From Marinobacter nauticus (GTDB lineage Bacteria > Pseudomonadota > Gammaproteobacteria > Pseudomonadales > Oleiphilaceae), in assembly GCF_003634635.1 (NCBI RefSeq), contig NZ_RBJB01000003.1, positions 838,631 to 902,630 of the forward strand: a stretch of 64,000 bases of DNA, in the 5' to 3' direction. The position numbers and the translations under genes are program-made. Under the pieces are notes generated by a model. The model was not told the origin of the DNA. It saw only the letters and a program-made list of their open reading frames with translations, and did not search any database. This document shows positions 1 through 64,000 of the stretch, piece by piece. Within the stretch, counting starts at the first letter, position 1. Each line of letters opens with the position of its first letter.

Positions 1-895
1 CCCCCGGGCGGGCGGGTTCATCTACCGTAGTCAGGTTCAGGGGATAATGATGGCACTGGCCAATGTGGGTAAAACGCCCAAGGCGCCAACCGAACCGTTC
101 CTGTAGTTTCTGGCATTTCTGTTCATCCGGCAGTGACAGGATCTCGGCCAGTGCCTCGTCTTTCAGGGTCCAGACCAGGGCCGATTGATGCCCCGGCCGC
201 TTAGGGGAACCATGGGGCAGCAAAGCCATGGGACCGGCCTCAGTAAAACGTTCATAAGCCGTAAACTGGTGGCTGTCGCTGGTGGAGACATTGGCAATCA
301 GCGCGTTCTGACCATAGGCTTCGGTGCGGGCTACAAAGCCCAGCTTCTCCCGCAGCCCGGAACGCCCGCCATCGGCGATCACCAGACAACGAGCGGTCAG
401 TTCCTTCTGTGCGCCATCCTTGCGGATGGCCACCCGGACACCGCCAGCCACAGGCTTCATGCCTTCCACCTGAGCCGGCGCCTGCCAGCTTACTCTGGTA
501 TCAAGCAAAGCCCGCATCAGGCACAGGCCCATCCAGCGGTTGTCTGCCACATAACCCAGGGCCTCCTGGCCGTGTTCGTTGGCATGCAGACGGGTAGCGC
601 CAAAACGGCCCCGGTCAGAAACATGAATGTGGCGGATCGGGGTGGCGTGCTCAGACAACTGTGGCCACAGCCCCAACTGATCAAAGATCAGGTGCGAGCC
701 CCAGGCCAGTGCCGTCGACCGGCTGTCATAGCTGGGCTGGTAATCCTCCGGCAACGCCTCTGGCGACAGCGGAAACGCCTCAACTACCGTTACCTTCAGT
801 TCCGGCACCAGGCGCGCCAGGGCCAGGGCCAGAGTTGCCCCGGCCAGGCCGCCACCGGCAATGATCAGGTCAGTATCCACGCGCTCGGTATTCAC
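1..895 (-). CDS. ubiH: 2-octaprenyl-6-methoxyphenol hydroxylase UbiH, partial
   Basis: This is an FAD-dependent aromatic hydroxylase of ubiquinone biosynthesis. The N-terminal Rossmann motif reads IIAGGGLAGATLALALA, and the second FAD/NADH motif of the family is visible as DGGRSGLREKLG. The frame stays open to the left edge, so about 298 residues of an expected 390-410 are present and the C-terminal GD-box lies outside the window. The GTG start sits four bases after the pepP stop; a second in-frame GTG five codons later is also possible. The order UPF0149-pepP-ubiH is the same as ygfB-pepP-ubiH in E. coli and the equivalent string in Pseudomonas, which separates this gene from its paralogues UbiF and UbiI. 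The identification is firm, the exact start less so. Confidence 0.9.
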   Translation of the reverse strand, partial: MNTERVDTDLIIAGGGLAGATLALALARLVPELKVTVVEAFPLSPEALPEDYQPSYDSRSTALAWGSHLIFDQLGLWPQLSEHATPIRHIHVSDRGRFGATRLHANEHGQEALGYVADNRWMGLCLMRALLDTRVSWQAPAQVEGMKPVAGGVRVAIRKDGAQKELTARCLVIADGGRSGLREKLGFVARTEAYGQNALIANVSTSDSHQFTAYERFTEAGPMALLPHGSPKRPGHQSALVWTLKDEALAEILSLPDEQKCQKLQERFGWRLGRFTHIGQCHHYPLNLTTVDEPARPG

Positions 896-899
896 TGAA

Positions 900-2219
900 T
901 CAGTCCGCCATCAGAGCTTCAATATCGGCAATGGTCTTCGGCACGCCCTCGGTCAGGTTTCGGCAACCCTCTTTGGTGACCACCACATCGTCTTCAATAC
1001 GGATGCCAATACCCCGCCAGCGCGGCTCGACGTCGGTATTGTCGGGCGCAATATACAGCCCTGGCTCAACGGTCAACGCCATCCCCGGTTCCAGTACCCG
1101 CCAGGCATCGCCGACCTTGTAATCGCCAACGTCATGGACATCCAGCCCCAGCCAGTGGCCTGTGCGGTGCATAAAGAAAGGTTTGTAGGATTCGTTGGCC
1201 AGAGCATCGTCCAGGGTGCCTGCGAGCAGGCCCAGATCGATCAGGCCCTGGGTCAGCACCTTCAGCGCCGCTTCATGGGGCTGGTTCCAGTGATTGTCCG
1301 GCTTCACCGCATCGATCGCCGCGTACTGGGCCGCCAACACCACTTCGTAAAGCGCCTTCTGTTCCGGGCTGAACTTGCCGCTGACCGGGAAGGTGCGGGT
1401 GATGTCCGAGGCGTAGCATTCCAGCTCACAACCCGCGTCTATCAGTACCAGGTCGCCGTCTTTCAGCGGTGCCGCATTTTCGATGTAGTGCAGGATGCAG
1501 CCGTTGGCACCACCACCTACGATGGAGGGATAAGCGGTAGAGCGCGCACCATGCTCCATAAAGGTATGAATCAGTTCAGCTTCAAGATTGTACTCATACC
1601 CGCCCTGACGAGCCCGCTTCATGGCCCGGCAGTGGGCCTCGGCACTGATCTGGCCGGCCTTTGCCATCACCTTGATTTCGGCAGCACTCTTGTACAGCCG
1701 CATATCATGCAGCAGATGCTCCAGCGCCACCAGCTCCCCAGGGGGGTGCGCTCCGGAACGAACCTTGCTGCGAATCACCTTGAGCCAGTCCATCACCCGG
1801 TTATCGAATGCCGGATCCTTGCCCAGCGGATAGTAGACCCGGCTGCGGCCTTCAATCATGCCGGGCAGAATATCGTCGATATCTGCAATGGGGAAAGCAT
1901 CGTCGAAGCCGTAACGTTCGATGGCGCCCTCAGGGCCCACCAGAAAGCCATCCCAGAGCTCTTTCTCCGGGTTCCGCTCCTTGCAGAACAGCACCGCCTC
2001 ACCGTGCTCGCGGCCTGGAATCAGGGCCAACACCGCTTCGGGCTCGCCGAAGCCGGTCAGATACTGAAAATCGCTGTCCTGACGAAACGGGTGCAACACA
2101 TCGCGGTTACGCACCCGCTCCGGCGCCGCTGGCAGAATAGCGATGCTGTCCGAGGCCATCCGGTCCATCAACTTGCGACGGCGCTCGGCAAACTCTTTCA
2201 CGGGAATGGTCACAGCCAT
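900..2219 (-). CDS. pepP: Xaa-Pro aminopeptidase II PepP
   Basis: A 439-residue M24B metallopeptidase that removes N-terminal residues preceding proline in the cytoplasm. The creatinase-like N-terminal domain fills roughly residues 1-170 and the pita-bread domain the rest. The dinuclear metal ligands are all visible: Asp261 and Asp272 in DAGCELECYASDIT, His355 in HRTGHWLGLDVHD, Glu385 in TVEPGLYI and Glu409 in GIRIEDDVVV. The length matches E. coli PepP (about 440). It is translated just after the UPF0149 gene (12-base gap) and four bases ahead of ubiH, so the three genes form one operon. Nothing is unusual in the sequence. Confidence 0.97.
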   Translation of the reverse strand: MAVTIPVKEFAERRRKLMDRMASDSIAILPAAPERVRNRDVLHPFRQDSDFQYLTGFGEPEAVLALIPGREHGEAVLFCKERNPEKELWDGFLVGPEGAIERYGFDDAFPIADIDDILPGMIEGRSRVYYPLGKDPAFDNRVMDWLKVIRSKVRSGAHPPGELVALEHLLHDMRLYKSAAEIKVMAKAGQISAEAHCRAMKRARQGGYEYNLEAELIHTFMEHGARSTAYPSIVGGGANGCILHYIENAAPLKDGDLVLIDAGCELECYASDITRTFPVSGKFSPEQKALYEVVLAAQYAAIDAVKPDNHWNQPHEAALKVLTQGLIDLGLLAGTLDDALANESYKPFFMHRTGHWLGLDVHDVGDYKVGDAWRVLEPGMALTVEPGLYIAPDNTDVEPRWRGIGIRIEDDVVVTKEGCRNLTEGVPKTIADIEALMAD

Positions 2220-2231
2220 GATAGCTCCTGA

Positions 2232-2828
2232 TCAGTGCAGGGTGGGCGAATCGCCTGCCGGCTTCTCCGGCTCGTTGAACTCGGTGAACACCGCCAGCGC
2301 GCCAAGGCGCACGTACTCGGTAATTTCAAGCAGTTGCTGTTCACTTTCGTCGTCGGATTCTTCGTCCTCCGACAGCTGGCTGATGGCCACCATATCCTCG
2401 ATCAGCTCCCGGATCTCATCCGGAGCCTGGCCAAGGGAAGCGCCCGCCGCCAGCGCCATGCCTTCCAGAAATCCTCGAACCCAGGCCACCAGGGCTTCCA
2501 GTCGTTGATCGATGGCATAGTCGTCATCTGGCAATAACGGCTGAAAACTCATGTCGGTGGACTGCAATTGCTTGAGCGTTTTGCCGTAGGCGTTGTTCAT
2601 AAAAGGGGCGAGGTCATCCGACTCTTCAGCCGCTTCATCAGCCAGCCCCATGTGTTCGCAAACCATGGCCAGCCACTCAGGCTCGTCAATACGGGAGCCT
2701 GCCGCCAGCCGGCCACAGAGCACGCCATGCAGCTCAGAGGGGTGGCTGAACGCCTTGTGTGCGGTAAACACGTTAGCCCAGCGTTCAAATTCAGCCGCTA
2801 GGGCGGCGGAGGTATCGGTTTCGGACAT
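2232..2828 (-). CDS. UPF0149 (YgfB/YecA-like) family protein
   Basis: A 198-residue acidic, mostly helical protein of the UPF0149 family, called YgfB in enterobacteria. Family features seen are the HGVLCGRLAAG segment near residue 35, the GFLEGMALA segment near residue 125 and the conserved C-terminal EYVRLGALAVF. There is a very acidic linker (SEDEESDDESEQQ). It is the first gene of the operon with pepP and ubiH, as in E. coli and Pseudomonas. In Pseudomonas aeruginosa, YgfB has been linked to control of ampDh3 expression and beta-lactam tolerance, but whether that role applies here cannot be read from the sequence. Confidence 0.9.
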   Translation of the reverse strand: MSETDTSAALAAEFERWANVFTAHKAFSHPSELHGVLCGRLAAGSRIDEPEWLAMVCEHMGLADEAAEESDDLAPFMNNAYGKTLKQLQSTDMSFQPLLPDDDYAIDQRLEALVAWVRGFLEGMALAAGASLGQAPDEIRELIEDMVAISQLSEDEESDDESEQQLLEITEYVRLGALAVFTEFNEPEKPAGDSPTLH

Positions 2829-2976
2829 GAAGCTGCCGTTTCCTTAAATCGGTGGTGTACGTTCAGATACGCGCCGGGGCGGTGCCCCGACGAATACCGT
2901 ATCCTAGCATTCTGGGGAAATCCTGGCACGAATACCCGGGCAGACGGGGTTGCTTTTATCTTCACGCCAGACAAAA

Positions 2977-2988
2977 ATGTTATAACAT
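2977..2988. promoter_or_regulatory. Zur-type operator upstream of the zinc-uptake gene
   Basis: A perfect 12-base palindrome, ATGTTATAACAT, sits 24 bases upstream of the zrgA-like start codon and contains a TATAAC that could act as the -10 box. It matches the core of the Zur consensus of gammaproteobacteria. Repression by zinc-loaded Zur is therefore the simplest reading, and it fits the product downstream. A Fur box would look different (GATAATGATAATCATTATC-like). Confidence 0.75.
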
Positions 2989-3012
2989 ATCAAATATGGA
3001 CAGGATGACCCG

Positions 3013-3600
3013 ATGCGCAGAAACGTTACGCCTCTCATGACCGTGGCACTGGCAAGCGCCGTACTGGCTCCGCTGACCGCGGGCGCGGCCAACAACCCCA
3101 GCGCCCATCAACATGGCCATGCGGAACTCCAGGTAGCCATAGACGCCAACACCGCCGATGTCTTTGTTCGCTCACCCGCATACAATCTGCTTGGCTTCGA
3201 GCACGAGCCACGCACAGAGCAACAGCATCGGCAACTGGCGGATCTGGAGCAGTGGCTGATGTCGACCCCTCTGATTAACACTGAGGATGGCAACTGCAAC
3301 GTGGAAGATGCCAGCTTTCACAGCTCGTGGCCCGAGGCGCCCCGTCATCACAGTGACCATGCGCACGAACACCATGGCCACGATCACGATCACGATCACG
3401 GGCAAGCAAACGACCACAGCGATATCGAGATTACCCAATCACTGACCTGCGACGGACTTGCCGAACACCAGACACTGGCCACACCGCTGGTGAAGCACTT
3501 TCCGGCACTGGAACACCTGGATGTTCAGTGGATCGGCCCTGAAGGCCAGGGCGCCACAAGACTGGAAGTCGGCGACCAGCAATTCCGGATTGGCCGCTGA
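3013..3600 (+). CDS. zrgA: ZrgA-like (DUF2796) zinc uptake protein
   Basis: A 195-residue exported protein with a Sec signal peptide (residues 1-25, ending TAGAA) and the DUF2796 pattern HQHGHAELQVAIDAN immediately after it. A His/Asp-rich metal-binding loop, about thirty residues long and containing HEHHGHDHDHDHG, lies around residues 110-140. ZrgA of Vibrio cholerae is the founding member and takes part in zinc uptake with an ABC system; the same partner genes (ATPase, FtsX-type permease, DUF3299 protein) follow here. The start was chosen because the upstream ATGs are out of frame and a purine-rich stretch precedes it. The palindromic Zur-type box in front suggests derepression under zinc shortage. 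Confidence 0.85.
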   Translation: MRRNVTPLMTVALASAVLAPLTAGAANNPSAHQHGHAELQVAIDANTADVFVRSPAYNLLGFEHEPRTEQQHRQLADLEQWLMSTPLINTEDGNCNVEDASFHSSWPEAPRHHSDHAHEHHGHDHDHDHGQANDHSDIEITQSLTCDGLAEHQTLATPLVKHFPALEHLDVQWIGPEGQGATRLEVGDQQFRIGR

Positions 3601-3604
3601 ACCG

Positions 3605-4120
3605 TTACTCGGTGTAAGGTTCTACCGACTGCGCCACCATGGAATAGGAGGAGGTGCCGAGATCATTCTCGGTTCGCTCAATCACCAGCTCCCCCTCGAT
3701 CCAGACCGGGTCGTATAGAGCCTCCAGGGTAAACCCTTCATGGTATTTTACGTGGATGATCTGGTTTGGGGGTGGTGGCGGCACATGGATGCAGGCGCCG
3801 TAGTAGGGCACCAGGAAGAACTCGAGAATGCGCATATCGTCCGTGGTTTTCAGCGGTACCACGAAGCCCGGAATCCGGCCCTCGACGTTGCCCATTTCCG
3901 GAACCACCCGCCCGGTCATGATTTCGTCCGGCAACAGGGGCGGGCCATCGCCCTCATGTTCGATTTCCGGCATAGTCTCGAGCAGCGCCAGATCTTCCGC
4001 AGGCATTAACTCAAGCCAGTCGATCTCCCGGGGCTCGGCACGGACCGCCAGGGAAACCAATAACAACAAGCCCAGTCCAAGGCAGGCAAGCGACTTGCGG
4101 AACAGAACATCAGTGAACAT
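3605..4120 (-). CDS. DUF3299 secreted protein of the zinc-uptake block
   Basis: A 171-residue exported protein when started at the internal ATG, which places a clean signal peptide (FRKSLACLGLGLLLLVSLAV, cleaved near VRA-EP) at the N terminus; a longer start eleven codons upstream is less likely. The mature part carries the DUF3299 hallmarks GFVVPLK, FFLVPYYGACIHVPPPPPNQ and a short C-terminal beta-rich region. The same family accompanies zrgA and its ABC transporter in other bacteria, so a periplasmic accessory role in metal uptake is inferred. It is oppositely oriented to its partners: its stop faces the zrgA stop with only four bases between them, and it diverges from the ATPase gene. Confidence 0.8.
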   Translation of the reverse strand: MFTDVLFRKSLACLGLGLLLLVSLAVRAEPREIDWLELMPAEDLALLETMPEIEHEGDGPPLLPDEIMTGRVVPEMGNVEGRIPGFVVPLKTTDDMRILEFFLVPYYGACIHVPPPPPNQIIHVKYHEGFTLEALYDPVWIEGELVIERTENDLGTSSYSMVAQSVEPYTE

Positions 4121-4189
4121 CAACACGGGCTCTCCAAAAAACCAGATCAGCAACCGGCGCCATCATACAACGGCGAGCACGATACGGAT

Positions 4190-4903
4190 ATGAACAACGA
4201 GACACGACAACCGCCGGACAGTTCCCGCCCGGACACTCTGGCCATCCGAACCCGGAATCTGCACTTCCGATGGCAAAACCAGGCTCGGGAACTGGCCTTC
4301 CCCGATATTCAGCTGACACGCGGTGAACACCTGTTCCTGCACGGCCCCAGTGGTACTGGTAAAAGTACGCTATTGGGACTGCTCGCAGGCATGCACCCGC
4401 CCAGTCGTGGCAGCCTTCAGCTGCTGAATCAGGAACTGACCACCATGAAGGCCGGCGCCCGGGATCGACTGCGCGCCGATCATATGGGCGTCATCTTCCA
4501 GCAGTTCAACCTGGTGCCCTATCTGAGCGCTATGACCAATGCACTTTTACCTTGCCGGCTATCAAATCTGCGCCATTCGCGCGCGTTACCCTCCGCCACC
4601 GAAGCTGCCCAACACCTGCTAACACAACTGGGCATTCCGCAAAGCCACTGGCACCAGGGAGTGACCCGGCTATCGATCGGCCAGCAGCAGAGGGTGGCTG
4701 CCGCCCGCGCGCTGATCGGTGCTCCGGAGATCATTCTTGCAGATGAGCCCACGTCTGCTCTGGATAGCGACAACCGGGACCGCTTTCTTGAACTACTGCT
4801 AACGCTGGCCGAGCGCAGTAACAGCTCGGTTGTATTTGTCAGCCATGATCAGTCACTGGCCGGGCACTTTCATCATCGCATGGCCCTGGAGGTGGCGCCA
4901 TGA
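4190..4903 (+). CDS. ABC transporter ATPase (LolD/MacB type), zinc block
   Basis: A 237-residue ATP-binding subunit. The Walker A motif GPSGTGKSTLL is near residue 55, the Q-loop reads IFQQFNLVPYLSA, the signature is LSIGQQQRVAAARAL (a serine-isoleucine variant of LSGGQ), Walker B is IILADEPTSALD and the switch histidine lies in VVFVSHD. It overlaps the permease gene by four bases (ATGA), so the two are translationally coupled. MacB/LolD-type ATPases drive mechanotransmission with FtsX-like permeases rather than classical import. Next to zrgA and a DUF3299 gene this pair most likely corresponds to the ATPase and permease of the Zrg system. Confidence 0.9.
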   Translation: MNNETRQPPDSSRPDTLAIRTRNLHFRWQNQARELAFPDIQLTRGEHLFLHGPSGTGKSTLLGLLAGMHPPSRGSLQLLNQELTTMKAGARDRLRADHMGVIFQQFNLVPYLSAMTNALLPCRLSNLRHSRALPSATEAAQHLLTQLGIPQSHWHQGVTRLSIGQQQRVAAARALIGAPEIILADEPTSALDSDNRDRFLELLLTLAERSNSSVVFVSHDQSLAGHFHHRMALEVAP

Positions 4904-6177
4904 ACAAGCTCAAGCTCACCATCTTCCTGTCCGCCGCCAGCCTGTGGTACCGGCGCCGTGTACTGGCCCTCGTTTGCCTGACCCTGACCCTGAGCGTAAC
5001 CCTGCTGCTTGGCATCCAGTACCTGCGCACAGAAATCCGACAGTCATTCACCAGCACCATCAGCGGCACCGACCTTATCGTAGGGGCCCGCAGTGGCCAA
5101 CTGAATCTGCTGCTTTACACGGTGTTCCACATCGGCGATGCCACCAACAACATTCGCTGGTCCACCTATCAGTCCATGACTGAGGACAGCCGCATCGACT
5201 GGCTGATCCCGATTTCCCTGGGCGACAGCTACCGCGGCTATCGGGTTGTCAGCACCAACGAGCAGTTCCTGGCCCACTTCCGCTATGGCAACGACCAACC
5301 GCTGACCCTGGCGAGCGGAGACTGGTTTTCTGACCTGTTTGACGTGGTGATCGGCGCCGGCGTGGCCCGGCAGCTTGATCATGAACTGAACGACGACCTG
5401 GTGCTTTCCCATGGCGGTGGCCGCACCAGCTTCTCGAATCACAAGGACCTGCCATTCCGGGTATCCGGCATTCTCGCGCCAACCGGCACGCCCGTCGACC
5501 AGGCGGTTTACATCAGCCTTGAAGCCATGGAAGCCATGCATGTGGGCTGGGAATCCGGTGTAGCCATCCCGGGGCGGACCCTGTCGGCCGACCAGGCACG
5601 CAACCGGGACTACACTCCGGATGCCATCACTGCGGTGCTCATTGGCCTCGACCGCCCGATCCTCACCTTTCAGGTTCAACGGGAGCTGAACCAGTCCCGC
5701 GAGGAACCTCTGTCAGCCATCCTGCCGGGCGTGGCCCTGAGCGAGCTCTGGCGGATGATGGGGCAATTTGAAAAAGCCCTGCTGGGCATCAGCGGCTTTG
5801 TCGTGATCACCAGCCTGGTGGGACTGATTGCGGTTTTGCTTACCCTGCAAGCCCAGCGGCAACGGGAGATTGCCGTTTTGCGAGCGACCGGAGCTTCACC
5901 GGGGCTGATTGCCGGCCTGTACAGCCTGGAGTGCGTCGGGCTTGCCCTGGCCAGTTGCCTGTTCGCCCTGCTGCTCGGCGCTGCCGCCATCGCCGGCCTC
6001 AGCCCCTGGCTACTGGAACACTACGGACTGCAAATCCGGCTTCGGCCGCTGGCCCGGGAGGAGTGGCTGTTACTGATGGCAGTGCCTCTTTTTGCCCTGC
6101 TAGTGTCCGCCCTTCCAGCACTGAACACCTGGCGAGCAGGCCGACAACAGGGGTTCGGGGCACCGGACTCCAGCTGA
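4900..6177 (+). CDS. FtsX-type ABC transporter permease, zinc block
   Basis: A 425-residue inner-membrane protein with the MacB/FtsX arrangement. One transmembrane helix near residues 18-40 is followed by a periplasmic MacB-PCD domain with the typical GTDLIVGARSGQL segment, then three helices in the last 150 residues. The FtsX core QRQREIAVLRATGASPG is present near residue 315. It has only four helices, which argues for a mechanotransmission complex that acts on a periplasmic partner and not a substrate pore. The partner proposed from the neighbourhood is the ZrgA-like protein or the DUF3299 protein. The gene ends about 120 bases before the small coiled-coil gene, and no terminator is evident. 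Confidence 0.9.
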   Translation: MNKLKLTIFLSAASLWYRRRVLALVCLTLTLSVTLLLGIQYLRTEIRQSFTSTISGTDLIVGARSGQLNLLLYTVFHIGDATNNIRWSTYQSMTEDSRIDWLIPISLGDSYRGYRVVSTNEQFLAHFRYGNDQPLTLASGDWFSDLFDVVIGAGVARQLDHELNDDLVLSHGGGRTSFSNHKDLPFRVSGILAPTGTPVDQAVYISLEAMEAMHVGWESGVAIPGRTLSADQARNRDYTPDAITAVLIGLDRPILTFQVQRELNQSREEPLSAILPGVALSELWRMMGQFEKALLGISGFVVITSLVGLIAVLLTLQAQRQREIAVLRATGASPGLIAGLYSLECVGLALASCLFALLLGAAAIAGLSPWLLEHYGLQIRLRPLAREEWLLLMAVPLFALLVSALPALNTWRAGRQQGFGAPDSS

Positions 6178-6232
6178 ACTGACGCAAAAGGTGACAGGCC
6201 TCACGGCGAGCACGCCATGACAATGCGGTAAA

Positions 6233-6261
6233 TTGACCGGTCTGGCGCGCGCACTTATAGT
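6233..6261 (+). promoter_or_regulatory. Sigma-70 promoter for the TIGR02449-zapA operon
   Basis: A -35 box TTGACC and a -10 box TATAGT are separated by exactly 17 bases and lie 34 bases before the first start codon of the coiled-coil/zapA pair. This is the best sigma-70 promoter match seen near that operon. It also explains why the upstream TTG should not be taken as a start codon. Confidence 0.6.
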
Positions 6262-6295
6262 AACTCTCATCAAAATCACCGATGTTGGGCAGGTC

Positions 6296-6502
6296 ATGGA
6301 ACAGTCCGAAGTACAGGCATTAGCGGACAAGCTGGACAAGCTGATCGAGCGCTGCGACAAGCTGGAGAAAGACAACGCCCTGCTAAGGGAGCTGCAGGAC
6401 GACTGGAACCGGGAACGGGCCCAGCTAATGCACAAAAACGATCTTGCCAAAAACAAGATTGAAGCCATGATCGGCCGTCTTCGGGCACTGGAGCACCACT
6501 GA
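6296..6502 (+). CDS. TIGR02449-type small coiled-coil protein
   Basis: A 68-residue cytoplasmic protein that is nearly all one coiled coil, with heptad-like leucines in VQALADKLDKLIERCDKL and further on. It precedes zapA with a TGATG junction (stop and start share a base), as the TIGR02449 family does in Pseudomonas. The start follows a GGGCAGG ribosome-binding site; an upstream in-frame TTG overlaps the likely -35 box and is rejected. The size, coiled coil and partnership with zapA suggest a ZapB-like role at the division ring, but this is inference and no function is established from the sequence. Confidence 0.8.
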   Translation: MEQSEVQALADKLDKLIERCDKLEKDNALLRELQDDWNRERAQLMHKNDLAKNKIEAMIGRLRALEHH

Positions 6503-6798
6503 TGTCACAGACCCCAACCACCGTGGAAGTCAGGATTCTCGACAAGGAATACCTGGTGGCCTGTCCGCAGGAAGAGCAGGAAGCCCTGCTACGTGCAGCC
6601 CGGCATCTGGACACCAAAATGCGTGAAATCCGCTCCAGCGGCAAGGTATTCGGTACCGAGCGCATTGCCGTGATGGCCGCCCTGAACATCACCCATGAAC
6701 TGCTGGAACGCGACACCATGTCAGACGCCACCAGCAGCATCCTGCGTGCCATGGATAACCGGCTTGATGAAGCGCTGGGAGAGCCTTCGGACAACTGA
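6502..6798 (+). CDS. zapA: Cell division protein ZapA
   Basis: A 98-residue cytoplasmic protein that binds and bundles FtsZ at midcell. The N-terminal beta-hairpin region VEVRILDKEYLVACPQEEQ and the following LLRAARHLDTKMREIR helix match the ZapA globular head, and the remainder is a coiled coil used for dimer and tetramer formation. Its position immediately before 6S RNA is the classical gammaproteobacterial arrangement. It is translated from an ATG overlapping the preceding stop. Confidence 0.95.
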   Translation: MSQTPTTVEVRILDKEYLVACPQEEQEALLRAARHLDTKMREIRSSGKVFGTERIAVMAALNITHELLERDTMSDATSSILRAMDNRLDEALGEPSDN

Positions 6799-6822
6799 TC
6801 CGGAAAGAATCCGGAAACGGGG

Positions 6823-6853
6823 TTGCAATCCTCCCCGGCCCTGCCCGTATAAT
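6823..6853 (+). promoter_or_regulatory. 6S RNA promoter
   Basis: A consensus -10 box TATAAT is preceded by TTGCAA with a 19-base spacer, which is long, so the -35 call is weaker than the -10. Transcription would start seven to eight bases downstream, exactly where the 5' strand of the 6S terminal stem begins. Confidence 0.65.
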
Positions 6854-6860
6854 GGAACCA

Positions 6861-7038
6861 ACTTCCTGGGCTGTTCGCTGGTCGGGTACGTCCTCGAGCC
6901 GATGCGCATTACCCAGGTGGCTACTTCAGGGCATTGTGAGCATGTCCCCCAAGGGGGAAAGCCTAATATGTCACAGCGGCCACCGACCTTGAACTTCTGG
7001 GTTCAAGGGCTACATCCGATAACGGCAGCCCGGGAAGC
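6861..7038 (+). ncRNA. ssrS: 6S RNA (SsrS)
   Basis: The RNA that mimics an open promoter and sequesters sigma-70 RNA polymerase in stationary phase. The first bases (ACTTCCTGGGCTG) pair with the last ones (CAGCCCGGGAAG) to form the closing stem. Internal conserved pieces are also present: GTGAGCATG, AAAGCCTAATAT, CACCGACCTTGAAC and GGGTTCAAGGGCTACA. The overall order matches E. coli 6S and the length of about 178 bases is usual (184 in E. coli). It sits directly after zapA as in most gammaproteobacteria, but fau, the gene that usually follows, is separated from it here by an inverted lipoprotein gene. Ends are estimated from the pairing. Confidence 0.92.
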
Positions 7039-7047
7039 TTTTCACCG

Positions 7048-8832
7048 TTACTCCGATTGCGACTTCCTGAATCTCAAGTGCAGCAAAGCGTCCTGAACCT
7101 CCTGGTTACCGAACCGCTCATCGAACAACAATCCAGACCACACTGATTCGTCCGACCTGGCCTGATCCTTTCGTTGCTGATACAGCGAATCCCAGCGTTC
7201 CAGGTACTGATAGGCCAGCTCATCATCCGGGGCCACCTGCTCACCCCGGTAGTACATCAGCCCGAGGTACGCCAGGGCGGCCATGTTCTCCTCCTCCGCC
7301 GCCATCTCCAGAAGCTGTCGAACTTCTTCTGCATGAACCTCAGCCTGACCGGCGTAATACATTGCCTGTTTATAGCGCGCATTTGAGACAGCTTGACGCA
7401 GATTATCCGGCACATCGGCAACCGGCATAAACACAAACCGCTCGCGAGCTTTCGCAGCGCTCTCATCCCGGCCATCCTGCTGCAACTCTCGCGCCAAAAG
7501 CAGCTGTGCGGGCAGGTGGCCCTTATCAGCGGCGCGCCTCAACCAACCTACAGCATCCACCAGACTGGGCGGAATACTGGCCAGCCCCTGACTGTAGATC
7601 GCACCAAGTTTGTAGGCCGCCTCCGCATCCCGGTAAGCCATGCTTTCCAACAGATCCAAGGCTCGGCGATGCTGTTCTTCGGCCATACCCGGCAGGCTCG
7701 AGAGATAGATATCGGCCAGCAAGTGCTTGGCCCGATCGTCTTCCCGTTCTATCTGTTCGAGACGCGCAACGGCCAGACCCACCTGCATCGAGCGCCCGTC
7801 TTCGGGATTCAGATACAGGTGAGCCAACCAGAGATTCGCCTCTTTCTCGCCCCGGTCGGCCGCACGCTCCAGCTGATCGAGCGCCTCAAGATAATCAGCC
7901 TCGGAACGCTGCTGTCCGCGAGCCAGCGCCACACCTCGGGCCAGCAGTGCTTTCGGGTAGTTCTGATCGGCCGACCGTTGCAGCCATTGCTCTGCTTCGG
8001 CAGGGTTAAACCAAGGTGAATCTGGCGCTCCGTATATTTGGGCCATCATGTACTGAGCGCGGGCGCTGCCTTTATCTCCGGCATACCGGTACCACGCCAC
8101 CCGGCGTTGCGCACTGGGATCCACCAAGGCCGGATACAATGTAGCCAGGTAGCGCATGGTGCCTGCATCGGTGTCCGGACGACTTGCGCGCCATACCTCG
8201 TCTGCACTCTGGAGAATAAACTCGCCCTCCTCATCCAGACAGGCCCAGGCAGGTACCCTGTCCCAGGTGTCGGGGCCGCAGTATTCAGCCAAAGCCCGGT
8301 GATAAAACAGATTCGAAGCACTATCTACCTCACGGATTTCGGGAATCAGCGCCACCGCCTGTTTGCGATCCTGCTCGACCAGCTCCCCGGACCAATAGAT
8401 CATCGCGAGATCAATCAAGGCTCGCGGATAGTCCGCCGCACGGAGAAGCACTAACGACCTGGACACATCACGGTTCTCTGCCTGCCCTCGCCGATAGATT
8501 TCGGCCAACAAATGCCGCGCTTCGCGCTCATAGACCGAAAACGGTTTCTGCAGCTCTCGCTCCAGCAACTCGGCAGCTGCCCGCTCATCCGCTGGCCCGC
8601 CCAGGCCAAGATACGTCAAGCGAGCCAGTTCATAGCGCGCCCGACTGCTTTCATAACTCTCGGTCTCACCGTCAAGGTAACTCTGGAGATGGTGGCGGGC
8701 ACCGGAATATTCAGCAGAAGCCAACGCACGAACACCCACCTGGTAAACCTCGGGGGATCCGGTCGCGCAACCAGACAAAGCAACAATCAAAACCGCAGGA
8801 AGCAACAGACGAGCGTATCGGGGTAAATCCAT
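7048..8832 (-). CDS. Sel1/TPR-repeat lipoprotein
   Basis: A 594-residue lipoprotein with a clear lipobox (ALSGC, cysteine about 20 residues from the start) followed by alpha-alpha repeats along its whole length. Typical Sel1-like units are recognisable in AAYKLGAIYSQGLA and VGWLRRAADKGHLPAQLLL, and in the repeated A-x-Y-x-L-A pattern. The ATG was preferred over an upstream TTG because it gives a normal lipoprotein signal. AlgK of the alginate secretion complex is a smaller Sel1 lipoprotein of this general type, but no polysaccharide genes are nearby, so the partner is unknown. The gene runs against 6S RNA, with its stop ten bases past the estimated 6S end, and diverges from fau. Confidence 0.75.
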   Translation of the reverse strand: MDLPRYARLLLPAVLIVALSGCATGSPEVYQVGVRALASAEYSGARHHLQSYLDGETESYESSRARYELARLTYLGLGGPADERAAAELLERELQKPFSVYEREARHLLAEIYRRGQAENRDVSRSLVLLRAADYPRALIDLAMIYWSGELVEQDRKQAVALIPEIREVDSASNLFYHRALAEYCGPDTWDRVPAWACLDEEGEFILQSADEVWRASRPDTDAGTMRYLATLYPALVDPSAQRRVAWYRYAGDKGSARAQYMMAQIYGAPDSPWFNPAEAEQWLQRSADQNYPKALLARGVALARGQQRSEADYLEALDQLERAADRGEKEANLWLAHLYLNPEDGRSMQVGLAVARLEQIEREDDRAKHLLADIYLSSLPGMAEEQHRRALDLLESMAYRDAEAAYKLGAIYSQGLASIPPSLVDAVGWLRRAADKGHLPAQLLLARELQQDGRDESAAKARERFVFMPVADVPDNLRQAVSNARYKQAMYYAGQAEVHAEEVRQLLEMAAEEENMAALAYLGLMYYRGEQVAPDDELAYQYLERWDSLYQQRKDQARSDESVWSGLLFDERFGNQEVQDALLHLRFRKSQSE

Positions 8833-8950
8833 GGCAGAATACAGCCTCTGAAAAAACAACGGACTGCAGACTAGCAGAATTTTAACGGGGCGTTATTGAT
8901 GTGATACAACATAGGCCGAATTCACGACGCAGCAGCAGGTAATCGCCATC

Positions 8951-9586
8951 TTGAATCCGCATCATCAAGCAAGGACGTTTGACTCCGGGAATGATCGGGC
9001 CTCACGCCGCCAGCTCCGCCAATCTCTGCGCCAGAAACGGAGAAGCCTGTCGTTTGAAGAACAGCGGCAAGCTTCCGAACGTCTCGCCCTCAACCTGCTG
9101 AGGCACCCCGACCTGCACCGGGCACGCCACATTGGCATCTACCTCGCCAACGACGGCGAAATTGACCCGTCCCTGTATATTGATCTGGCTCGCAAAAAAG
9201 GCATCCGGTTCTACCTGCCCATTCTGCACCCGATCTACACGGGCAAGCTGGTTTTCAGCCCCTATTTTGATGGAGTGCAACTGACGGCAAACCGCTTCGG
9301 CATTCCAGAACCCCCGTTCCCGCGCTCAAGACGCAAGCCGGCCTGGGCACTGGATGCAGTGCTGTTTCCATTGGTAGGGTTTGACGAAACCGGAGGACGA
9401 CTGGGTATGGGCGGCGGCTTCTACGACCGAACCTTCGCGTTCAGCCGAATCAGGCCCTGCATGGCACCAAAGCTGGTTGGCCTGGCCCACGATTTTCAGC
9501 GCGTGGAACAGTTGCCAATTGAGCCCTGGGATGTGCCTTTACACGGTGTGGTAACGGATAGGCGTTGTTACCGTTTCAGACCCTGA
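8951..9586 (+). CDS. fau: 5-formyltetrahydrofolate cyclo-ligase
   Basis: A 211-residue cytoplasmic enzyme that converts 5-formyl-THF to 5,10-methenyl-THF using ATP. The N-terminal SRRQLRQSLRQKRRSLS basic region, the substrate loop near GIYLANDGEIDPS, and the C-terminal phosphate-binding GGRLGMGGGFYDRTF are family signatures. No in-frame ATG exists upstream of the conserved region, so the TTG start is used; it makes the protein slightly longer than E. coli YgfA (about 182-200). The gene belongs to the zapA-6S-fau neighbourhood in gammaproteobacteria, where it has been tied to stress and persistence. Confidence 0.93.
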   Translation: MNPHHQARTFDSGNDRASRRQLRQSLRQKRRSLSFEEQRQASERLALNLLRHPDLHRARHIGIYLANDGEIDPSLYIDLARKKGIRFYLPILHPIYTGKLVFSPYFDGVQLTANRFGIPEPPFPRSRRKPAWALDAVLFPLVGFDETGGRLGMGGGFYDRTFAFSRIRPCMAPKLVGLAHDFQRVEQLPIEPWDVPLHGVVTDRRCYRFRP

Positions 9587-9732
9587 TTGGCAGACAGAAC
9601 ATAGCCTACTGCAGATGCTTCGCGGTCGGCACGCTTGTCCTCAGACGCCTGAATGGACGTAAAACCCGTAATCACAAGGCCGACAGCAAAGATGAGCACA
9701 ATGGCACGAATGATGTCAGGCTTGCTCCCCAT
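9568..9732 (-). CDS. Small single-pass membrane protein, unknown
   Basis: A 54-residue open frame with one confident transmembrane helix (IIRAIVLIFAVGLVITGF, about residues 7-24) followed by a charged tail (SEDKRADREAS). It overlaps the 3' end of fau by 19 bases on the opposite strand. An in-frame TTG ten codons upstream is possible, but the ATG gives a more normal short N terminus. I do not recognise the family. The hydrophobic pattern and the AT-rich upstream sequence make it more likely real than a shadow, yet small-ORF calls of this size carry real risk. Confidence 0.5.
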   Translation of the reverse strand: MGSKPDIIRAIVLIFAVGLVITGFTSIQASEDKRADREASAVGYVLSANQGLKR

Positions 9733-9870
9733 TTCTTGGATTCCCGTTATTCTTTCATTCAATTGGCAGGAAAATCAGACAACTATTACTGATTCGCAGA
9801 ATTAGACGAAAGACTAACACGTAACTTGATTTTTACAATTTTTGACAGATTACCGTTATGTAAGAGTTGT

Positions 9871-9896
9871 GGCGCTCCACCCTCAGGTGGAACGCC
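9871..9896 (-). terminator. Hairpin over the ilvA stop codon
   Basis: An 11-base-pair stem with one G-U wobble and a four-base loop is formed by GGCGCTCCACC and GGTGGAACGCC. The ilvA TGA falls in the loop. No U-tract follows on the minus strand, so it is at best an imperfect or factor-dependent terminator or an mRNA-stabilising 3' structure. Confidence 0.4.
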
Positions 9897-11418
9897 CGTT
9901 GCCTGCTCCCAAAAACAGCCGATAAGCCTCATTGTCAGTCATGTTTTCATAACGAAAGCCAACCTTGTCGAGCATCCTCTCAAAGTCCGCCACCTCATTG
10001 TCCTCAACCTGAGCGCCCAGTAGCACCCGGCTGTAGGCCGCACCATGATTGCGGTAGTGGAACATGGAAATATTCCAGCGCGTTCCCAGCGACATCAGAA
10101 ACTTCAACAAAGCTCCCGGGCGCTCAGGGAATTCAAACTGGAACACCTTTTCGTTGGTAATCGTCGGCGCATGGCCCCCGACCATATGGCGAATATGCTG
10201 CTTGGCCAGGTCGCTGTCGGTAAGGTCGACCACCGAGTACCCGCTTTCCCGAAGATCCTGCACCAGTTCTTCCCGGCCATGTCCGCCAGCGGCAATCTGG
10301 ATCCCCACGAAAATGGTGGCGTTCTGAGCATCCGCATAGCGGTAGTTGAACTCGGTGATGCTGCGCTTGTGCAGCGCATTGATGAACGTTTTGAACGCGC
10401 CCGGTTTCTCCGGGATCGTTACCGCCAGAATCGCCTCGCGCCTCTCTCCCACTTCGGTGCGCTCGGACACATAGCGCAGTCGGTCGAAGTTCATGTTGGC
10501 ACCACTGAGGGTGGCGATCAGGTTTTCATCCTCGATCTTTTCCCTCTCGATGTACTTCTTGATACCCGCTACACCCAGAGCACCTGCCGGTTCGGCAATG
10601 GAACGAGTATCTTCAAACACATCCTTAATGGCCGCACAGATCTCATCCGTGGACACTGTGATCACTTCATCTACGTGATCCTTGCAGATTTCCCAGGGAT
10701 ACTTACCGATCTGTTTGACCGCCACGCCATCGGCGAAGATGCCCACCTCATCCAGCACCACACGCTCACCGGCCGTCATCGCCGCCTGCAGACAGTTGGA
10801 GTCTTCCGGCTCCACACCGATCACTTTGATTTCCGGGCGCAGATACTTGATATAGGCCGCCATGCCGGCAATCAGCCCGCCGCCACCGACACAGATGAAG
10901 ATGGCATGAATCGGCTTGCTGAACTGCCACATGATTTCCATGGCTACAGTGCCCTGACCGGCAATCACATCCGGGTCGTCGTAGGGAGGGATGTAGGTGT
11001 AGCCGTGCTTCTGGATCAACTCCTGTGCGTGGGCCGCAGCCTCGTCAAAAGCATCCCCCTTGAGAACCACTCTGGCACCGTGGTCGCGAACTGAGCGTAC
11101 CTTGATCTCCGGCGTCGTCTGCGGCATCACGATAACGGCTTTGATGCCCAGCTTCTTGGCGGCCAGAGCCACGCCCTGGGCATGATTGCCGGCGGAAGCG
11201 CAGATAACTCCCTTGGCCTTTTGCTCTTCCGACAGCTGAGCAATCCGGTTGTAGGCGCCGCGAATCTTGAAGGAAAACACCGGCTGAAGGTCTTCACGCT
11301 TGAGCATAATATTGTTGCCAAAGCGCTTGGAAAGACTACGGGCTTCAGTCAGGGGTGTTTCGATGGCCACGTCGTAGACGCGCGCATCGAGTATCTTCTT
11401 GATATAGCGTTGCGGCAT
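9883..11418 (-). CDS. ilvA: Threonine ammonia-lyase, biosynthetic
   Basis: A 511-residue PLP enzyme that deaminates threonine to 2-oxobutanoate, the first step of isoleucine synthesis. The PLP lysine is Lys51 in SFKIRGAYN and the phosphate loop is CVGGGGLIAG near residue 190. The C-terminal half carries two ACT-like regulatory domains (EKPGAFKTFINAL and ERPGALLKFLMSL), which is the isoleucine/valine-responsive form and distinguishes it from the short catabolic TdcB. It is divergent from rpiA with about 135 bases between the coding regions, the same pairing as in Pseudomonas. A short GGAA precedes the start. Confidence 0.97.
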   Translation of the reverse strand: MPQRYIKKILDARVYDVAIETPLTEARSLSKRFGNNIMLKREDLQPVFSFKIRGAYNRIAQLSEEQKAKGVICASAGNHAQGVALAAKKLGIKAVIVMPQTTPEIKVRSVRDHGARVVLKGDAFDEAAAHAQELIQKHGYTYIPPYDDPDVIAGQGTVAMEIMWQFSKPIHAIFICVGGGGLIAGMAAYIKYLRPEIKVIGVEPEDSNCLQAAMTAGERVVLDEVGIFADGVAVKQIGKYPWEICKDHVDEVITVSTDEICAAIKDVFEDTRSIAEPAGALGVAGIKKYIEREKIEDENLIATLSGANMNFDRLRYVSERTEVGERREAILAVTIPEKPGAFKTFINALHKRSITEFNYRYADAQNATIFVGIQIAAGGHGREELVQDLRESGYSVVDLTDSDLAKQHIRHMVGGHAPTITNEKVFQFEFPERPGALLKFLMSLGTRWNISMFHYRNHGAAYSRVLLGAQVEDNEVADFERMLDKVGFRYENMTDNEAYRLFLGAGNGRST

Positions 11419-11509
11419 GATGGTTCCGGTTGCTGGTGAGTGATCAGGAAAAACCCACAGTGTAGAAAGTTTGCACGCTTGCCGTCTATAAGCAGAGTTG
11501 CTGCAGGCG

Positions 11510-11515
11510 TATAAT
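11510..11515 (+). promoter_or_regulatory. rpiA -10 box
   Basis: A perfect TATAAT lies 37 bases upstream of the rpiA start in the ilvA/rpiA divergent region. I could not find a good -35 box at the usual spacing, so the promoter may depend on an activator or on an imperfect upstream element. Confidence 0.5.
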
Positions 11516-11552
11516 AGTGCCCAAATTCAACGCAAACCTCCGGGAGCCCCCC

Positions 11553-12230
11553 ATGACCCAGGACGAACTGAAACAAGCCGTTGCCAAAGCTGCAGTGGAT
11601 CACATCGCCCCTCACCTGGAACCGAGCAGCATTGTCGGGGTGGGCACCGGCAGCACCGCCAACTTTTTCATCGACTATCTGGCGGAATACCGCAACGACT
11701 TCGACGGCGCCGTCGCAAGCTCCGAGGCAACCGCCGAACGACTGAAAAAGCACGGCATCCCGGTATACGACCTCAACGCCGTCAACGAAATCGAGTTTTA
11801 CGTCGACGGTGCCGACGAAACCAACGAGAGCCTGGAACTGATCAAAGGCGGTGGCGGCGCCCTGACCCGGGAAAAAATTGTAGCCGCCGTCGCCAAGACC
11901 TTTATCTGCATCGCCGATGAATCCAAGAAAGTCGGCATTCTGGGCGAATTCCCGCTGCCCGTGGAAGTCATCCCCATGGCCCGTAGCCATGTCGGCCGCG
12001 AGATCGTAAAACTCGGGGGCGATCCGGTTTACCGGGATGGTTTTATCACCGACAACGGCAACATCATCATCGACATCCACAACATGGATATCTCCCGCCC
12101 GCTGGTGGTGGAAGAAAAGCTCAATAACATTGTCGGCGTGGTCACCAACGGACTGTTCGCCCGCCGCCCGGCCGATCTGCTGCTACTCGGTACCCGTGAC
12201 GGAGTGAAAAGCATCGCCCGCGGTGCATAA
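11553..12230 (+). CDS. rpiA: Ribose-5-phosphate isomerase A
   Basis: A 225-residue cytoplasmic enzyme of the pentose phosphate pathway that interconverts ribose 5-phosphate and ribulose 5-phosphate. The substrate motifs are all there: [10 protein letters not shown] near residue 30, DGADE near residue 84 (catalytic acids) and [11 protein letters not shown] near residue 97. The start at the second in-frame ATG has a good CCGGGAG ribosome-binding site; the first ATG, twelve codons earlier, lies only a few bases after the -10 box and is rejected. A rho-independent terminator follows 25 bases after the stop. Confidence 0.96.
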
Positions 12231-12255
12231 ACCCCTGTAAGGCACTCCGCCTGAC

Positions 12256-12282
12256 AAGCTGGCCATTCGGGCCAGCTTTTTT
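12256..12282 (+). terminator. rpiA terminator
   Basis: A nine-base-pair perfect stem (AAGCTGGCC with GGCCAGCTT) and a five-base loop are followed by a run of Ts. This is a standard intrinsic terminator. Confidence 0.9.
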
Positions 12283-12376
12283 ATTGCCTGAACAAATCCA
12301 AACCAAGCGCTTGCTTGGTAGGCAGGATTGCGCGACACTCACCTCATCGCAAAACAAGAACACAGGGAGCCAATCC

Positions 12377-13516
12377 GTGTCTGACTACTTCAACGAAACC
12401 CATGAACAGGTGCGCCAAACTGCCCGGAAATTCATCGAGACCCACGTGCGGCCCCATATTGACGACTGGGAAGAGGCCGGTGAATTCCCCCGTGAAATCT
12501 ATAAACTCGCCGGCGATGCCGGACTCCTGGGCATCGGCTTCCCTGAAACTCTGGGCGGCATCGGTGAAGGCGATATTTTTATGAAAATCGCGGTTTCCGA
12601 GGAACTGATGCGATCCACCTCTGGCGGCTTCGTGGCCAGTATCGGCTCCCTGGATATCGGCCTGCCGCCGGTGGCCAAGTGGGCCAAACAAGGCATTCGG
12701 GAACAGATCGTGCCGCCCGTACTGCGCGGCGACAAAATAGCCGCCCTGGCCGTGACCGAACCCGGTGGCGGCTCCGACGTCGCCAACCTGAAAACCCGTG
12801 CCGTAAAAGACGGCGACCACTACATCGTCAACGGTAGCAAAACCTTCATCACCAGCGGCATCCGCGCCGACCATTACACCGTCGCCGTGCGCACCGGGGG
12901 CGAAGGCCACGGCGGCATCAGCCTGTTGCTGATCGACAAAGGCACACCAGGTTTCACCACCGGCAACAAACTCCGGAAAATGGGCTGGTGGGCCAGCGAC
13001 ACCGCAGAACTCTTCTTCGAGGACTGCCGGGTACCGGCCGACCGCCTGATCGGCGCCGAAAACGCCGGTTTTATCGCCATCATGAGCAACTTCCTGGCTG
13101 AACGCCTGAGCCTGTCCATCATGGCCTACATGACCGCCCAGATCGCCTACGAAGCCGCTCTGGACTACACCAGACAACGCCAGGCCTTCGGCCGCCCCGT
13201 TGCCGGCTTTCAGGTCACCCGCCACAAACTCGTTGACATGGCCACCCAGATCGACATCGCCCGGGAATACACCTACCGCTGTGCCGCACTGATGCAGGCC
13301 GGCAAAAACCCCATTAAACAGGTGGCTATGGCCAAGAACTTCGCCGTGGACGTGTGCGAAAAAGTCACCCGCGAGGCGGTACAGCTGTTTGGTGGTATGG
13401 GCTATATGCGGGAGTCAGTGGTGGAGCGGCTGTACCGGGATGCCAAGATTCTGTCCATTGGCGGCGGCACCACGGAAATCATGAAGGAGCTGATTGCCAA
13501 ACAGATCAGGCTGTGA
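12377..13516 (+). CDS. Acyl-CoA dehydrogenase
   Basis: A 379-residue FAD enzyme of fatty-acid or branched-chain acyl-CoA oxidation. The family blocks are visible: [18 protein letters not shown] (FAD and substrate contacts), [13 protein letters not shown] near residue 270 and [11 protein letters not shown] near residue 335. The GTG start is chosen for its AGGGAGC ribosome-binding site six bases away. The C-terminal motif reads [16 protein letters not shown], so the glutamate normally found in the IYEGT position is a glycine. In isovaleryl- and long-chain-type members the catalytic base lies in another helix, and [11 protein letters not shown] offers a candidate glutamate. The exact substrate cannot be assigned. 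Confidence 0.88.
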
Positions 13517-13550
13517 CCAAGGTTTAGTTTCGAATGGCAAGAGACTTCCG

Positions 13551-13556
13551 TATAAT
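13551..13556 (+). promoter_or_regulatory. ppa -10 box
   Basis: A perfect TATAAT lies 58 bases before the ppa start, and a weak TTTCGA sits 17 bases upstream of it. The position fits an independent strong promoter for ppa after the acyl-CoA dehydrogenase gene. Confidence 0.5.
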
Positions 13557-13613
13557 TGCGCCCACTTTTTAAACGCAGTTAAACGAACCCTAACGTACCA
13601 GGAAGGATCGCAC

Positions 13614-14141
13614 ATGCAATTCGACAACATTCCCGCTGGCAAGAACCCGCCAGAAGACATCTACGTTGCCATCGAAATCCCGGCCAACAGCTCTCCGGTC
13701 AAGTACGAACTGGACAAGGACATGGGCGCCCTGCTGGTTGACCGTTTCATGGCCACTCCGATGTTCTACCCGGCCAACTACGGCTTCATCCCCCACACCC
13801 TGGCCGACGACGGCGACCCACTGGACGTCCTGGTGGTCACCCCGTACCCGGTGCAGGCTGGCTCGGTCATTCGTTGCCGCCCGGTAGGCGTACTGAACAT
13901 GGAAGACGAAGCCGGTGGTGATGCCAAACTGGTGGCCGTGCCCCACGACAAGCTGACCCAGACCTACCACAACGTTCGTGAAATCGAAGACCTGCCGGAA
14001 CTGCTGCGTGATCAGATCCGTCACTTCTTCGAGAACTACAAGACTCTGGAGCCCGGCAAGTGGGTGAAAGTGCAGGGCTGGGACAACGCTGCAGCCGCCA
14101 AGAAAGCTATCGAAGACGCCATCAACGCCTACAAGGGCTGA
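13614..14141 (+). CDS. ppa: Inorganic pyrophosphatase, family I
   Basis: A 175-residue cytoplasmic enzyme that hydrolyses pyrophosphate. The family I signature DGDPLDVLV with its metal-binding aspartates is near residue 66, and [14 protein letters not shown] with the active-site lysine and glutamate is near residue 20. The start follows a strong AGGAAGGA ribosome-binding site; longer in-frame starts upstream would begin inside the preceding coding region. Length matches E. coli Ppa (176). Confidence 0.97.
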
Positions 14142-14156
14142 TCACGCTTCGAACAT

Positions 14157-14195
14157 AAAAAAGCCGGGCAAGTCTAACGACTGCCCGGCTTTTTT
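14157..14195. terminator. Bidirectional intrinsic terminator
   Basis: A 14-base-pair stem (AAAAAAGCCGGGCA with TGCCCGGCTTTTTT) encloses an 11-base loop. It has a T-run on both strands, so it can end ppa transcription from the left and the DUF2333 operon from the right. Confidence 0.92.
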
Positions 14196-14228
14196 GTGCC
14201 TGAGCCAAAGCTCAGACAACGGCGCTTA

Positions 14229-15281
14229 TCAGCCCCGCGACAACAGGTCCCGCATATCACTGATCGCAGCATTCGCCCGTGACAGATAAGCCGCCATGGT
14301 CAAGGAATGGTTGGCCAGCACACCGAAACCACTGCCATTGAGAATCACCGGGCTCCACATGGAAGCCTGGGTGCCCTCCAGTTCGATAATGATCTGCTTT
14401 ACGCTCGCCATGGCGTTCTTGTCCTGCAACACCTTCCGGAAATCCACTTCCACCGCCCGGAAAATATGCAGCAACGCCCAGGCACTGCCTCGTGCCTCGT
14501 AAAAGACATCATCAATTTTGGTCCACGAGGTTTTGACATCCTCGCCACCGGTCTCTTCCGCCAGAGGATCATCCGGATTCAGATTAGCCACGGCATCCGA
14601 CACCGACGCCTTGCCCACGCTTTCACTGAGCGTGCGGGACAGGCTACCCAACCGGGTTTCCAGATCCGCCAGCCAGTTGTTCAGGTTATCCGCCCGGGCA
14701 AAAAACTGGGCGTCCGCCTGGGCCGGATCGGACAGGCGATTCAGATAGCGCTTGAGCGCATTGATACCACGCCGGTACTCGTTCTCGGTCGATGGAATGG
14801 CCCAGCTTTCACTGTCGAAGTGGAACTGGGGCTCGGCAATGGTCAGATCCGGGTCTTCCGCTGACTGGCTCTGGGAACGACTGATATCCTTACGCATCGC
14901 CCGGGAAAGATCCCGCAACTGGACCAGCACGCCATATTCCCAGTTCGGCATATTGTCCATCCACAGACCGGGAGGCGCGATGTCGTTGGAAATATAACCG
15001 CCGGGCTTATCCAGCAGGGTCTCGGCAATGCGGATCATGGTGGCGGTGGTGGCAAAACCGGTCACCGGCTCCCTATCCATGGTGCTTGCCAGCGTACGGG
15101 TGTGATCACGTACAGAAAAGGTATCTGGCTCACTGCTCCAGTAGATACCCAGAACCATCGTAATCAGCAGGTAGACCACCAGCAAGGCAACCACCAACTT
15201 GCCAATAACACCGCTACCGCCGGTGTAATCCTGCACATCGTCTTTCTTGTCCCTGAAGTACTGTCTGATCTTGCCAGGCAT
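14229..15281 (-). CDS. DUF2333 membrane-anchored protein
   Basis: A 350-residue protein of the DUF2333 family. It has a short cytoplasmic N terminus, one transmembrane helix near residues 27-50 (KLVVALLVVYLLITMVLGIY) and a long predicted periplasmic part. The start has a good AGGAG ribosome-binding site. It lies 22 bases downstream of a LapD-like receptor gene on the same strand, so the two are probably co-transcribed. No catalytic motif is visible and no function is known to me; a role connected with the receptor's periplasmic signalling is only a guess. Confidence 0.8.
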   Translation of the reverse strand: MPGKIRQYFRDKKDDVQDYTGGSGVIGKLVVALLVVYLLITMVLGIYWSSEPDTFSVRDHTRTLASTMDREPVTGFATTATMIRIAETLLDKPGGYISNDIAPPGLWMDNMPNWEYGVLVQLRDLSRAMRKDISRSQSQSAEDPDLTIAEPQFHFDSESWAIPSTENEYRRGINALKRYLNRLSDPAQADAQFFARADNLNNWLADLETRLGSLSRTLSESVGKASVSDAVANLNPDDPLAEETGGEDVKTSWTKIDDVFYEARGSAWALLHIFRAVEVDFRKVLQDKNAMASVKQIIIELEGTQASMWSPVILNGSGFGVLANHSLTMAAYLSRANAAISDMRDLLSRG

Positions 15282-15303
15282 AAGACTCCTGATCTCCTGT
15301 TGA

Positions 15304-17295
15304 TTACGTGTCTGCGGCAAATGGTCTGCCAAGATGGTAGCCCATGGCGCCGTCAATACCCAGCCTACAGAGTACCGAGTATTCCGCCGCGGTCTCTACT
15401 CCCGTAGCGTACACCTTCACCCCCCGACTGTGGGCAATACCCACAACCGACTCCAGCCAGAACCGGTTTTCATCATGACGGTCCAGGTTATGGATGAAGC
15501 TGTGATCAATCCGAACGGCCCTGAACGGCAGCCGCTTGAGATAACTGAACGGCACGCCGCCCACTCCGAACCGGTCAACCAGCACCGGTACACCAAGCCG
15601 CGACAACTCTCTTACCAGAGAGCTGACGGCTTTGCGGTGATGCTGAATGGTCACTTCGGCAATACCAACCCACAAGCGCCCGGCTGTGCGCCCAGCCCGG
15701 GTAACCATGGTCAGCAGATCGTCACGGAAGCTATCAGACGCGATCGAATTACTACCCAGCGATACCGCCAGCCGCCGCTCCGGGTGGCGTTCAAGACACT
15801 CCAGCGCCCGGGTAAGCAGCATACGGTCGATATCGCTCACCAGCCCTAATCGCTCGGCCATGGGTACGAACAAACCGGCTTTCAGCGGCCCTTCTGCAGA
15901 CTCAATACGGGAGAACACCTGATAATGGACCAGTGTCTGCCCCTCACCATGCACCATGGGCTGGAGCCAGAGAGACAGCTTATCTTCCCGAATCGCCTGG
16001 GTAATGATCGTGCGCCAGGTCTCCATATTGTGATGGTTCTCAACACCGGAATCGGGTAGCAGCAGGCTGCACGAGTCCCCCCTTTGCTGGGCGGCCCTGA
16101 GAGCTTCATCGGCGGCGGCCAACAAGACCCTGATGCCATCACCGGGCCTGGCCACCGCCAGGCCAGCATGAACATGAGCGTCCATCGGGGCAGAGAGGTC
16201 GGAGTAGATGCCATCCAGCTCCCGGACCAGCTGCTCGGCCCAGATTCGCACGTCCGCTGCCGAGGCACCGGGCACAAACACCGCAAATTCAGCACCGGTT
16301 CTGCGCCCGGCAAAGGATTCGGCATGTCGGGCGACAAACGCCCGGATGCCACCGGCCACCTGGCGCAACAACCGGTCCCCCTCGTCCCGGCCATAGGCCA
16401 GGTTATAATCTGCAAAATAGGTCAGCTGCAGCATGATCAGAACGCCAGGCGCCGACTTCTCTTCCGATTCCACTTCCACCTTCATGCGTTGGTCAAAGGC
16501 GCTGCGGCTCGCCAGCCCCGTCACCGGATCTTCATTGTTCACGCGCCGCAAGTGCTGGATAAGCTTGCCCTGCCCCTCAAACAACTGGCCCAGGTCATCC
16601 GCCATCTGGTTCATAGCCTCTGTCACCCGGTTCAGCTCCCGGGTGGAGCGAATACTCACTCGCTTCCGGAAATCCCGCTGGCCAAGGGCCCGGGCCTGGG
16701 CCTCGACCTCTTTCAGGGGCCTCAAAGTCCTCCGGAGTAACAGAAACAGCCCCAGCAAGCCGCCAGTGGCGATCACCAGGGCCGACAACAGCAGCCCCAG
16801 AGAAATATGCCAGAGGTCGTCGTAGGCCCTCCCGGGATGACTCACCACCCGTACCTTGCCCAACCGGCTCCAGCCTCTGACCACCTCCGCTTCCGCCACC
16901 GGCAAGGGCAGTGCCGCCAGGGAAACAAACCACTCTGGCGCGCGGTTAGCCTGCAGCGGCATGCGCCGACCGGCAATCATCTCGCCATCGTGCCCAAGAT
17001 ATTCAACAGCCAGGTAACGACCACTGTCGAATACCGCATCAATCAGTGACGCCGAGGCCACCGGATCAGAACCGTCAATGGCATTGGACAGCGAAAGCCC
17101 GGTAGCGGTGGCACCATCGCGGGCATGAGCGGACAGTTGATCGGCAACATAGCCCCGGAAATAGCCATAGCTGGTCACGAACGCAACCACCAGCGTGAGC
17201 GTCAGCAGAGTGCCGGCGAATAGCAACAGCAAGGTCTGCAAGGTAATTTCCCCTCGCTGCCTGCGGTTATAAAAGTTGTCGAGCATCCCTGCCAT
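15304..17295 (-). CDS. LapD-like c-di-GMP receptor with degenerate GGDEF-EAL
   Basis: A 663-residue inner-membrane protein: helix near residue 20-40, a periplasmic LapD/MoxY-type domain with the family's RGWSRLGKVRVVSHPG loop, a second helix near 165-190, HAMP, GGDEF and EAL domains. The cyclase motif is degraded (GGDEF reads RTGAEF) and the EAL signature is replaced (LWLQPMV, then VFSRIES where EALxR would be), so neither synthesis nor hydrolysis is expected. That is the design of LapD, which binds c-di-GMP in the EAL domain and holds a periplasmic protease. It is distinct from the lapG-linked LapD elsewhere in the window. The annotated ATG is one of several clustered starts (GTG, ATG, ATG). 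Confidence 0.85.
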   Translation of the reverse strand: MAGMLDNFYNRRQRGEITLQTLLLLFAGTLLTLTLVVAFVTSYGYFRGYVADQLSAHARDGATATGLSLSNAIDGSDPVASASLIDAVFDSGRYLAVEYLGHDGEMIAGRRMPLQANRAPEWFVSLAALPLPVAEAEVVRGWSRLGKVRVVSHPGRAYDDLWHISLGLLLSALVIATGGLLGLFLLLRRTLRPLKEVEAQARALGQRDFRKRVSIRSTRELNRVTEAMNQMADDLGQLFEGQGKLIQHLRRVNNEDPVTGLASRSAFDQRMKVEVESEEKSAPGVLIMLQLTYFADYNLAYGRDEGDRLLRQVAGGIRAFVARHAESFAGRRTGAEFAVFVPGASAADVRIWAEQLVRELDGIYSDLSAPMDAHVHAGLAVARPGDGIRVLLAAADEALRAAQQRGDSCSLLLPDSGVENHHNMETWRTIITQAIREDKLSLWLQPMVHGEGQTLVHYQVFSRIESAEGPLKAGLFVPMAERLGLVSDIDRMLLTRALECLERHPERRLAVSLGSNSIASDSFRDDLLTMVTRAGRTAGRLWVGIAEVTIQHHRKAVSSLVRELSRLGVPVLVDRFGVGGVPFSYLKRLPFRAVRIDHSFIHNLDRHDENRFWLESVVGIAHSRGVKVYATGVETAAEYSVLCRLGIDGAMGYHLGRPFAADT

Positions 17296-17508
17296 CACAT
17301 CGGGGCTCCATCAGAGAAACGAGTATCAGGTTACCTGTGATCCGGGCCGCAGAGTTGACAAACATTTACATAGCGCAACCTACGCCCACAACATTAAACA
17401 CTATAGACTCTACACAAGGACCATAAAGCCTCTGTATAACTCATAAATGGCAAAAATTCGCGCAGACGGATATCGCGATCAACAATTGGACAGACAGGCC
17501 GGAGCACC

Positions 17509-19122
17509 ATGAACGACGAAAGCCAGAAAGAGAAACTCAGGCAGCATTTCGCCCGCCGTGTCACCACCCAGGCCCGGGTGGTGCTTGATACCTGGCAGAA
17601 AATCCGCGACGACCGCAGTCAGGCGCCAGCCCACCGGGACGATCTGACTGCCGCAGCCGACAAACTCGTTCGTTATGCCCGGCGTTTCGAGATGGACAGC
17701 CACGCGGCTGCCGGCGAGTTGATCCTGTCCCTGTTGACGGACTGGCATCAGGACACCCCCCTGGACGATGCCAAAGCCAAGGCACTGGAAGATGCCACCG
17801 AGAATCTGCGCCTGTCCACCCAGCGGCGCACCGACCAGGACACCTCCAGCGCCCCCCAGCAGTATCGTCGCACGCCAGTTTATATTGCCCTGTCGAACGA
17901 AGAGATGGCCTCACGACTGATCCGGCAACTGGAATTTTTCGGTTTTCGCGCTTCCGCCTTTAGTGCATCAGCAGACCTGATTGAGGCCTGTGCGCTCAGC
18001 AAACCGGAAACTATCCTGATGGATGTAAGCTTCGGCGGCAGAGATAATGACGGCATTGCGACCGTGGAACAGTTACAGGAGCAACACGACACTCCGATCC
18101 CCATCATTTTCGTCAGCGACGAGGACGGCAGCATCGAAACCCGGCTGCGCGCCTCGCGCTGCGGCGGGGAGGAGTTCTTCTACCCGGCGGTGGACCCCGG
18201 CCAACTGATAGAAAAGATCGAAACCTATACCCACGGCAACACTGTCGAGCCCTACAAGGTGCTGGTCCTGGACGATTCCCGGGCCCAGGCCAAATACATG
18301 GAAACGGTATTGAAAAAGGCGGGAATGACCGCTCACATCATCACCGACCCGATGCAAATCATTCATGCCCTGGAGGAGTTCTCGCCGGAAATCATCATCC
18401 TGGACATGTACATGCCCGGCTGCACCGGCATGGAGATTGCCCGTGTCATCCGCCAGCAGGATCGTTTCCACAGTGTTCCCATCATTTACCTGTCGGCGGA
18501 AGAGGACGTCAGCAAACAGCTGCACGCCATGAGCCTGGGTGGTGACGACTTCCTGACCAAGCCCATCGATCCCAAGCACCTGATTGCGACCCTGCACAAC
18601 CGGGGTCGGCGAGCCCGCTCACTGCTGGCACTGATGATCCGCGACAGCCTGACCGGCCTGTTCAATCACACCCACACCCTGCATCTGCTGGAGCAGGAAA
18701 TCGTGCGTGCGCGCCAGAAAGATCAGCCCATGTGCTTTGCCATGATCGATATCGACTTCTTCAAGAAGGTAAACGACACCTTTGGCCACCCGATTGGCGA
18801 CCGGATTCTGCGCAGCCTGTCCATGTTCCTAAAGCAACGTCTGCGCAAGACCGATCATATTGGCCGCTACGGTGGAGAAGAGTTCGCCATCATCCTGCCG
18901 AACACCCGCCCGGGCGATGCCCGCAATGTCCTCAACGAAATTCGTGAGCGCTTCTCCGAGCTGACCCAGCAGGCCGGCGACCGGGAATTCAATGTCACCT
19001 TCAGTTGCGGTATTGCCGACTGGCAGGGTGAAACCGCCCAGGCCCTGTGCGAGCGTGCAGACCGCGCCCTGTATACGTCCAAGGAGCACGGCCGCAACTG
19101 CGTGACCCTGGCCGAGACCTGA
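17509..19122 (+). CDS. PleD-like diguanylate cyclase response regulator
   Basis: A 537-residue cytoplasmic protein with a helical N-terminal region (about 1-115), two receiver domains and a GGDEF domain. The first receiver keeps the phosphoacceptor-like LMDVSF but lacks the acidic pair, so it is probably an adaptor. The second is complete (LVLDDS, ILDMYMPG, and the conserved lysine in FLTKPID). The cyclase half has an intact RYGGEEF active site with the product-inhibition I-site RKTD five residues before it, so it should make c-di-GMP and be feedback-limited. It diverges from the LapD-like receptor gene, which suggests a functional link. A GC-rich hairpin without a T-run follows the stop. Confidence 0.9.
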   Translation: MNDESQKEKLRQHFARRVTTQARVVLDTWQKIRDDRSQAPAHRDDLTAAADKLVRYARRFEMDSHAAAGELILSLLTDWHQDTPLDDAKAKALEDATENLRLSTQRRTDQDTSSAPQQYRRTPVYIALSNEEMASRLIRQLEFFGFRASAFSASADLIEACALSKPETILMDVSFGGRDNDGIATVEQLQEQHDTPIPIIFVSDEDGSIETRLRASRCGGEEFFYPAVDPGQLIEKIETYTHGNTVEPYKVLVLDDSRAQAKYMETVLKKAGMTAHIITDPMQIIHALEEFSPEIIILDMYMPGCTGMEIARVIRQQDRFHSVPIIYLSAEEDVSKQLHAMSLGGDDFLTKPIDPKHLIATLHNRGRRARSLLALMIRDSLTGLFNHTHTLHLLEQEIVRARQKDQPMCFAMIDIDFFKKVNDTFGHPIGDRILRSLSMFLKQRLRKTDHIGRYGGEEFAIILPNTRPGDARNVLNEIRERFSELTQQAGDREFNVTFSCGIADWQGETAQALCERADRALYTSKEHGRNCVTLAET

Positions 19123-19377
19123 CCTTCCGGGCCGGGCAATCGCCCGGCCCATGAAACCAATGTCGAATACCGACATTCACCGCCATGATCAACAATGATT
19201 GTCATCAACGAAATGTCATCGCGTGACAGCAGGTTGCTGTGTAACCTTTTCAGAGCAATGGACAACCGGCAGGATTGTCAAAAAGTGTTGATCTGGGGAT
19301 AACAAGCACGCACCATTGGGGTAACGTGCCGTCATCTTCGGCGATCCTGTTAAAAAACCATCAAGGCAGACAGAACC

Positions 19378-19818
19378 ATGTCGACCATTCTTGTGCTCCA
19401 CGGCCCGAACCTGAATATGCTCGGAACCCGAGAGCCCGAGGTCTATGGCCACGAGACCCTGGCCGATATAGACGACCGCTTGCGCAGCAAGGCGGCTGAG
19501 AAAGGCCATCATCTGTTACACCTGCAGTCAAACGCGGAATATGAATTGATAGAAAGAGTGCACGAAGCCAGGGCTGAAGGGGTGGATTTCATCATCATCA
19601 ATCCCGCCGCCTTCACCCACACCAGCGTGGCCCTTCGGGATGCCATGCTGGCGTCGGGCATTCCCTTTATTGAAGTGCATCTTTCAAACGTGCATGCGCG
19701 GGAACCTTTCCGCCATCACTCTTATTTTTCAGATATCGCCGAAGGCGTTATCTGCGGGCTGGGCAGCCAGGGCTACGATCTCGCCCTGAAGGCGGCCCTG
19801 CAACGAATTCACCGATAG
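19378..19818 (+). CDS. aroQ: 3-dehydroquinate dehydratase, type II
   Basis: A 146-residue enzyme of the shikimate pathway, the dodecameric type II form. The active-site loop [17 protein letters not shown], the [17 protein letters not shown] motif and [17 protein letters not shown] with the catalytic histidine are all present. It heads the aroQ-accB-accC-prmA string, which is conserved in Pseudomonas and relatives, with 26 bases to accB. Confidence 0.97.
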
Positions 19819-19844
19819 AACACAGAAACGGGACTGGAACAGTT

Positions 19845-20315
19845 ATGGATATTCGCAAAATCAAGAAACTCATTGAGCTCCTTGAGGAATCAGACGTCGA
19901 AGAACTGGAGATCCAGGAAGGCGACGATTCGGTTCGCATTTCCCGCCGTCGCGAGCCCGCCGCCGGTGGACATTACGTCAGCCATTACGCGGCACCAGCC
20001 CCCCAGGCCGCTGCCCCGGCTCCGGCACCCGCGGCTGATGCCGCCCCGGCTGCGGAATCCTCGGCTCCGGCAGCCCCCTCTGGCCACGCCGTGAAATCCC
20101 CGATGGTTGGCACCTTCTACCGTGCGCCGTCCCCCACCGCCAGCTCCTTTGTTGAAGTGGGCCAGAAAGTAAACGTGGGTGACGTGATCTGTATCGTTGA
20201 AGCCATGAAGATGATGAACCAGATCGAAGCCGACAAGGCCGGTACCGTTACCGAAATCCTGGTCGAAAATGGCCAGCCGGTTGAGTTTGACCAGCCCCTG
20301 GTCGTCATTTCCTGA
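19845..20315 (+). CDS. accB: Biotin carboxyl carrier protein of acetyl-CoA carboxylase
   Basis: A 156-residue carrier. The N-terminal helix ([19 protein letters not shown]) is followed by a long Ala/Pro linker and the C-terminal biotinyl domain with the biotin-accepting lysine in [10 protein letters not shown]. Length matches E. coli AccB (156). It sits 18 bases ahead of accC, as in most gammaproteobacteria, so the two subunits of the first fatty-acid synthesis step are co-expressed. Confidence 0.98.
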
Positions 20316-20333
20316 ATTCGGTGATTGCTAACC

Positions 20334-21680
20334 ATGGCCATGTTAGAAAAAGTTCTGATCGCAAACCGCGGTGAAATCGCCCTGCGTATTCTCCGCGCGT
20401 GCAAGGAGCTGGGCATCAAAACCGTTGCGGTACACTCCCAGGTAGACCGCGACCTGATGCACGTTCGCCTTGCCGACGAATCTGTCTGCATTGGCCCAAA
20501 CAGTGCCACAGACAGCTACCTCAATATCCCGACCATCATCAGCGCCGCTGAAGTGACCGATTCGGTGGGTATCCACCCCGGTTACGGTTTCCTGGCCGAG
20601 AATGCCGACTTCGCTGAGCAGGTCGAGAAAAGCGGTTTCCGCTTTATCGGCCCCCGTGCAGAGACCATCCGCCTGATGGGTAACAAGGTGTCCGCCATCG
20701 AAGCCATGAAAAAGGCCGGCGTACCCACAGTTCCCGGCTCCGACGGCCCGCTGACGGACGACGACGAACGCACCCTCAAGCTGGCGAAGCAGATTGGCTA
20801 CCCGGTGATGATCAAGGCGGCCTCTGGTGGTGGTGGCCGAGGCATGCAGGTGGTGCACTCTGAAGCCGCCCTGCTGAAAGCAGTACAGATCACCCAGAGC
20901 GAAGCCAAGAATGCCTTCGGCGATCCCACCGTGTATCTGGAGAAGTTCCTGGAAACCCCACGCCACGTGGAAGTCCAGGTTCTGGCCGACATGCACGGCA
21001 ACGTCATCCATCTGGGTGACCGGGACTGCTCTATGCAGCGCCGCAACCAGAAGGTCATTGAAGAAGCGCCGGCGCCAAACATCAACCAGGAATCCCGCGA
21101 GCGAACGCTCAAGGCCTGCGTGGATGCCTGCAAGGAAATCGGCTACGTCGGCGCCGGCACCTTCGAATTCCTGTATCAGGACGGCGAGTTCTACTTCATT
21201 GAAATGAACACGCGGGTACAGGTTGAGCATCCGGTCTCTGAGATGGTCACTGGCGTGGACATTGTGCGCGAGCAGCTGCGTATTGCCAGCGGTCTGCCAC
21301 TGCAATACAGCCAGGACCAGATCCACATTTCCGGCCATGCCATTGAATGCCGGATCAACGCCGAAGACCCGAAAACCTTCGTGCCCAGCCCTGGCAAGAT
21401 CAGTCATTTCCACGCTCCTGGCGGCAACGGCATCCGCGTGGATTCCCACCTTTACAGCGGCTACACCGTACCGCCGTATTACGATTCCCTGGTGGCCAAA
21501 CTGATTACCTGGGGCGACGACCGGGAGATCGCCCGCCGGCGCATGAAGAATGCGCTGGACGAAATGCTGGTCGAGGGCATCAAGACCAACCAACCCCTGC
21601 ATCGAAAACTGGTACGCGATGGTGGCTTTAAACAGGTAGACTTCACCATCCACTACCTTGAGAAACTGATGCGGGATTAA
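20334..21680 (+). CDS. accC: Biotin carboxylase subunit of acetyl-CoA carboxylase
   Basis: A 448-residue ATP-grasp enzyme that carboxylates the biotin of AccB. The N terminus [18 protein letters not shown], the glycine loop [14 protein letters not shown], and the catalytic region [16 protein letters not shown] with the conserved glutamates and arginine are intact. Two ATG codons two residues apart are possible; the first is used because a GGTGA ribosome-binding site is nine bases upstream, although the second gives the usual [12 protein letters not shown] beginning. Confidence 0.98.
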
Positions 21681-21682
21681 CC

Positions 21683-22579
21683 ATGCCCTGGATACAACTC
21701 CAGATTCCAGCTGATCCGGACACTGCGGATCAGCTGGAAGATCTGTTAATGGAAATGGGCGCCGATGCCGTTTCCATGGAAGACGCCGCCGACCAGCCGC
21801 TGTACGAGCCCGACCCGGGCACCACCCCCCTCTGGAGCCAGACCACCGTCACTGGCCTGTTCCAGTCTGATCGCAATATCGAACAGTTACTGGCGGAGAT
21901 TCGCGACGCCTGGCACCAGCAGACCCAACAGTCTTTGGCCGACATTGACGTTACCCTGGTGGAAGACAAGGACTGGGAGCGGGCCTGGATGGACGACTTC
22001 CACCCGCTGCAGTTCGGTGAACGCCTGTGGATTGTGCCCAGCTGGCACGAGGCGCCAGATCCGGACGCCGCCAACCTGTTGCTCGACCCCGGCCTGGCTT
22101 TCGGCACCGGCACCCACCCGACCACCGCGCTGTGCCTGGAATGGCTTGACGGCCAGGATGTCGCGGGCAAGCAAGTGACCGACTACGGTTGTGGCTCCGG
22201 CATTCTGGGCCTGGCCGCCCTGTTACTGGGGGCAGAACATGTCGTTGGCGTGGATACCGATCCCCAAGCCCTGGAAGCCAGCCGTGACAACGCCCGCCGG
22301 AATGGCGTTGAAGATAACCGCCTGGATTTGTACCTGCCCGGCAACGATCCGGACACCCGAGCCGATATCATGTTGGCCAATATCCTTGCCCAGCCGCTGA
22401 TCGGCCTGGCACCGAGACTGGCCGAACTGACCAGGCCCGGCGGGGATCTGGTACTGTCCGGCATCCTGTTCAATCAGGCCCGTGACGTGATGGAAGCCTA
22501 TGAGCCCTGGTTCATCATGGACGAACCGGAACAGAAGGAAGACTGGATACGCCTCACAGGACGGCGCAAGGACGGATGA
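21683..22579 (+). CDS. prmA: Ribosomal protein L11 methyltransferase
   Basis: A 298-residue SAM-dependent enzyme that trimethylates ribosomal protein L11. The N-terminal substrate-recognition domain is about residues 1-120; the Rossmann domain carries DYGCGSGILGLAAL (SAM-binding motif I) near residue 170 and the N6-type motif MLANILAQPLIGLAP near 230. It begins two bases after the accC stop, consistent with translation coupling. Confidence 0.96.
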   Translation: MPWIQLQIPADPDTADQLEDLLMEMGADAVSMEDAADQPLYEPDPGTTPLWSQTTVTGLFQSDRNIEQLLAEIRDAWHQQTQQSLADIDVTLVEDKDWERAWMDDFHPLQFGERLWIVPSWHEAPDPDAANLLLDPGLAFGTGTHPTTALCLEWLDGQDVAGKQVTDYGCGSGILGLAALLLGAEHVVGVDTDPQALEASRDNARRNGVEDNRLDLYLPGNDPDTRADIMLANILAQPLIGLAPRLAELTRPGGDLVLSGILFNQARDVMEAYEPWFIMDEPEQKEDWIRLTGRRKDG

Positions 22580-22652
22580 CGACACAGGCGTTTATGTCTA
22601 AACTGCCTCCATCGTAGTGATCGACCAGAGATCGAGCTTTCAGGAACGAAGC

Positions 22653-23918
22653 ATGACCCAGAGCAGCCTGCAGACCCAATGCCCCAACTGTGAGACCCGT
22701 TTCCGGGTAACAGACGAACAGCTGAGCGTCGCCAGGGGCAAGGTACGCTGCGGGAACTGCATGAAGATTTTCAATGCGGTCGAACACCAGGTGGTCTCTG
22801 GCAAAGATAATGCCGGGGCCCGCCCGTCGCCCTCATCATCTGGCTCTGAAACCGGAGCACCCAGGCCCGGCCGGTTCGACGATGAAGAGGAACTGATCTT
22901 TGCGGACAACCCCGAGGAAGATGCCACCGAAGGCCGCTATGCCGGCAGCAAACTGACGTTCTCAGATGATGAGCTCAGCGACAGCTTCCGCAATTTCGAC
23001 GAGCCCGAGGAATCCGGCTTCAGCGACGACGGCCTGACGCCGGAAAACCAGAATATCGACGAGAGCTGGGCCGAAGCCATGCTCAACGACGACGAGCCCG
23101 CGAAGCCATCGGCTCAGCCAGAATCAGCGAAGCCTCAGCGCCCTGCCCCGGCGCAGCCCGAACCGGAACAGGCATCGCCTCAGACGTCCCCTGCTGCCGA
23201 AACACGGCCGGAGCCGCTTCGCCGTGAGGACAGCGAGTCCGATGAAACAACCCTACCCGCCAAGGAGACCTCTTCAGCGGAGCCGTCCACGGAACCGGAT
23301 ATCACGGACCTCAGCCTGGCGGATGACGATCGCGTGGGCGACCCGATTGTCAGCCGTACCCGCAAGCAAGCGGCGCCAGACACCCTCTACCATGACCTGC
23401 GACGGGATCCTGTATCCGTCGGTAACGGCGGAGGCCGGCTCAGAACCGTATTCTGGGCACTGGCGGTGCTGTCCCTGTTGGGCGTACTGATTGCCCAGGT
23501 TACCTGGTACCAGTTTGACCGGCTTTCTGCCATCCCCCAGCTCCGACCGTTCTACGAGAAGGGCTGCGAGATTGCCGGATGCGAACTCAAACCCCTGGTG
23601 AATGTCGAGGCTATCCAGAGCCGTAAACTGGTGGTGCGTACCGACCCGGAGAACCGGGATCAACTCATTGTCGATGCCGTGATTCTCAACCGCGCCGGCT
23701 TTGAGCAGCCGTTCCCGGCGATAGCTCTGACCTTCTCCAACCTCAATGGCGATGTGGTGGCCCAAAGCACCTTTACGCCAGAAGAGTACCTGGCCGGTGA
23801 GGCCGCAGAACTTGCCAGCATGCCGGTAGAGACGCCGGTGCGGATCGCCATCCGGATACGCGACCCCGGACGGGATGCCGTCAACTACAACCTGAGCTTT
23901 CGTCCCTGGGCGCCTTGA
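22653..23918 (+). CDS. Zinc-ribbon and DUF3426 membrane protein
   Basis: A 421-residue protein with an MJ0042-type zinc ribbon at the N terminus (CPNCETRFRVTDEQL then VRCGNCMKIF), a long acidic Pro/Glu-rich disordered linker, one transmembrane helix near residues 265-285 (FWALAVLSLLGVLIAQVTWY) and a C-terminal DUF3426 domain (about 300-420). The ATG used has an AGGA site and gives the zinc ribbon at the normal distance from the N terminus. It is a common neighbour of prmA and dusB-fis. Function is not established; the layout implies a cytoplasmic sensor or binding module joined to a periplasmic domain. Confidence 0.85.
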   Translation: MTQSSLQTQCPNCETRFRVTDEQLSVARGKVRCGNCMKIFNAVEHQVVSGKDNAGARPSPSSSGSETGAPRPGRFDDEEELIFADNPEEDATEGRYAGSKLTFSDDELSDSFRNFDEPEESGFSDDGLTPENQNIDESWAEAMLNDDEPAKPSAQPESAKPQRPAPAQPEPEQASPQTSPAAETRPEPLRREDSESDETTLPAKETSSAEPSTEPDITDLSLADDDRVGDPIVSRTRKQAAPDTLYHDLRRDPVSVGNGGGRLRTVFWALAVLSLLGVLIAQVTWYQFDRLSAIPQLRPFYEKGCEIAGCELKPLVNVEAIQSRKLVVRTDPENRDQLIVDAVILNRAGFEQPFPAIALTFSNLNGDVVAQSTFTPEEYLAGEAAELASMPVETPVRIAIRIRDPGRDAVNYNLSFRPWAP

Positions 23919-24126
23919 TGCGAATCAATAGCCTTCGGGTCGACAGTTGACAGCGCAAAAGTCAACCAGAAAGCGCGAAAAATAATCAATTTTTTAACGC
24001 TTTCGCCCCTTCAATCAGCTTGCCCCCGGCGGTATCATTACCGCCCTTCGGAGACCGGAGCGGTCAGAAATTGAACAACCGCTCCAGCCGAATTTTGCTT
24101 AACCCGCTGTGACACGGACTCAGATC

Positions 24127-25125
24127 ATGCTACCAACGGCAAAAATCGGGCCGTACACCCTGCCCAACCCGCTGATTGTTGCACCCATGGCCGGTGTAAC
24201 CGATCGCCCTTTCCGGCTTTTATGCCGACGAATGGGGGCCGGGCTGGCGGTATCGGAAATGGTCATAGCGGACAGCAAGCTCTGGCATACGCGTAAATCC
24301 CGGACTCGCCTGAATCACGAAGGCGAACCGGAACCCAGATCGGTCCAGATCGCCGGCGGCGACCCCGAGATGCTGGCCGATGCAGCCCGGCAAAACGCTG
24401 AATTCGGTGCTCAGATCATCGACATCAACATGGGGTGTCCGGCCAAGAAAGTCTGCAACAAGGCCGCCGGTTCGGCCCTGATGAAAGACGAGAAGCTGGT
24501 GCGGGAAATTCTGGAAGCCGTGGTGAAGGCGGTGGATGTGCCGGTGACCCTGAAAATGCGAACCGGCTGGGACAGAGACAACCGCAATGCTCCAGTCATC
24601 GCCAGGATGGCGGAAGATGCCGGCATTCAGGCTCTGGCCGTACACGGCCGTACCCGCGCAGACAAGTACAACGGCGACGCGGAGTACGACACCATCGCAG
24701 AGGTCAAGGCCAGCGTTGGCATACCGGTGTTCGCCAACGGCGACATTACCACGCCGGAGAAGGCCCGGCAGGTACTCAGCCATACCGGTGCCGACGGCTT
24801 GCTGATTGGCCGGGGTGCCCAGGGCCGGCCCTGGATTTTCCGGGAGATTCTTCATTATCTGGAAACCGGAGAACACCTGCCCCAACCGCCCATGGATGAA
24901 GTAGAGCGCATTCTGGCCGGGCACCTGGAAGAACTGCACCGTTTCTACGGCGAATTGATGGGCGTGCGTATCGCCAGAAAACACGTGGGCTGGTATCTGC
25001 AGTCCCATGATGACAGCAAACAGTTCCGACAACGCTTCAACGCCATCGATGATGCGCTGGAGCAGAAAGACAGCATCGCACAGTATTTTGCAGGCTTACG
25101 AAATGGAGAGGTATTCGCAGCATGA
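24127..25125 (+). CDS. dusB: tRNA-dihydrouridine synthase B
   Basis: A 332-residue flavoenzyme that reduces specific uridines in tRNA. The N-terminal [12 protein letters not shown], the active-site cysteine region [18 protein letters not shown], the FMN site TLKMRTGWD and the HGRTRADKY motif are family signatures. The ATG is chosen over a GTG six codons earlier because it matches the usual DusB beginning. It overlaps fis by four bases, the universal dusB-fis arrangement, so fis is expressed from this operon. Confidence 0.96.
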
Positions 25126-25439
25126 CCGCTGAGACTTTGGCAAATCAATCCCTAAGCACCCCGGCCAACGATGATCTGCATCAGTTGCACACGGTAAACC
25201 ACAGCGGCAACAGCGTCACCTTGCGTGACAGCGTAGAAGTAGCCCTAAAGAACTACTTTGAGCAACTCGATGGCGCGCCGGTTACCGACGTGTACCAACT
25301 GGTACTGTCAGAAGTGGAAGCCCCGCTGCTGGAGCAGGTGATGAAATACACCCGCAACAACCAGACCAAGGCCTCCACCATGCTCGGGCTGAATCGCGGC
25401 ACCCTGCGCAAGAAACTCAAGCAATACGGTCTGCTATAA
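25122..25439 (+). CDS. fis: DNA-binding protein Fis
   Basis: A 105-residue nucleoid-associated protein. The C-terminal helix-turn-helix [20 protein letters not shown] is almost identical to that of other Fis proteins. The N-terminal arm is longer than in E. coli (98 residues), as usual in Pseudomonas-like genera. The gene overlaps the dusB stop and is followed by a strong terminator. Confidence 0.97.
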
Positions 25440-25453
25440 TCAGACCTGACCCC

Positions 25454-25495
25454 ACAAGGGCCTCCCGGATGCGTTCGCGAGGCCCTTGTTATTTG
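25454..25495 (+). terminator. fis terminator
   Basis: An 11-base-pair perfect stem (ACAAGGGCCTC with GAGGCCCTTGT) is followed by TATTTG. It is a good hairpin with a weak T-tract, placed 14 bases after the fis stop. Confidence 0.8.
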
Positions 25496-25543
25496 CACCC
25501 AGGCTTACAATCCGGCTTATCTGACCAGCGAAGAAAGTGACCC

Positions 25544-27124
25544 ATGGCAAACCAGGCAAACACCCCCGTCCGTCGCGCCCTGATCAGCGTGAGTGATAAA
25601 ACCGGCATCGTCGATTTCGGCCGTGCCCTCACCGAACGCGGCGTCGAGCTGCTCTCCACCGGCGGAACCTTCCGCCTGCTCAAGGAAAACAACGTACCGG
25701 TCACCGAAGTGTCCGATTACACCGGTTTCCCGGAAATGATGGATGGCCGGGTCAAAACCCTGCACCCGAAAATCCACGGCGGCATTCTGGGCCGGCGTGG
25801 CACCGACGATGCCATCATGGCCGAGCACGGAATCAATCCCATCGACATGGTGGTGGTGAACCTGTACCCGTTCGAGGACACCGTGGCCAACCCGGACTGC
25901 GACCTGGCCACAGCCATTGAAAACATCGACATTGGCGGCCCCACCATGGTTCGTGCCGCCGCCAAGAACCACAACGATGTTGCCATTGTCGTGAACGCCT
26001 CCGACTACAACCGCGTTCTGAAAGAACTGGCGGACAACGACGGCGAGCTGACCTACAGCACCCGCTTCGACCTGGCCGTGAAGGCCTTCGAGCACACCGC
26101 CGGCTACGACGGTGCTATTGCCAACTATCTGGGCGGGCGTACCCCGGATAACGACAACGCCGACTTCCCCCGCACCTTCAATGCCCAGTTCGTGAAAGTT
26201 CAGGATATGCGCTATGGGGAAAACCCGCATCAGCGCGCTGCCTTCTACGCCGAGCGCCACCCGAAGGAAGCCTGTGTCGCCACCGCCAAACAGCTTCAGG
26301 GCAAGGAACTGAGCTACAACAACGTAGCCGACACCGATGCGGCGCTGGAGTGCGTCAAACCCTTCGCCGACCCGGCCTGCGTCATCGTCAAGCACGCCAA
26401 TCCCTGTGGCGTGGCCATCGGTGCCGACATACTGCAGGCCTACGACCTGGCCTTTGCCACCGACCCGACGTCGGCCTTTGGCGGCATCATCGCCTTCAAC
26501 CGTGAACTGGATGCGGCGACCGCCAAGGCCATTGTGGATCGCCAGTTCGTGGAAGTGATTATCGCCCCGAGCGTTGCGCCGGAAGCGGTCGAGATTGTTG
26601 CCGCCAAGAAGAACGTACGCCTGCTGGCCTGCGGCGAATTCGACGGTGAACGCGCCCAGACCATGGACTACAAGCGCGTCACCGGCGGCCTGCTGGTGCA
26701 GGATCGCGACCTGGGCATGGTGGCCATGGAAGACGTGAAAGTGGTTACCGAGCGCCAGCCCACCGAACAGGAACTGAACGACCTGCTGTTCGCCTGGGAA
26801 GTGGCCAAGTACGTTAAATCCAACGCTATTGTCTATGCCAAAGCCGGCCGCACCATCGGCGTCGGCGCCGGCCAGATGAGCCGCGTCTACAGCGCCAAGA
26901 TTGCAGGCATCAAAGCCGCCGACGAAAACCTGGAAGTGAAGGGTTCCGTCATGGCGTCGGATGCATTCTTCCCGTTCCGTGACGGCATCGACGCCGCGGC
27001 CGAAGCCGGCATTACCGCCGTGATTCAGCCCGGCGGCTCCATGCGCGACCAGGAAGTGATCGATGCCGCCAACGAGCATGGCATTGCCATGGTCTTCACC
27101 GGCATGCGCCATTTCCGTCACTGA
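25544..27124 (+). CDS. purH: Bifunctional AICAR formyltransferase/IMP cyclohydrolase
   Basis: A 526-residue enzyme for the last two steps of IMP synthesis. The N-terminal cyclohydrolase domain (about 1-200) starts [20 protein letters not shown] and includes [16 protein letters not shown]. The formyltransferase domain carries KHANPCGVA with the catalytic Lys-His pair and the C-terminal [12 protein letters not shown] that ends this family. It is followed by purD after 22 bases, as in many gammaproteobacteria. Confidence 0.98.
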
Positions 27125-27146
27125 TCGAAGAACTCAGGAGTAACAC

Positions 27147-28433
27147 ATGAACATTCTGGTTATTGGCAGTGGCGGACGTGAGCACGCCCTGGCGTGGAAA
27201 GCCGCCCAGTCACCGCATGCGGATAAAGTGTTTGTCGCACCGGGTAACGCCGGCACCGCCCGGGAACCGAATCTGGAAAACGTCGACCTGGACGTGATGG
27301 ACCTGGACGGCCTGGCCAACTTCGCCGAGCAGAACAACGTCGGCCTGACCATCGTTGGCCCGGAAGCCCCGCTGGTGGCCGGCGTGGTGGACAAATTTGA
27401 AGCCCGCGGCCTGCGCATCTTCGGTCCCAGCGCTGGCGCCGCCCAGCTGGAAGGCTCCAAGGCCTTCACCAAGGACTTCCTGGCCCGCCAGAAGATTCCC
27501 ACCGCCGACTACGCCAATTTCACCGATGTCGACGAGGCCCTCGCCTACGTGCGTGAAAAAGGCGCACCCATCGTGGTCAAAGCCGACGGCCTGGCCGCCG
27601 GTAAAGGTGTAATCGTCGCCATGACCCTGGCAGAAGCCGAAGATGCCATCCGCGACATGCTCGCAGGCAACGCCTTTGGCGATGCCGGCAGCCGCGTGGT
27701 GGTGGAAGAGTTTCTGGACGGCGAAGAAGCCTCCTTCATCGTGATGGTCGACGGCAAGAACGTACTGGCCATGGCCACGTCCCAGGACCACAAGCGCGTA
27801 GGCGACGGCGACACCGGCCCCAACACCGGTGGCATGGGAGCTTATTCTCCCGCCCCGGTGGTCACTGCCGATGTGCACCAGCGGATCATGGACGAGGTGA
27901 TCTATCCCACGGTCAACGGCATGGCGGCGGAAGGCCATCCGTACAAGGGTTTCCTGTACGCCGGCCTGATGATCGATACCAGCGGTGCACCCAAGGTCAT
28001 TGAGTTCAACTGCCGCTTTGGCGATCCGGAAACCCAGCCGATCATGCTGCGCATGAAGTCCGACCTGGTGGAACTGTGCCAGGCCGCCGTGGATGGCAAG
28101 CTGGACGCGTGCGATTCCGAGTGGGATGAACGCGCCTCTGTCGGCATCGTACTCGCTGCCGGTGGCTATCCCGCCAGCTACGACAAGGGCGATGTCATCT
28201 CCGGCCTGCCGGACGGTGAAACAGAAGGTGAGAAGGTCTTCCACGCCGGCACCAAACTCAACGGCGACGACGTAGTCACTGCCGGGGGCCGCGTGCTCTG
28301 CGCTACCGCTCTGGGTAACACCGTCACCGAAGCCCAGCAACGGGCCTATGAGCTGGCAAAGAAAATCAGCTGGAACGGCATGTTCTACCGCAACGACATT
28401 GCCTACCGGGCCATTGCCCGGGAGCAGAGCTGA
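27147..28433 (+). CDS. purD: Phosphoribosylamine-glycine ligase
   Basis: A 428-residue ATP-grasp enzyme that joins glycine to phosphoribosylamine in purine synthesis. The N-terminal MNILVIGSGGREHALAWK, the GLAAGKGV glycine loop, and FNCRFGDPETQ in the metal-binding region are diagnostic. An AGGAG ribosome-binding site precedes the ATG, and a terminator follows 27 bases after the stop, so purH-purD form a two-gene unit. Confidence 0.98.
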   Translation: MNILVIGSGGREHALAWKAAQSPHADKVFVAPGNAGTAREPNLENVDLDVMDLDGLANFAEQNNVGLTIVGPEAPLVAGVVDKFEARGLRIFGPSAGAAQLEGSKAFTKDFLARQKIPTADYANFTDVDEALAYVREKGAPIVVKADGLAAGKGVIVAMTLAEAEDAIRDMLAGNAFGDAGSRVVVEEFLDGEEASFIVMVDGKNVLAMATSQDHKRVGDGDTGPNTGGMGAYSPAPVVTADVHQRIMDEVIYPTVNGMAAEGHPYKGFLYAGLMIDTSGAPKVIEFNCRFGDPETQPIMLRMKSDLVELCQAAVDGKLDACDSEWDERASVGIVLAAGGYPASYDKGDVISGLPDGETEGEKVFHAGTKLNGDDVVTAGGRVLCATALGNTVTEAQQRAYELAKKISWNGMFYRNDIAYRAIAREQS

Positions 28434-28460
28434 GGCTCCGGCTCGTCGAGTAACAGCGTC

Positions 28461-28486
28461 AGCCCGGTCATTGACCGGGCTTTTTT
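28461..28486 (+). terminator. purD terminator
   Basis: A stem of AGCCCGGT with ACCGGGCT and a short loop is followed by six Ts. This is a typical intrinsic terminator. Confidence 0.9.
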
Positions 28487-28536
28487 ATGGGTTAGTGTTG
28501 GCATTCAATAATAGTCATAACGAAAAGGAGTTCCCT

Positions 28537-29472
28537 GTGCGCCGTACTCACCTGAAGCTGTTCCTGCTGCTGATCGTTACCCTGCTGGTCAGCGCCTGCT
28601 CCCGCCAGAGCATCTACGAAAACGCCATAGACTGGGAACGCTCAAGCGCCGGCCTGAAGGCCGCACAGGTCACCGTTGGCGATCTGGACATTGCCTATCT
28701 TCGCAGTGAAGAACCGGTCGATGGCGACACTCTGGTTCTGATCCACGGCTTCGGCGCCAACAAGGATAACTGGACCCGTCTGGCCAAAGAGTTCCAGGGT
28801 GAGTTCAACATCTATGCCCTCGATCTGCCAGGCCATGGCGACAGCAGTAAACCCCTGGACATCGGCTACCGTTTTGAGGATCAGGTAGATTACGTCCACC
28901 AGATACTGAAGGAACTCGGGGTGGAACGCTTCCACATGATGGGCAACTCCATGGGCGGTGCCATCACTGCCCTCTACGCTGCCACCCATCCAGAACAGGT
29001 TCACACAGCCGTACTGTTCGACCCCGCCGGTATCTTCGAATATGAAAGTGAGCTGGTGGACCTGGTCATGGATGGCGACAACCCGCTCATCCCGAAACGG
29101 GAAGGCGATTTCGACCGCCTGCTGGACTTCGCTCTGGAAAAACGCCCTTTCGTGCCCTGGCCGATCTTTGACGTGATGGAAGAAAAGGCCATCGCCAACC
29201 GGGAAGTCAACGAAGTCATTTTCCGGGCCATCCGAGACACCGGCTTCGAGCCGGATTTCCGCAACGCCATCACCAACATCCAGGCGCCGGTTCTGGTGGT
29301 CTGGGGCAAACTCGACCGGGTAATTGACTATCGCAATGCCGATGTCTTTGTTGAGGCTATCCCGAACGCGCGCAAGGCCATTCTCGATGATATCGGCCAC
29401 GCGCCGATGGTGGAGGCGCCGGAGGAATCGGCAGCCCTGTTCCGGGACTTTCTTGCCGACCGGCAGCCCTGA
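28537..29472 (+). CDS. Alpha/beta-hydrolase lipoprotein
   Basis: A 311-residue lipoprotein with an N-terminal signal (KLFLLLIVTLLVSACS, lipobox VSAC) followed by a full alpha/beta-hydrolase fold. The oxyanion region is HGFGANKDNW, the nucleophile elbow is GNSMGG, a likely catalytic aspartate is in VVWGKLDRVID and the catalytic histidine is in IGHAPMVEAP. The GTG start is placed by an AAAAGGAG ribosome-binding site; the long upstream open frame overlaps purD and is spurious. Position plus signal indicate a membrane-anchored esterase or lipase, but the substrate is unknown. It is an independent unit behind the purD terminator. Confidence 0.85.
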   Translation: MRRTHLKLFLLLIVTLLVSACSRQSIYENAIDWERSSAGLKAAQVTVGDLDIAYLRSEEPVDGDTLVLIHGFGANKDNWTRLAKEFQGEFNIYALDLPGHGDSSKPLDIGYRFEDQVDYVHQILKELGVERFHMMGNSMGGAITALYAATHPEQVHTAVLFDPAGIFEYESELVDLVMDGDNPLIPKREGDFDRLLDFALEKRPFVPWPIFDVMEEKAIANREVNEVIFRAIRDTGFEPDFRNAITNIQAPVLVVWGKLDRVIDYRNADVFVEAIPNARKAILDDIGHAPMVEAPEESAALFRDFLADRQP

Positions 29473-29550
29473 AACCAATCGCCACTACAGCTAGGCCCGA
29501 AAAAAAGGTAGGCTTCAGAGCTTTGGATTCCGTCGTCAGAAGATTCGCCC

Positions 29551-31122
29551 ATGCCTGAAGCCATCTGGATAAGTTTTGCCTTTGTTATCGGCCTTCTCGT
29601 CAAGGGAATCGGTTTGCCTCCGCTGGTTGGCTATCTGGCCGCCGGCTTTGTGCTCAGCGGCCTCAGCGCAACTACCAGCATCACTGCAGAGCCCACCGAT
29701 GTACTGGCCCACATTGCTCATCTTGGCGTTTTGCTGCTCTTGTTTACAGTCGGCCTGAAGCTGAAGCTACGCTCCATTGTCAGCCCGGAAGTCATCGGCG
29801 GCAGTCTGCTCCACTTTGCGATTACCTGTGTGGTTTTTGCCCCCGGCCTCTACCTGCTTTTTGACCTGGACTGGACAACGGCCCTGATGCTGGCGATCGC
29901 CCTGTCCTTTTCCAGCACCGTACTGGCCGCCAAGGTACTGGAAAGCAAACGGGAACTCAGAGCCTTCCACGGCCGGGTCGCTATTGGCATATTGATCATG
30001 CAGGATCTGATTGCACTGGTGGTGATGAGTCTCGCGGCCGGCAAAACACCCTCAGAATGGGCCGTCATTGTCTTCGGCCTTCCGTTGCTCCGGCCGCTGC
30101 TCTACAGGCTGCTGGATGCCAGCGGGCACGACGAACTGCTGGTACTGCTCGGGCTTCTGCTGGCCCTGGTGGTTGGTGGCCTTGGGTTTGAGGCCGTGGG
30201 TCTGAGTTCGGAATTGGGTGCATTGGTGTTCGGTGCCATGCTGGCCAACCATCCCCGTTCCCAGGAACTGGCCAAGTCCCTTTGGAGCGTGAAAGAAATC
30301 TTCCTGGTCGGTTTTTTCCTGCAGATCGGCATTGACGGCCTGCCAGACCAGCAGGCTCTGATCTTTGCGGCAGTAGCAGCCTTGCTCTTGCCACTCAAAG
30401 GCATCCTGTTCTACTTCCTGCTGCTGGCTTTCCGCCTGCGGGCTCGCAGTAGCTTCCTCACCTCGCTGTCACTCACAAACTACAGTGAATTCGGGCTCAT
30501 TGTCGCCAGTGTTGCCCTGCCAGAATGGCTGGTTCCGCTGGCGATATCGGTTTCCCTGTCGTTTGTATTTTCGGCGCCGCTCAACCGGTTTTCCCACAGT
30601 ATTTACGAGCATGTTGCCCACAAGCTGGTTCGTTTCGAGAGTCAGAAACGTCATCCTGATGAGCAACCTATCTCGCTGGGTACTACACGGGTTCTGGTGA
30701 TGGGCATGGGGCGAACAGGCACTGCGGCTTACGATTGGCTTGCGCCCCATGAAACGCGAATCATGGGGATCGACTCAGACCCTGCCAAAACCGAGAAACA
30801 CCAGAAAGATGGGCGCAATGTCGTCTTTGCAGACGCCGAAGACACCACCTTTTGGGAAGGTCTGCACATGCCGGAACTCAACTCGGTGGTACTGGCAATG
30901 AGTGACATCGAAGGCAAGCTTATCGCCGCGCGGATGCTGCGCAAGCTCGGCTTCGAGGGCTATATCGTGGCGCACACCATGTATGCCGATGAAGCCGTAA
31001 AAATTCGCGAAGCCGGCGCCAATGATGCCTACCTCACGATGAGTGAGACCGGCGTGGCCCTGGCAAGTCACCTTATGGACAAATCAGGAATTCAGGCGGC
31101 GCAGGTGCGGAACCCGGTGTAA
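29551..31122 (+). CDS. CPA2-type cation:proton antiporter with TrkA-N domain
   Basis: A 523-residue inner-membrane protein of the KefB/YbaL group. About 11-12 hydrophobic helices fill residues 1-360, with the family's LVGYLAAGFVLSG and the ALSFSSTVLAAKVLESK segment. A Rossmann NAD-binding domain follows (VLVMGMGRTGTAAYDWL near residue 382). The TrkA-C domain of full-length KefB is absent. It is expected to exchange potassium or sodium for protons under nucleotide or thiol control. The 3' end overlaps that of the EgtB-like gene on the opposite strand by 31 bases. Confidence 0.88.
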   Translation: MPEAIWISFAFVIGLLVKGIGLPPLVGYLAAGFVLSGLSATTSITAEPTDVLAHIAHLGVLLLLFTVGLKLKLRSIVSPEVIGGSLLHFAITCVVFAPGLYLLFDLDWTTALMLAIALSFSSTVLAAKVLESKRELRAFHGRVAIGILIMQDLIALVVMSLAAGKTPSEWAVIVFGLPLLRPLLYRLLDASGHDELLVLLGLLLALVVGGLGFEAVGLSSELGALVFGAMLANHPRSQELAKSLWSVKEIFLVGFFLQIGIDGLPDQQALIFAAVAALLLPLKGILFYFLLLAFRLRARSSFLTSLSLTNYSEFGLIVASVALPEWLVPLAISVSLSFVFSAPLNRFSHSIYEHVAHKLVRFESQKRHPDEQPISLGTTRVLVMGMGRTGTAAYDWLAPHETRIMGIDSDPAKTEKHQKDGRNVVFADAEDTTFWEGLHMPELNSVVLAMSDIEGKLIAARMLRKLGFEGYIVAHTMYADEAVKIREAGANDAYLTMSETGVALASHLMDKSGIQAAQVRNPV

Positions 31123-32426
31123 ACATCACTGCGAAACGGCAGATACGCCTGCCGGTAGGTGCCACGGATCAGGTTGGATGAGGTGGCACAGCTGCCGCCC
31201 TTGGTGACTTTGTGCGTGGCAAACTGCAGGGTCGACATGAACGGGTACATATCCACCTTGAAGCCGTCATAGGGCAGGAACTCGTTGCTGGTCCATTCCC
31301 ACACCGAACCCACCATCTGCCGGCAGCCAAACAGGCTATCGCCGGCCGGGTAATCCGACACCGGGTTGCGAGCCATGGTCCGGGCATCCATATCCGCCCG
31401 CACAGCATCCGGTGACTCATTACCCCACGGAAAACGCCTGAACGGCTCACCGGGTTTATTGCCCAGCGCCGCCACTTCCCATTCATACTCGGTCGGCAAC
31501 CGCCGCCCGGCCCAGGTACAGAAGGCTTCCGCCTCCCAGTAGCTGACATGGTTAACCGGGGCGTCTGGCTGCAACGGCAGCCAGCGATCAAACACCCGCT
31601 CCTGCCACTGTCGGTCATGCCAGCGCCAATACAGCGGATGCCGGGGCAACCGCATCATTGGCTCGTTTACCCCATGGTCCAGACTGACGTCCTGCTCGGT
31701 CTCCAGCCACTTGCGGCCGCCGAACGACCAGAGTTCGGGACGCCTGTAACCATTATCGTCTACAAACGCCTGGAATTCCCGGTTGCTCACCAGCGTGCGA
31801 CTGATGGCAAACGCCGGCAGCTCGACCTCAAAACGGGGCTTCTCGGCATCAAAGGCAAAGTCTTCGGTCGCGTACTGTTGCGACTCACCGGGCATGCCAA
31901 TAACCCAGCGACCGGCCGGGATCTGAGCATCACCGCTGATCGACTCGCCCGGAGCAGGCCGATCACCTTTGTAATCCAAAGGCGCCGGGTAGCCGACTGT
32001 CTGCCGACACCAGATGAGCGACTCGATGTGCATGTTCTGGTGGTAGATGGCGTAGCGGTACAGGTACAGCTCCCGGTCGGTGAGCCCCCGGGACTGAATC
32101 CGCTCCGCGACCCGGTCGTAGATGGTATTGAAATACTGAAGCGTGGCCTCCCGGCCGGGAAACAGATCACGGCGCCAGCGATCCTTGTGATCGACATGGA
32201 ATGAATCCCAAAGGTCATCCATGGAGGGATCGCAGCTCGGTGTTCCGTCCAACAGGTTGAAGACAAAGACCTCGTAGAAAAACGCTGAGTGGCCCATTTC
32301 CCAGAGTGGCGGATTCACACCCGGATGATACGGGACCTCGAGTTTGTCTTCCGGTAACGACACAATCAGGCTCTCGGTGCGGACGCGAGCCTGTTCCAGT
32401 TCATCCAGAAGCTCTTTTTTGTTCAT
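31092..32426 (-). CDS. EgtB-like nonheme iron sulfoxide (or selenoneine) synthase
   Basis: A 444-residue enzyme with an N-terminal DinB-like helical domain and a C-terminal formylglycine-generating-enzyme-like domain (about 165-440). The three iron-binding histidines of EgtB are recognisable: His46 in WEMGHSAFFYE and His129 and His133 in YHQNMHIES. The C-terminal domain has the family's RRLPTEYEWEVAALG and SVWEWTSN. EgtB joins hercynine to gamma-glutamylcysteine; SenA is a close relative that makes selenoneine, and OvoA makes the ovothiol precursor. No egtD, senB or senC gene is in the window, so the subtype is left open. It overlaps the antiporter gene tail to tail. Confidence 0.8.
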   Translation of the reverse strand: MNKKELLDELEQARVRTESLIVSLPEDKLEVPYHPGVNPPLWEMGHSAFFYEVFVFNLLDGTPSCDPSMDDLWDSFHVDHKDRWRRDLFPGREATLQYFNTIYDRVAERIQSRGLTDRELYLYRYAIYHQNMHIESLIWCRQTVGYPAPLDYKGDRPAPGESISGDAQIPAGRWVIGMPGESQQYATEDFAFDAEKPRFEVELPAFAISRTLVSNREFQAFVDDNGYRRPELWSFGGRKWLETEQDVSLDHGVNEPMMRLPRHPLYWRWHDRQWQERVFDRWLPLQPDAPVNHVSYWEAEAFCTWAGRRLPTEYEWEVAALGNKPGEPFRRFPWGNESPDAVRADMDARTMARNPVSDYPAGDSLFGCRQMVGSVWEWTSNEFLPYDGFKVDMYPFMSTLQFATHKVTKGGSCATSSNLIRGTYRQAYLPFRSDVYTGFRTCAA

Positions 32427-32469
32427 GGTTAGACCTTATCTCTCTCAGCCTGAAACCTCGGTGCAGGAG

Positions 32470-32577
32470 CAAGTTCCGAGAGGCTTTCCAAAAAGCGCTC
32501 CTGCCGGCACATCCATGTGTCGCTTATGTTCCGCCATCCATGGCTCCACAAATTTTTGGAAAGCCTCTCGGAACTTG
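32470..32577. repeat. 25-base perfect inverted repeat, 58 bases apart
   Basis: Two perfect 25-base inverted arms occupy the first and last 25 bases of this interval, with 58 bases between. The arms read inward from CAAGTTCCGAGAGG and end in a five-A/five-T stretch. The structure fills most of the 295-base gap between the EgtB-like gene and the RND pump gene. It could be a small non-autonomous mobile element, a long-stem terminator or a structured RNA. No other copy occurs in the window as far as I can see, and there are no flanking target duplications. Confidence 0.7.
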
Positions 32578-32721
32578 TTCTTCATACGCCTTAGATAGAC
32601 GAGAGTATCAAACAAAAAACCGCCGCCGGTAGTCACCGACGACGGTTATCTCTTTATTACGACGATAGCCTGCCCCGATTCAGCTCACTCGCAAGTGGCA
32701 AGCAGGGCGCAAAAACTGCGA

Positions 32722-35700
32722 TCAGGCGGCTTTGCGTTTGCGCCGCCAGTCCGCCAGGTCTTCGATCAGCTTGTAGAACAAGGGCACGAAGAACAGGGCC
32801 AGGGTACTGGCCACCAGCATGCCGCCAACCACCACAGTACCGATTTCCTGCCGGCTCACGGCACCCGCGCCGGTACTGAATGCCAGCGGCAGGGAACCCA
32901 CGATGAACGTCAGCGCGGTCATCATGATCGCCCGGAAGCGCTGGCGGGCTGCGGTGCTGGCGGCCTCGAACGAACTCATGCCCGTTTGCCGGTTCTGGGC
33001 GGCGAACTCAACGATCAGAATCGCGTTTTTCGCCGCCAGGCCAATCAGCACCAGCAACCCTACCTGGAAGTAGATGTCGTTGGGGAAGCCACGCAACAGC
33101 GAGGCCAGTGCCGCCCCGAATACCCCGAAGGGCACCGCGGTAGCCACTGCCACCGGCAGACCCCAGCGCTCGTATTGGGCGGCGAGGATCAGAAACACCA
33201 GTAGCAGCCCCATGCCAAAGGCGAGCGTGCCGGAGTCCGCAGAGTCCTGCAGCTGATAGGCTTCACCGGTCCAACCCAGCAACGTGTTTCGGTCAAACTG
33301 CTGATTGGCAACTTCCTGCAGCGCGGTCAGGGCTTCGCCCGTGGTGTGGCCCGGCGTCGGGTCCGCAAGCAGTTTGGCCGCGGGGTAGACGTTAAAGCGG
33401 TTCAGGATGTCCGGTCCGCTCACCCGCTCCAGCTCCACGAGTGAGCTCAGGGGAATCATCTCTCCGTAGGAGGAACGCACAAACACCTTGCGCAGGTCAT
33501 CCGGGTGGCTTCGGAATTCGCCTTCAGACTGCAGTGTCACCTGCCAGTTTCGCCCCTGCAGGGTAAAGTCGTTTACATACAGGCCGCCAAACGTGCTCTG
33601 CATGGTGGTGAAAATCTGATCCACCGGCACACCTGCCGCCTGGGCCTTTTCCCGGTCAACAATCGCCTGATAGCGGGGAATACCGGTATCCAGGGTCACC
33701 CGGACGTTGGTCAGTTCCGGGCGCTGGTTGGCAGCCTGAGTGAACCGGTCCGCCATCGCCTTGATCTCGGCTGGTGTGCGGCCACCACGGGCCTGGATGT
33801 AACCTTCCACACCGCCGGTGGTCGACAGCCCCTGGATCGGTGGCGGGGTAAAGGCAATGACAAAGGCTTCGGGCATACCAAACCCGATACCCATAATCTT
33901 GTTGGCAATGTCGGCCGCGCCCTGGCCTTCGCCTTCTCGCTCAGCCCAGTCCTCCAGCGTTACGAACGCGACACCGCTGTTGGTGCGCAAGGCACTGGAA
34001 ATAATGTCAAAACCGGCAAAGGCGACCACGTCTTTCACCTCAGGCAGCTGCAGCATGTTCTGCGCCAGCTCGTCCCGGGTGCCTTCGGTGCGGCTGAGGG
34101 AAGAGGTGGCCGGTAATGAATAAGCCGTCAGCACAAAGCCCTGGTCCTCCTGGGGGACCAGCCCGGACGGCATCTTGTTGAGCAGGAAAACGGTGCCACC
34201 GATCATGGCTGCGAACAGCAGTACGCCGATCACGGCGTGGCGCAGTAGCCAGTCCACAACCGCCGAAAAACCGTTGGTGACCTTGTCGAAACCGGCATCG
34301 AACCAGCGGAATACGGTGAGCTGTTTGCCTTCATGGCCGAGCAACAGGGCGCACATGGCAGGCGTCAGCGTCAGGGCGACGACACCGGAGATCACCACAG
34401 ATACCGCAATGGTGATAGCAAACTGCCGATAGAGTTCACCACTGAGCCCACCTAGGAACGCAACCGGTGCAAACACCGCCACCAGCACCAGCGTGGACGC
34501 CACCACGGCCCCGGATACCTGGCTAACCGTCGTCACGGCGGCATTGTAAGGCGACATGCCCTCTTCCTTGATCAGCCGTTCTGCGTTTTCCATGATGATA
34601 ATGGCGTTATCCACCACTACACCGATGGCCAGTATCAAGCCAAACAGGGTCAGCAGGTTGACCGAGAACCCCATGGCCTGCATGCCGGCAAAGGTGCCCA
34701 CCAGGGACACCGGAATGGCGATCAACGGAATCAGCGTGGCGTTGAAATGCTGCAGGAACAGGAAGGTCACCACAACCACCAGCAGCACCGCCACGATGAA
34801 GGTGGAGATCACCTCCTGAATGGAGATATCAATGAAGCGGGTGGTGTCGTAGGGTACATTGTATTCGAGGCCTTCCGGGAAACGGTCGGCAATTTCCTTC
34901 ATGGCTTCGTTCACCGCTTCCGCAGCATCCAGCGCATTGGCGCCCGGCTGCAGATACACACCCATCGGCACCGTGGCTCCGCCGTTATAGATGGCGGCGA
35001 AATCATAGTTCTGTGCGCCCAGCTCTATCCGTGCCACATCTTTCAGGCGCAACGACGCGCCCTGATCATCACTGCGAAGAATCACTTCGCCAAATTCTTC
35101 CGGGCTGGTGAGCCGGCCCGGAGCGGACACGCTGAAGGTGAACGCCTGGCCTTCCGGCGCCGGCTCTGCCCCGATCCGGCCAGCGGCAAACTGGGCATTC
35201 TGGGCCCGCAACGCTCCGGCCACATCCGCCGGTGTCAGCTCGAACTGGGCCAGTTTGTCCGGGCGCAGCCAGACACGCATGGAGTAATCCTGGGCGCCAA
35301 ACAGCGAGGCGTCCCCGATGCCGGGCAGGCGCACCAGCTCATCCAGCACGTTCAGCAGTGCGTAGTTGGAAATCTCCACCACATCCATGGAGTTGTCCGG
35401 TGAGGACAGGGTAATCACCTGCAGGATTGAGGTGGAACGGGATTCCACCTTCAGACCCTGGTCCCGGACGGTCTGAGGCAACCGGGCCAAAGCCTGCTGC
35501 ACACGGTTGTTGACGTTGATCGTAGCCTGGTCCGGATCGGTGCCGATTTCAAACGACACCGTCACTCGAAAACTGCCGGAGTCAGTGGCACTGGATTCCA
35601 TGTAGATCATGTCGTCCACGCCGTTGATTTCCTGCTCAAGCGGCGCCACCACCGAATCGGAAATCACATCGGCACTGGCTCCCGGGAAGCGGCCGTCCAC

Positions 35701-35832
35701 CACCACCTGAGGCGGCACCACGTTGGGGTACTGTTCTACCGGCAAACCCAGCAGGGCCAGCGCTCCACCAAGGGTAATGATGATCGAGATAACCGAGGCG
35801 AAGATCGGCCGGTCGATGAATGTTCGCAGCAT
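32722..35832 (-). CDS. RND multidrug efflux permease (AcrB/MexB type)
   Basis: A 1036-residue inner-membrane proton-driven pump of the hydrophobe/amphiphile efflux family. It starts LRTFIDRPIFASVISIII, a typical HAE1 beginning, and contains VLAIGVVVDNAIIIMENAER with the proton-relay aspartate pair region, the TLTPAMCALLL segment and VGLLVLIGLAAKNAILIVEF in the second half. The length is normal (1030-1050). Its start overlaps the stop of the adaptor gene by one base. No outer-membrane channel gene is adjacent, so a TolC-like protein from elsewhere must complete the pump. Confidence 0.95.
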   Translation of the reverse strand: MLRTFIDRPIFASVISIIITLGGALALLGLPVEQYPNVVPPQVVVDGRFPGASADVISDSVVAPLEQEINGVDDMIYMESSATDSGSFRVTVSFEIGTDPDQATINVNNRVQQALARLPQTVRDQGLKVESRSTSILQVITLSSPDNSMDVVEISNYALLNVLDELVRLPGIGDASLFGAQDYSMRVWLRPDKLAQFELTPADVAGALRAQNAQFAAGRIGAEPAPEGQAFTFSVSAPGRLTSPEEFGEVILRSDDQGASLRLKDVARIELGAQNYDFAAIYNGGATVPMGVYLQPGANALDAAEAVNEAMKEIADRFPEGLEYNVPYDTTRFIDISIQEVISTFIVAVLLVVVVTFLFLQHFNATLIPLIAIPVSLVGTFAGMQAMGFSVNLLTLFGLILAIGVVVDNAIIIMENAERLIKEEGMSPYNAAVTTVSQVSGAVVASTLVLVAVFAPVAFLGGLSGELYRQFAITIAVSVVISGVVALTLTPAMCALLLGHEGKQLTVFRWFDAGFDKVTNGFSAVVDWLLRHAVIGVLLFAAMIGGTVFLLNKMPSGLVPQEDQGFVLTAYSLPATSSLSRTEGTRDELAQNMLQLPEVKDVVAFAGFDIISSALRTNSGVAFVTLEDWAEREGEGQGAADIANKIMGIGFGMPEAFVIAFTPPPIQGLSTTGGVEGYIQARGGRTPAEIKAMADRFTQAANQRPELTNVRVTLDTGIPRYQAIVDREKAQAAGVPVDQIFTTMQSTFGGLYVNDFTLQGRNWQVTLQSEGEFRSHPDDLRKVFVRSSYGEMIPLSSLVELERVSGPDILNRFNVYPAAKLLADPTPGHTTGEALTALQEVANQQFDRNTLLGWTGEAYQLQDSADSGTLAFGMGLLLVFLILAAQYERWGLPVAVATAVPFGVFGAALASLLRGFPNDIYFQVGLLVLIGLAAKNAILIVEFAAQNRQTGMSSFEAASTAARQRFRAIMMTALTFIVGSLPLAFSTGAGAVSRQEIGTVVVGGMLVASTLALFFVPLFYKLIEDLADWRRKRKAA

Positions 35833-37007
35833 CAGTTGGCCTCCTCCGGGCTATCCGGATTGGTGACGTTAACGGCGGCGCCATCACGGAGGTTCACCAG
35901 ACCACTGACAATATAACGATCGCCCGCATCCAGGCCGCTCAGGAGGATCTGCCGGCCATCACTCACCGGCCCAAGCTCCACCTCCCGGATCCGGGCTTTG
36001 CTGTCGTCATCAACCACATAGACCACAGGGCCATTCTGCCCCTGGGTTACCGCCCTCTCAGGCACGGTTATCACATCGTCAAAACTCTGCAGTTCCACCC
36101 GCACCCGGACAAACTGCCCCGGTACAATCACTTGCTCCGGATTCGGGAACACAGCTCGGGCGGACACCGTGCCGGTGCGGGGGTCGAGGGTAGAAGCGGT
36201 AAAGTCGATGCGTCCATCCAGGTCGTATTCGCTGCCGTCCGCCAGAACCAGGCGCGCCGAGACATTCTGTTCCTGATCTGCCCGTACCATGCCCTCACGG
36301 GCAGCACGGCGAATGTTGGCGTCGTTTTCCGGAAGCGCAAAGCGAACGTGAACGGGGTCGAGCTGAACAATGGTGGTCAGCAGGGTGCCGGTATCGATCA
36401 GGCTACCCTCCGGAAAATCCTCCAGACTGGTCACGCCGCTGATTGGCGCCGTGACATCGGTGTAGCCGAGATCCAGTTCAGCCTGGGCCACGCCGGCATT
36501 GGCCACCGCCAGGTTGGCCCGGGCCAGTTCCAGTGCAGACTGGGCTGAATCCCGCTCCCGTTCACTGACGGCGTTACGCTCAAACAAGGAGGAAATACGT
36601 TTCCATTCCCGCTCCGCTTGCTGAACATCCGCCTCGGCAACATGGCGCTGGGCCCGGGCTCTCTGCAATGCCGCCGCTGCAGGCTTGCGATCTATGCGGA
36701 ACAAGGCATCACCTTCCCGCACCATCTGCCCTTCTTCGTATAGCCGCTGTTCCAGAATGCCACTGATGCGAGCCCGGACTTCCACCTCCCGGGCACCCCG
36801 GGCACGGCCGGCGTAATCCTGCCTCACCGTGACATCGGCCAGCGTCGCCTGTTGCACCACAACCGCCGCCGGAGGCATGCCGCCCGCGCCGGCCTGCTGG
36901 CCCTCACCATCCTGACCGCTGCACCCCGTTAGCATCAGCAGTGTCGACAAACCAGCAAAAAGCAGTCCCTTGCGGGCGTTAGGGCGATGAGACATTTCAA
37001 CGGGCAT
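35832..37007 (-). CDS. RND efflux periplasmic adaptor lipoprotein
   Basis: A 391-residue membrane-fusion protein of the AcrA/MexA type. The signal peptide ends in a lipobox (LMLTGCSG), the lipoyl-half motif ARISGILEQRLYEEGQMV follows, then a coiled-coil hairpin (about 100-175), a second lipoyl half and the beta-barrel domain. An AGGAGAG ribosome-binding site supports the first ATG. It is the first gene of the pump operon and diverges from a TetR regulator. Confidence 0.95.
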   Translation of the reverse strand: MPVEMSHRPNARKGLLFAGLSTLLMLTGCSGQDGEGQQAGAGGMPPAAVVVQQATLADVTVRQDYAGRARGAREVEVRARISGILEQRLYEEGQMVREGDALFRIDRKPAAAALQRARAQRHVAEADVQQAEREWKRISSLFERNAVSERERDSAQSALELARANLAVANAGVAQAELDLGYTDVTAPISGVTSLEDFPEGSLIDTGTLLTTIVQLDPVHVRFALPENDANIRRAAREGMVRADQEQNVSARLVLADGSEYDLDGRIDFTASTLDPRTGTVSARAVFPNPEQVIVPGQFVRVRVELQSFDDVITVPERAVTQGQNGPVVYVVDDDSKARIREVELGPVSDGRQILLSGLDAGDRYIVSGLVNLRDGAAVNVTNPDSPEEAN

Positions 37008-37106
37008 GGCGCGCTCTCCTGAACACCGAAACAGATCGTGTCATCAATTATGTAAATGTGTCCGGGCCAGCCAGCCCGGAGTGGCAATCGGTAAGATCAG
37101 GCAAGA

Positions 37107-37126
37107 TACATTCATCCATGTATGTA
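37107..37126. promoter_or_regulatory. Palindromic operator of the RND pump/TetR pair
   Basis: A 20-base palindrome with one mismatched pair and an unpaired centre (TACATTCAT-CC-ATGTATGTA) lies midway between the divergent adaptor and TetR genes. It is of the size and A/T-rich half-site style bound by AcrR/TtgR-type repressors, which protect a similar position. Control of both genes from one site is the likely arrangement. Confidence 0.6.
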
Positions 37127-37227
37127 TGTAAACTGTCTTCAGGTATACTTACGTAGTTCCCACAAGCGGTTCATACCCTGACGGGCCGGGACAAAGCCGG
37201 CGCAACACACCACCGGAAGACTTCATC

Positions 37228-37836
37228 ATGGCGAGAAAGACAAAAGCCGAGGCGGAAGCCACCCGCGAATCCCTGCTCGATGCCGCCGAGAGCATGTTCA
37301 TGGAGAAAGGCGTTGCCCGGGCATCGCTGGAAGAAATTGCCCGTACCGCCGGTGTAACCCGGGGCGCGGTCTACTGGCACTTCCGCAACAAGCAGGACAT
37401 CCTGGATGCCATGCTGGAGCGGGTTCGCGCGCCCCTCGGCGAAATGCTCGATGAAGCCGCCATCAGCCAGGACAGCCTGACCAACCTGAAGCATCTCTGC
37501 GTTATCGCTCTCAGCAAGCTGGCCGAAGACGAACAGTACTTCCGGGTGTACTACATCCTCTTCCACCGCAACGAATCTGATCAGGCGCTGAACAAACACC
37601 GGGAGCTTGCGGAAGAGGGAATTGCCTTTGTGACCGACATTTTCCGCAGTCCTGAAAACGCGAAAAAACTGCGTCCGGGCCTGAGCCCGGAACTGGCGGG
37701 CTATCTGGTGCATACCCAGATGCTGGGACTATTTTTCGACTGGCTGGCCAAACCTGAGCGCCTTCCGCTGGCCGAGGTTGCACCGATACTGGTGGAAACC
37801 GTTTTCAGTGGTCTGCTGGGTGAGCCGGAAGCCTGA
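37228..37836 (+). CDS. TetR-family repressor of the efflux pump
   Basis: A 202-residue regulator. The N-terminal helix-turn-helix is ASLEEIARTAGVTRGAVYWH (about residues 33-52), followed by FRNKQDI, which is a hallmark of the AcrR/TtgR/NalC group. The C-terminal ligand-binding domain matches the AcrR-type C domain in size. It diverges from the RND adaptor gene, the standard layout for a local drug-responsive repressor, and ends eight bases before the tail of an oppositely oriented permease gene. Confidence 0.92.
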   Translation: MARKTKAEAEATRESLLDAAESMFMEKGVARASLEEIARTAGVTRGAVYWHFRNKQDILDAMLERVRAPLGEMLDEAAISQDSLTNLKHLCVIALSKLAEDEQYFRVYYILFHRNESDQALNKHRELAEEGIAFVTDIFRSPENAKKLRPGLSPELAGYLVHTQMLGLFFDWLAKPERLPLAEVAPILVETVFSGLLGEPEA

Positions 37837-37843
37837 GCTCCAG

Positions 37844-39661
37844 TCAGCCCCATACCCAGAGAATAACCGGCACCGCCGTGGCGGTGACCACCACAGACAG
37901 TGGCAACCCCAGGCGCCAATAATCGCCGAACCGGTAACCCGCGGGTTCCATGACCAGCGCATTGGATTGATGCCCTATCGGGGTCAGAAACGCGCAGGAT
38001 GCGCCAATGGCGACGGCCATCAGCGTTGCGTCCGAAGACAGCCCCAATTGACCAGCAACGCCCAGGGCAATAGGTGCGACCAGAATGGCCGCCGCGGCAT
38101 TGTTCACCACATTGGATAACAACATGGTGCCAATCAGAATAATCGACAGCACCAGCCAGGGCGCCTGTCCCTCACCGATGGCCAGAATCTGACGGGCGAT
38201 AAGATCGGCGCCGCCGGTGGTCTCCAGGGCCTGCCCCACCGGAATCATCGCCGCCAGCAATACCACCACCGACCAGTCGATGGCCTTGTAGGCATCACTG
38301 GCTTCCAGCAGTCCGGCCAGCACCATGGCGACCGCACACGCCACCAGCGCAACGGGAGGCGTCACCCAGCCGGCGACAATAACGAGGATGGCAACGGCAA
38401 ACAGCCCACCGGCCAGTCCGAGGCGTTTCTCCCGGCCAAACGCCAGCCCCCGCTCAGCCAGCGGCAGACAGCCCAGCGTCCTCAGATTAGCCGGAAGCGT
38501 CTCCTCGAAGCCCTGCACCAGCAGGATATCACCGGAACGAAAACGGATATCCGCCAGCCGCTGTTTGAGACGGTGGCCCTGCCGGGCGACGGCCACGACG
38601 TTGACACTGTAGCGCTCCCGAAGATTCAGACGGTTTGCGGTACGGCCGACCAGCTGTGAACCGGGAGTCACAACCGCCTCGATCAAGCGGGCATCGCCAG
38701 CAACCAGCTCATCCTCCGCCTGTTGCCGACGCCCTTTGCCTCCGGTGCCATCCTTCTCTACTTCCTCGTTCGGCGCGCCCGAAGCCAACGTCAGACCGGT
38801 GATCTCCAGAAACTCGCCCAGACTCTCAGTATCGGCTTCCACCAGCAGGACATCATTTTCACGCAGAATGGTAAAGGTTGAGGGTGCCGGCGTTGTTTTG
38901 TCATCGCGGATCAACGACAAGACCACCAGATTGTTCTGGCTGTCTCCGGCCGTCAGCAGGTTGTGCAGGGTGCTACCGGCATAGTCAGAACCTTCGGTCA
39001 GTTTCAGCTCCGTCAGGTAATCGCCCACGCTGAACAGTTTCTCGCCGGCGGCCGGGTCCTCCCGTTTCGGTGTCAGGCGCCAGCCGATCAATCCAATAAA
39101 GACGATACCCGCCAGGGTAATTGCCAGCCCCACGGGCGCAAAGTCAAATAGCCCGAAGGTGCCCGCCTCTCGATAGCTGGCGATGATGATGTTAGGCGGG
39201 GTACCGATCAGCGTAATGGTGCCGCCCAGTAGCGACCCGAACGCCAGAGGCATGAGCAACAGTGAAGGCGACCGCCCGGCTTCCCGGGACATCCAGATGG
39301 CGACCGGCATCAGAAGCGCCAGTGCCCCCACATTGTTGATAAATGCCGAACACACGGCCACCACGAGGGTCAGGGTCAGCACCTGAAGCACGGCATTGTT
39401 CCCTGCCCGGGCCAGCAGCCGCGCCACCTCGTCTACCACACCACCGTTAACCAGCCCCTGACTGATAACCAGCACCGCCGCCACCGTAATCACGGCCGGG
39501 TGCCCGAAACCGGCGAATACACTGTCAACCGGCACCAGTCCCGCAATGGCAACCGCCAGCAGCGCCAGCATGGCGACAACATCAAACCGCAACCGGTTCC
39601 AGATAAACGCTGCCAGGGTGACAAGCAGAACGGAAAATACAATCCATTGATCCGCTACCAT
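37844..39661 (-). CDS. SLC13-type anion permease with RCK_C domains
   Basis: A 605-residue membrane protein with the divided DASS/ArsB fold: helices in residues 1-190 and 395-600, with two soluble TrkA_C (RCK_C) domains between them (around 215-285 and 315-385). Characteristic pieces are NVGALALLMPVAIWMSREAG and GGTITLIGTPPNIIIASYRE (the SNT-like substrate loop), repeated near the C terminus as LTPIGHQSNALVMEP. Relatives transport sulfate, dicarboxylates or other anions with sodium; the substrate here is not predictable. It is a single-gene unit in convergence with the TetR gene. Confidence 0.88.
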   Translation of the reverse strand: MVADQWIVFSVLLVTLAAFIWNRLRFDVVAMLALLAVAIAGLVPVDSVFAGFGHPAVITVAAVLVISQGLVNGGVVDEVARLLARAGNNAVLQVLTLTLVVAVCSAFINNVGALALLMPVAIWMSREAGRSPSLLLMPLAFGSLLGGTITLIGTPPNIIIASYREAGTFGLFDFAPVGLAITLAGIVFIGLIGWRLTPKREDPAAGEKLFSVGDYLTELKLTEGSDYAGSTLHNLLTAGDSQNNLVVLSLIRDDKTTPAPSTFTILRENDVLLVEADTESLGEFLEITGLTLASGAPNEEVEKDGTGGKGRRQQAEDELVAGDARLIEAVVTPGSQLVGRTANRLNLRERYSVNVVAVARQGHRLKQRLADIRFRSGDILLVQGFEETLPANLRTLGCLPLAERGLAFGREKRLGLAGGLFAVAILVIVAGWVTPPVALVACAVAMVLAGLLEASDAYKAIDWSVVVLLAAMIPVGQALETTGGADLIARQILAIGEGQAPWLVLSIILIGTMLLSNVVNNAAAAILVAPIALGVAGQLGLSSDATLMAVAIGASCAFLTPIGHQSNALVMEPAGYRFGDYWRLGLPLSVVVTATAVPVILWVWG

Positions 39662-39764
39662 GCCCCTCGACTCCCTCCATAACCGTCAATAAGTTTTACA
39701 GATCGAGCCCGCGCCAGCTCGGGAACCATTAGCAAGCATCTGTATTAACGGGATTACCCGATTC

Positions 39765-39780
39765 TGGTGCAAAACCTGCT
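39765..39780 (+). promoter_or_regulatory. Possible sigma-54 promoter before the regulator gene
   Basis: The sequence TGGTGCAAAACCTGCT has the GG-N10-GC spacing required for a -24/-12 element and fair matches to the TGGCAC and TTGC boxes. It is about 145 bases upstream of the start codon. Only the dinucleotides and spacing are good, so confidence is limited. Confidence 0.4.
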
Positions 39781-39922
39781 ATCGATCAGCTGAGACATTA
39801 CCTGCATGGAAGCCCAGGCAGGTCACAGGGTCGTGGTCGACTATAGCAGTTCCCGCAGCAGTCCCCTCTCGTTTTCGAATACAGCGTTGTCGGTTGTTCA
39901 GTCCCTTTGCCGGAGCAAAGCT

Positions 39923-41305
39923 ATGGAACAGAAACGACCGCTTGTCTGGTTGTCAGCGGCCCCTGATGCTGAAAACACACAGCTGCCCAACCTTCCTGGC
40001 TGGCAGATGACCGTCATCAATAGTCAGCATGCCCCCGTGCTCCCAATGCCCGACTACCTGGGCAAACCCGTTGGGGTCTGTGTTCTCGCCGACCAGCCCC
40101 CCCCCACCCTGGAAAACACCAAAGGTTGGCTGGAAATGCTACCGGTAACCACCTGGTTGGCGGTGGTCGGGCGACAGCAACTGAACAACGCAATGGTGTG
40201 CCGCCTGATCCGCGACTACTGCCAGGATTACCACACTCTTCCACTGGATCATCAACGACTGATCAATAACCTTGGCCATATGTGGGGCATGCACGCCCTG
40301 AGCGCGAACCTGACTGGCCCGGAACTGCTCAGTTACCAGGACTATGTACTGGATGGTCCGTCACCGGCTATTCGTCAGGCCCGCAGCCTGTTGCGACGCT
40401 TCGCCGCAACTCAGGAACCCGTCATCGTCTACGGGGAAAACGGCACCGGCAAGGAGGCAGCAGCCCGGTTTATCCATGAACACTCGCCGCGCCACCATGG
40501 CCCCATAGCGGTCATCAACTGCGCCGCGCTACCCGAGCCCCTGACCCAGAGCGAACTGTTCGGCCATGAGCGCGGTGCCTTCACGCACGCACTGAAATCC
40601 AGAAAAGGCCGTATCGAAGCCGCCAACGGCGGCTCCCTGGTGCTATTGGGTGCCGATGAGCTTGGCCTTATGCAGCAATCTGCCATCCTGCGCTTCCTGG
40701 AGGAAGGCACAATCGAACCCGTGGGCTCGAATCATGCCGTGCAAGTCGATGTGCGGGTGATCGCCACCTGTAATACCCAACTGGACCAGAAAGTCGCAGA
40801 GGGCAGCTTCAGAAGCGACGTGTTCTATCGGCTTGGCAACCTCACGGTAACCCTGCCACCGCTCAGAGAACGTCTGGAAGACCTGCCATATCTGGCCCAA
40901 CGGGCCCTGGGCACATCGGAGGGAGAACACTACCGGCTTGGCAACGCCACCTTGCTGGCCACGGCCGCACATTCCTGGCCGGGTAATCTGCGGGAACTGC
41001 AGAACCGGCTTCGGCAAGCCGTCCTGCTTGCCCGGCAATTAAGCATCCAGCCCGAAGACCTGGGCTTGCCCCCGGTCAAATTACCCACACACATCGATCA
41101 GTTCAGCCTGGAGGCATACAGAGCCCGGGCGGACCAGGAGGCCATCGCGACCAGCCTCGCCCTGACGCATCACAACGTCTCGGCGGCCGCGAGGCTTCTG
41201 AATATTTCCCGAGTCTCGTTTTACCGACTGCTGGAAAAACACCAGCTGCAACCACCATCGAACCACGGCCTTTCCAAGAAACGCGATCATGGAGATCTGT
41301 CATGA
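39923..41305 (+). CDS. Sigma-54 activator-like regulator with degenerate AAA+ motifs
   Basis: A 460-residue bacterial enhancer-binding-like protein. The first 130 residues form a non-receiver N-terminal domain reminiscent of FleQ. The AAA+ domain has a good Walker A (GENGTGKE, residues 171-178) and arginine-finger region (FRSDVFYRLGNLTVTLPPLRER). However, the sigma-54 contact loop reads GAFTHA instead of GAFTGA, and the Walker B acidic pair is replaced (LVLLGADEL, where LFLDEI is expected). A Fis-type helix-turn-helix closes the protein (NVSAAARLLNISRVSFYRLL). The chosen ATG has a GGAG site. It overlaps the transporter gene by four bases and probably controls the neighbouring Fap-like operon, which has a sigma-54-type promoter. 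Confidence 0.82.
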   Translation: MEQKRPLVWLSAAPDAENTQLPNLPGWQMTVINSQHAPVLPMPDYLGKPVGVCVLADQPPPTLENTKGWLEMLPVTTWLAVVGRQQLNNAMVCRLIRDYCQDYHTLPLDHQRLINNLGHMWGMHALSANLTGPELLSYQDYVLDGPSPAIRQARSLLRRFAATQEPVIVYGENGTGKEAAARFIHEHSPRHHGPIAVINCAALPEPLTQSELFGHERGAFTHALKSRKGRIEAANGGSLVLLGADELGLMQQSAILRFLEEGTIEPVGSNHAVQVDVRVIATCNTQLDQKVAEGSFRSDVFYRLGNLTVTLPPLRERLEDLPYLAQRALGTSEGEHYRLGNATLLATAAHSWPGNLRELQNRLRQAVLLARQLSIQPEDLGLPPVKLPTHIDQFSLEAYRARADQEAIATSLALTHHNVSAAARLLNISRVSFYRLLEKHQLQPPSNHGLSKKRDHGDLS

Positions 41306-42363
41306 AACGTCTGGCCCTGTTCAGCTTCAGCCTATGCCTCACCCCGCTCGCCCTGGCCGCCCCCCCTGCCCCGGATGAACGCACCACCGGCACCGCCGAG
41401 CAGCGGGAAGCAGCAGCCCAGGACAGCGCAACTACCATTGCCTCCATTACCGCAGACCGGGGTATCGTCACCCGGCCCGGGCGATTTACCATCGAGCCAT
41501 CGTTTTCCCATGCCCATAGCAACGCCACCCGCGTGGCGGTTGAGGGGTACACAGTCATTCCAGCCCTGCTGGTGGGGTTGATCAACATCTCCGAGATCCA
41601 GCGCGATATCTTCGTCAGCGCATTATCCCTGAAATATGGTTTCACCAGCCGGCTGGAAGGCAGCCTGAGGGTGCCCTACCTGAGCATCCGGGAGGACCTT
41701 CGGGAACGGGAAGTGTTTCAGGGAACGCCGGTCGATACCGTCCGGGAATCGTCCGGTGATGGCATCGGTGATGCCGAGTTATCGATACGTTACCAGCTCA
41801 ACGATGGCCTCGATGGCTGGCCCTACCTGATCGGTACTTTCCGGACCAGGGCACCCACCGGCGAAGGCCCCTACGATGTCGACCAGCGAATCATTACCGA
41901 CAGCAGCGGCAACCCCATCGGGGTAGAGCTGGCCAACCGCCCCACCGGTTCAGGCTTCTGGGCAGTGGAACCGGGACTTTCCTTTATCTACCCTAGCGAC
42001 CCGGCAGTTCTGTTCGGAAACCTGAGTTACGCCTGGACTATCAAGGAAGAGCAGGGCTTTGAAAACGGTGGCACCGTCGACCCCGGCGACGTGGTGAGAT
42101 TCGGCTTCGGAATGGGCTTTGCGTTTAATGAACGCACTTCGTTCAGCCTGGGCTATGATCACTCGGTCATTCGCAAAACCACCTTTGAACATGGCAACGA
42201 CCTGTTCTCGTCCAACTTCGACCGAATTCAGGTGGGTTCACTGTCTTTTGGGCTGTCGCACCGGCTATCGCCCTCAACCACCATGAGCCTCACAGTGGCG
42301 GTGGGTGTAACCGACAATGCTCCAAACAGCGAGATCACCCTCAAGCTGCCGATCAATCTCTGA
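41302..42363 (+). CDS. FapF-like outer-membrane transporter
   Basis: A 353-residue exported protein with a signal peptide (cleaved near ALA-AP), a short Glu/Ala-rich helical stretch (residues 28-46) and then a predicted beta-barrel with alternating hydrophobic strands and a terminal strand ending in LKLPINL. This is the organisation of FapF, the trimeric pore that exports amyloid subunits in Pseudomonas, and of related proteins annotated as phenol-pathway transporters. The N-terminal helix is shorter than in FapF. It is translationally coupled to the regulator and ends seven bases before the convergent subunit operon. Confidence 0.7.
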   Translation: MKRLALFSFSLCLTPLALAAPPAPDERTTGTAEQREAAAQDSATTIASITADRGIVTRPGRFTIEPSFSHAHSNATRVAVEGYTVIPALLVGLINISEIQRDIFVSALSLKYGFTSRLEGSLRVPYLSIREDLREREVFQGTPVDTVRESSGDGIGDAELSIRYQLNDGLDGWPYLIGTFRTRAPTGEGPYDVDQRIITDSSGNPIGVELANRPTGSGFWAVEPGLSFIYPSDPAVLFGNLSYAWTIKEEQGFENGGTVDPGDVVRFGFGMGFAFNERTSFSLGYDHSVIRKTTFEHGNDLFSSNFDRIQVGSLSFGLSHRLSPSTTMSLTVAVGVTDNAPNSEITLKLPINL

Positions 42364-42369
42364 GGCTGA

Positions 42370-42834
42370 TCACGGCAGCATGGGCAGACTGAAATCCCGA
42401 GGCAACCGATAGGCGCCACCGAGGTTGTTCAGTTCAATATTCAATTGGCGGATGTTCTGGATGGTGGTTCCGTTCAGGCTGTTCTGGATAACCGTCATCC
42501 AGCCACCCGAGCCGGCCACTGCGGTATCAAGCGCCAGTTTTCCTGCTCCGCTCTCCCAAGCTCCCTGAATGGATGCCAACTGGGTGCTGAGTCTGTCTGC
42601 GGCCATGGGATCATTCAAATTCGGAATGGTCAGGCGGTTCACCACCAGAGTCTGACCGTTCACGGCCAGTACCTGCTCAAGGCCGATGGAGATCTCCAGA
42701 TTGTTCATCACAAAGCCGCCCCGGAGCTGATCCAGCTCGGCATCCGCCAGGCTGGTGACCGGTAACCGCAGCTCAGCATGAACCGGCCCGGCTAGCAGAC
42801 TCAGAGTAATCAGAACAGCCCATCCTTTAACCAT
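42370..42834 (-). CDS. Secreted VIQN-motif protein, Fap-like locus
   Basis: A 154-residue exported protein with a signal peptide (LITLSLLAGPVHA) and a mature N terminus containing LADAELDQLRGGF, which looks like a leader with a double glycine. The C-terminal third has MTVIQNSLNGTTIQNIRQLN, the same VIQN-type pattern seen in the small protein earlier in the operon. The start is placed so that the signal peptide is intact; the gene begins four bases after the C39 peptidase stop. It is the last gene of the operon. The position and motif suggest a minor subunit or chaperone comparable to FapA or FapE, but identity with either is not shown. Confidence 0.65.
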   Translation of the reverse strand: MVKGWAVLITLSLLAGPVHAELRLPVTSLADAELDQLRGGFVMNNLEISIGLEQVLAVNGQTLVVNRLTIPNLNDPMAADRLSTQLASIQGAWESGAGKLALDTAVAGSGGWMTVIQNSLNGTTIQNIRQLNIELNNLGGAYRLPRDFSLPMLP

Positions 42835-42838
42835 GGTC

Positions 42839-43624
42839 TTACCACTCCTGTGTACTGGGCCAGTATGGCAGGGTATGTCCCAATGCCGGCGAGCCAAGCC
42901 CCTTGAATAGAGGTGCCCGGGCCAGGCCCGGCCAGTCGTCCCGATCCAGAAAACTGGCTCGCCCCATATCCAGATGGCTGCGTATCACGAAGGCGGAGCC
43001 ATCCCAATGCTCCTGGAATTCTGCCCAACTGTAGGCTTTAAGTCCCCGGGCCGGATCGCCCACCAGCACTTCCTGATCACTGATGCCCTTGATCACCACA
43101 AAATGCCGATAACCTCCCAGCGTTACCAGAGCAATTACCGGAACGCGAACCTGATCCCGAAGGCCGGCTAGCGGCATGCGGAATCCATCTGCCAGATAAC
43201 CTTCGGACTCCAGATAACGCTTCATATCCAACATGGAGAAGCCCTGCTGACGCACTTTGTCCTGATCCGCCAGAGTCCACATGCCTTGAAATACTTCCTG
43301 CTCACTGACCTCATCGCCGTAGTGAAAAGACAACAACGATGCCAGTGCCGCCGAGCCACAGCTGAAATCGTATTCCTGCTGGAACACAGCCGAAAATCGC
43401 TGATTCTGAAAACTGGTGACAGACACCGGAACATCCCCGGCAGGCCCGGGGACCAGCACGGTTCCGGCGTGACCCGCGGTTGACAACATTCCGGCCATCA
43501 CACCGACCAGACAACACCTGAAAAGCGACCGGCGGGAAAGGCCGCCACGCCTGGGCGCTACGGGAGTTGCCGACCGCACCTGACGGCTGCGTTCCTGACG
43601 GTTCCCGATGCGATTGGTAGCCAT
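42839..43624 (-). CDS. C39-family peptidase, FapD-like
   Basis: A 261-residue protein whose core is a papain-like C39 fold: the cysteine is in QQEYDFSCGSAALASLL, the histidine in GGYRHFVVIKGI and the aspartate in LVGDPARG. FapD of the Pseudomonas amyloid system is a C39 peptidase of this kind. The first 50 residues are basic and contain SRRSLFRCCLVG before a hydrophobic stretch ending TAGHA, which resembles a twin-arginine signal, so it probably acts in the periplasm. A GAGGAGGGG ribosome-binding site precedes the start. Processing of the double-glycine-like subunits in this operon is the natural hypothesis. Confidence 0.8.
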   Translation of the reverse strand: MATNRIGNRQERSRQVRSATPVAPRRGGLSRRSLFRCCLVGVMAGMLSTAGHAGTVLVPGPAGDVPVSVTSFQNQRFSAVFQQEYDFSCGSAALASLLSFHYGDEVSEQEVFQGMWTLADQDKVRQQGFSMLDMKRYLESEGYLADGFRMPLAGLRDQVRVPVIALVTLGGYRHFVVIKGISDQEVLVGDPARGLKAYSWAEFQEHWDGSAFVIRSHLDMGRASFLDRDDWPGLARAPLFKGLGSPALGHTLPYWPSTQEW

Positions 43625-43639
43625 GGCGGCCGCCCCTCC

Positions 43640-43978
43640 TCAATGGTTGATGAGAATATTGATTTGCGTGCTGTCCTGAATGACCACCTGGTTGCCGGTG
43701 TTCTGGATGACGGTGGCAATGCCGCTCATGTTGCCGAAAGCCTGATCACTGATACGGTTGTCTCCCGTCTTGACCGGGCCAGACAACACATTGCCAGAGA
43801 CCAGAGCGTTCTGTTCTGACTCATTGAGTTGCCACTGGAGCGGAATTCCCTGTCGCCCGCTGGCAGCCTCCAACTGATCAGCACTCATTGGTTCCGCATC
43901 AGGCCAATCCCCGGCCCAGCTTGCGGACGCCACAGACACCAGCGCAGCCATCAGCATCCTGTTGATGAATCTGGCCAT
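43640..43978 (-). CDS. Small secreted VIQN-motif subunit, Fap-like locus
   Basis: A 112-residue exported protein with a signal peptide (LMAALVSVASASWA) and a C-terminal run IATVIQNTGNQVVIQDSTQ, which strongly recalls the repeat units of curli and Fap amyloid subunits (regularly spaced N, Q, V and I). It lies between the SDN-repeat gene and the C39 peptidase gene. The internal ATG is used because it opens the signal peptide directly. A nucleator or minor subunit role, comparable to FapB or CsgB, is inferred. Confidence 0.7.
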   Translation of the reverse strand: MARFINRMLMAALVSVASASWAGDWPDAEPMSADQLEAASGRQGIPLQWQLNESEQNALVSGNVLSGPVKTGDNRISDQAFGNMSGIATVIQNTGNQVVIQDSTQINILINH

Positions 43979-44030
43979 GACACATCTCCCGACAAAACCG
44001 GGCTGCCCTGGCCGGGCAGCCCGACCTGTC

Positions 44031-45188
44031 TCAGTTGCTGCCACCACCGGTACTCAGGTTGGACATTACGCTTACATTGGCCTGGGTTACGCTGCCAACG
44101 CCAGCATTCTGGGCAAATGCCCCGACGCCGGTGAAGTTGGCGGAGCCACCACTGATCTCGTTACCAGTGCGGGTATCCACATAGGAACCTTCACCGTTGG
44201 CGCTGCCATAAGTGACATTGGTGCCAGAGACCGAGCCGTTAAGCTCTGCATCGTTCATGAACACTTCCAACGACAGATTCAGCGTGGTGGCGCTGTTGTC
44301 TGAGTTGTCACTGCTATCGCTGTTGTAGGAATCGGTAGCGTTGGTGGAGTTGTCAGAACTGTCACTGTTGCCACTGTCCGCGATCTTGAACGAATCGTTC
44401 ACGTTGGTGCTGTTGTCTGAATTATCGGAGTTGTCAGAGTTATCTGAGTTGTCCGAATTGTCGGAGTTATCCGAGTTATCCGATGCATCGGTGTTGCCAC
44501 TATCGGCAATCTTGAAGGCATCGTTCACGTTGGTGCTGTTATCGGAATTGTCAGAGTTATCTGAGTTGTCCGAATTATCGGAGTTATCCGAGTTGTCTGA
44601 CATGTCATTGCCACTATCAGCAACCTTGAACGAATCGCTGACGGTGGTGCTGTTGTCAGAGTTATCCGAGTTATCGGAGTTGTCAGACGCATCGGTATTG
44701 CCACTGTCGGCAATCTTGAAGGCATCGTTGACACTGGTGCTGTTGTCCGAATTATCGGAATTATCGGAGTTGTCAGACGCATCGGTATTGCCGCTGTCGG
44801 CAATCTTGAAGGCGTCATTCAGGTTGGTGCTGCTGTCCGAATTGTCTGAATTATCCGAGTTGTTCGAATTATCGGAGTTATTGGAGTTGTCCGAATTATT
44901 CGAGTTATCAGACATGTCGTTTCCACTGTCGGCGATCTTGAAAGAGTCCGCCACATCGGTACTGTTGTCTGAATTGTTGGAGTTATCGGAGCTGTCCGAG
45001 TTATCGGAGTTGTTGGTGGAGTTGTCGTTGCCAGAGTCCGCGTTACCGGAATAGTTGGTATTGGCAGCGGAGTTGTCGTTGGCATTGTTGTTGGGGTCAC
45101 CGTCCCCACCCTGGTCAGCCAGTGCAAATCCGGAGATACCCATGCTCATGGCGATGGCAGCGGCTAGCAGATTCTTCTTGGTATTCAT
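44031..45188 (-). CDS. Secreted SDN-repeat protein, probable main Fap-like subunit
   Basis: A 385-residue exported protein with a signal peptide (AAAIAMSMGISGFALA). The mature chain is built from Ser-Asp-Asn triplet arrays of varying length, interrupted six times by a conserved motif (D-A/S-F-K-I/V-ADSGN) followed by TDASDN or a variant. The last 90 residues leave the triplets and contain GVGAFAQNAGVGSVTQANVS, a pattern of the Fap/curli-like subunit type. There are no RTX nonapeptides and no cysteines. An AAAGGACA ribosome-binding site and a sigma-54-type promoter lie upstream. Base use is more A/T-rich than in neighbouring genes because of the triplet codons. I do not recognise a described family; a structural amyloid or adhesive fibre is inferred from context. 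Confidence 0.75.
   Translation of the reverse strand: MNTKKNLLAAAIAMSMGISGFALADQGGDGDPNNNANDNSAANTNYSGNADSGNDNSTNNSDNSDSSDNSNNSDNSTDVADSFKIADSGNDMSDNSNNSDNSNNSDNSNNSDNSDNSDSSTNLNDAFKIADSGNTDASDNSDNSDNSDNSTSVNDAFKIADSGNTDASDNSDNSDNSDNSTTVSDSFKVADSGNDMSDNSDNSDNSDNSDNSDNSDNSTNVNDAFKIADSGNTDASDNSDNSDNSDNSDNSDNSDNSDNSTNVNDSFKIADSGNSDSSDNSTNATDSYNSDSSDNSDNSATTLNLSLEVFMNDAELNGSVSGTNVTYGSANGEGSYVDTRTGNEISGGSANFTGVGAFAQNAGVGSVTQANVSVMSNLSTGGGSN
44292..45030 (-). repeat. 9-base minisatellite coding for Ser-Asp-Asn
   Basis: The triplets are encoded by degenerate nine-base units (TCNGAYAAY on the coding strand, visible as GAGTTATCC and variants on the plus strand) in blocks of about two to eight units, separated by the conserved DxFK(I/V)ADSGN cassettes. 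Synonymous changes scatter through the units, so the array is old but still of a kind prone to slippage in multiples of three residues without frameshift. Confidence 0.85.
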
Positions 45189-45283
45189 GATGTCATGTCC
45201 TTTTGATGGTATTGGCTTAAAGGGGTCCAACCCATCCCGCCAGCATTCGGGTAAGCCAAGGTCCAGACCCGCCGAAGACAAGA

Positions 45284-45298
45284 GCGATTCCCGTGCCA
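45284..45298 (-). promoter_or_regulatory. Sigma-54 promoter of the SDN-repeat operon
   Basis: On the minus strand the sequence TGGCACGGGAATCGC has a perfect TGGCACG -24 box and a near-consensus TCGC -12 box with the exact GG-N10-GC spacing. The start codon is about 95 bases downstream. It is the best sigma-54 element I found in the window and agrees with the enhancer-binding-like regulator gene at the other end of the locus. Confidence 0.75.
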
Positions 45299-45486
45299 GA
45301 AGCCAAATAAATTACTCAGGACATTGAAAAATAAAGAGAAATAAAAATCTCAAGAACACCAGAAAACAACTGTGAACTGACGAACTGTTGCGCTGGTGAA
45401 ACAGCAAACGGTGGCTACATATCAGCCATTTCGCTTTTGTCCCCCAATATCAGCAACCTGGAAAAATCCGCCAGTGTTAAAAAACA
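45299..45486. other. Intergenic stretch, no gene seen
   Basis: An A/T-rich gap between the sigma-54-type element and the aceA terminator. It would be the place for upstream activator binding, but I could not identify a convincing inverted repeat. Confidence 0.6.
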
Positions 45487-45518
45487 AAACCCCGCAGGGC
45501 GATAGCCATGCGGGGTTT
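45487..45518 (-). terminator. aceA terminator
   Basis: A ten-base-pair stem (AAACCCCGCA with TGCGGGGTTT) is followed on the minus strand by TTGTTTTTTAA. It lies about 50 bases after the aceA stop. Confidence 0.9.
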
Positions 45519-45527
45519 CTGGTAGCT

Positions 45528-45551
45528 GGCAGGCACCTGCGGGTGCCTGCC
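45528..45551. repeat. Second hairpin behind aceA
   Basis: GGCAGGCACC pairs perfectly with GGTGCCTGCC around a four-base loop, just ahead of the intrinsic terminator in the aceA transcript. It has no T-run of its own and probably stabilises the 3' end. Confidence 0.7.
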
Positions 45552-45571
45552 GAACAACCTGAACCGGTCGA

Positions 45572-47164
45572 TTAACCGAACTGGTTCATGGTGTTGTCTT
45601 TACCACCGGCTTTCAGAGCCGCTTCACCAGCGAAGAACTCTTTGTGGTCATCACCGATGTTGGAACCGGCCATGTCCTGGTGCTTCACGGTAGCGATGCC
45701 CTGACGGATTTCCTGACGCTGTACGCCAGCAACGTAGGCCAGCATGCCTTCGTCACCGAAGTAGCCTTTGGCCAGGTTGTCGGTAGACAGAGCCGCAGTG
45801 TGGTACGTCGGCAGAGTGATCAGGTGATGGAACACACCAGCTTCACGGGACGCATCACGCTGGAAGTTACGGCACCACTCGTCAGCCAGCTGACCCAGCT
45901 CAGTGTTGTCGTACTCGGCGCTCATCAGCTTGGCGCGGTCGTAGGCAGATACGTCTTTGCCTTCTTCCTGCATGGCATCGAATACCTGCTGACGGAAGTT
46001 CAGGGTCCAGTTGAAGGACGGGCTGTTGTTGTAAACCAGCTTGGCGTCGGGTACCACTTCCTTGATGCGGTTAACCATGCCAGCGATCTGGCCAACGTGC
46101 GGCTTCTCGGTTTCGATCCACAGCATGTCTGCGCCGTTCTGCAGGCTGGTGATACAGTCAAGAACAACACGGTCTTCGCCAGAACCCGGCTTGAAGCAGA
46201 ACAGGCCAGAGGCCAGACGCTTCGGCTTCAGCAGCTTGCCGTTGGACTTGATCACAACGTCGCCGTTCTCGATCTGGGAAGCGTCTTCGATGTACTCGCC
46301 GTCCAGGAAGCTGTTGTACTGGTCGCCCAGGTCACCCGGTTCGTTGGTTACAGCGATCTGCTTGGTCAGGCCAGCACCCAGGGAGTCAGTACGGGCAACG
46401 ATCACACCGTCGTCCACACCCAGTTCCAGGAACGCCAGACGAACCGCGTTGATCTTGGACAGGAAGTCGGCGTGGGGAACGGTTACTTTACCGTCCTGGT
46501 GGCCACACTGCTTCTCGTCAGAAACCTGGTTCTCGATCTGGATACAGCAAGCACCAGCTTCGATCATCTGCTTGGCCAGCAGGTAGGTGGCTTCAGCGTT
46601 ACCGAAACCAGCGTCGATGTCCGCAATGATGGGCACAACGTGGGTTTCGTGGTTGTCGATCTGCTTGATCAGCTCTTCGGCCTTGGCAGTATCGCCAGCG
46701 TTTTCAGCTTCTTCCAGGGCGCGGAACAGGTGGTTCAGTTCCCAGGCATCGGCCTGACGCAGGAAGGTGTACAGTTCTTCGATCAGACCAGAAACAGCAG
46801 TCTTCTCGTGCATGGACTGGTCAGGCAGCGGGCCGAACTCGGAACGCAGGGCAGCAACCATCCAGCCAGACAGGTACAGGTAACGACGCTTGGTGGTACC
46901 GAAGTGCTTCTTGATGGAGATCATCTTCTGCTGGCCGATGAAACCGTGCCAGCAACCCAGAGACTGGGTGTACTTGGAAGAATCGGCATCGTAAGCAGCC
47001 ATGTCTTCACGCATGATCTTGGCGGTGTACTTGGCGATGTCCAGACCAGTCTTGAACTTGTTCTGGGCGCGCATGCGGGCCGCGTGCTTCGGGTTGATGG
47101 CGTTCCAGGTCGGGTTCTGCTTCAGAATGGAAGCGATTTGGTCGACGTCTTGTGCGTAAGGCAT
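45572..47164 (-). CDS. aceA: Isocitrate lyase, long form
   Basis: A 530-residue glyoxylate-cycle enzyme that splits isocitrate into glyoxylate and succinate, needed for growth on acetate or fatty acids. The size matches the Pseudomonas-type isocitrate lyase (531) and exceeds the 434 residues of E. coli AceA. The catalytic loop is replaced as usual in this subclass by DEKQCGHQDGKVTVPH, containing KxCGH; metal-site and substrate motifs DIDAGFGNAEATYLLAKQ and LWIETEKPH are present. The ATG is chosen for the AAAGGATAGAG ribosome-binding site. Confidence 0.97.
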   Translation of the reverse strand: MPYAQDVDQIASILKQNPTWNAINPKHAARMRAQNKFKTGLDIAKYTAKIMREDMAAYDADSSKYTQSLGCWHGFIGQQKMISIKKHFGTTKRRYLYLSGWMVAALRSEFGPLPDQSMHEKTAVSGLIEELYTFLRQADAWELNHLFRALEEAENAGDTAKAEELIKQIDNHETHVVPIIADIDAGFGNAEATYLLAKQMIEAGACCIQIENQVSDEKQCGHQDGKVTVPHADFLSKINAVRLAFLELGVDDGVIVARTDSLGAGLTKQIAVTNEPGDLGDQYNSFLDGEYIEDASQIENGDVVIKSNGKLLKPKRLASGLFCFKPGSGEDRVVLDCITSLQNGADMLWIETEKPHVGQIAGMVNRIKEVVPDAKLVYNNSPSFNWTLNFRQQVFDAMQEEGKDVSAYDRAKLMSAEYDNTELGQLADEWCRNFQRDASREAGVFHHLITLPTYHTAALSTDNLAKGYFGDEGMLAYVAGVQRQEIRQGIATVKHQDMAGSNIGDDHKEFFAGEAALKAGGKDNTMNQFG

Positions 47165-47475
47165 GGTCTCTATCCTTTCTACGTTTGTGTTCAAAAGGTT
47201 CGGAACACTGCTGCCAGCAGCCTCCGGAGCCAGCCACCGGCCGGGACAACCGGGCTGGTGGTGACGTTGGGCGTAACTTTAGTGCTTTCGAATTTATAAT
47301 TGAAATTTATATGGTGTATTTTCGGCATTTTTTAAATGAATACACATAATCCCTGCCGACAGGCTGAAGGCCTATTATTGAGGCGGGTCATTTCGGACAG
47401 ACTACAGCGTGCTATGATTCAGGCACTTGACCCAGATCAGCAACCTCCCTCACCCACGGGCTACAGGGGCATTCT
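47165..47475. promoter_or_regulatory. Divergent aceA / DUF1538 promoter region
   Basis: A gene-free gap of 311 bases. It contains an A/T-rich tract (roughly 47283-47345) in which TATAAATT occurs twice in direct orientation on the minus strand and could supply -10 boxes for aceA. I see no clear -35 box or operator. Confidence 0.4.
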
Positions 47476-48963
47476 GTGTTCTACGTCCGCGCCTTCAATC
47501 ATTCACTCCTGCACGCACTGAAGAACCTGCTTCCCATTGTGATCGTGGTGGCGTTCTTTCAGATCGCCATTCTCCAGCAGGTGCCAGAGAACCTGTTCAG
47601 CATGGTTGCCGGCCTGTTTGTGGTTGCCATCGGTGTTGCCCTGTTTCTGCAAGGGCTCGAGCTTAGCATCTTCCCGCTCGGAAAGAGCCTGTCGAATCAG
47701 TTTGCCCGGCGCGGTTCCCTGGTCATTCTCCTGGCCTTCGGCTTTGCCATGGGCTTCTCTGCGGTAATTGCCGAGCCAGCCCTGATTGCCGTGGCCGAGC
47801 AGGCACAAACCATCAGCGGGGGGCGAATCGACAGCCTGACACTCCGGGTACTGGTAGCACTATCCGTGGGTTGCGTGGTGGCCCTCGGCGTTTTCCGGAC
47901 CATTTTCGGCTACCCGATACACTGGTTCATGATTGTCGGCTACATCATCGTGGTGATCGTCACCTGGTTTGCACCCGAAGAAATCGTCGGTCTGGCCTAC
48001 GATTCCGGCGGTGTCACCACCAATGTTGTGACCGTGCCGCTGATTGCCGCGTTGGGCATAGGTCTGGCTGCGTCGATCCGAGGCCGGAACCCGCTGATTG
48101 ACGGTTTCGGACTGGTCGCACTGGCGGTGATGGTACCGATGGTTACCGTGCAGGTTTACGGCATGTTGGTGTACTCAGGTTCTGCCGAAGCCGAGGGTGT
48201 CCCGCTCTCACCAGATGTCGGAGAAACCAAGCCTTCCGGCGTGGTCGGCGCACTGCTGGACCTCGTCACCATGATTCGGGATGTTCTGCCCATCATCATT
48301 ACGGTGCTCTTCTTTCAGTATCTGGTACTGCGCCGCAAACTTCCCAATCCACGCAAGGTCATCTTTGGTTTTACCTTGGTGATTCTGGGGCTTTATGCCT
48401 TTGTGATCGGTCTCAAGATGGGGTTGTTTCCGATTGGTACCAGCATGGCCGAACAACTGACGGCCAGAGACAACTATCTTTACGTGTACCTCTTTGCACT
48501 GATGATAGGCTTTGCCACGACCATGGCGGAACCGGCGCTGATCGCCATCGGCAGACAGGCGGAAGAAGCCGCCGGGGGAACCCTGAACGGCAATGTCATT
48601 CGCATACTGGTGGCGGTCGGGGTAGCCGTCGGCATCACTATCGGCGTTCACCGGATCATCACCGGCGACTCCATTCACTACTACATCATGGGCGGCTATA
48701 TTCTGGTCGTCGGCCTGACCCTGATTGCGCCCCGCTACATCATCGCGCTGGCCTATGATCTGGGCGGGGTCACCACGTCGGAAGTAACCGTCCCTCTGGT
48801 TACCGCCCTGGGCATTGGCCTGGCCAGCAGTATCGACGGACGCAGCATTCTCATCGACGGCTTCGGGCTGATTGCCTTTGCTTCAATCTTTCCTATCGTA
48901 ACGGTGATGGCCTACGCCATCGTATCCCAGTATCTTGCAGAACCACGTAAGGAGACACCATGA
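47476..48963 (+). CDS. DUF1538 membrane transporter-like protein
   Basis: A 495-residue polytopic inner-membrane protein made of two homologous halves (about 1-235 and 260-490). Each half has a conserved EPALIA(V/I) motif in the third helix and a GG-x-T-T-N/S-x-V-T-V-P-L segment near its end, followed by G-R-x-x-L/P-L-I-D-G-F-G-L. This internal duplication is the hallmark of DUF1538. The GTG start has an AGGGGC ribosome-binding site. It is followed with a four-base overlap by a PII-like gene and then a CBS gene, implying a transport activity gated by nucleotide or metabolite sensors. The substrate is unknown. Confidence 0.85.
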   Translation: MFYVRAFNHSLLHALKNLLPIVIVVAFFQIAILQQVPENLFSMVAGLFVVAIGVALFLQGLELSIFPLGKSLSNQFARRGSLVILLAFGFAMGFSAVIAEPALIAVAEQAQTISGGRIDSLTLRVLVALSVGCVVALGVFRTIFGYPIHWFMIVGYIIVVIVTWFAPEEIVGLAYDSGGVTTNVVTVPLIAALGIGLAASIRGRNPLIDGFGLVALAVMVPMVTVQVYGMLVYSGSAEAEGVPLSPDVGETKPSGVVGALLDLVTMIRDVLPIIITVLFFQYLVLRRKLPNPRKVIFGFTLVILGLYAFVIGLKMGLFPIGTSMAEQLTARDNYLYVYLFALMIGFATTMAEPALIAIGRQAEEAAGGTLNGNVIRILVAVGVAVGITIGVHRIITGDSIHYYIMGGYILVVGLTLIAPRYIIALAYDLGGVTTSEVTVPLVTALGIGLASSIDGRSILIDGFGLIAFASIFPIVTVMAYAIVSQYLAEPRKETP

Positions 48964-49310
48964 AATTCTCGGCACTGGTGGCCATCGTTCCTGAAGACCT
49001 GGAGCAAGAGTGTATTGATTCTGCCCGGGATTGCGGTGCCGGAGGAATCACTGTGATGTCCGGCCGGGGCATCAGCAATACCGCGAAAAAAACGTTCTTC
49101 GGCCTCACCTATGACGGCAGCCAGAGCGTGTTACTGATGGTGCTGGAGAAAGGGTTGTCGCTGGACGTACTGAAAGCCATCCAGAAAGCCATCATGCCGG
49201 ATGGCAAGGATTCCCAAGGCATGATCTTTACAGTACCACTGGAACATCTCGGCGGTATCGACATGGCCCAGGTGGAAAGATTTGAACAATACCTGAAAGA
49301 CTCTCTGTAA
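48960..49310 (+). CDS. PII-like signalling protein
   Basis: A 116-residue protein with the ferredoxin-like PII fold pattern: beta-strand KFSALVAIVPEDLEQECID, a short loop region GRGISNTAKKTFFGL where PII has its T-loop, VLLMVLEKGL and a C-terminal GMIFTVPLEHLGGI. It lacks the uridylylated tyrosine context of GlnB/GlnK, so it belongs with the diverse PII-like sensors that are encoded next to transporters. It overlaps the DUF1538 gene by four bases, so it is very likely the regulatory subunit of that protein. Confidence 0.8.
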   Translation: MKFSALVAIVPEDLEQECIDSARDCGAGGITVMSGRGISNTAKKTFFGLTYDGSQSVLLMVLEKGLSLDVLKAIQKAIMPDGKDSQGMIFTVPLEHLGGIDMAQVERFEQYLKDSL

Positions 49311-49323
49311 CCGGAGCACGATA

Positions 49324-49713
49324 ATGAAACTGGTCAAAGACGTGATGGTGACGGACATCATACGAATCTCCGCCTTCGCCAAGATACGCGAAGCGTTGTC
49401 CCTGATGAAACGGCACAATGTTAAATCCCTGGTGGTCGACCGCCAGAGCGAGCACGATGCCTGGGGGCTGATTACCTATACCAATATTGTCAAAACCATC
49501 ATCGCGGAGGACGGGGACATTGACCTGCTGAACGTATTTGATGCCTGTGCCAAACCGGTGATCAGCATTGGTGAAAGCCTGAACGCCAGGCACGCCGCCA
49601 GCCTCATGATTCGATACCGGGTCAAACGACTGTTGGTGGTAGAGAATAATGAACTGCGAGGTTTACTCGTCATGGATGACTTGATGACAGCGTTACTTGA
49701 CAATATAGACTGA
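49324..49713 (+). CDS. CBS-domain pair protein
   Basis: A 129-residue protein consisting of one Bateman module. The first CBS repeat has KDVMVTDIIRISAFAKIREA and ends in WGLITYTNIV; the second has ISIGESLNARHAASLMIRYR and ends in LRGLLVMDDLM. Such modules bind adenine nucleotides. It follows the PII-like gene by 13 bases in the same operon, so both sensors probably act on the DUF1538 membrane protein. Confidence 0.88.
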   Translation: MKLVKDVMVTDIIRISAFAKIREALSLMKRHNVKSLVVDRQSEHDAWGLITYTNIVKTIIAEDGDIDLLNVFDACAKPVISIGESLNARHAASLMIRYRVKRLLVVENNELRGLLVMDDLMTALLDNID

Positions 49714-49833
49714 GAGCAGAATGCAGGCTGCTTTCAGGAGTTACACATTAACAACTGACAATCGACGTGGCGCGCAGACAAACTGACTACTCAAATCGCA
49801 GCATTGCGACAAGCGAACCCAAGGAGTCGAAGC

Positions 49834-50574
49834 GTGTTGGCGCGCTGCACAAAAAACAGCACCAGCATCGTATCAAAAACAGCGGTCTTGGCGACTCTCT
49901 GTTTTTTCCTGGCCGTTACGGGGCTTTTTTCGCTCTATTCCAGTGCCTCAAGCGGGCTCCACACCCGTATCGATTTTGAGGAAAACGAGAGGGCGTGGCA
50001 TCGAATGGTGTCAGGCGATAATGCCGCAAAACTAAAGCGCTGGCATGGGGTGCTTGAACAGGTAAGATCGTTTGATAATCCTGAAAAGCTTAGACATATC
50101 AATTCCTTTGTCCACGATGCACTGTCTTACCAGCTGGACAGGGCACTCTGGGGAAAGGAAGACTATTGGGCAACCCCTCTTGAAACCCTGTCCAGGGGCC
50201 GCGGCGACTGCGAGGATTATGTCATCATTCAATATATAAGCCTGCTCAACGCCGGCGTAAGCGATGACAAGCTTCGCCTTATCTATGTCCGCGCCCGAAT
50301 TGGCGGGCCCTCCAGCCCCATCACCCAGCCTCACATGGTGCTTGGTTACTATCCGGAGCCCGGCGCCGAACCGCTTTTGCTGGACAGTCTGGTTGAAGAC
50401 ATCCTGCCTGCCAGCGAACGAACCGACCTTACCCCGGTCTTCAGCTTCAACAGTAGCGAACTCTGGGCGGCTAGTGGAGCCTCCGCGGGCAGTGCTACCG
50501 CTCGCCTGTCCCCATGGCGCAATGTACTAGAGAGAATCAAGAGCGAAGGAGTGAGCTTCAATGTCCCTCGTTAA
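49834..50574 (+). CDS. lapG: LapG periplasmic cysteine protease
   Basis: A 246-residue transglutaminase-like (BTLCP) protease with an uncleaved or cleavable N-terminal hydrophobic segment (TAVLATLCFFLAVTGLFSLY). The catalytic triad is visible: cysteine in GRGDCEDYVIIQY, histidine in QPHMVLGYY and aspartate in LLLDSLVEDI. LapG cuts LapA near its N terminus and releases the adhesin from the outer membrane when LapD no longer holds it. The GTG start is set by the AAGGAG ribosome-binding site; a longer TTG-started frame lacks one. It overlaps lapD by 14 bases. Confidence 0.93.
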   Translation: MLARCTKNSTSIVSKTAVLATLCFFLAVTGLFSLYSSASSGLHTRIDFEENERAWHRMVSGDNAAKLKRWHGVLEQVRSFDNPEKLRHINSFVHDALSYQLDRALWGKEDYWATPLETLSRGRGDCEDYVIIQYISLLNAGVSDDKLRLIYVRARIGGPSSPITQPHMVLGYYPEPGAEPLLLDSLVEDILPASERTDLTPVFSFNSSELWAASGASAGSATARLSPWRNVLERIKSEGVSFNVPR

Positions 50575-52462
50575 ACAGTTATGGCTGGGCACCAGTTTGC
50601 TGATTCTGACAGCTTTCCTGGCAAGCCTGGCAGCGAGTCTGGTCTCCGCGCAAAGTTACTACCAAGAGCAGTTGATGCTGAAAAACATCGATAGCGCCAA
50701 CTCACTGGCACTGACCATGTCGCACTCTGAAAAAGAGCAGGCATTGATGGCGTCCTTCCTCGATGCACAGTTTTCAACAGGGCATTATCAACGCATCGAG
50801 TTGTCGCAAACAGACGGCCAGTCACTGTCTTTCACTGCTTCGCCCGCTGATCATCAGGCGCCCAGCTGGTTTCGTGTGATGTTTCCCCTGGACATTCCGC
50901 CCGGTGTAGCCACGGTTTCCGATGGCTGGGTGAACTTTGGGACGCTGTATGTCGAGAGCGCCAGAACATACGCCCAGACATCGCTATGGGTGACAGCCCA
51001 GCGCCTGTTCATTTGGCTGTGCCTCGTAGCCGTGATTGCTGGACTGATTGGCAGCTGGCTGGTGCGACGCATCAGCAGCCCATTGAACGATGTGGTGAAA
51101 CAGGCTGAAGCGATTGGAGAAAAACGCTTCATCGTGTCCGAGGAACCCAACACTACGGAGTTCCGGCGCGTTGTCAGCGCCATGAACAAGCTCTCGAGGC
51201 GTGTCGAAACGATTCTGGAGTCTGAGGCAAAAGCGCTGGCAGACATGCGTGAACGGGCGCTGAATGATCCGGTCACTGGCGTTGCCAATCGGGAGTTTTT
51301 CATCAGTCAGTTAAACAGTCTGATCGATGACCCGGAGTCTGACACCAGGCACACGCTGGTTCTTCTTCGGATACCCGGATTGGCAGAACTCAACGCGCAG
51401 CTCGGACGAGATCAGGTCAATGAAGCACTCCAGATTATGTGCGGTAATGTGCTGAAAGCGCTGAGCAATAGCGATCTCTTGTTTCAGGATGCCTTCATGG
51501 GCCGCCTGAATGGGTCTGACTTTGGGCTCTTGGTCACTGGATTCCAGGATGCATCACACATTCTTCCGACCCTTGAACAGATGCTTACCGGCCCAGTCAT
51601 GCGCCGGGCGAGGCTGTCAGTCTCAACATTCGACTCGACAGCGACGCACGCAGCCGTACTGATGCATGCGGACCATCTGCTCGCAACCGCCGAGCAAACC
51701 AACCAGCGAGCCGTTGTTGATGAGGACAACCCTGAGGACATTCCATTCCGCAATGCCGCCGAATGGCGCACCGCACTCAATCAGGCGCTGGAGGAGCGAG
51801 CCATCGACGTCGCCTTCCACCCCTTGATTGATCGTTCTGGTAACATCATTCAGGTCGAGGCGAAGGTGCGGCTCAAACTACTGGATCAATGGCGCCCGGC
51901 TGGCTTTTTTCTTCCCTGGGGGCGGCGGCTTGGCCTTTTACCTCACGTTGACACAGCCATGGTCCAGTATCTTCTTGAAACGTTCACGGAGCAGGGCGAA
52001 CTCCCGGTTGTCGTTCATATCGCCAGAGAAACCTTACTGGATGAGACTTTGCGGCGCACCATCGTCAATCTCCTGAGCCAGCGCCACGAGCCCAGACGAT
52101 CCTTCCGGCTTGAGCTGCCCGAGGAGGTCCTCGCCGAGGGAGAGCTGCTGCTTGGCCGCTTCGTCGAAGAAATACAGACACAAGGTTGCCAGGTGGGAAT
52201 CAGCGGAATTGGCAAAAACCTGGAAAGCATTGCCAAGGTCCACGAGCTGGGTCTCGACTACCTGAAAACAGATCCTGTTTATGCCCAGCGGCTTGAAGAC
52301 GACCCAGCCACTCAGCAATATCTCCAGCGTTTGACCGGACTGGCTCACTCCATAGGGCTGAGTATCTACCTGGCGGGCGCAAAGACAGACGGATGCGTCC
52401 AGGCTGCCTGGAATGTGGGATTAGACGGGGTCACCGGGCCGGGCGTGAAGTCAGGCAATTAA
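50561..52462 (+). CDS. lapD: LapD c-di-GMP receptor
   Basis: A 633-residue inner-membrane protein with two helices flanking a periplasmic LapD/MoxY domain (about 30-150, containing the family's SDGWVNFGTLYVESA loop), HAMP, then degenerate GGDEF and EAL domains. GGDEF is replaced by LNGSDF and EAL by EAK, so it binds but does not turn over c-di-GMP. When c-di-GMP is high, LapD sequesters LapG and the adhesin stays on the surface. It is translated from a start inside lapG and ends in a four-base overlap with an oppositely oriented small gene. Confidence 0.93.
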   Translation: MSLVKQLWLGTSLLILTAFLASLAASLVSAQSYYQEQLMLKNIDSANSLALTMSHSEKEQALMASFLDAQFSTGHYQRIELSQTDGQSLSFTASPADHQAPSWFRVMFPLDIPPGVATVSDGWVNFGTLYVESARTYAQTSLWVTAQRLFIWLCLVAVIAGLIGSWLVRRISSPLNDVVKQAEAIGEKRFIVSEEPNTTEFRRVVSAMNKLSRRVETILESEAKALADMRERALNDPVTGVANREFFISQLNSLIDDPESDTRHTLVLLRIPGLAELNAQLGRDQVNEALQIMCGNVLKALSNSDLLFQDAFMGRLNGSDFGLLVTGFQDASHILPTLEQMLTGPVMRRARLSVSTFDSTATHAAVLMHADHLLATAEQTNQRAVVDEDNPEDIPFRNAAEWRTALNQALEERAIDVAFHPLIDRSGNIIQVEAKVRLKLLDQWRPAGFFLPWGRRLGLLPHVDTAMVQYLLETFTEQGELPVVVHIARETLLDETLRRTIVNLLSQRHEPRRSFRLELPEEVLAEGELLLGRFVEEIQTQGCQVGISGIGKNLESIAKVHELGLDYLKTDPVYAQRLEDDPATQQYLQRLTGLAHSIGLSIYLAGAKTDGCVQAAWNVGLDGVTGPGVKSGN

Positions 52463-52797
52463 TCAAAATCGAACAGATCGTCTCCGCTGTTATCAATCAA
52501 ATTGAGGTGATCGTCCTGCCCCCGCATGGACTTTCGTTCCATCAGCTTGGCTTGGGCTTCCGAGGGCAAATCGGTAAAGCGTATGACACCTTTCATCGCC
52601 AACAGGTCCACCAGGTCCTCAATGACCCGAATGAGGGAAGAATCCGACGCCCTGAAGCGGACGTCGGCATCGACGTCAGCGCGGCTGTAAAGAAAGGCTT
52701 CGACAGAGGGATCGTCGTCTGGAGCCTCAACGAAACCGGCTAAAGGCTCCTCACTGACAGCAACAACTCGGCCGGACTGGTTACGCCTGATGAACAT
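52459..52797 (-). CDS. Small orphan protein of the lap cluster
   Basis: A 112-residue acidic cytoplasmic protein that begins FIRRNQSGRVVAVSEEPLAG, a beta-hairpin-like start, then SVEAFLYSRADVDADVRF and a helical region SLIRVIEDLVDLLAMKGVIR. Small proteins of this type near lap genes in Pseudomonas are sometimes misannotated as tryptophan synthase beta-like; there is no PLP site or enzyme fold here. The start is within the 3' end of the LuxR gene, which it overlaps by 17 bases. A role in expression or secretion of the adhesin is inferred from the conserved neighbourhood only. Confidence 0.75.
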   Translation of the reverse strand: MFIRRNQSGRVVAVSEEPLAGFVEAPDDDPSVEAFLYSRADVDADVRFRASDSSLIRVIEDLVDLLAMKGVIRFTDLPSEAQAKLMERKSMRGQDDHLNLIDNSGDDLFDFD

Positions 52798-53428
52798 TGT
52801 CTTGCTTCCTGTTGGCAAGCTGGCCATTCACATAAAGCATCAACTGCATACGGTCCTTAACGGCCAGCTTCTTGAATATGGCCCCCATATGTTCCTTGAC
52901 AGTGCGTTCGGTAATGCCGAGGTCTGAGGCAATCTGCCGGTTACTCAACCCCTTGGACGCACTTAACGCAACTTCAGTTTCTCGGCTGGTCAGCGACTGC
53001 AAATCGCCTTTTGGCTCATGCCCCTGATCCGACTCGACGGCACGTGCAACCGACTGCAACAGTGAACTCAGGAGATTCTCCGGAAACCACAAACCGCCTG
53101 CCAGAATCGTCTTGGCGACCTGGCGGAAGACCTTATCGTTTGATAACGCTGGCAGATAAGCCCGCGCTCCGCACGCCAGACTTCGGTTCATTTCAGCGGC
53201 TTCGGGTAGCCGCGCGAGCACAGCCACACGAATACCAGCCTCGGAAAACATGCGCACACATTCTTGCCAGCCCGGCACATCGGAACTTATCCAGGCCACC
53301 GAGGCTTTCGGCATCGACACATGCTGCCCATCAACCATTTGCTGGGGCACCCCAGGCAATACCCGCTCCCAGTGGCCCAGAGGGCGAAAAGCACGACCAT
53401 ACAGCAGAATAGAGGACTCTGTTTTCAT
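52781..53428 (-). CDS. LuxR-type regulator with degenerate receiver, lap cluster
   Basis: A 215-residue regulator. The C-terminal LuxR helix-turn-helix is complete (LTSRETEVALSASKGLSNRQ then IASDLGITERTVKEH). The first 130 residues resemble a receiver fold, but the phosphoacceptor position (in SVAWISSDVPGW) lacks the normal D-x-x-M-P pattern and the acidic pair at the start is missing. It is therefore probably phosphorylation-independent. It overlaps lapC by four bases (ATGA), so it is co-transcribed with the secretion genes. Control of lapA from the nearby intergenic region is the obvious proposal. Confidence 0.85.
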   Translation of the reverse strand: MKTESSILLYGRAFRPLGHWERVLPGVPQQMVDGQHVSMPKASVAWISSDVPGWQECVRMFSEAGIRVAVLARLPEAAEMNRSLACGARAYLPALSNDKVFRQVAKTILAGGLWFPENLLSSLLQSVARAVESDQGHEPKGDLQSLTSRETEVALSASKGLSNRQIASDLGITERTVKEHMGAIFKKLAVKDRMQLMLYVNGQLANRKQDNVHQA

Positions 53429-54855
53429 CGCTCGCTCAGTGCCAGAGAAGTAGCGCGCACCACGGGCTTGAGCAGGTACTCAAGCACTGTTTTCTGCCCG
53501 GTCAGGATGTCTACCTGTGCCGTCATTCCGGGGATAATGGCAAATTGCTCCGAAAATCCCTGAGTTTCAGTGCGCAGTCTTGTCAGATAATAGGTGTTGT
53601 TGTCTTCATCGGTGATCGTGTCTGCACTGATGTGCTCAACCGTTGCCCTCAGCCCGCCAAAAACCGCAAAATCATAGGCGGTAAACTTGACGATGGCTTC
53701 CTGGCCCTTCTGGATAAAAGCAATGTCTTTGGGCGACACTCTCGCCTCGACCAGCAATTCATCGTTCAGCGGGACGATTTCTACCACGTCCTGGCCTGGC
53801 GAGACCACACCACCCACCGTTTTCACAAACAAGCGCTGAACGGTGCCGTCAACCGGTGCAACAATTCGGGTTTTGCTGACGCGATCCTGTAATCCATCCA
53901 GTGTCTCGAGAGTCGCCGCCAGCTCGCTGACTGAGTCCGACAACTGCTCACGCCAGCGATTGGTCATAACCAGCCCGGTTTCCCGTATCTTCGATTCTGC
54001 TTCCAGAATAGCCGACCGCGAACGCGTGATCGCAGCCTCAGCCTGAGCAAGCTCACCCCGCGCATTCGAGATTTCTCTCTCCAGCTTGATCAAGTCGACT
54101 TCTGAAACCGCTCCCGAGGCCAGCAAGGGTCGCTTAAGTTCAAGTTCCCTGGACGCCAGTTTCAGCACTTCCTGGAATTGCCGGCGGGCCGACTGAGCCT
54201 CCTCAAGATCGGCCTGACGCTGTTGCAACTGTTGGCGATGAATCGCCTCCTGCTCCTGCATTTCGCGGCGACTGTTTTCAAACAAGGAGCGCTGGACCGT
54301 GACAAGTTGTGGAGAACGCTCAATAAACTCAGGCGGGAACGTGAGCTCCTTGCCCTGAACGAGAGCCTCTAGCCGGAATATATCGGCGGTCAAGGATAAT
54401 TCCCTCGCTTTCTGCTCGGCAAAGTCAGAATCGAAGCGGGTCGATTCAATGCTAACCAGCAATTGCCCTTTCTTGACCAGTTCGCCTTCCTGCACAGACA
54501 GAACCTCAACGACGCCTCCATCCAGAGACTGCACCACCTGCAGTTGCGTCGAGGGAATCACCCGGCCATCCCCTCGAGCGACCTCATCAATCGGTGCCAA
54601 GCCGGCCCAGACCAGCAACGCAATCACAGTCAGAAAGATCATCCACAACAGCGCTCTCGGCCGGATCGGCTCCTGCTGAATGCGGGCCCACTCACTGTCT
54701 ACTTCCCACCCACGCTGATCCGGGACGCGCAGCCAACGCCCTGCCAGCTTCTCAAGCCAACGTTCCGGACGCTTGCCAACACGCTCAGCGCCCTTGCCAA
54801 TCCGGTGAAAGCTCTTCTCGGCCAATGACGAGGACGGCTCATTGTTCTCGCTCAC
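53425..54855 (-). CDS. lapC: Type I secretion adaptor LapC (HlyD family)
   Basis: A 476-residue membrane-fusion protein. After a cytoplasmic N-terminal tail of about 75 residues comes one transmembrane helix (LLWMIFLTVIALLVWAGLAP), a lipoyl half (LDGGVVEVLSVQEGELVKKG), a long coiled-coil hairpin rich in Glu, Arg and Gln (about 165-325), and the C-terminal lipoyl/beta-barrel part with the HlyD signature region IPGMTAQVDILTG. It overlaps lapB at its start by four bases. It connects the LapB ATPase to the LapE channel. Confidence 0.93.
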   Translation of the reverse strand: MSENNEPSSSLAEKSFHRIGKGAERVGKRPERWLEKLAGRWLRVPDQRGWEVDSEWARIQQEPIRPRALLWMIFLTVIALLVWAGLAPIDEVARGDGRVIPSTQLQVVQSLDGGVVEVLSVQEGELVKKGQLLVSIESTRFDSDFAEQKARELSLTADIFRLEALVQGKELTFPPEFIERSPQLVTVQRSLFENSRREMQEQEAIHRQQLQQRQADLEEAQSARRQFQEVLKLASRELELKRPLLASGAVSEVDLIKLEREISNARGELAQAEAAITRSRSAILEAESKIRETGLVMTNRWREQLSDSVSELAATLETLDGLQDRVSKTRIVAPVDGTVQRLFVKTVGGVVSPGQDVVEIVPLNDELLVEARVSPKDIAFIQKGQEAIVKFTAYDFAVFGGLRATVEHISADTITDEDNNTYYLTRLRTETQGFSEQFAIIPGMTAQVDILTGQKTVLEYLLKPVVRATSLALSER

Positions 54856-56987
54856 GAGGCCCCCCTTATCTTACCCTGACGCAATGCCTCGACGACCGTT
54901 GCTTTTGGTCCATCCGCGACAATCCGGCCGCCATCCAGCACAATAATCCGGTCCGCCAGTTCCAGCAACGAGGTTCGATGCGTGACCATCAACAGCGTCT
55001 TGTTCTCCGCCGCTTTGGCCAGACTGCGCTTGAAGTGTTCTTCGCTACTGTGATCCAGAGAGCCCGTGGGCTCGTCCAGCAGCAGAATGGCGGGATCACC
55101 CACCATCGCCCGCGCGATGGCTAACGCCTGACGCTGCCCGCCAGACAGTCGCTGGCCACGCTCACCAACCTGCAGATCAAACCCATCTGGCTGTGCATCG
55201 ACGAACGACTTCAAACCGCTGAGTTCTGTTACCCGAAGCAGTTCCTCATCGGACACCGGCCGGGAAAGCGTGATGTTGTCTCTGAGACTCCCGAAAAAGA
55301 GCTCTACATCTTGCGGCACATAGCCAATATTGTTTCGAAGTTCCGCCGGGTCTAACTGACGAACATCCACATTATCCAGCGACAAGGTACCTGCGGAGGG
55401 GTGGTGTAGTCCAAGCAACAGGCGTTGCAGCGTACTTTTGCCCGAGCCGTTTCGCCCCAGAACCGCCACCCGCTCACCTGGGTTCAGTTTCATTGAAACG
55501 CCGGTGAGCGCGGCCTGCCCGGCGTCCGGATAACTGAAATGCACATCCCGAAGTTCCACCCGACCACTCAAGCGAGGGCGCGAGACCCAGTCCTTTCCGG
55601 CTTCACGCTCCTGTGGCAAAGCCATGATATCGTCGAGGGTTCGGAGCGCTGTCGCTGCCTGGTGATACTGAGCCAGCAAACCGGCAGCCTGACTGACCGG
55701 CGCCATGGCACGCGAAGACAACAGATAAGCAGCGATCAGGCCACCCTGGGTCAACTCACCGTTGATGATCAGATATACCCCGAGGATGATGATTGAAACC
55801 GCAACCAGGTGCTGAACCCACTGCGCACCATTCTGAAGACTGGCAGAGATGAATTTCAGGCGAGCTCCAACGTTGCTGATATATAGCGATGTGCGCTCAT
55901 AGGCTTCCTGTATCCGGCTTTCAACGCCGAAACTCTTGACCGATTCCAGGTTCGCGAGACCCTCTACCAGAGTCGCATTCCGCTGGGAACTCGCCGACAT
56001 GCTCTCTTCGGACAAGTCCCGTAAACGGCGCTGCGCGATGGCGGCATAAATTACAAGGCCGAGCGCCCCCACCAGCACTGGAATGCCAAGGGGCCAACTG
56101 ATTAGCACAATCACCACCAGGAACAGAAGCATAAACGGCAGGTCGACCAATCCCACCACGGTCATGGAACTGACAAACGAGCGTACAGATTCAAACGACT
56201 GAACATTTGCGGCAAATGCGCCCGCAGATTGTGGACGATGTGCCAGGCTGAGTCCCAACACCCGTTCCATAATCGTCGCGGACAGTTTCGCATCCGCGCG
56301 ACTGGCGGCCAGATCAATGAACCATCCGCGCATCAGGCGAAGAACCAGATCTGCACAAAGGGCGATCAGAAGCCCCACCGCCAGGACCCACAACGTATGC
56401 GTGGCATGGTTGGGCACCACGCGGTCGTACACGTTCATGACAAACAAAGGCATGGCAACCGCGAAGACATTGATCAACAGCGCGGCGATACAGATATCAC
56501 GATACAGCTTGCGATTCTCGCCAATGACACTCCAGAACCAGTGCCCGCCCTGCGCCGCCCGTGTTCTGGTTGCGCGCTGATCAAAGTGAAATCTCGGGCG
56601 ACAATAGATCACTGTCCCTGAGTAGAGTTCGGATAACTGTGCAGAGGTAATCTCCGTTTCTGACTCGGGCAGCTCGGGAAAAACGACCGATGCCAAGCCT
56701 CCCTCCGCATCAAGCGAGTGAACGACACACGCACGTTCATTATTCAACAACAACACTGCAGGCAGCAGCGCGGTATTGATTGATGACAATGACTGTTGAC
56801 AGACCTGGCTGCTAAAACCCAGTCGCCGAGCGCCTCGACCAAACAGCGAGGGCGTCAGTCGGCCCTGGTCAAGGGGTAATCCGGAAACAATGGATTCTCC
56901 GGACGCCTGGCGTCCATGTAATTTGCAAAGAACGCGCAGGCACGTTAGCAAGTCATCCTGCCGGTGATCTATTGCAGAAGTTTCCAC
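54852..56987 (-). CDS. lapB: Type I secretion ABC exporter LapB
   Basis: A 711-residue ABC exporter with an N-terminal C39-like domain (about 1-140), six transmembrane helices (about 160-440) and an ATPase domain. The C39-like domain has LLTCLRVLCKLHG in place of the DCGxAC active site, so it is a substrate-binding, non-cleaving domain as in other RTX-adhesin exporters. The ATPase motifs are Walker A GRNGSGKST, signature LSGGQRQALAIARA, Walker B ILLLDEPTGSLD and the histidine in VTHRT. The gene order lapB-lapC-regulator-small protein on this strand faces the lapE gene upstream. Confidence 0.93.
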   Translation of the reverse strand: METSAIDHRQDDLLTCLRVLCKLHGRQASGESIVSGLPLDQGRLTPSLFGRGARRLGFSSQVCQQSLSSINTALLPAVLLLNNERACVVHSLDAEGGLASVVFPELPESETEITSAQLSELYSGTVIYCRPRFHFDQRATRTRAAQGGHWFWSVIGENRKLYRDICIAALLINVFAVAMPLFVMNVYDRVVPNHATHTLWVLAVGLLIALCADLVLRLMRGWFIDLAASRADAKLSATIMERVLGLSLAHRPQSAGAFAANVQSFESVRSFVSSMTVVGLVDLPFMLLFLVVIVLISWPLGIPVLVGALGLVIYAAIAQRRLRDLSEESMSASSQRNATLVEGLANLESVKSFGVESRIQEAYERTSLYISNVGARLKFISASLQNGAQWVQHLVAVSIIILGVYLIINGELTQGGLIAAYLLSSRAMAPVSQAAGLLAQYHQAATALRTLDDIMALPQEREAGKDWVSRPRLSGRVELRDVHFSYPDAGQAALTGVSMKLNPGERVAVLGRNGSGKSTLQRLLLGLHHPSAGTLSLDNVDVRQLDPAELRNNIGYVPQDVELFFGSLRDNITLSRPVSDEELLRVTELSGLKSFVDAQPDGFDLQVGERGQRLSGGQRQALAIARAMVGDPAILLLDEPTGSLDHSSEEHFKRSLAKAAENKTLLMVTHRTSLLELADRIIVLDGGRIVADGPKATVVEALRQGKIRGAS

Positions 56988-57018
56988 GCCTCTCCTTATC
57001 TATGCCGAAATGGAGATA

Positions 57019-58905
57019 TCAGTTTCCTGCAACCTCTTGCGCCTGCAGAACACGAATATCGACCCTGCGGTTGGCGCTCACTGCCGCCTCGGAAGGCTGG
57101 GAAAACCGGGGCTGATAAAATCCCTGACCTGTGAGCTTTAGTCGAGTTCTTTCAATAGCATAGTCGTTAACCAATGTCTCTGCGACCGCTTCCGCCCGGC
57201 GCATCGAGAGTTCCCGATTATAAACCGGCGCCCCCGTTCTGGAAGCATGGCCAACGATCTCCGCTTGCGCATCCGGATTAGACACGAGGTACTGTCCGAG
57301 ATCCCTCAGGTAAGCCTCACTGGCAGACGAAATGTCGGCAGAATCATTGGCGAACTCAATCACCATTGTTTTTACCACCTCAGGGGGTTCGGCAATGGTA
57401 CAGCCGCGAATATCCACCTTGCTGCCTGCCGGCGTTCCGGGACACTGATCTTTATAGTTCTTCACCCCATCACCATCGGAATCGAGCAACAACCGGACCG
57501 ACTGGTCCACTTCAACGGCCGGGCACATGGCGTCTGTAAACGGGAGCGGAGAGGCGCCAAGGTCGTCCAGGGAGGGAAGACCGTTTCGAACCAGCCCCAG
57601 AGACACAACCAATTGCCCCATCTCGGCCTGAACGCGCGCCACTGCCAGTTTCTGATCGTAGATTGCATTCACATAGGCACGGCTGGCATCGAAGTATTCG
57701 TTCTCCGCATCCAACACATCCAGCAAGGTGCGTTCACCAATATCAAACTGATCTTTGTAAGCTGTCCGCACCCGCGCTGACGAGAGGCGGTGGTTGTTGA
57801 GAATCGGAATCTGGCTCTCCAGATTGCGCACATCGTTGAAGGCAATCTGAACTTCCTGGCGAATATCAACGCAGGCTTTGTCACGAAGATCCTTGGCTAC
57901 ATTGACCCTGTCGTAGGCACTGCGCACCCTGGCCCGGTCGGCGCCACCGCGATACAGATTCATACTCAACTCAAGACCAACCCGGCCATCGGTCTCGGAA
58001 TCGTCGAAGCCCAGATCGTCATACGAGCGATGACCATAGCTGGCCACCAGGTCCAGCTTTGGATGAAAGCCTGAACGACTTTCCTCAACGCTGGCCTCTG
58101 CCGCCCGGATCTGCCGATGCGCGGCACGGAAGGACGGATTCGCTTCATAAGCAATACCCAGGGCCTCCTGTGCAGTCGCTGGTACAAGCTCAACCCCGAT
58201 CATGACCTCATCCGGCTGACTGGGTGCTTTTTCTCCTATGATTCTGAGATAACGAGCCCGAACGTCGTGCAAATTACTGGCTACCGTGAACAGATTGGCT
58301 TCGGCCAGTGATAAACGTCCATTGATCTGCTCGAGGTCTGCTGCTCTCGCAACGCCCGCCTCGGCACTTGAGCTTACCTGTTCATACACATCCTGGTGTG
58401 TCTGCAGATTATTCCTGGCCAACTCCAGAAGCTCTTGCTGACGGCTGACGTCAAGATACGCTCGCAGGGCTTCAAGGCTGGTGTCTTCAATCTGGGCGAG
58501 CAGCTCAAAATAACTGACCAGTTGTTCCTCTTCAAAGCGCTGAACGGCACTTCGGGTCTGAAAGCCATCGTAGAGCATCTGGGTCAGGGTCAAACGACCG
58601 TCGTAGCCATCAAACTCACTGACTTCGCCATAATTGCGATGTTCCCAGCCATAACGGGCCGTCGCGTCCAGAGAGGGCTTATAATCCCCTTTTGCGGCCG
58701 ATTTGTCGTGGCCGGCAACCAGAAACTGGTGCCAGCTCGCCTGAACTTCCGGATTGTGCTCAATAGCATTTCTGACCGCCTCCAGCACACTACCCTCTGC
58801 AACAGGTTGGCTGCCATAGGTCTGCGCAGCGGTGATCGCCGGCGCAGTCATACAAGCCAAGATCGCAAACGCAACAGCCCGGCACTCCAAGACCTTTCTT
58901 ACCAT
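57019..58905 (-). CDS. lapE: TolC-type channel LapE with C-terminal OmpA domain
   Basis: A 628-residue outer-membrane protein. A signal peptide (AFAILACMTAPAITA) leads into a TolC/AggA-type domain of about 430 residues. A calcium-type SDGDGVKNYKDQCPGTPAG linker then connects to an OmpA peptidoglycan-binding domain (IEFANDSADISSASEAYLRD, NRELSMRRAEAV, ANRRVDIRV). The OmpA module is an extra relative to plain TolC and would anchor the channel to the cell wall. The ATG was chosen because it directly opens the signal peptide and is preceded by GGAG. It lies 31 bases upstream of lapB on the same strand. Confidence 0.92.
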   Translation of the reverse strand: MVRKVLECRAVAFAILACMTAPAITAAQTYGSQPVAEGSVLEAVRNAIEHNPEVQASWHQFLVAGHDKSAAKGDYKPSLDATARYGWEHRNYGEVSEFDGYDGRLTLTQMLYDGFQTRSAVQRFEEEQLVSYFELLAQIEDTSLEALRAYLDVSRQQELLELARNNLQTHQDVYEQVSSSAEAGVARAADLEQINGRLSLAEANLFTVASNLHDVRARYLRIIGEKAPSQPDEVMIGVELVPATAQEALGIAYEANPSFRAAHRQIRAAEASVEESRSGFHPKLDLVASYGHRSYDDLGFDDSETDGRVGLELSMNLYRGGADRARVRSAYDRVNVAKDLRDKACVDIRQEVQIAFNDVRNLESQIPILNNHRLSSARVRTAYKDQFDIGERTLLDVLDAENEYFDASRAYVNAIYDQKLAVARVQAEMGQLVVSLGLVRNGLPSLDDLGASPLPFTDAMCPAVEVDQSVRLLLDSDGDGVKNYKDQCPGTPAGSKVDIRGCTIAEPPEVVKTMVIEFANDSADISSASEAYLRDLGQYLVSNPDAQAEIVGHASRTGAPVYNRELSMRRAEAVAETLVNDYAIERTRLKLTGQGFYQPRFSQPSEAAVSANRRVDIRVLQAQEVAGN

Positions 58906-59204
58906 TAAAAGCTCCAAAATCATCACACGAATCATGGCACCACGTTGTTCACTGCTGACCAACGCTCAAGTTACGAGGCTACCCGCATTATCGCCCACCC
59001 GGCCCGAAAAAACCGGCCGTCAATTGTACAGAAATCACGCAAAAAAAGATGAATTTTACAACTGTTTACAATCAAACACAGGGAATCTACCCAACCTGTA
59101 CCTGAGTCCAGTAGGCGACGATTGGCAGACAGTCTACTGTAAACGACACTACGAAGTTTCTTAAATTCACTTGCTTGTTCGATTTTGCAATATAGAGGAA
59201 CGCC
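58906..59204. promoter_or_regulatory. Divergent lapE / lapA control region
   Basis: A 299-base gene-free gap that must hold promoters for the secretion operon and for the giant adhesin. On the plus strand it contains TTTTACAACTGTTTACAA, a direct repeat of TTTACAA separated by three bases, which may be a regulator site. The lapA start has an AGAGGAA ribosome-binding site. I cannot assign -10 or -35 boxes with confidence. Confidence 0.45.
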
Positions 59205-62200
59205 ATGAGCATCACGATCGCGATCGTTGTTAACGTTACCGGAAACGCTTGGGCAGAAGCTCCCGACGGGAGCCACCGCCTGCTGCAACCGGGCGACGCA
59301 CTGATGCTTGGCGAGCGCCTGATTACAGCTGATGACGGGCGGGTCACGCTGGACTTTGGCTATAACAACGAAGCCACCGTCGATAGCGGTGTCTCCATAC
59401 TGGCCAGCGCGGAATTAGCCAATAATTTTGTCCCGGCAGCGACCGACAATTCACTGGAAGACAGCAGCGTTGAACAGGCTCTGGCCGCCATCGAAGATGC
59501 TCTGGGCTCGAGCCTTGATGATATAGAAGCTCCCGCAGCCGGTATTGACGGTGGCAGTGCGGGCGGCAGCAGCTCTGTTCGCCTCGCAAGGATCGTCGAG
59601 AATATTAATGGCGCCGATATCAGCTTGAACCTGCAGTCCCTTGATAGCGAGACGCCCCTAATTAATGACGGTGGTGTTACGACCGGGTCCACCGCCGAGG
59701 CCCAACCATTGCCGGGCAGTATCGCCATTGACAACGTTTCTCCAGTGACTGGCGACAGCAATAACCTGATCGTAAACGGCAACAGCAGCAATCTGTTGGC
59801 CGGCAACAGCATCATCGTTACCGTGACTGATCAAAACGGGAATTCCGTTTCACAAACAGTCACGGCAGGGCCGGATGGCAAATTTACTTCGGTAATCTCC
59901 CAGTTTCCGAATATGGTCGACGGCCCGATTACCGTCGGGGTATCGGCGCAAGGATCGGATGGCAATCTGGTGTCTGCCACAACAGAAGGCTCCCTGGATC
60001 TGATCGCCGGCAGCGTATCTGTTACATCAACGATCACGGATCACAGTAGCCAGACCCTGGGCCTGGATGGCACGACCACGGATATTGCACCAGGCAGCGC
60101 CGTGACCATTGTGGTTACCGATAGCAATAACAACAGCCTTACAACCACAGCGACGGTGGGGGATGACGGCTCGTTCTCACTCACGGGCGTCGATATATCA
60201 GGCCTGGTGGATGGCGATCTGGCCATTACCGTTACCGGCGAAGATCGCAACGGTAATGCCGTTACCGACTCGGCCAGCGGTTCTTTCGACGCGACTGCTG
60301 GTGCTCTGACTGTCTCTCTTGACACCGTGGATAACACGGCGCAAACCGCGAACCTGTCTGGTACCACCACGGACGTTGCGCCGAATGAGCAAGTTGCGAT
60401 TACCATTACCGACTCTGCTGGCAATATCGTGAACGCCATCGCCACCGTCGGTGCGGATGGCTCCTACAGCCTGACCGGTGTCGACATCTCCAGCCTGGTC
60501 GATGGCAGCCTGACCGTGGAGGCCTCGGCTCAGGACCGTAATGGCAACGCCTTGACTGACTCGGCCAACGGTGCCCTCGATGCCACCGCCGGTGATCTGA
60601 CGGTCTCTGTCGGCACCATCGATAACACGGCGCAAACCGTGAACCTGTCCGGCACCACCACGGACGTCGCGCCGAATGGGCAAGTTGCGATTACCATGAC
60701 CGATTCGGCTGGCAATATCGTGAACGCCACCGCCACCGTCGGCGCCGATGGTTCCTACAGTCTGACCGGCGTCGACATTTCCAGTCTGGTCGACGGTGAC
60801 CTGACCGTGGAGGCGTCCGCGCAGGACCGTAACGGCAATGCTGTGAGTGACTCGGCCAACGGCACCTTCGATGCCACCGCCGGTGATTTGACCGTCTCTG
60901 TCGACACTGTTGATAGCACAGCTCAAACCGCGAACCTGTCCGGCACCACCACCGACGTGGCCCTGAACAGCCAGGTTGACCTAACCGTCACCGACTCCGC
61001 CGGCAATGTCGTCACTGCCACCACGACTGTCGGCGCCGATGGTTCCTACAGTCTGACCGGCGTGGACATCTCCAGCCTGGTCGATGGCAACTTGACCGTG
61101 GAAGCCACGGCTCAGGACCGTAACGGCAACGCTGTCTCCGACTCGGCGGCAGGCTCACTTGATGCGACTACCGGTGCTCTGACCGTCTCTCTTGACACCG
61201 TGGATAACGCAGCGCAAACCGTCGACCTGTCCGGCACCACGGCCGATGTGGCGCCAAACAGCCAGGTTAACGTGACCATCACGGATTCCACTGGCATTGT
61301 CGTTAACGCGACCACCACCGTCGGTGCGGATGGCTCCTACAGTCTGACCGGCGTCGACATCTCCAGCCTGGTCGATGGCGACCTGACCGTGGAGGCCTCG
61401 GCGCAGGGCCGTAATGGCAACGCCTTGACTGACTCGGCCAACGGTGCCCTTGATGCGACCGGCGGTGCTCTGACCGTCTCCGTGGACACCATCGACAACA
61501 CGGCGCAAACCGTGAACCTGTCCGGCACCACCACGGACGTCGCGCCGAATGAACAGGTCAGCATCACCGTCACCGACTCCGCCGGCAATGTCGTCACTGC
61601 CACCACCACCGTGGGTGCCGATGGTTCCTACACTCTGACCGGCGTCGACATTTCCAGCCTGGTCGATGGCGCCCTGACCGTGGAAGCCTCGGCTCAGGAT
61701 CGCAATGGCAATGCCGTGAATGATTCGGCCAACGGTGCCTTTGATGCGACCGGCGGTGCTCTGACGGTCTCTGTCGACACCATCGACAACACAGCGCAAA
61801 CCATGAACTTGTCCGGTGCTACCACGGACGTGGCGCCAAATGAGCAAATTGCGATTACCATCACCGACTCTGCCGGTAATGCCGTCACTGCCACCACCAC
61901 CGTGGGAACCGATGGCTCTTACACTCTGACCGGCGTCGACATTTCCAGTCTGGTCGACGGCAACCTGTCCGTGGACGCTTCCGCGCAGGATCGCAATGGC
62001 AATACTGTGAGTGACTCGGCTACTGGCAGCTTTGATGCCACTGCTGGCGATCTCGCCGTGACCATTAGCAACGTCGATAATGGTGCCCAGACTATCGATC
62101 TGTCCGGCACCACGACCGATGTGGCGCCAAACAGCCAGGTTAACGTGACCATCACGGATTCCGCTGGCAATCTCGTTAACACCACCACGACTCTAGGCGC

Positions 62201-64000
62201 CGATGGCTCCTACACTCTGACCGGCGTCGACATTTCCAGCTTGGTCGACGGCGACCTGACCGTGGAAGCGTCCGCGCAGGATCGCAATGGCAATGCTGTG
62301 AATGATTCGGCCAACGGCACCTTCGATGCCACCGCCGGTGCTCTGACCGTCTCTCTCGACACCGTGGATAACGCAGGGCAAACCGCGAACCTGTCCGGCA
62401 CCACCAAGGACGTGGCGCCGAATGAGGAAGTCAGCATCACTGTCACCGACTCCGCTGGCAATGTCGTTAATACCACCGCCACCGTGGGCGCCGATGGCTC
62501 CTATTCCCTGACCGGCGTAGACATCTCCAGCCTGGTCGACGGCGACCTGACCGTGGAGGCCTCGGCCCAGGATCGCAACGGCAATGCCGTCTCCGATTCG
62601 GCTACCGACAGCGTCGATGCCACCGCCGGTGCTCTGACCGTCTCCGTGGACACCATCGATAACACGGCGCAAACCGCGAACCTGTCCGGCACGACCTCGG
62701 ACGTGGCGCCGAATGAGCAAGTTGCAATTACCATTACCGATTCGGCTGGGAATATCGTGAACGCGGCCGCCACCGTCAGTGCTGACGGCTCCTACACCCT
62801 GAACGGCGTGGACATCTCCAGCCTGGTCGACGGCAACCTGACCGTGGAAGCCTCGGCTCAGGATCGCAATGGCAATGCCGTGAATGATTCGGCCAACGGT
62901 GCCCTTGATGCGACCGACGGTGCTCTCACCGTGGCCGTCGCCAATATCGACAACACAACTCAGGCGATTGATCTGTCCGGCACCACCACGGACGTCGCGC
63001 CGAATGAGCAAGTTGCGATTACCATCACCGACTCTGCCGGTAATGCCGTCAATGCCACCGCCACCGTGGGTGCCGATGGTTCCTACACCCTGACTGGCGT
63101 CGACATTTCCAGCCTGGTCGACGGCAACCTGACCGTCGAAGCCACGGCCCAGGATCGCAATGGCAATGCCGTGAGTGATTCGGCCAACGGCAGCTTAAAT
63201 GCCATTGCTGGCGATCTCACCGTTACCTTGGACACCGTCGATAACGCGGCGCAAACCGTGAACCTGTCCGGCACTACCACGGACGTGGCGCCGAATGAGC
63301 AAGTTGCGATTACCATTACCGATTCGGCTGGCAATATCGTGAACGCCACCGCCACCGTCGGCGCCGATGGCTCCTATAGCCTGACCGGCGTCGACATTTC
63401 CAGCTTGGTCGACGGCGATCTGACCGTCGAAGCGGCCGCGCAGGATCGCAATGGCAATGCTGTGAGTGACTCGGCCAACGGCACCTTCGATGCCACCGCC
63501 GGTGATTTGACCGTCTCTGTCGACACTGTTGATAGCACAGCTCAAACCGCGAACCTGTCCGGCACCACCACCGACGTGGCCCTGAACAGCCAGGTTGACC
63601 TAACCGTCACCGACTCCGCCGGCAATGTCGTCACTGCCACCACGACTGTCGGCGCCGATGGTTCCTACAGTCTGACCGGCGTGGACATCTCCAGCCTGGT
63701 CGATGGCAACTTGACCGTGGAAGCCACGGCTCAGGACCGTAACGGCAACGCTGTCTCCGACTCGGCGGCAGGCTCACTTGATGCGACTACCGGTGCTCTG
63801 ACCGTCTCTCTTGACACCGTGGATAACGCAGCGCAAACCGTCGACCTGTCCGGCACCACGGCCGATGTGGCGCCAAACAGCCAGGTTAACGTGACCATCA
63901 CGGATTCCACTGGCATTGTCGTTAACGCGACCACCACCGTCGGTGCGGATGGCTCCTACAGTCTGACCGGCGTCGACATCTCCAGCCTGGTCGATGGCAG
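59205..64000 (+). CDS. lapA: Giant LapA-type adhesin, partial (N-terminal 1598 codons)
   Basis: A huge surface adhesin that is open to the right edge. The first 110 residues form the N-terminal retention module that stays in the LapE channel. It ends at a PAAG motif (residues 110-113), the expected LapG cut site between the two alanines. After a Ser/Gly linker the chain becomes a tandem array of 97-residue Ig-like repeats. Each repeat contains GTTTDVAPNEQVAITITDSA, then VGADGSYSLTGVDISSLVDG and AQDRNGNAVSDSANG, or close variants. The C-terminal RTX and secretion-signal part must lie beyond the window. Its neighbours lapG, lapD, lapC, lapB and lapE complete the known system. Confidence 0.93.
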   Translation, partial: MSITIAIVVNVTGNAWAEAPDGSHRLLQPGDALMLGERLITADDGRVTLDFGYNNEATVDSGVSILASAELANNFVPAATDNSLEDSSVEQALAAIEDALGSSLDDIEAPAAGIDGGSAGGSSSVRLARIVENINGADISLNLQSLDSETPLINDGGVTTGSTAEAQPLPGSIAIDNVSPVTGDSNNLIVNGNSSNLLAGNSIIVTVTDQNGNSVSQTVTAGPDGKFTSVISQFPNMVDGPITVGVSAQGSDGNLVSATTEGSLDLIAGSVSVTSTITDHSSQTLGLDGTTTDIAPGSAVTIVVTDSNNNSLTTTATVGDDGSFSLTGVDISGLVDGDLAITVTGEDRNGNAVTDSASGSFDATAGALTVSLDTVDNTAQTANLSGTTTDVAPNEQVAITITDSAGNIVNAIATVGADGSYSLTGVDISSLVDGSLTVEASAQDRNGNALTDSANGALDATAGDLTVSVGTIDNTAQTVNLSGTTTDVAPNGQVAITMTDSAGNIVNATATVGADGSYSLTGVDISSLVDGDLTVEASAQDRNGNAVSDSANGTFDATAGDLTVSVDTVDSTAQTANLSGTTTDVALNSQVDLTVTDSAGNVVTATTTVGADGSYSLTGVDISSLVDGNLTVEATAQDRNGNAVSDSAAGSLDATTGALTVSLDTVDNAAQTVDLSGTTADVAPNSQVNVTITDSTGIVVNATTTVGADGSYSLTGVDISSLVDGDLTVEASAQGRNGNALTDSANGALDATGGALTVSVDTIDNTAQTVNLSGTTTDVAPNEQVSITVTDSAGNVVTATTTVGADGSYTLTGVDISSLVDGALTVEASAQDRNGNAVNDSANGAFDATGGALTVSVDTIDNTAQTMNLSGATTDVAPNEQIAITITDSAGNAVTATTTVGTDGSYTLTGVDISSLVDGNLSVDASAQDRNGNTVSDSATGSFDATAGDLAVTISNVDNGAQTIDLSGTTTDVAPNSQVNVTITDSAGNLVNTTTTLGADGSYTLTGVDISSLVDGDLTVEASAQDRNGNAVNDSANGTFDATAGALTVSLDTVDNAGQTANLSGTTKDVAPNEEVSITVTDSAGNVVNTTATVGADGSYSLTGVDISSLVDGDLTVEASAQDRNGNAVSDSATDSVDATAGALTVSVDTIDNTAQTANLSGTTSDVAPNEQVAITITDSAGNIVNAAATVSADGSYTLNGVDISSLVDGNLTVEASAQDRNGNAVNDSANGALDATDGALTVAVANIDNTTQAIDLSGTTTDVAPNEQVAITITDSAGNAVNATATVGADGSYTLTGVDISSLVDGNLTVEATAQDRNGNAVSDSANGSLNAIAGDLTVTLDTVDNAAQTVNLSGTTTDVAPNEQVAITITDSAGNIVNATATVGADGSYSLTGVDISSLVDGDLTVEAAAQDRNGNAVSDSANGTFDATAGDLTVSVDTVDSTAQTANLSGTTTDVALNSQVDLTVTDSAGNVVTATTTVGADGSYSLTGVDISSLVDGNLTVEATAQDRNGNAVSDSAAGSLDATTGALTVSLDTVDNAAQTVDLSGTTADVAPNSQVNVTITDSTGIVVNATTTVGADGSYSLTGVDISSLVDG
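60834..61379 (+). repeat. Exact 546-base duplication, copy 1
   Basis: This segment, which covers nearly two repeat units, is identical by eye to the segment 63453-63998, which lies exactly nine repeat units (2619 bases) downstream. The identity is bounded by a C/T difference at the left and a G/A difference at the right. Average repeats in this array differ at many positions, so this identity marks a recent duplication or gene-conversion event. Confidence 0.9.
63453..63998 (+). repeat. Exact 546-base duplication, copy 2
   Basis: This is the second copy of the segment found at 60834-61379, in the same repeat phase and reading frame. It ends two bases before the edge of the window. Confidence 0.9.

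Follow-up and report, generated by a model that had tools for sequence, protein, structure and literature searches.

We identified a six-gene locus of Marinobacter nauticus which, as far as our searches reach, appears from sequence comparisons to belong to an undescribed sister family of the Fap export system. The locus lies in a 64,000-nucleotide stretch of contig NZ_RBJB01000003.1 (hereafter the window) and encodes a sigma-54 activator (REG), a FapF-like outer-membrane barrel (FF), a FapD-like C39 peptidase, two small secreted proteins (S1 and S2) and a secreted subunit built of Ser-Asp-Asn (SDN) repeats (SUB; Table 1). All the parts named in a first-pass annotation of this DNA were found. 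Its suggestion of an undescribed branch agrees with the literature searched, which holds no description of this gene set; what changed is the extent, since a neighbourhood survey baited with the C39 peptidase turns an apparent local oddity into a Proteobacteria-wide sister of Fap.

Table 1. Features of the locus (positions in the window)
Feature	Position	Strand	Remark
Weak sigma-54-like site upstream of REG	39765..39780	+	8/11 consensus positions
REG, VpsR-type sigma-54 activator	39923..41305	+	ORF start possible at 39806
FF, FapF-like outer-membrane barrel	41302..42363	+	353 aa
S2, small secreted protein	42370..42834	-	
S2 double-glycine-type leader ADAELDQLRGG	42715..42747	-	putative cut site, from sequence columns
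C39 peptidase, FapD-like	42839..43624	-	
S1, small secreted protein	43640..43978	-	
S1 C39-type leader SADQLEAASGR	43853..43885	-	SGR, versus RGG in most relatives
SUB, SDN-repeat secreted subunit	44031..45188	-	385 aa
Conserved C-terminal Q/N module of SUB (NEISGGSANFTGVGAFAQNAGVGSVTQANVSVMSNLS...)	44034..44162	-	
SDN body of SUB, six D[SA]FK[IV]ADSGN cassettes	44289..45026	-	period-90 array
Sigma-54 promoter TGGCACGGGAATCGCT	45283..45298	-	predicted, 110 nt before SUB start codon

Organization and regulation of the locus in Marinobacter

The locus is real and conserved in the genus: the complete set of parts is present in 39 of 40 Marinobacter neighbourhoods, taken from the 72 other genomes of the genus with a strong match, and this recurrence of gene order and subunit is far beyond chance. 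In Marinobacter, the subunit operon on one side and the barrel and regulator genes on the other point towards each other, the arrangement already described in the first-pass annotation.

The regulator, which adjoins the locus in 39 of the 40 neighbourhoods, is indeed of the sigma-54 type and carries VpsR (PF20161, 1.2e-12), AAA+ (PF00158, 6.5e-53) and Fis HTH (PF02954, 2.4e-6) domains in Pfam. The predicted sigma-54 promoter of SUB has at least 9 of 11 consensus positions in 39/40 Marinobacter rows (0.9 expected). Outside these fetched rows, sigma-54 sites were found in 46 of 78 regions upstream of subunits (those of at least 250 bases among 85 subunits, with rule-chosen start sites and including L072, a Marinobacter locus). 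The weaker site upstream of REG has at least 8 of 11 positions in 22/40 rows (4.4 expected). Consensus scans gave no clear excess of sigma-70 promoters (3 versus 2.4 expected) or terminators (7 versus 5.0 expected). The locus end given in the first-pass annotation, 45298, coincides with the edge of the conserved sigma-54 promoter.

The peptidase and the barrel are relatives of FapD and FapF

For comparison, we used 16 canonical fap loci, defined by a sub-cut-off match to NCBI FapE together with gene content and comprising no named Pseudomonas; the FapE cut-off was exceeded in none of 369 genomes. The first-pass annotation had likened the peptidase to FapD and the transporter to FapF and had proposed profile searches as a check, which support both assignments. 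The peptidase matches NCBIfam FapD (7.7e-45, 153 bits for a cut-off of 330, which the canonical FapD of locus L094 also fails to reach, with 260 bits), Pfam C39 (3.2e-20) and, with a lower score than FapD, NCBIfam FilB (1.7e-30). Its catalytic Cys, His and Asp show no variation among 13 and 15 aligned rows.

The barrel matches FapF in NCBIfam (1.8e-43, 149 bits) and in the PDB (7.1e-34), and FapF is also the structure nearest to its predicted model (TM 0.84 by target). The NCBIfam FapF cut-off of 700 is not decisive, since a canonical non-Pseudomonas FapF falls below it as well (378 bits). FilC is again matched with a lower score (1.1e-14). Only 59 residues precede the first strand, as counted on the alignment, which leaves no room in the window barrel for the coiled coil found before the plug in FapF, and Pseudomonas FapF requires this N-terminal coiled coil, according to the part of the source consulted (PMC5557850). 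Among 35 aligned relatives of the barrel, 9 have fewer than 70 residues ahead of the first strand and the others 105-177.

Two homologous small proteins with C39-type leaders

Both small secreted proteins announced by the first-pass annotation are present, and their description can be refined: S2 is a short relative of FapE and S1 a homologue of S2. S2 matches NCBIfam FapE (6.8e-4, residues 11-52) and the FapE profile (P 1.3e-7), the match being confined to the leader and the segment that follows it. S1 has no match in Pfam or NCBIfam; profile comparisons relate it to S2 (P 2.6e-14), to FapE (P 6.5e-6), to FapB (P 1.2e-4) and, through its C-terminal module, to the C-terminus of SUB (P 5.3e-9). 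The S1 of a relative, L179, matches FapB at 20 bits. Reversed and shuffled controls stay at background for the SUB-S1, S1-S2 and S2-FapE homologies. The AlphaFold model of S1 is of low confidence (pLDDT 64.6).

The leader columns of S2 are nearly invariant over 106 rows (L at -7 in 103, R at -3 in 105, G at -2 and at -1 in 106 each), and those of S1 are somewhat looser (L at -7 in 103/106, G at -2 in 92/106, G at -1 in 65/106, with R in 26). The window S2 has the L(-7), G(-2) and G(-1) of a double-glycine leader; the window S1 has G(-2) and R(-1). The C39 peptidase is predicted to trim both proteins. FapE contains a segment, RG(R/K), that matches the S1 and S2 leaders and is a candidate for the FapD cut site; no C39-type leader was found in FapB (0/14).

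The subunit combines a constant module with an interchangeable body

As the first-pass annotation had noticed, SUB is made of SDN triplets (34 of them) and six cassettes. Its 385 residues include 84 S, 82 N and 65 D, for a net charge of -60, and in its gene Tandem Repeats Finder detects an array with a 90-base period and 3.4 copies (score of 388). The strongly acidic SDN body is unlikely to form a cross-beta core. Across the Marinobacter neighbourhoods, the conserved portion of SUB corresponds to its final ~40 residues. When 5.8 billion proteins were searched with the SDN C-terminus, 7 matched, the named ones coming from Marinobacter; profile searches of genomes reached beyond these seven.

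The statement that the main subunit is SDN-built holds for this locus; elsewhere, SDN is one of at least two swappable bodies. The body is either acidic and SDN-rich (Marinobacter, Ectothiorhodospira and others) or Gly/Ala-rich (Xanthomonadales, Burkholderiales), and the Q/N module stays constant. In a classification of 120 subunits (the longest one per locus, with L139, L146 and L148 omitted), the 61 SDN-type subunits have a median charge per residue of -0.14 and the Gly/Ala-rich bodies are neutral.

The first-pass annotation was also right that the subunit does not look like FapC. Neither SUB nor the other five proteins match NCBIfam FapC, whereas the FapC of canonical locus L094 scores 186 bits. 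FapC homology was detected neither with narrow alignments nor with wide ones (P 0.33 for the C-terminal module against the FapC profile), and we rejected the idea that SUB is a FapC homologue. SUB weakly resembles the C-terminus of FapB (P 5.2e-4). Because of the missing FapC match and the weakness of the FapB match, it is gene neighbourhood together with analogy that speaks for export of SUB. The protein is predicted to be exported, with the biofilm matrix or the cell surface as its likely destination.

Distribution and phylogeny

Counterparts of the gene set are present in many other Proteobacteria. In a survey with the C39 profile as sole bait, S1 and S2 lie beside the peptidase on the same strand in all 80 named loci, these being the best 80 of at least 575 relatives. 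Among these best 80 of at least 575, the barrel is present in 77, SUB with the common Q/N-rich end module in 66, all five components (C39, S1, S2, barrel and SUB) in 65, and the regulator was detected in 28. Of the 14 without a SUB match, 6 have fewer than 410 bases before S1 and 8 do not.

The locus falls outside the Fap branch in both trees. The new branch and Fap are separate in the C39 tree (67 rows, 95/95, and 10 rows, 98/86, respectively) and in the barrel tree (66 rows, 87/98, and 12 rows, 98/94). These trees comprise 10 of the 40 Marinobacter rows, alternate members of the set of 80 named loci and no named Pseudomonas row; named C39 rows were trimmed so as to start 70 residues ahead of the active site, and the last 400 residues were used for the named and Fap barrels. 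Some rows are redundant (barrel row L150 duplicates L072, and L147 equals L179).

Proposed mechanism and alternative readings

We consider it probable that these genes form a Fap sister-family locus in which the barrel exports the SDN subunit and the C39 peptidase, as predicted, trims the S1 and S2 leaders. This reading draws on the relation of the barrel and peptidase to FapF and FapD, the synteny, the C39-bait survey and the SUB-S1, S1-S2 and S2-FapE homologies, as well as on the leader columns, the sigma-54 sites, the invariant C39 active site and the data on Pseudomonas FapD, FapF and FapE in the part of the source consulted (PMC5557850). SUB, S1, S2, the peptidase and the barrel would enter the periplasm by the Sec route, where the peptidase would cleave the two small proteins at their GG-type sites. 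Once trimmed, S1 may serve as a cap or nucleator, and its module would pair with the one at the C-terminus of SUB. Unfolded SUB would thread the barrel and be held at the surface by its C-terminal module, while its acidic SDN body would stretch out as a polyanionic brush or fibre. Through sigma-54, the VpsR-like activator would turn on the subunit operon, c-di-GMP probably taking part in the switch, and the role would be matrix production. Several observations weigh against this reading: SUB lacks a FapC match, its body is acidic, the S1 model is of low confidence, the barrel has no coiled-coil room, S1 has SGR at the cut, and among the best 80 of at least 575 relatives SUB is missing in 14 and the regulator detected in 28.

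An unlikely alternative is that the locus is a drifted canonical fap operon, with S1 as FapB, S2 as FapE and SUB as FapC, making an ordinary Fap amyloid. The profile matches of S2 and S1 to FapE, and of S1 and the SUB C-terminus to FapB, fit this idea, as do the variable FapC linkers noted in the consulted part of a 2013 survey (PMC3792158) and the TN-repeat N-terminus of the L094 FapC. It is opposed by the absence of SUB-FapC homology, by the leader that S1 carries and FapB lacks, by the separation of the two groups in both trees, and by the genes of the 16 canonical loci, whose top family is never S1, S2 or SUB (the Fap profiles being built from these same loci). Quite doubtful, too, is secretion of a soluble or gel polyelectrolyte (a Ca-binding coat or adhesin) that forms no amyloid or fibre, the Q/N module being a secretion or anchoring tag. 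The charge of the SDN bodies, and a module kept while bodies swap to neutral Gly/Ala-rich ones, speak for it; however, the module looks like the Q/N repeats of the Fap type and occurs in both SUB and S1, as in a subunit-nucleator pair, and relatives of the machinery make fibres. That the genes are a Fil-type fimbrial locus or a C39 bacteriocin exporter is highly improbable despite the FilB and FilC matches and the fimbriae deduced on Acinetobacter, given that FapD and FapF outscore these families, that a distinct Fil locus in the same genome lacks S1, S2 and SUB matches, and that there is no ABC transporter among the six genes. Bacteriocin export was considered and then dropped.

Beyond this locus, we lean slightly towards a second Proteobacteria-wide Fap-type export family, in which the Q/N module and its C39-matured partner would be a dock for lineage-specific polymers, and periplasmic C39 peptidases including FapD would be double-glycine-type proteases targeting S1, S2 and FapE. 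The target of FapD was described as unclear in 2017, in the part of that report consulted (PMC5557850); the concrete candidate cut site offered here makes this question directly testable. Also suggested is a modular exporter that occurs in nature and handles repeat polymers, either acidic or rich in glycine, which would be relevant to biofilm biology and biomaterials.

Comparison with known systems

In curli, a large and a small secreted protein have a Q/N-rich module in common, and SUB and S1 may be seen as an analogous pair; no Csg family (CsgA-G) is among the Pfam or NCBIfam matches of the six proteins. The substrates of PCAT bacteriocin exporters have L at -7 in a double-glycine leader; this type of leader and the peptidase fold are shared by the locus. 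The locus differs in that the peptidase is free-standing, with a signal-like N-terminus (judged by eye), and has no ABC module, Pfam detecting no ABC transporter among the six genes.

The Acinetobacter Fil system also pairs a C39 peptidase (FilB) with a FapF-related outer-membrane protein (FilC), and cells of Acinetobacter Tol 5 were deduced to bear Fil fimbriae, according to the part of the source consulted (PMC3498257). However, the locus scores lower against FilB and FilC than against FapD and FapF, and none of the six proteins matches FilA or FilD in NCBIfam. Elsewhere in the genome that carries our locus lies a distinct FilB-FilC-FilD locus, L003 (1.4e-85, 8.4e-103 and 3.3e-162), with a FadL-type FilD and no S1, S2 or SUB matches.

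The locus differs from Fap in lacking FapC and FapA matches, in a SUB made of a single C-terminal module and a low-complexity body, in the C39-type leader of S1, in the convergent barrel and regulator of Marinobacter, and in forming its own branch in both trees. It shares with Fap the FapF-type barrel, the FapD-type periplasmic C39 peptidase and the FapE-like small protein, and 15 of the 16 canonical fap loci likewise have VpsR-like sigma-54 regulators nearby. In Pseudomonas, secretion of FapC requires FapD activity and FapF, and FapE is the sole Fap protein with complete N-terminal processing, as stated in the consulted part of the source (PMC5557850). The 2013 survey, in its consulted part, regarded FapD and FapF as likely members of two larger protein families, the rest of which it left unspecified (PMC3792158). 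If our reading is true, Fap would be a single branch within a broader family of export systems.

Gene content and conservation in Marinobacter

The locus is real and conserved, and represents a sister family to Fap export whose low-complexity subunits are interchangeable. The open reading frames and repeats reported by the first-pass annotation are present in the window at the claimed position, and its gene order stands: genes for a VpsR-type sigma-54 regulator and a FapF-like outer-membrane barrel (forward strand) face, in convergent orientation, those for a small secreted protein (S2), a FapD-like C39 peptidase, a second small secreted protein (S1) and the SDN-repeat subunit (all reverse strand). 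The subunit has 385 residues and a net charge of -60, and contains SDN triplets (34) and D[SA]FK[IV]ADSGN cassettes (six); Tandem Repeats Finder detects a 90-base array in its gene. Public records name two relatives, P0001 and P0005, 'dentin sialophosphoprotein [Marinobacter]', which reflects composition only.

The C39 search matched 112 of 124 Marinobacter genomes, with E-values below 1e-50 in 73 of the 124 and weaker ones in the remainder of the 112. Among 40 neighbourhoods fetched out of the 72 strong-match genomes besides the window's own, 39 present the regulator, barrel, S2, C39 and S1 genes in the window's arrangement, with an S/D/N-rich protein adjoining S1. The exception (L072, genome G070) encodes diverged C39, barrel, S1 and S2 proteins and a Gly-rich subunit lacking the C-terminal module of the other subunits. 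The 39 agreeing neighbourhoods and the window together give 40 subunits, all of the SDN type. A tandem duplication and a decaying copy were also observed (Table).

Table. Coordinates of the locus and of associated features
Feature	Location	Positions	Observation
Fap-like locus	window	39923-45298	
S1 and C39 genes (L057)	G097:C11	1028953-1032869	tandemly duplicated
Decaying copy	G013:C10	549294-549951	C39 match shortened; S1 with internal stop
FilB-FilC-FilD locus, other contig of the window's genome	L003	4657-9282	1.4e-85, 8.4e-103, 3.3e-162; also holds an unnamed 358-aa protein
Secreted-looking protein (137-153 aa) between S2 and barrel	L137	6306-6734	Glu/Leu/Arg- or Gln-rich
Same	L138	9612-10073	as above
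Same	L139	5673-6086	as above

Distribution and subunit diversity

The genus-derived S1 profile matches 10 of 293 genomes (4 of 118 genera) in the order and 14 of 369 genomes (13 of 272 genera) in the class, and a wider S1 profile matches 16 of 398 genomes (11 of 212 genera) in the phylum, the window's genome being included each time. From the order and class searches, 16 loci outside the genus were taken, in which S1 is present by selection; C39, S2 and the barrel occur in all 16, a subunit-module protein as top family in 14 and the regulator in nine. A class-wide C39 alignment was then the bait in a named genome collection, where the best 80 of at least 575 relatives were kept. In all 80, C39 is flanked on the same strand by S1 immediately upstream and S2 immediately downstream. 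A barrel gene occurs in 77 (on the C39 strand in 50 and on the other strand in 27); 66 have the subunit module, 65 all five components (C39, S1, S2, barrel, subunit) and 28 the regulator. Among the 14 without a subunit match, fewer than 410 bases precede S1 in six, which is not so in the other eight, several of them alphaproteobacterial. Record titles from this search include Lysobacter, Dyella, Luteibacter, Pseudoxanthomonas, Burkholderia, Paraburkholderia, Duganella, Massilia, Cupriavidus, Ralstonia, Ectothiorhodospira, Methylobacter, Geotalea, Telmatospirillum and Phenylobacterium. Two tandem subunit genes precede S1 in seven loci (L160, L185, L190, L199, L204, L210 and L227). The additional protein of L137, L138 and L139 (Table) is perhaps helical.

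Common to the subunits are a signal-like start and a module at the C-terminus, whose consensus over 95 rows is qsAAGI.v.aQNSG.aSLvQQsVnVQANL.vG. The bodies of 120 subunits fall into 61 SDN-rich (40 from Marinobacter), 50 Gly/Ala-rich, eight other and one too short; median net charge per residue is -0.14 for SDN-rich subunits and near neutral (-0.007) for Gly/Ala-rich ones. Mapped over 52 rows, the two body types need three changes on the C39 tree and two on the barrel tree, and the subunit body is therefore a slowly changing lineage trait.

Regulation

The window regulator combines a VpsR domain, a sigma-54 AAA+ domain and an HTH domain of the Fis type. Proteins of the VpsR type generally respond to c-di-GMP. 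In 39 of 40 Marinobacter rows, which are related and hence non-independent, a sigma-54 site (at least 9 of 11 positions) precedes the subunit gene, versus 0.9 expected from shuffles; among 78 other subunit upstream regions, 46 have one, versus 2.4 expected and 3 seen when the reverse strand is scanned. These sites fit the presence of a sigma-54 activator gene next to the barrel gene. Members of this regulator family also lie within the sequence fetched for 15 of 16 canonical fap loci (L089-L104 except L091; defined by FapE match and gene content), scoring 97 to 575 bits, the lowest being a fragment at a contig end. The VpsR-like sigma-54 protein is possibly a general fap regulator.

Leaders and candidate C39 cut site

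In both S1 and S2, the signal-like segment is followed by a C39-type leader with L at -7. Of 106 S2 rows, 105 have R(-3) and all 106 have G(-2) and G(-1); of 106 S1 rows, 92 have G(-2) and 65 have G(-1). All 11 FapE rows have RG, the next residue being R or K. Within the first 130 residues, [LMIV]xxxRG[GRK] occurs in S1 (53/106), S2 (82/106), FapE (11/11) and barrels (15/77), and in none of 14 FapB, 14 FapC, seven FapA and 113 subunits; the variant [DEQ]LxxxRG additionally matches one of 113 subunits and 11 of 77 barrels. PMC5557850 describes the target of Pseudomonas FapD as unclear and the Fap proteins as devoid of canonical C39 sequences, with N-terminal processing complete in FapE alone. 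We infer that FapD-type enzymes cut at the C39-type leader segment of S1, S2 and FapE.

Such a segment was also observed in proteins of 104-139 aa near fapB in canonical loci L090, L095, L099, L092 and L089 (in L089, between C and B), most of which share a VILWDE motif. These small proteins are not known to belong to FapA-F.

Relationship to Fap and Fil systems

The profile search of transporter and peptidase, set beforehand as a test, returned FapF and FapD as best families rather than unrelated ones. The barrel matches FapF at 1.8e-43 in NCBIfam and 7.1e-34 in PDB; its structural model (pLDDT 84.8) is nearest to FapF crystal structures (E 1.1e-22, TM 0.84 by target), with COG4313 second (5.6e-11). 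The peptidase matches FapD at 7.7e-45, the runner-up being FilB (1.7e-30; NCBIfam). NCBI equivalog cut-offs are not reached (149 of 700 bits for the barrel, 153 of 330 for the peptidase); because a canonical fap locus of another gammaproteobacterium also falls under them (FapF 378 bits, FapD 260 bits), the score gap counts and not the cut-off. S1 and the subunit have no relevant family in Pfam or NCBIfam, and S2 weakly matches FapE over residues 11-52 (NCBIfam).

HMM-HMM comparisons, whose P values are single-pair and uncorrected for 24 comparisons, link the subunit module to S1 (5.3e-9), S1 to S2 (2.6e-14), S2 to FapE (1.3e-7), S1 to FapE (6.5e-6) and, weakly, the module to the FapB C-terminus (5.2e-4). 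The module does not match FapC (0.33), in agreement with the earlier view that the SDN subunit is unlike it. For six pairs, reversed and 20 column-shuffled versions gave background scores. The new branch and Fap stand apart in the C39 tree (support 95/95, 67 rows, and 98/86, 10 rows) and in the barrel tree (87/98, unstarred, 66 rows, and 98/94, 12 rows); the lone Fil row is a long branch of unsure placement.

In the 16 canonical loci, on which the Fap profiles were both built and scored, the top families are FapE, FapD and FapF (16 each) and FapB and FapC (15 each), and never S1, S2 or the subunit; weak secondary matches to these new profiles occur in six, four and one of the 16, respectively. 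S1, S2 and the subunit have no match in the separate FilB-FilC-FilD locus of the window's genome (Table).

The relationship of the suggested functional-amyloid locus to Fap export is upheld by its barrel and peptidase, and the amyloid label stays putative. Judging from homology, export and maturation would proceed through a putative Fap-like machinery. The branch appears undescribed, as suggested: we found no account of the gene family in the literature searched on Marinobacter amyloid, Fil and Fap-like/C39 systems, a limited coverage with most subscription papers and bioRxiv outside it.

In Pseudomonas, FapF uses an N-terminal coiled coil for FapC secretion (PMC5557850), whereas the window barrel has 59 residues ahead of its first strand. 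Among 35 aligned barrels this stretch is shorter than 70 residues in nine and 105 to 177 in the rest, and the short barrels would need another way of gating. The subunit and S1, a large and a small protein with one common module, recall FapC and FapB, which PMC3792158 describes as internal homologues.
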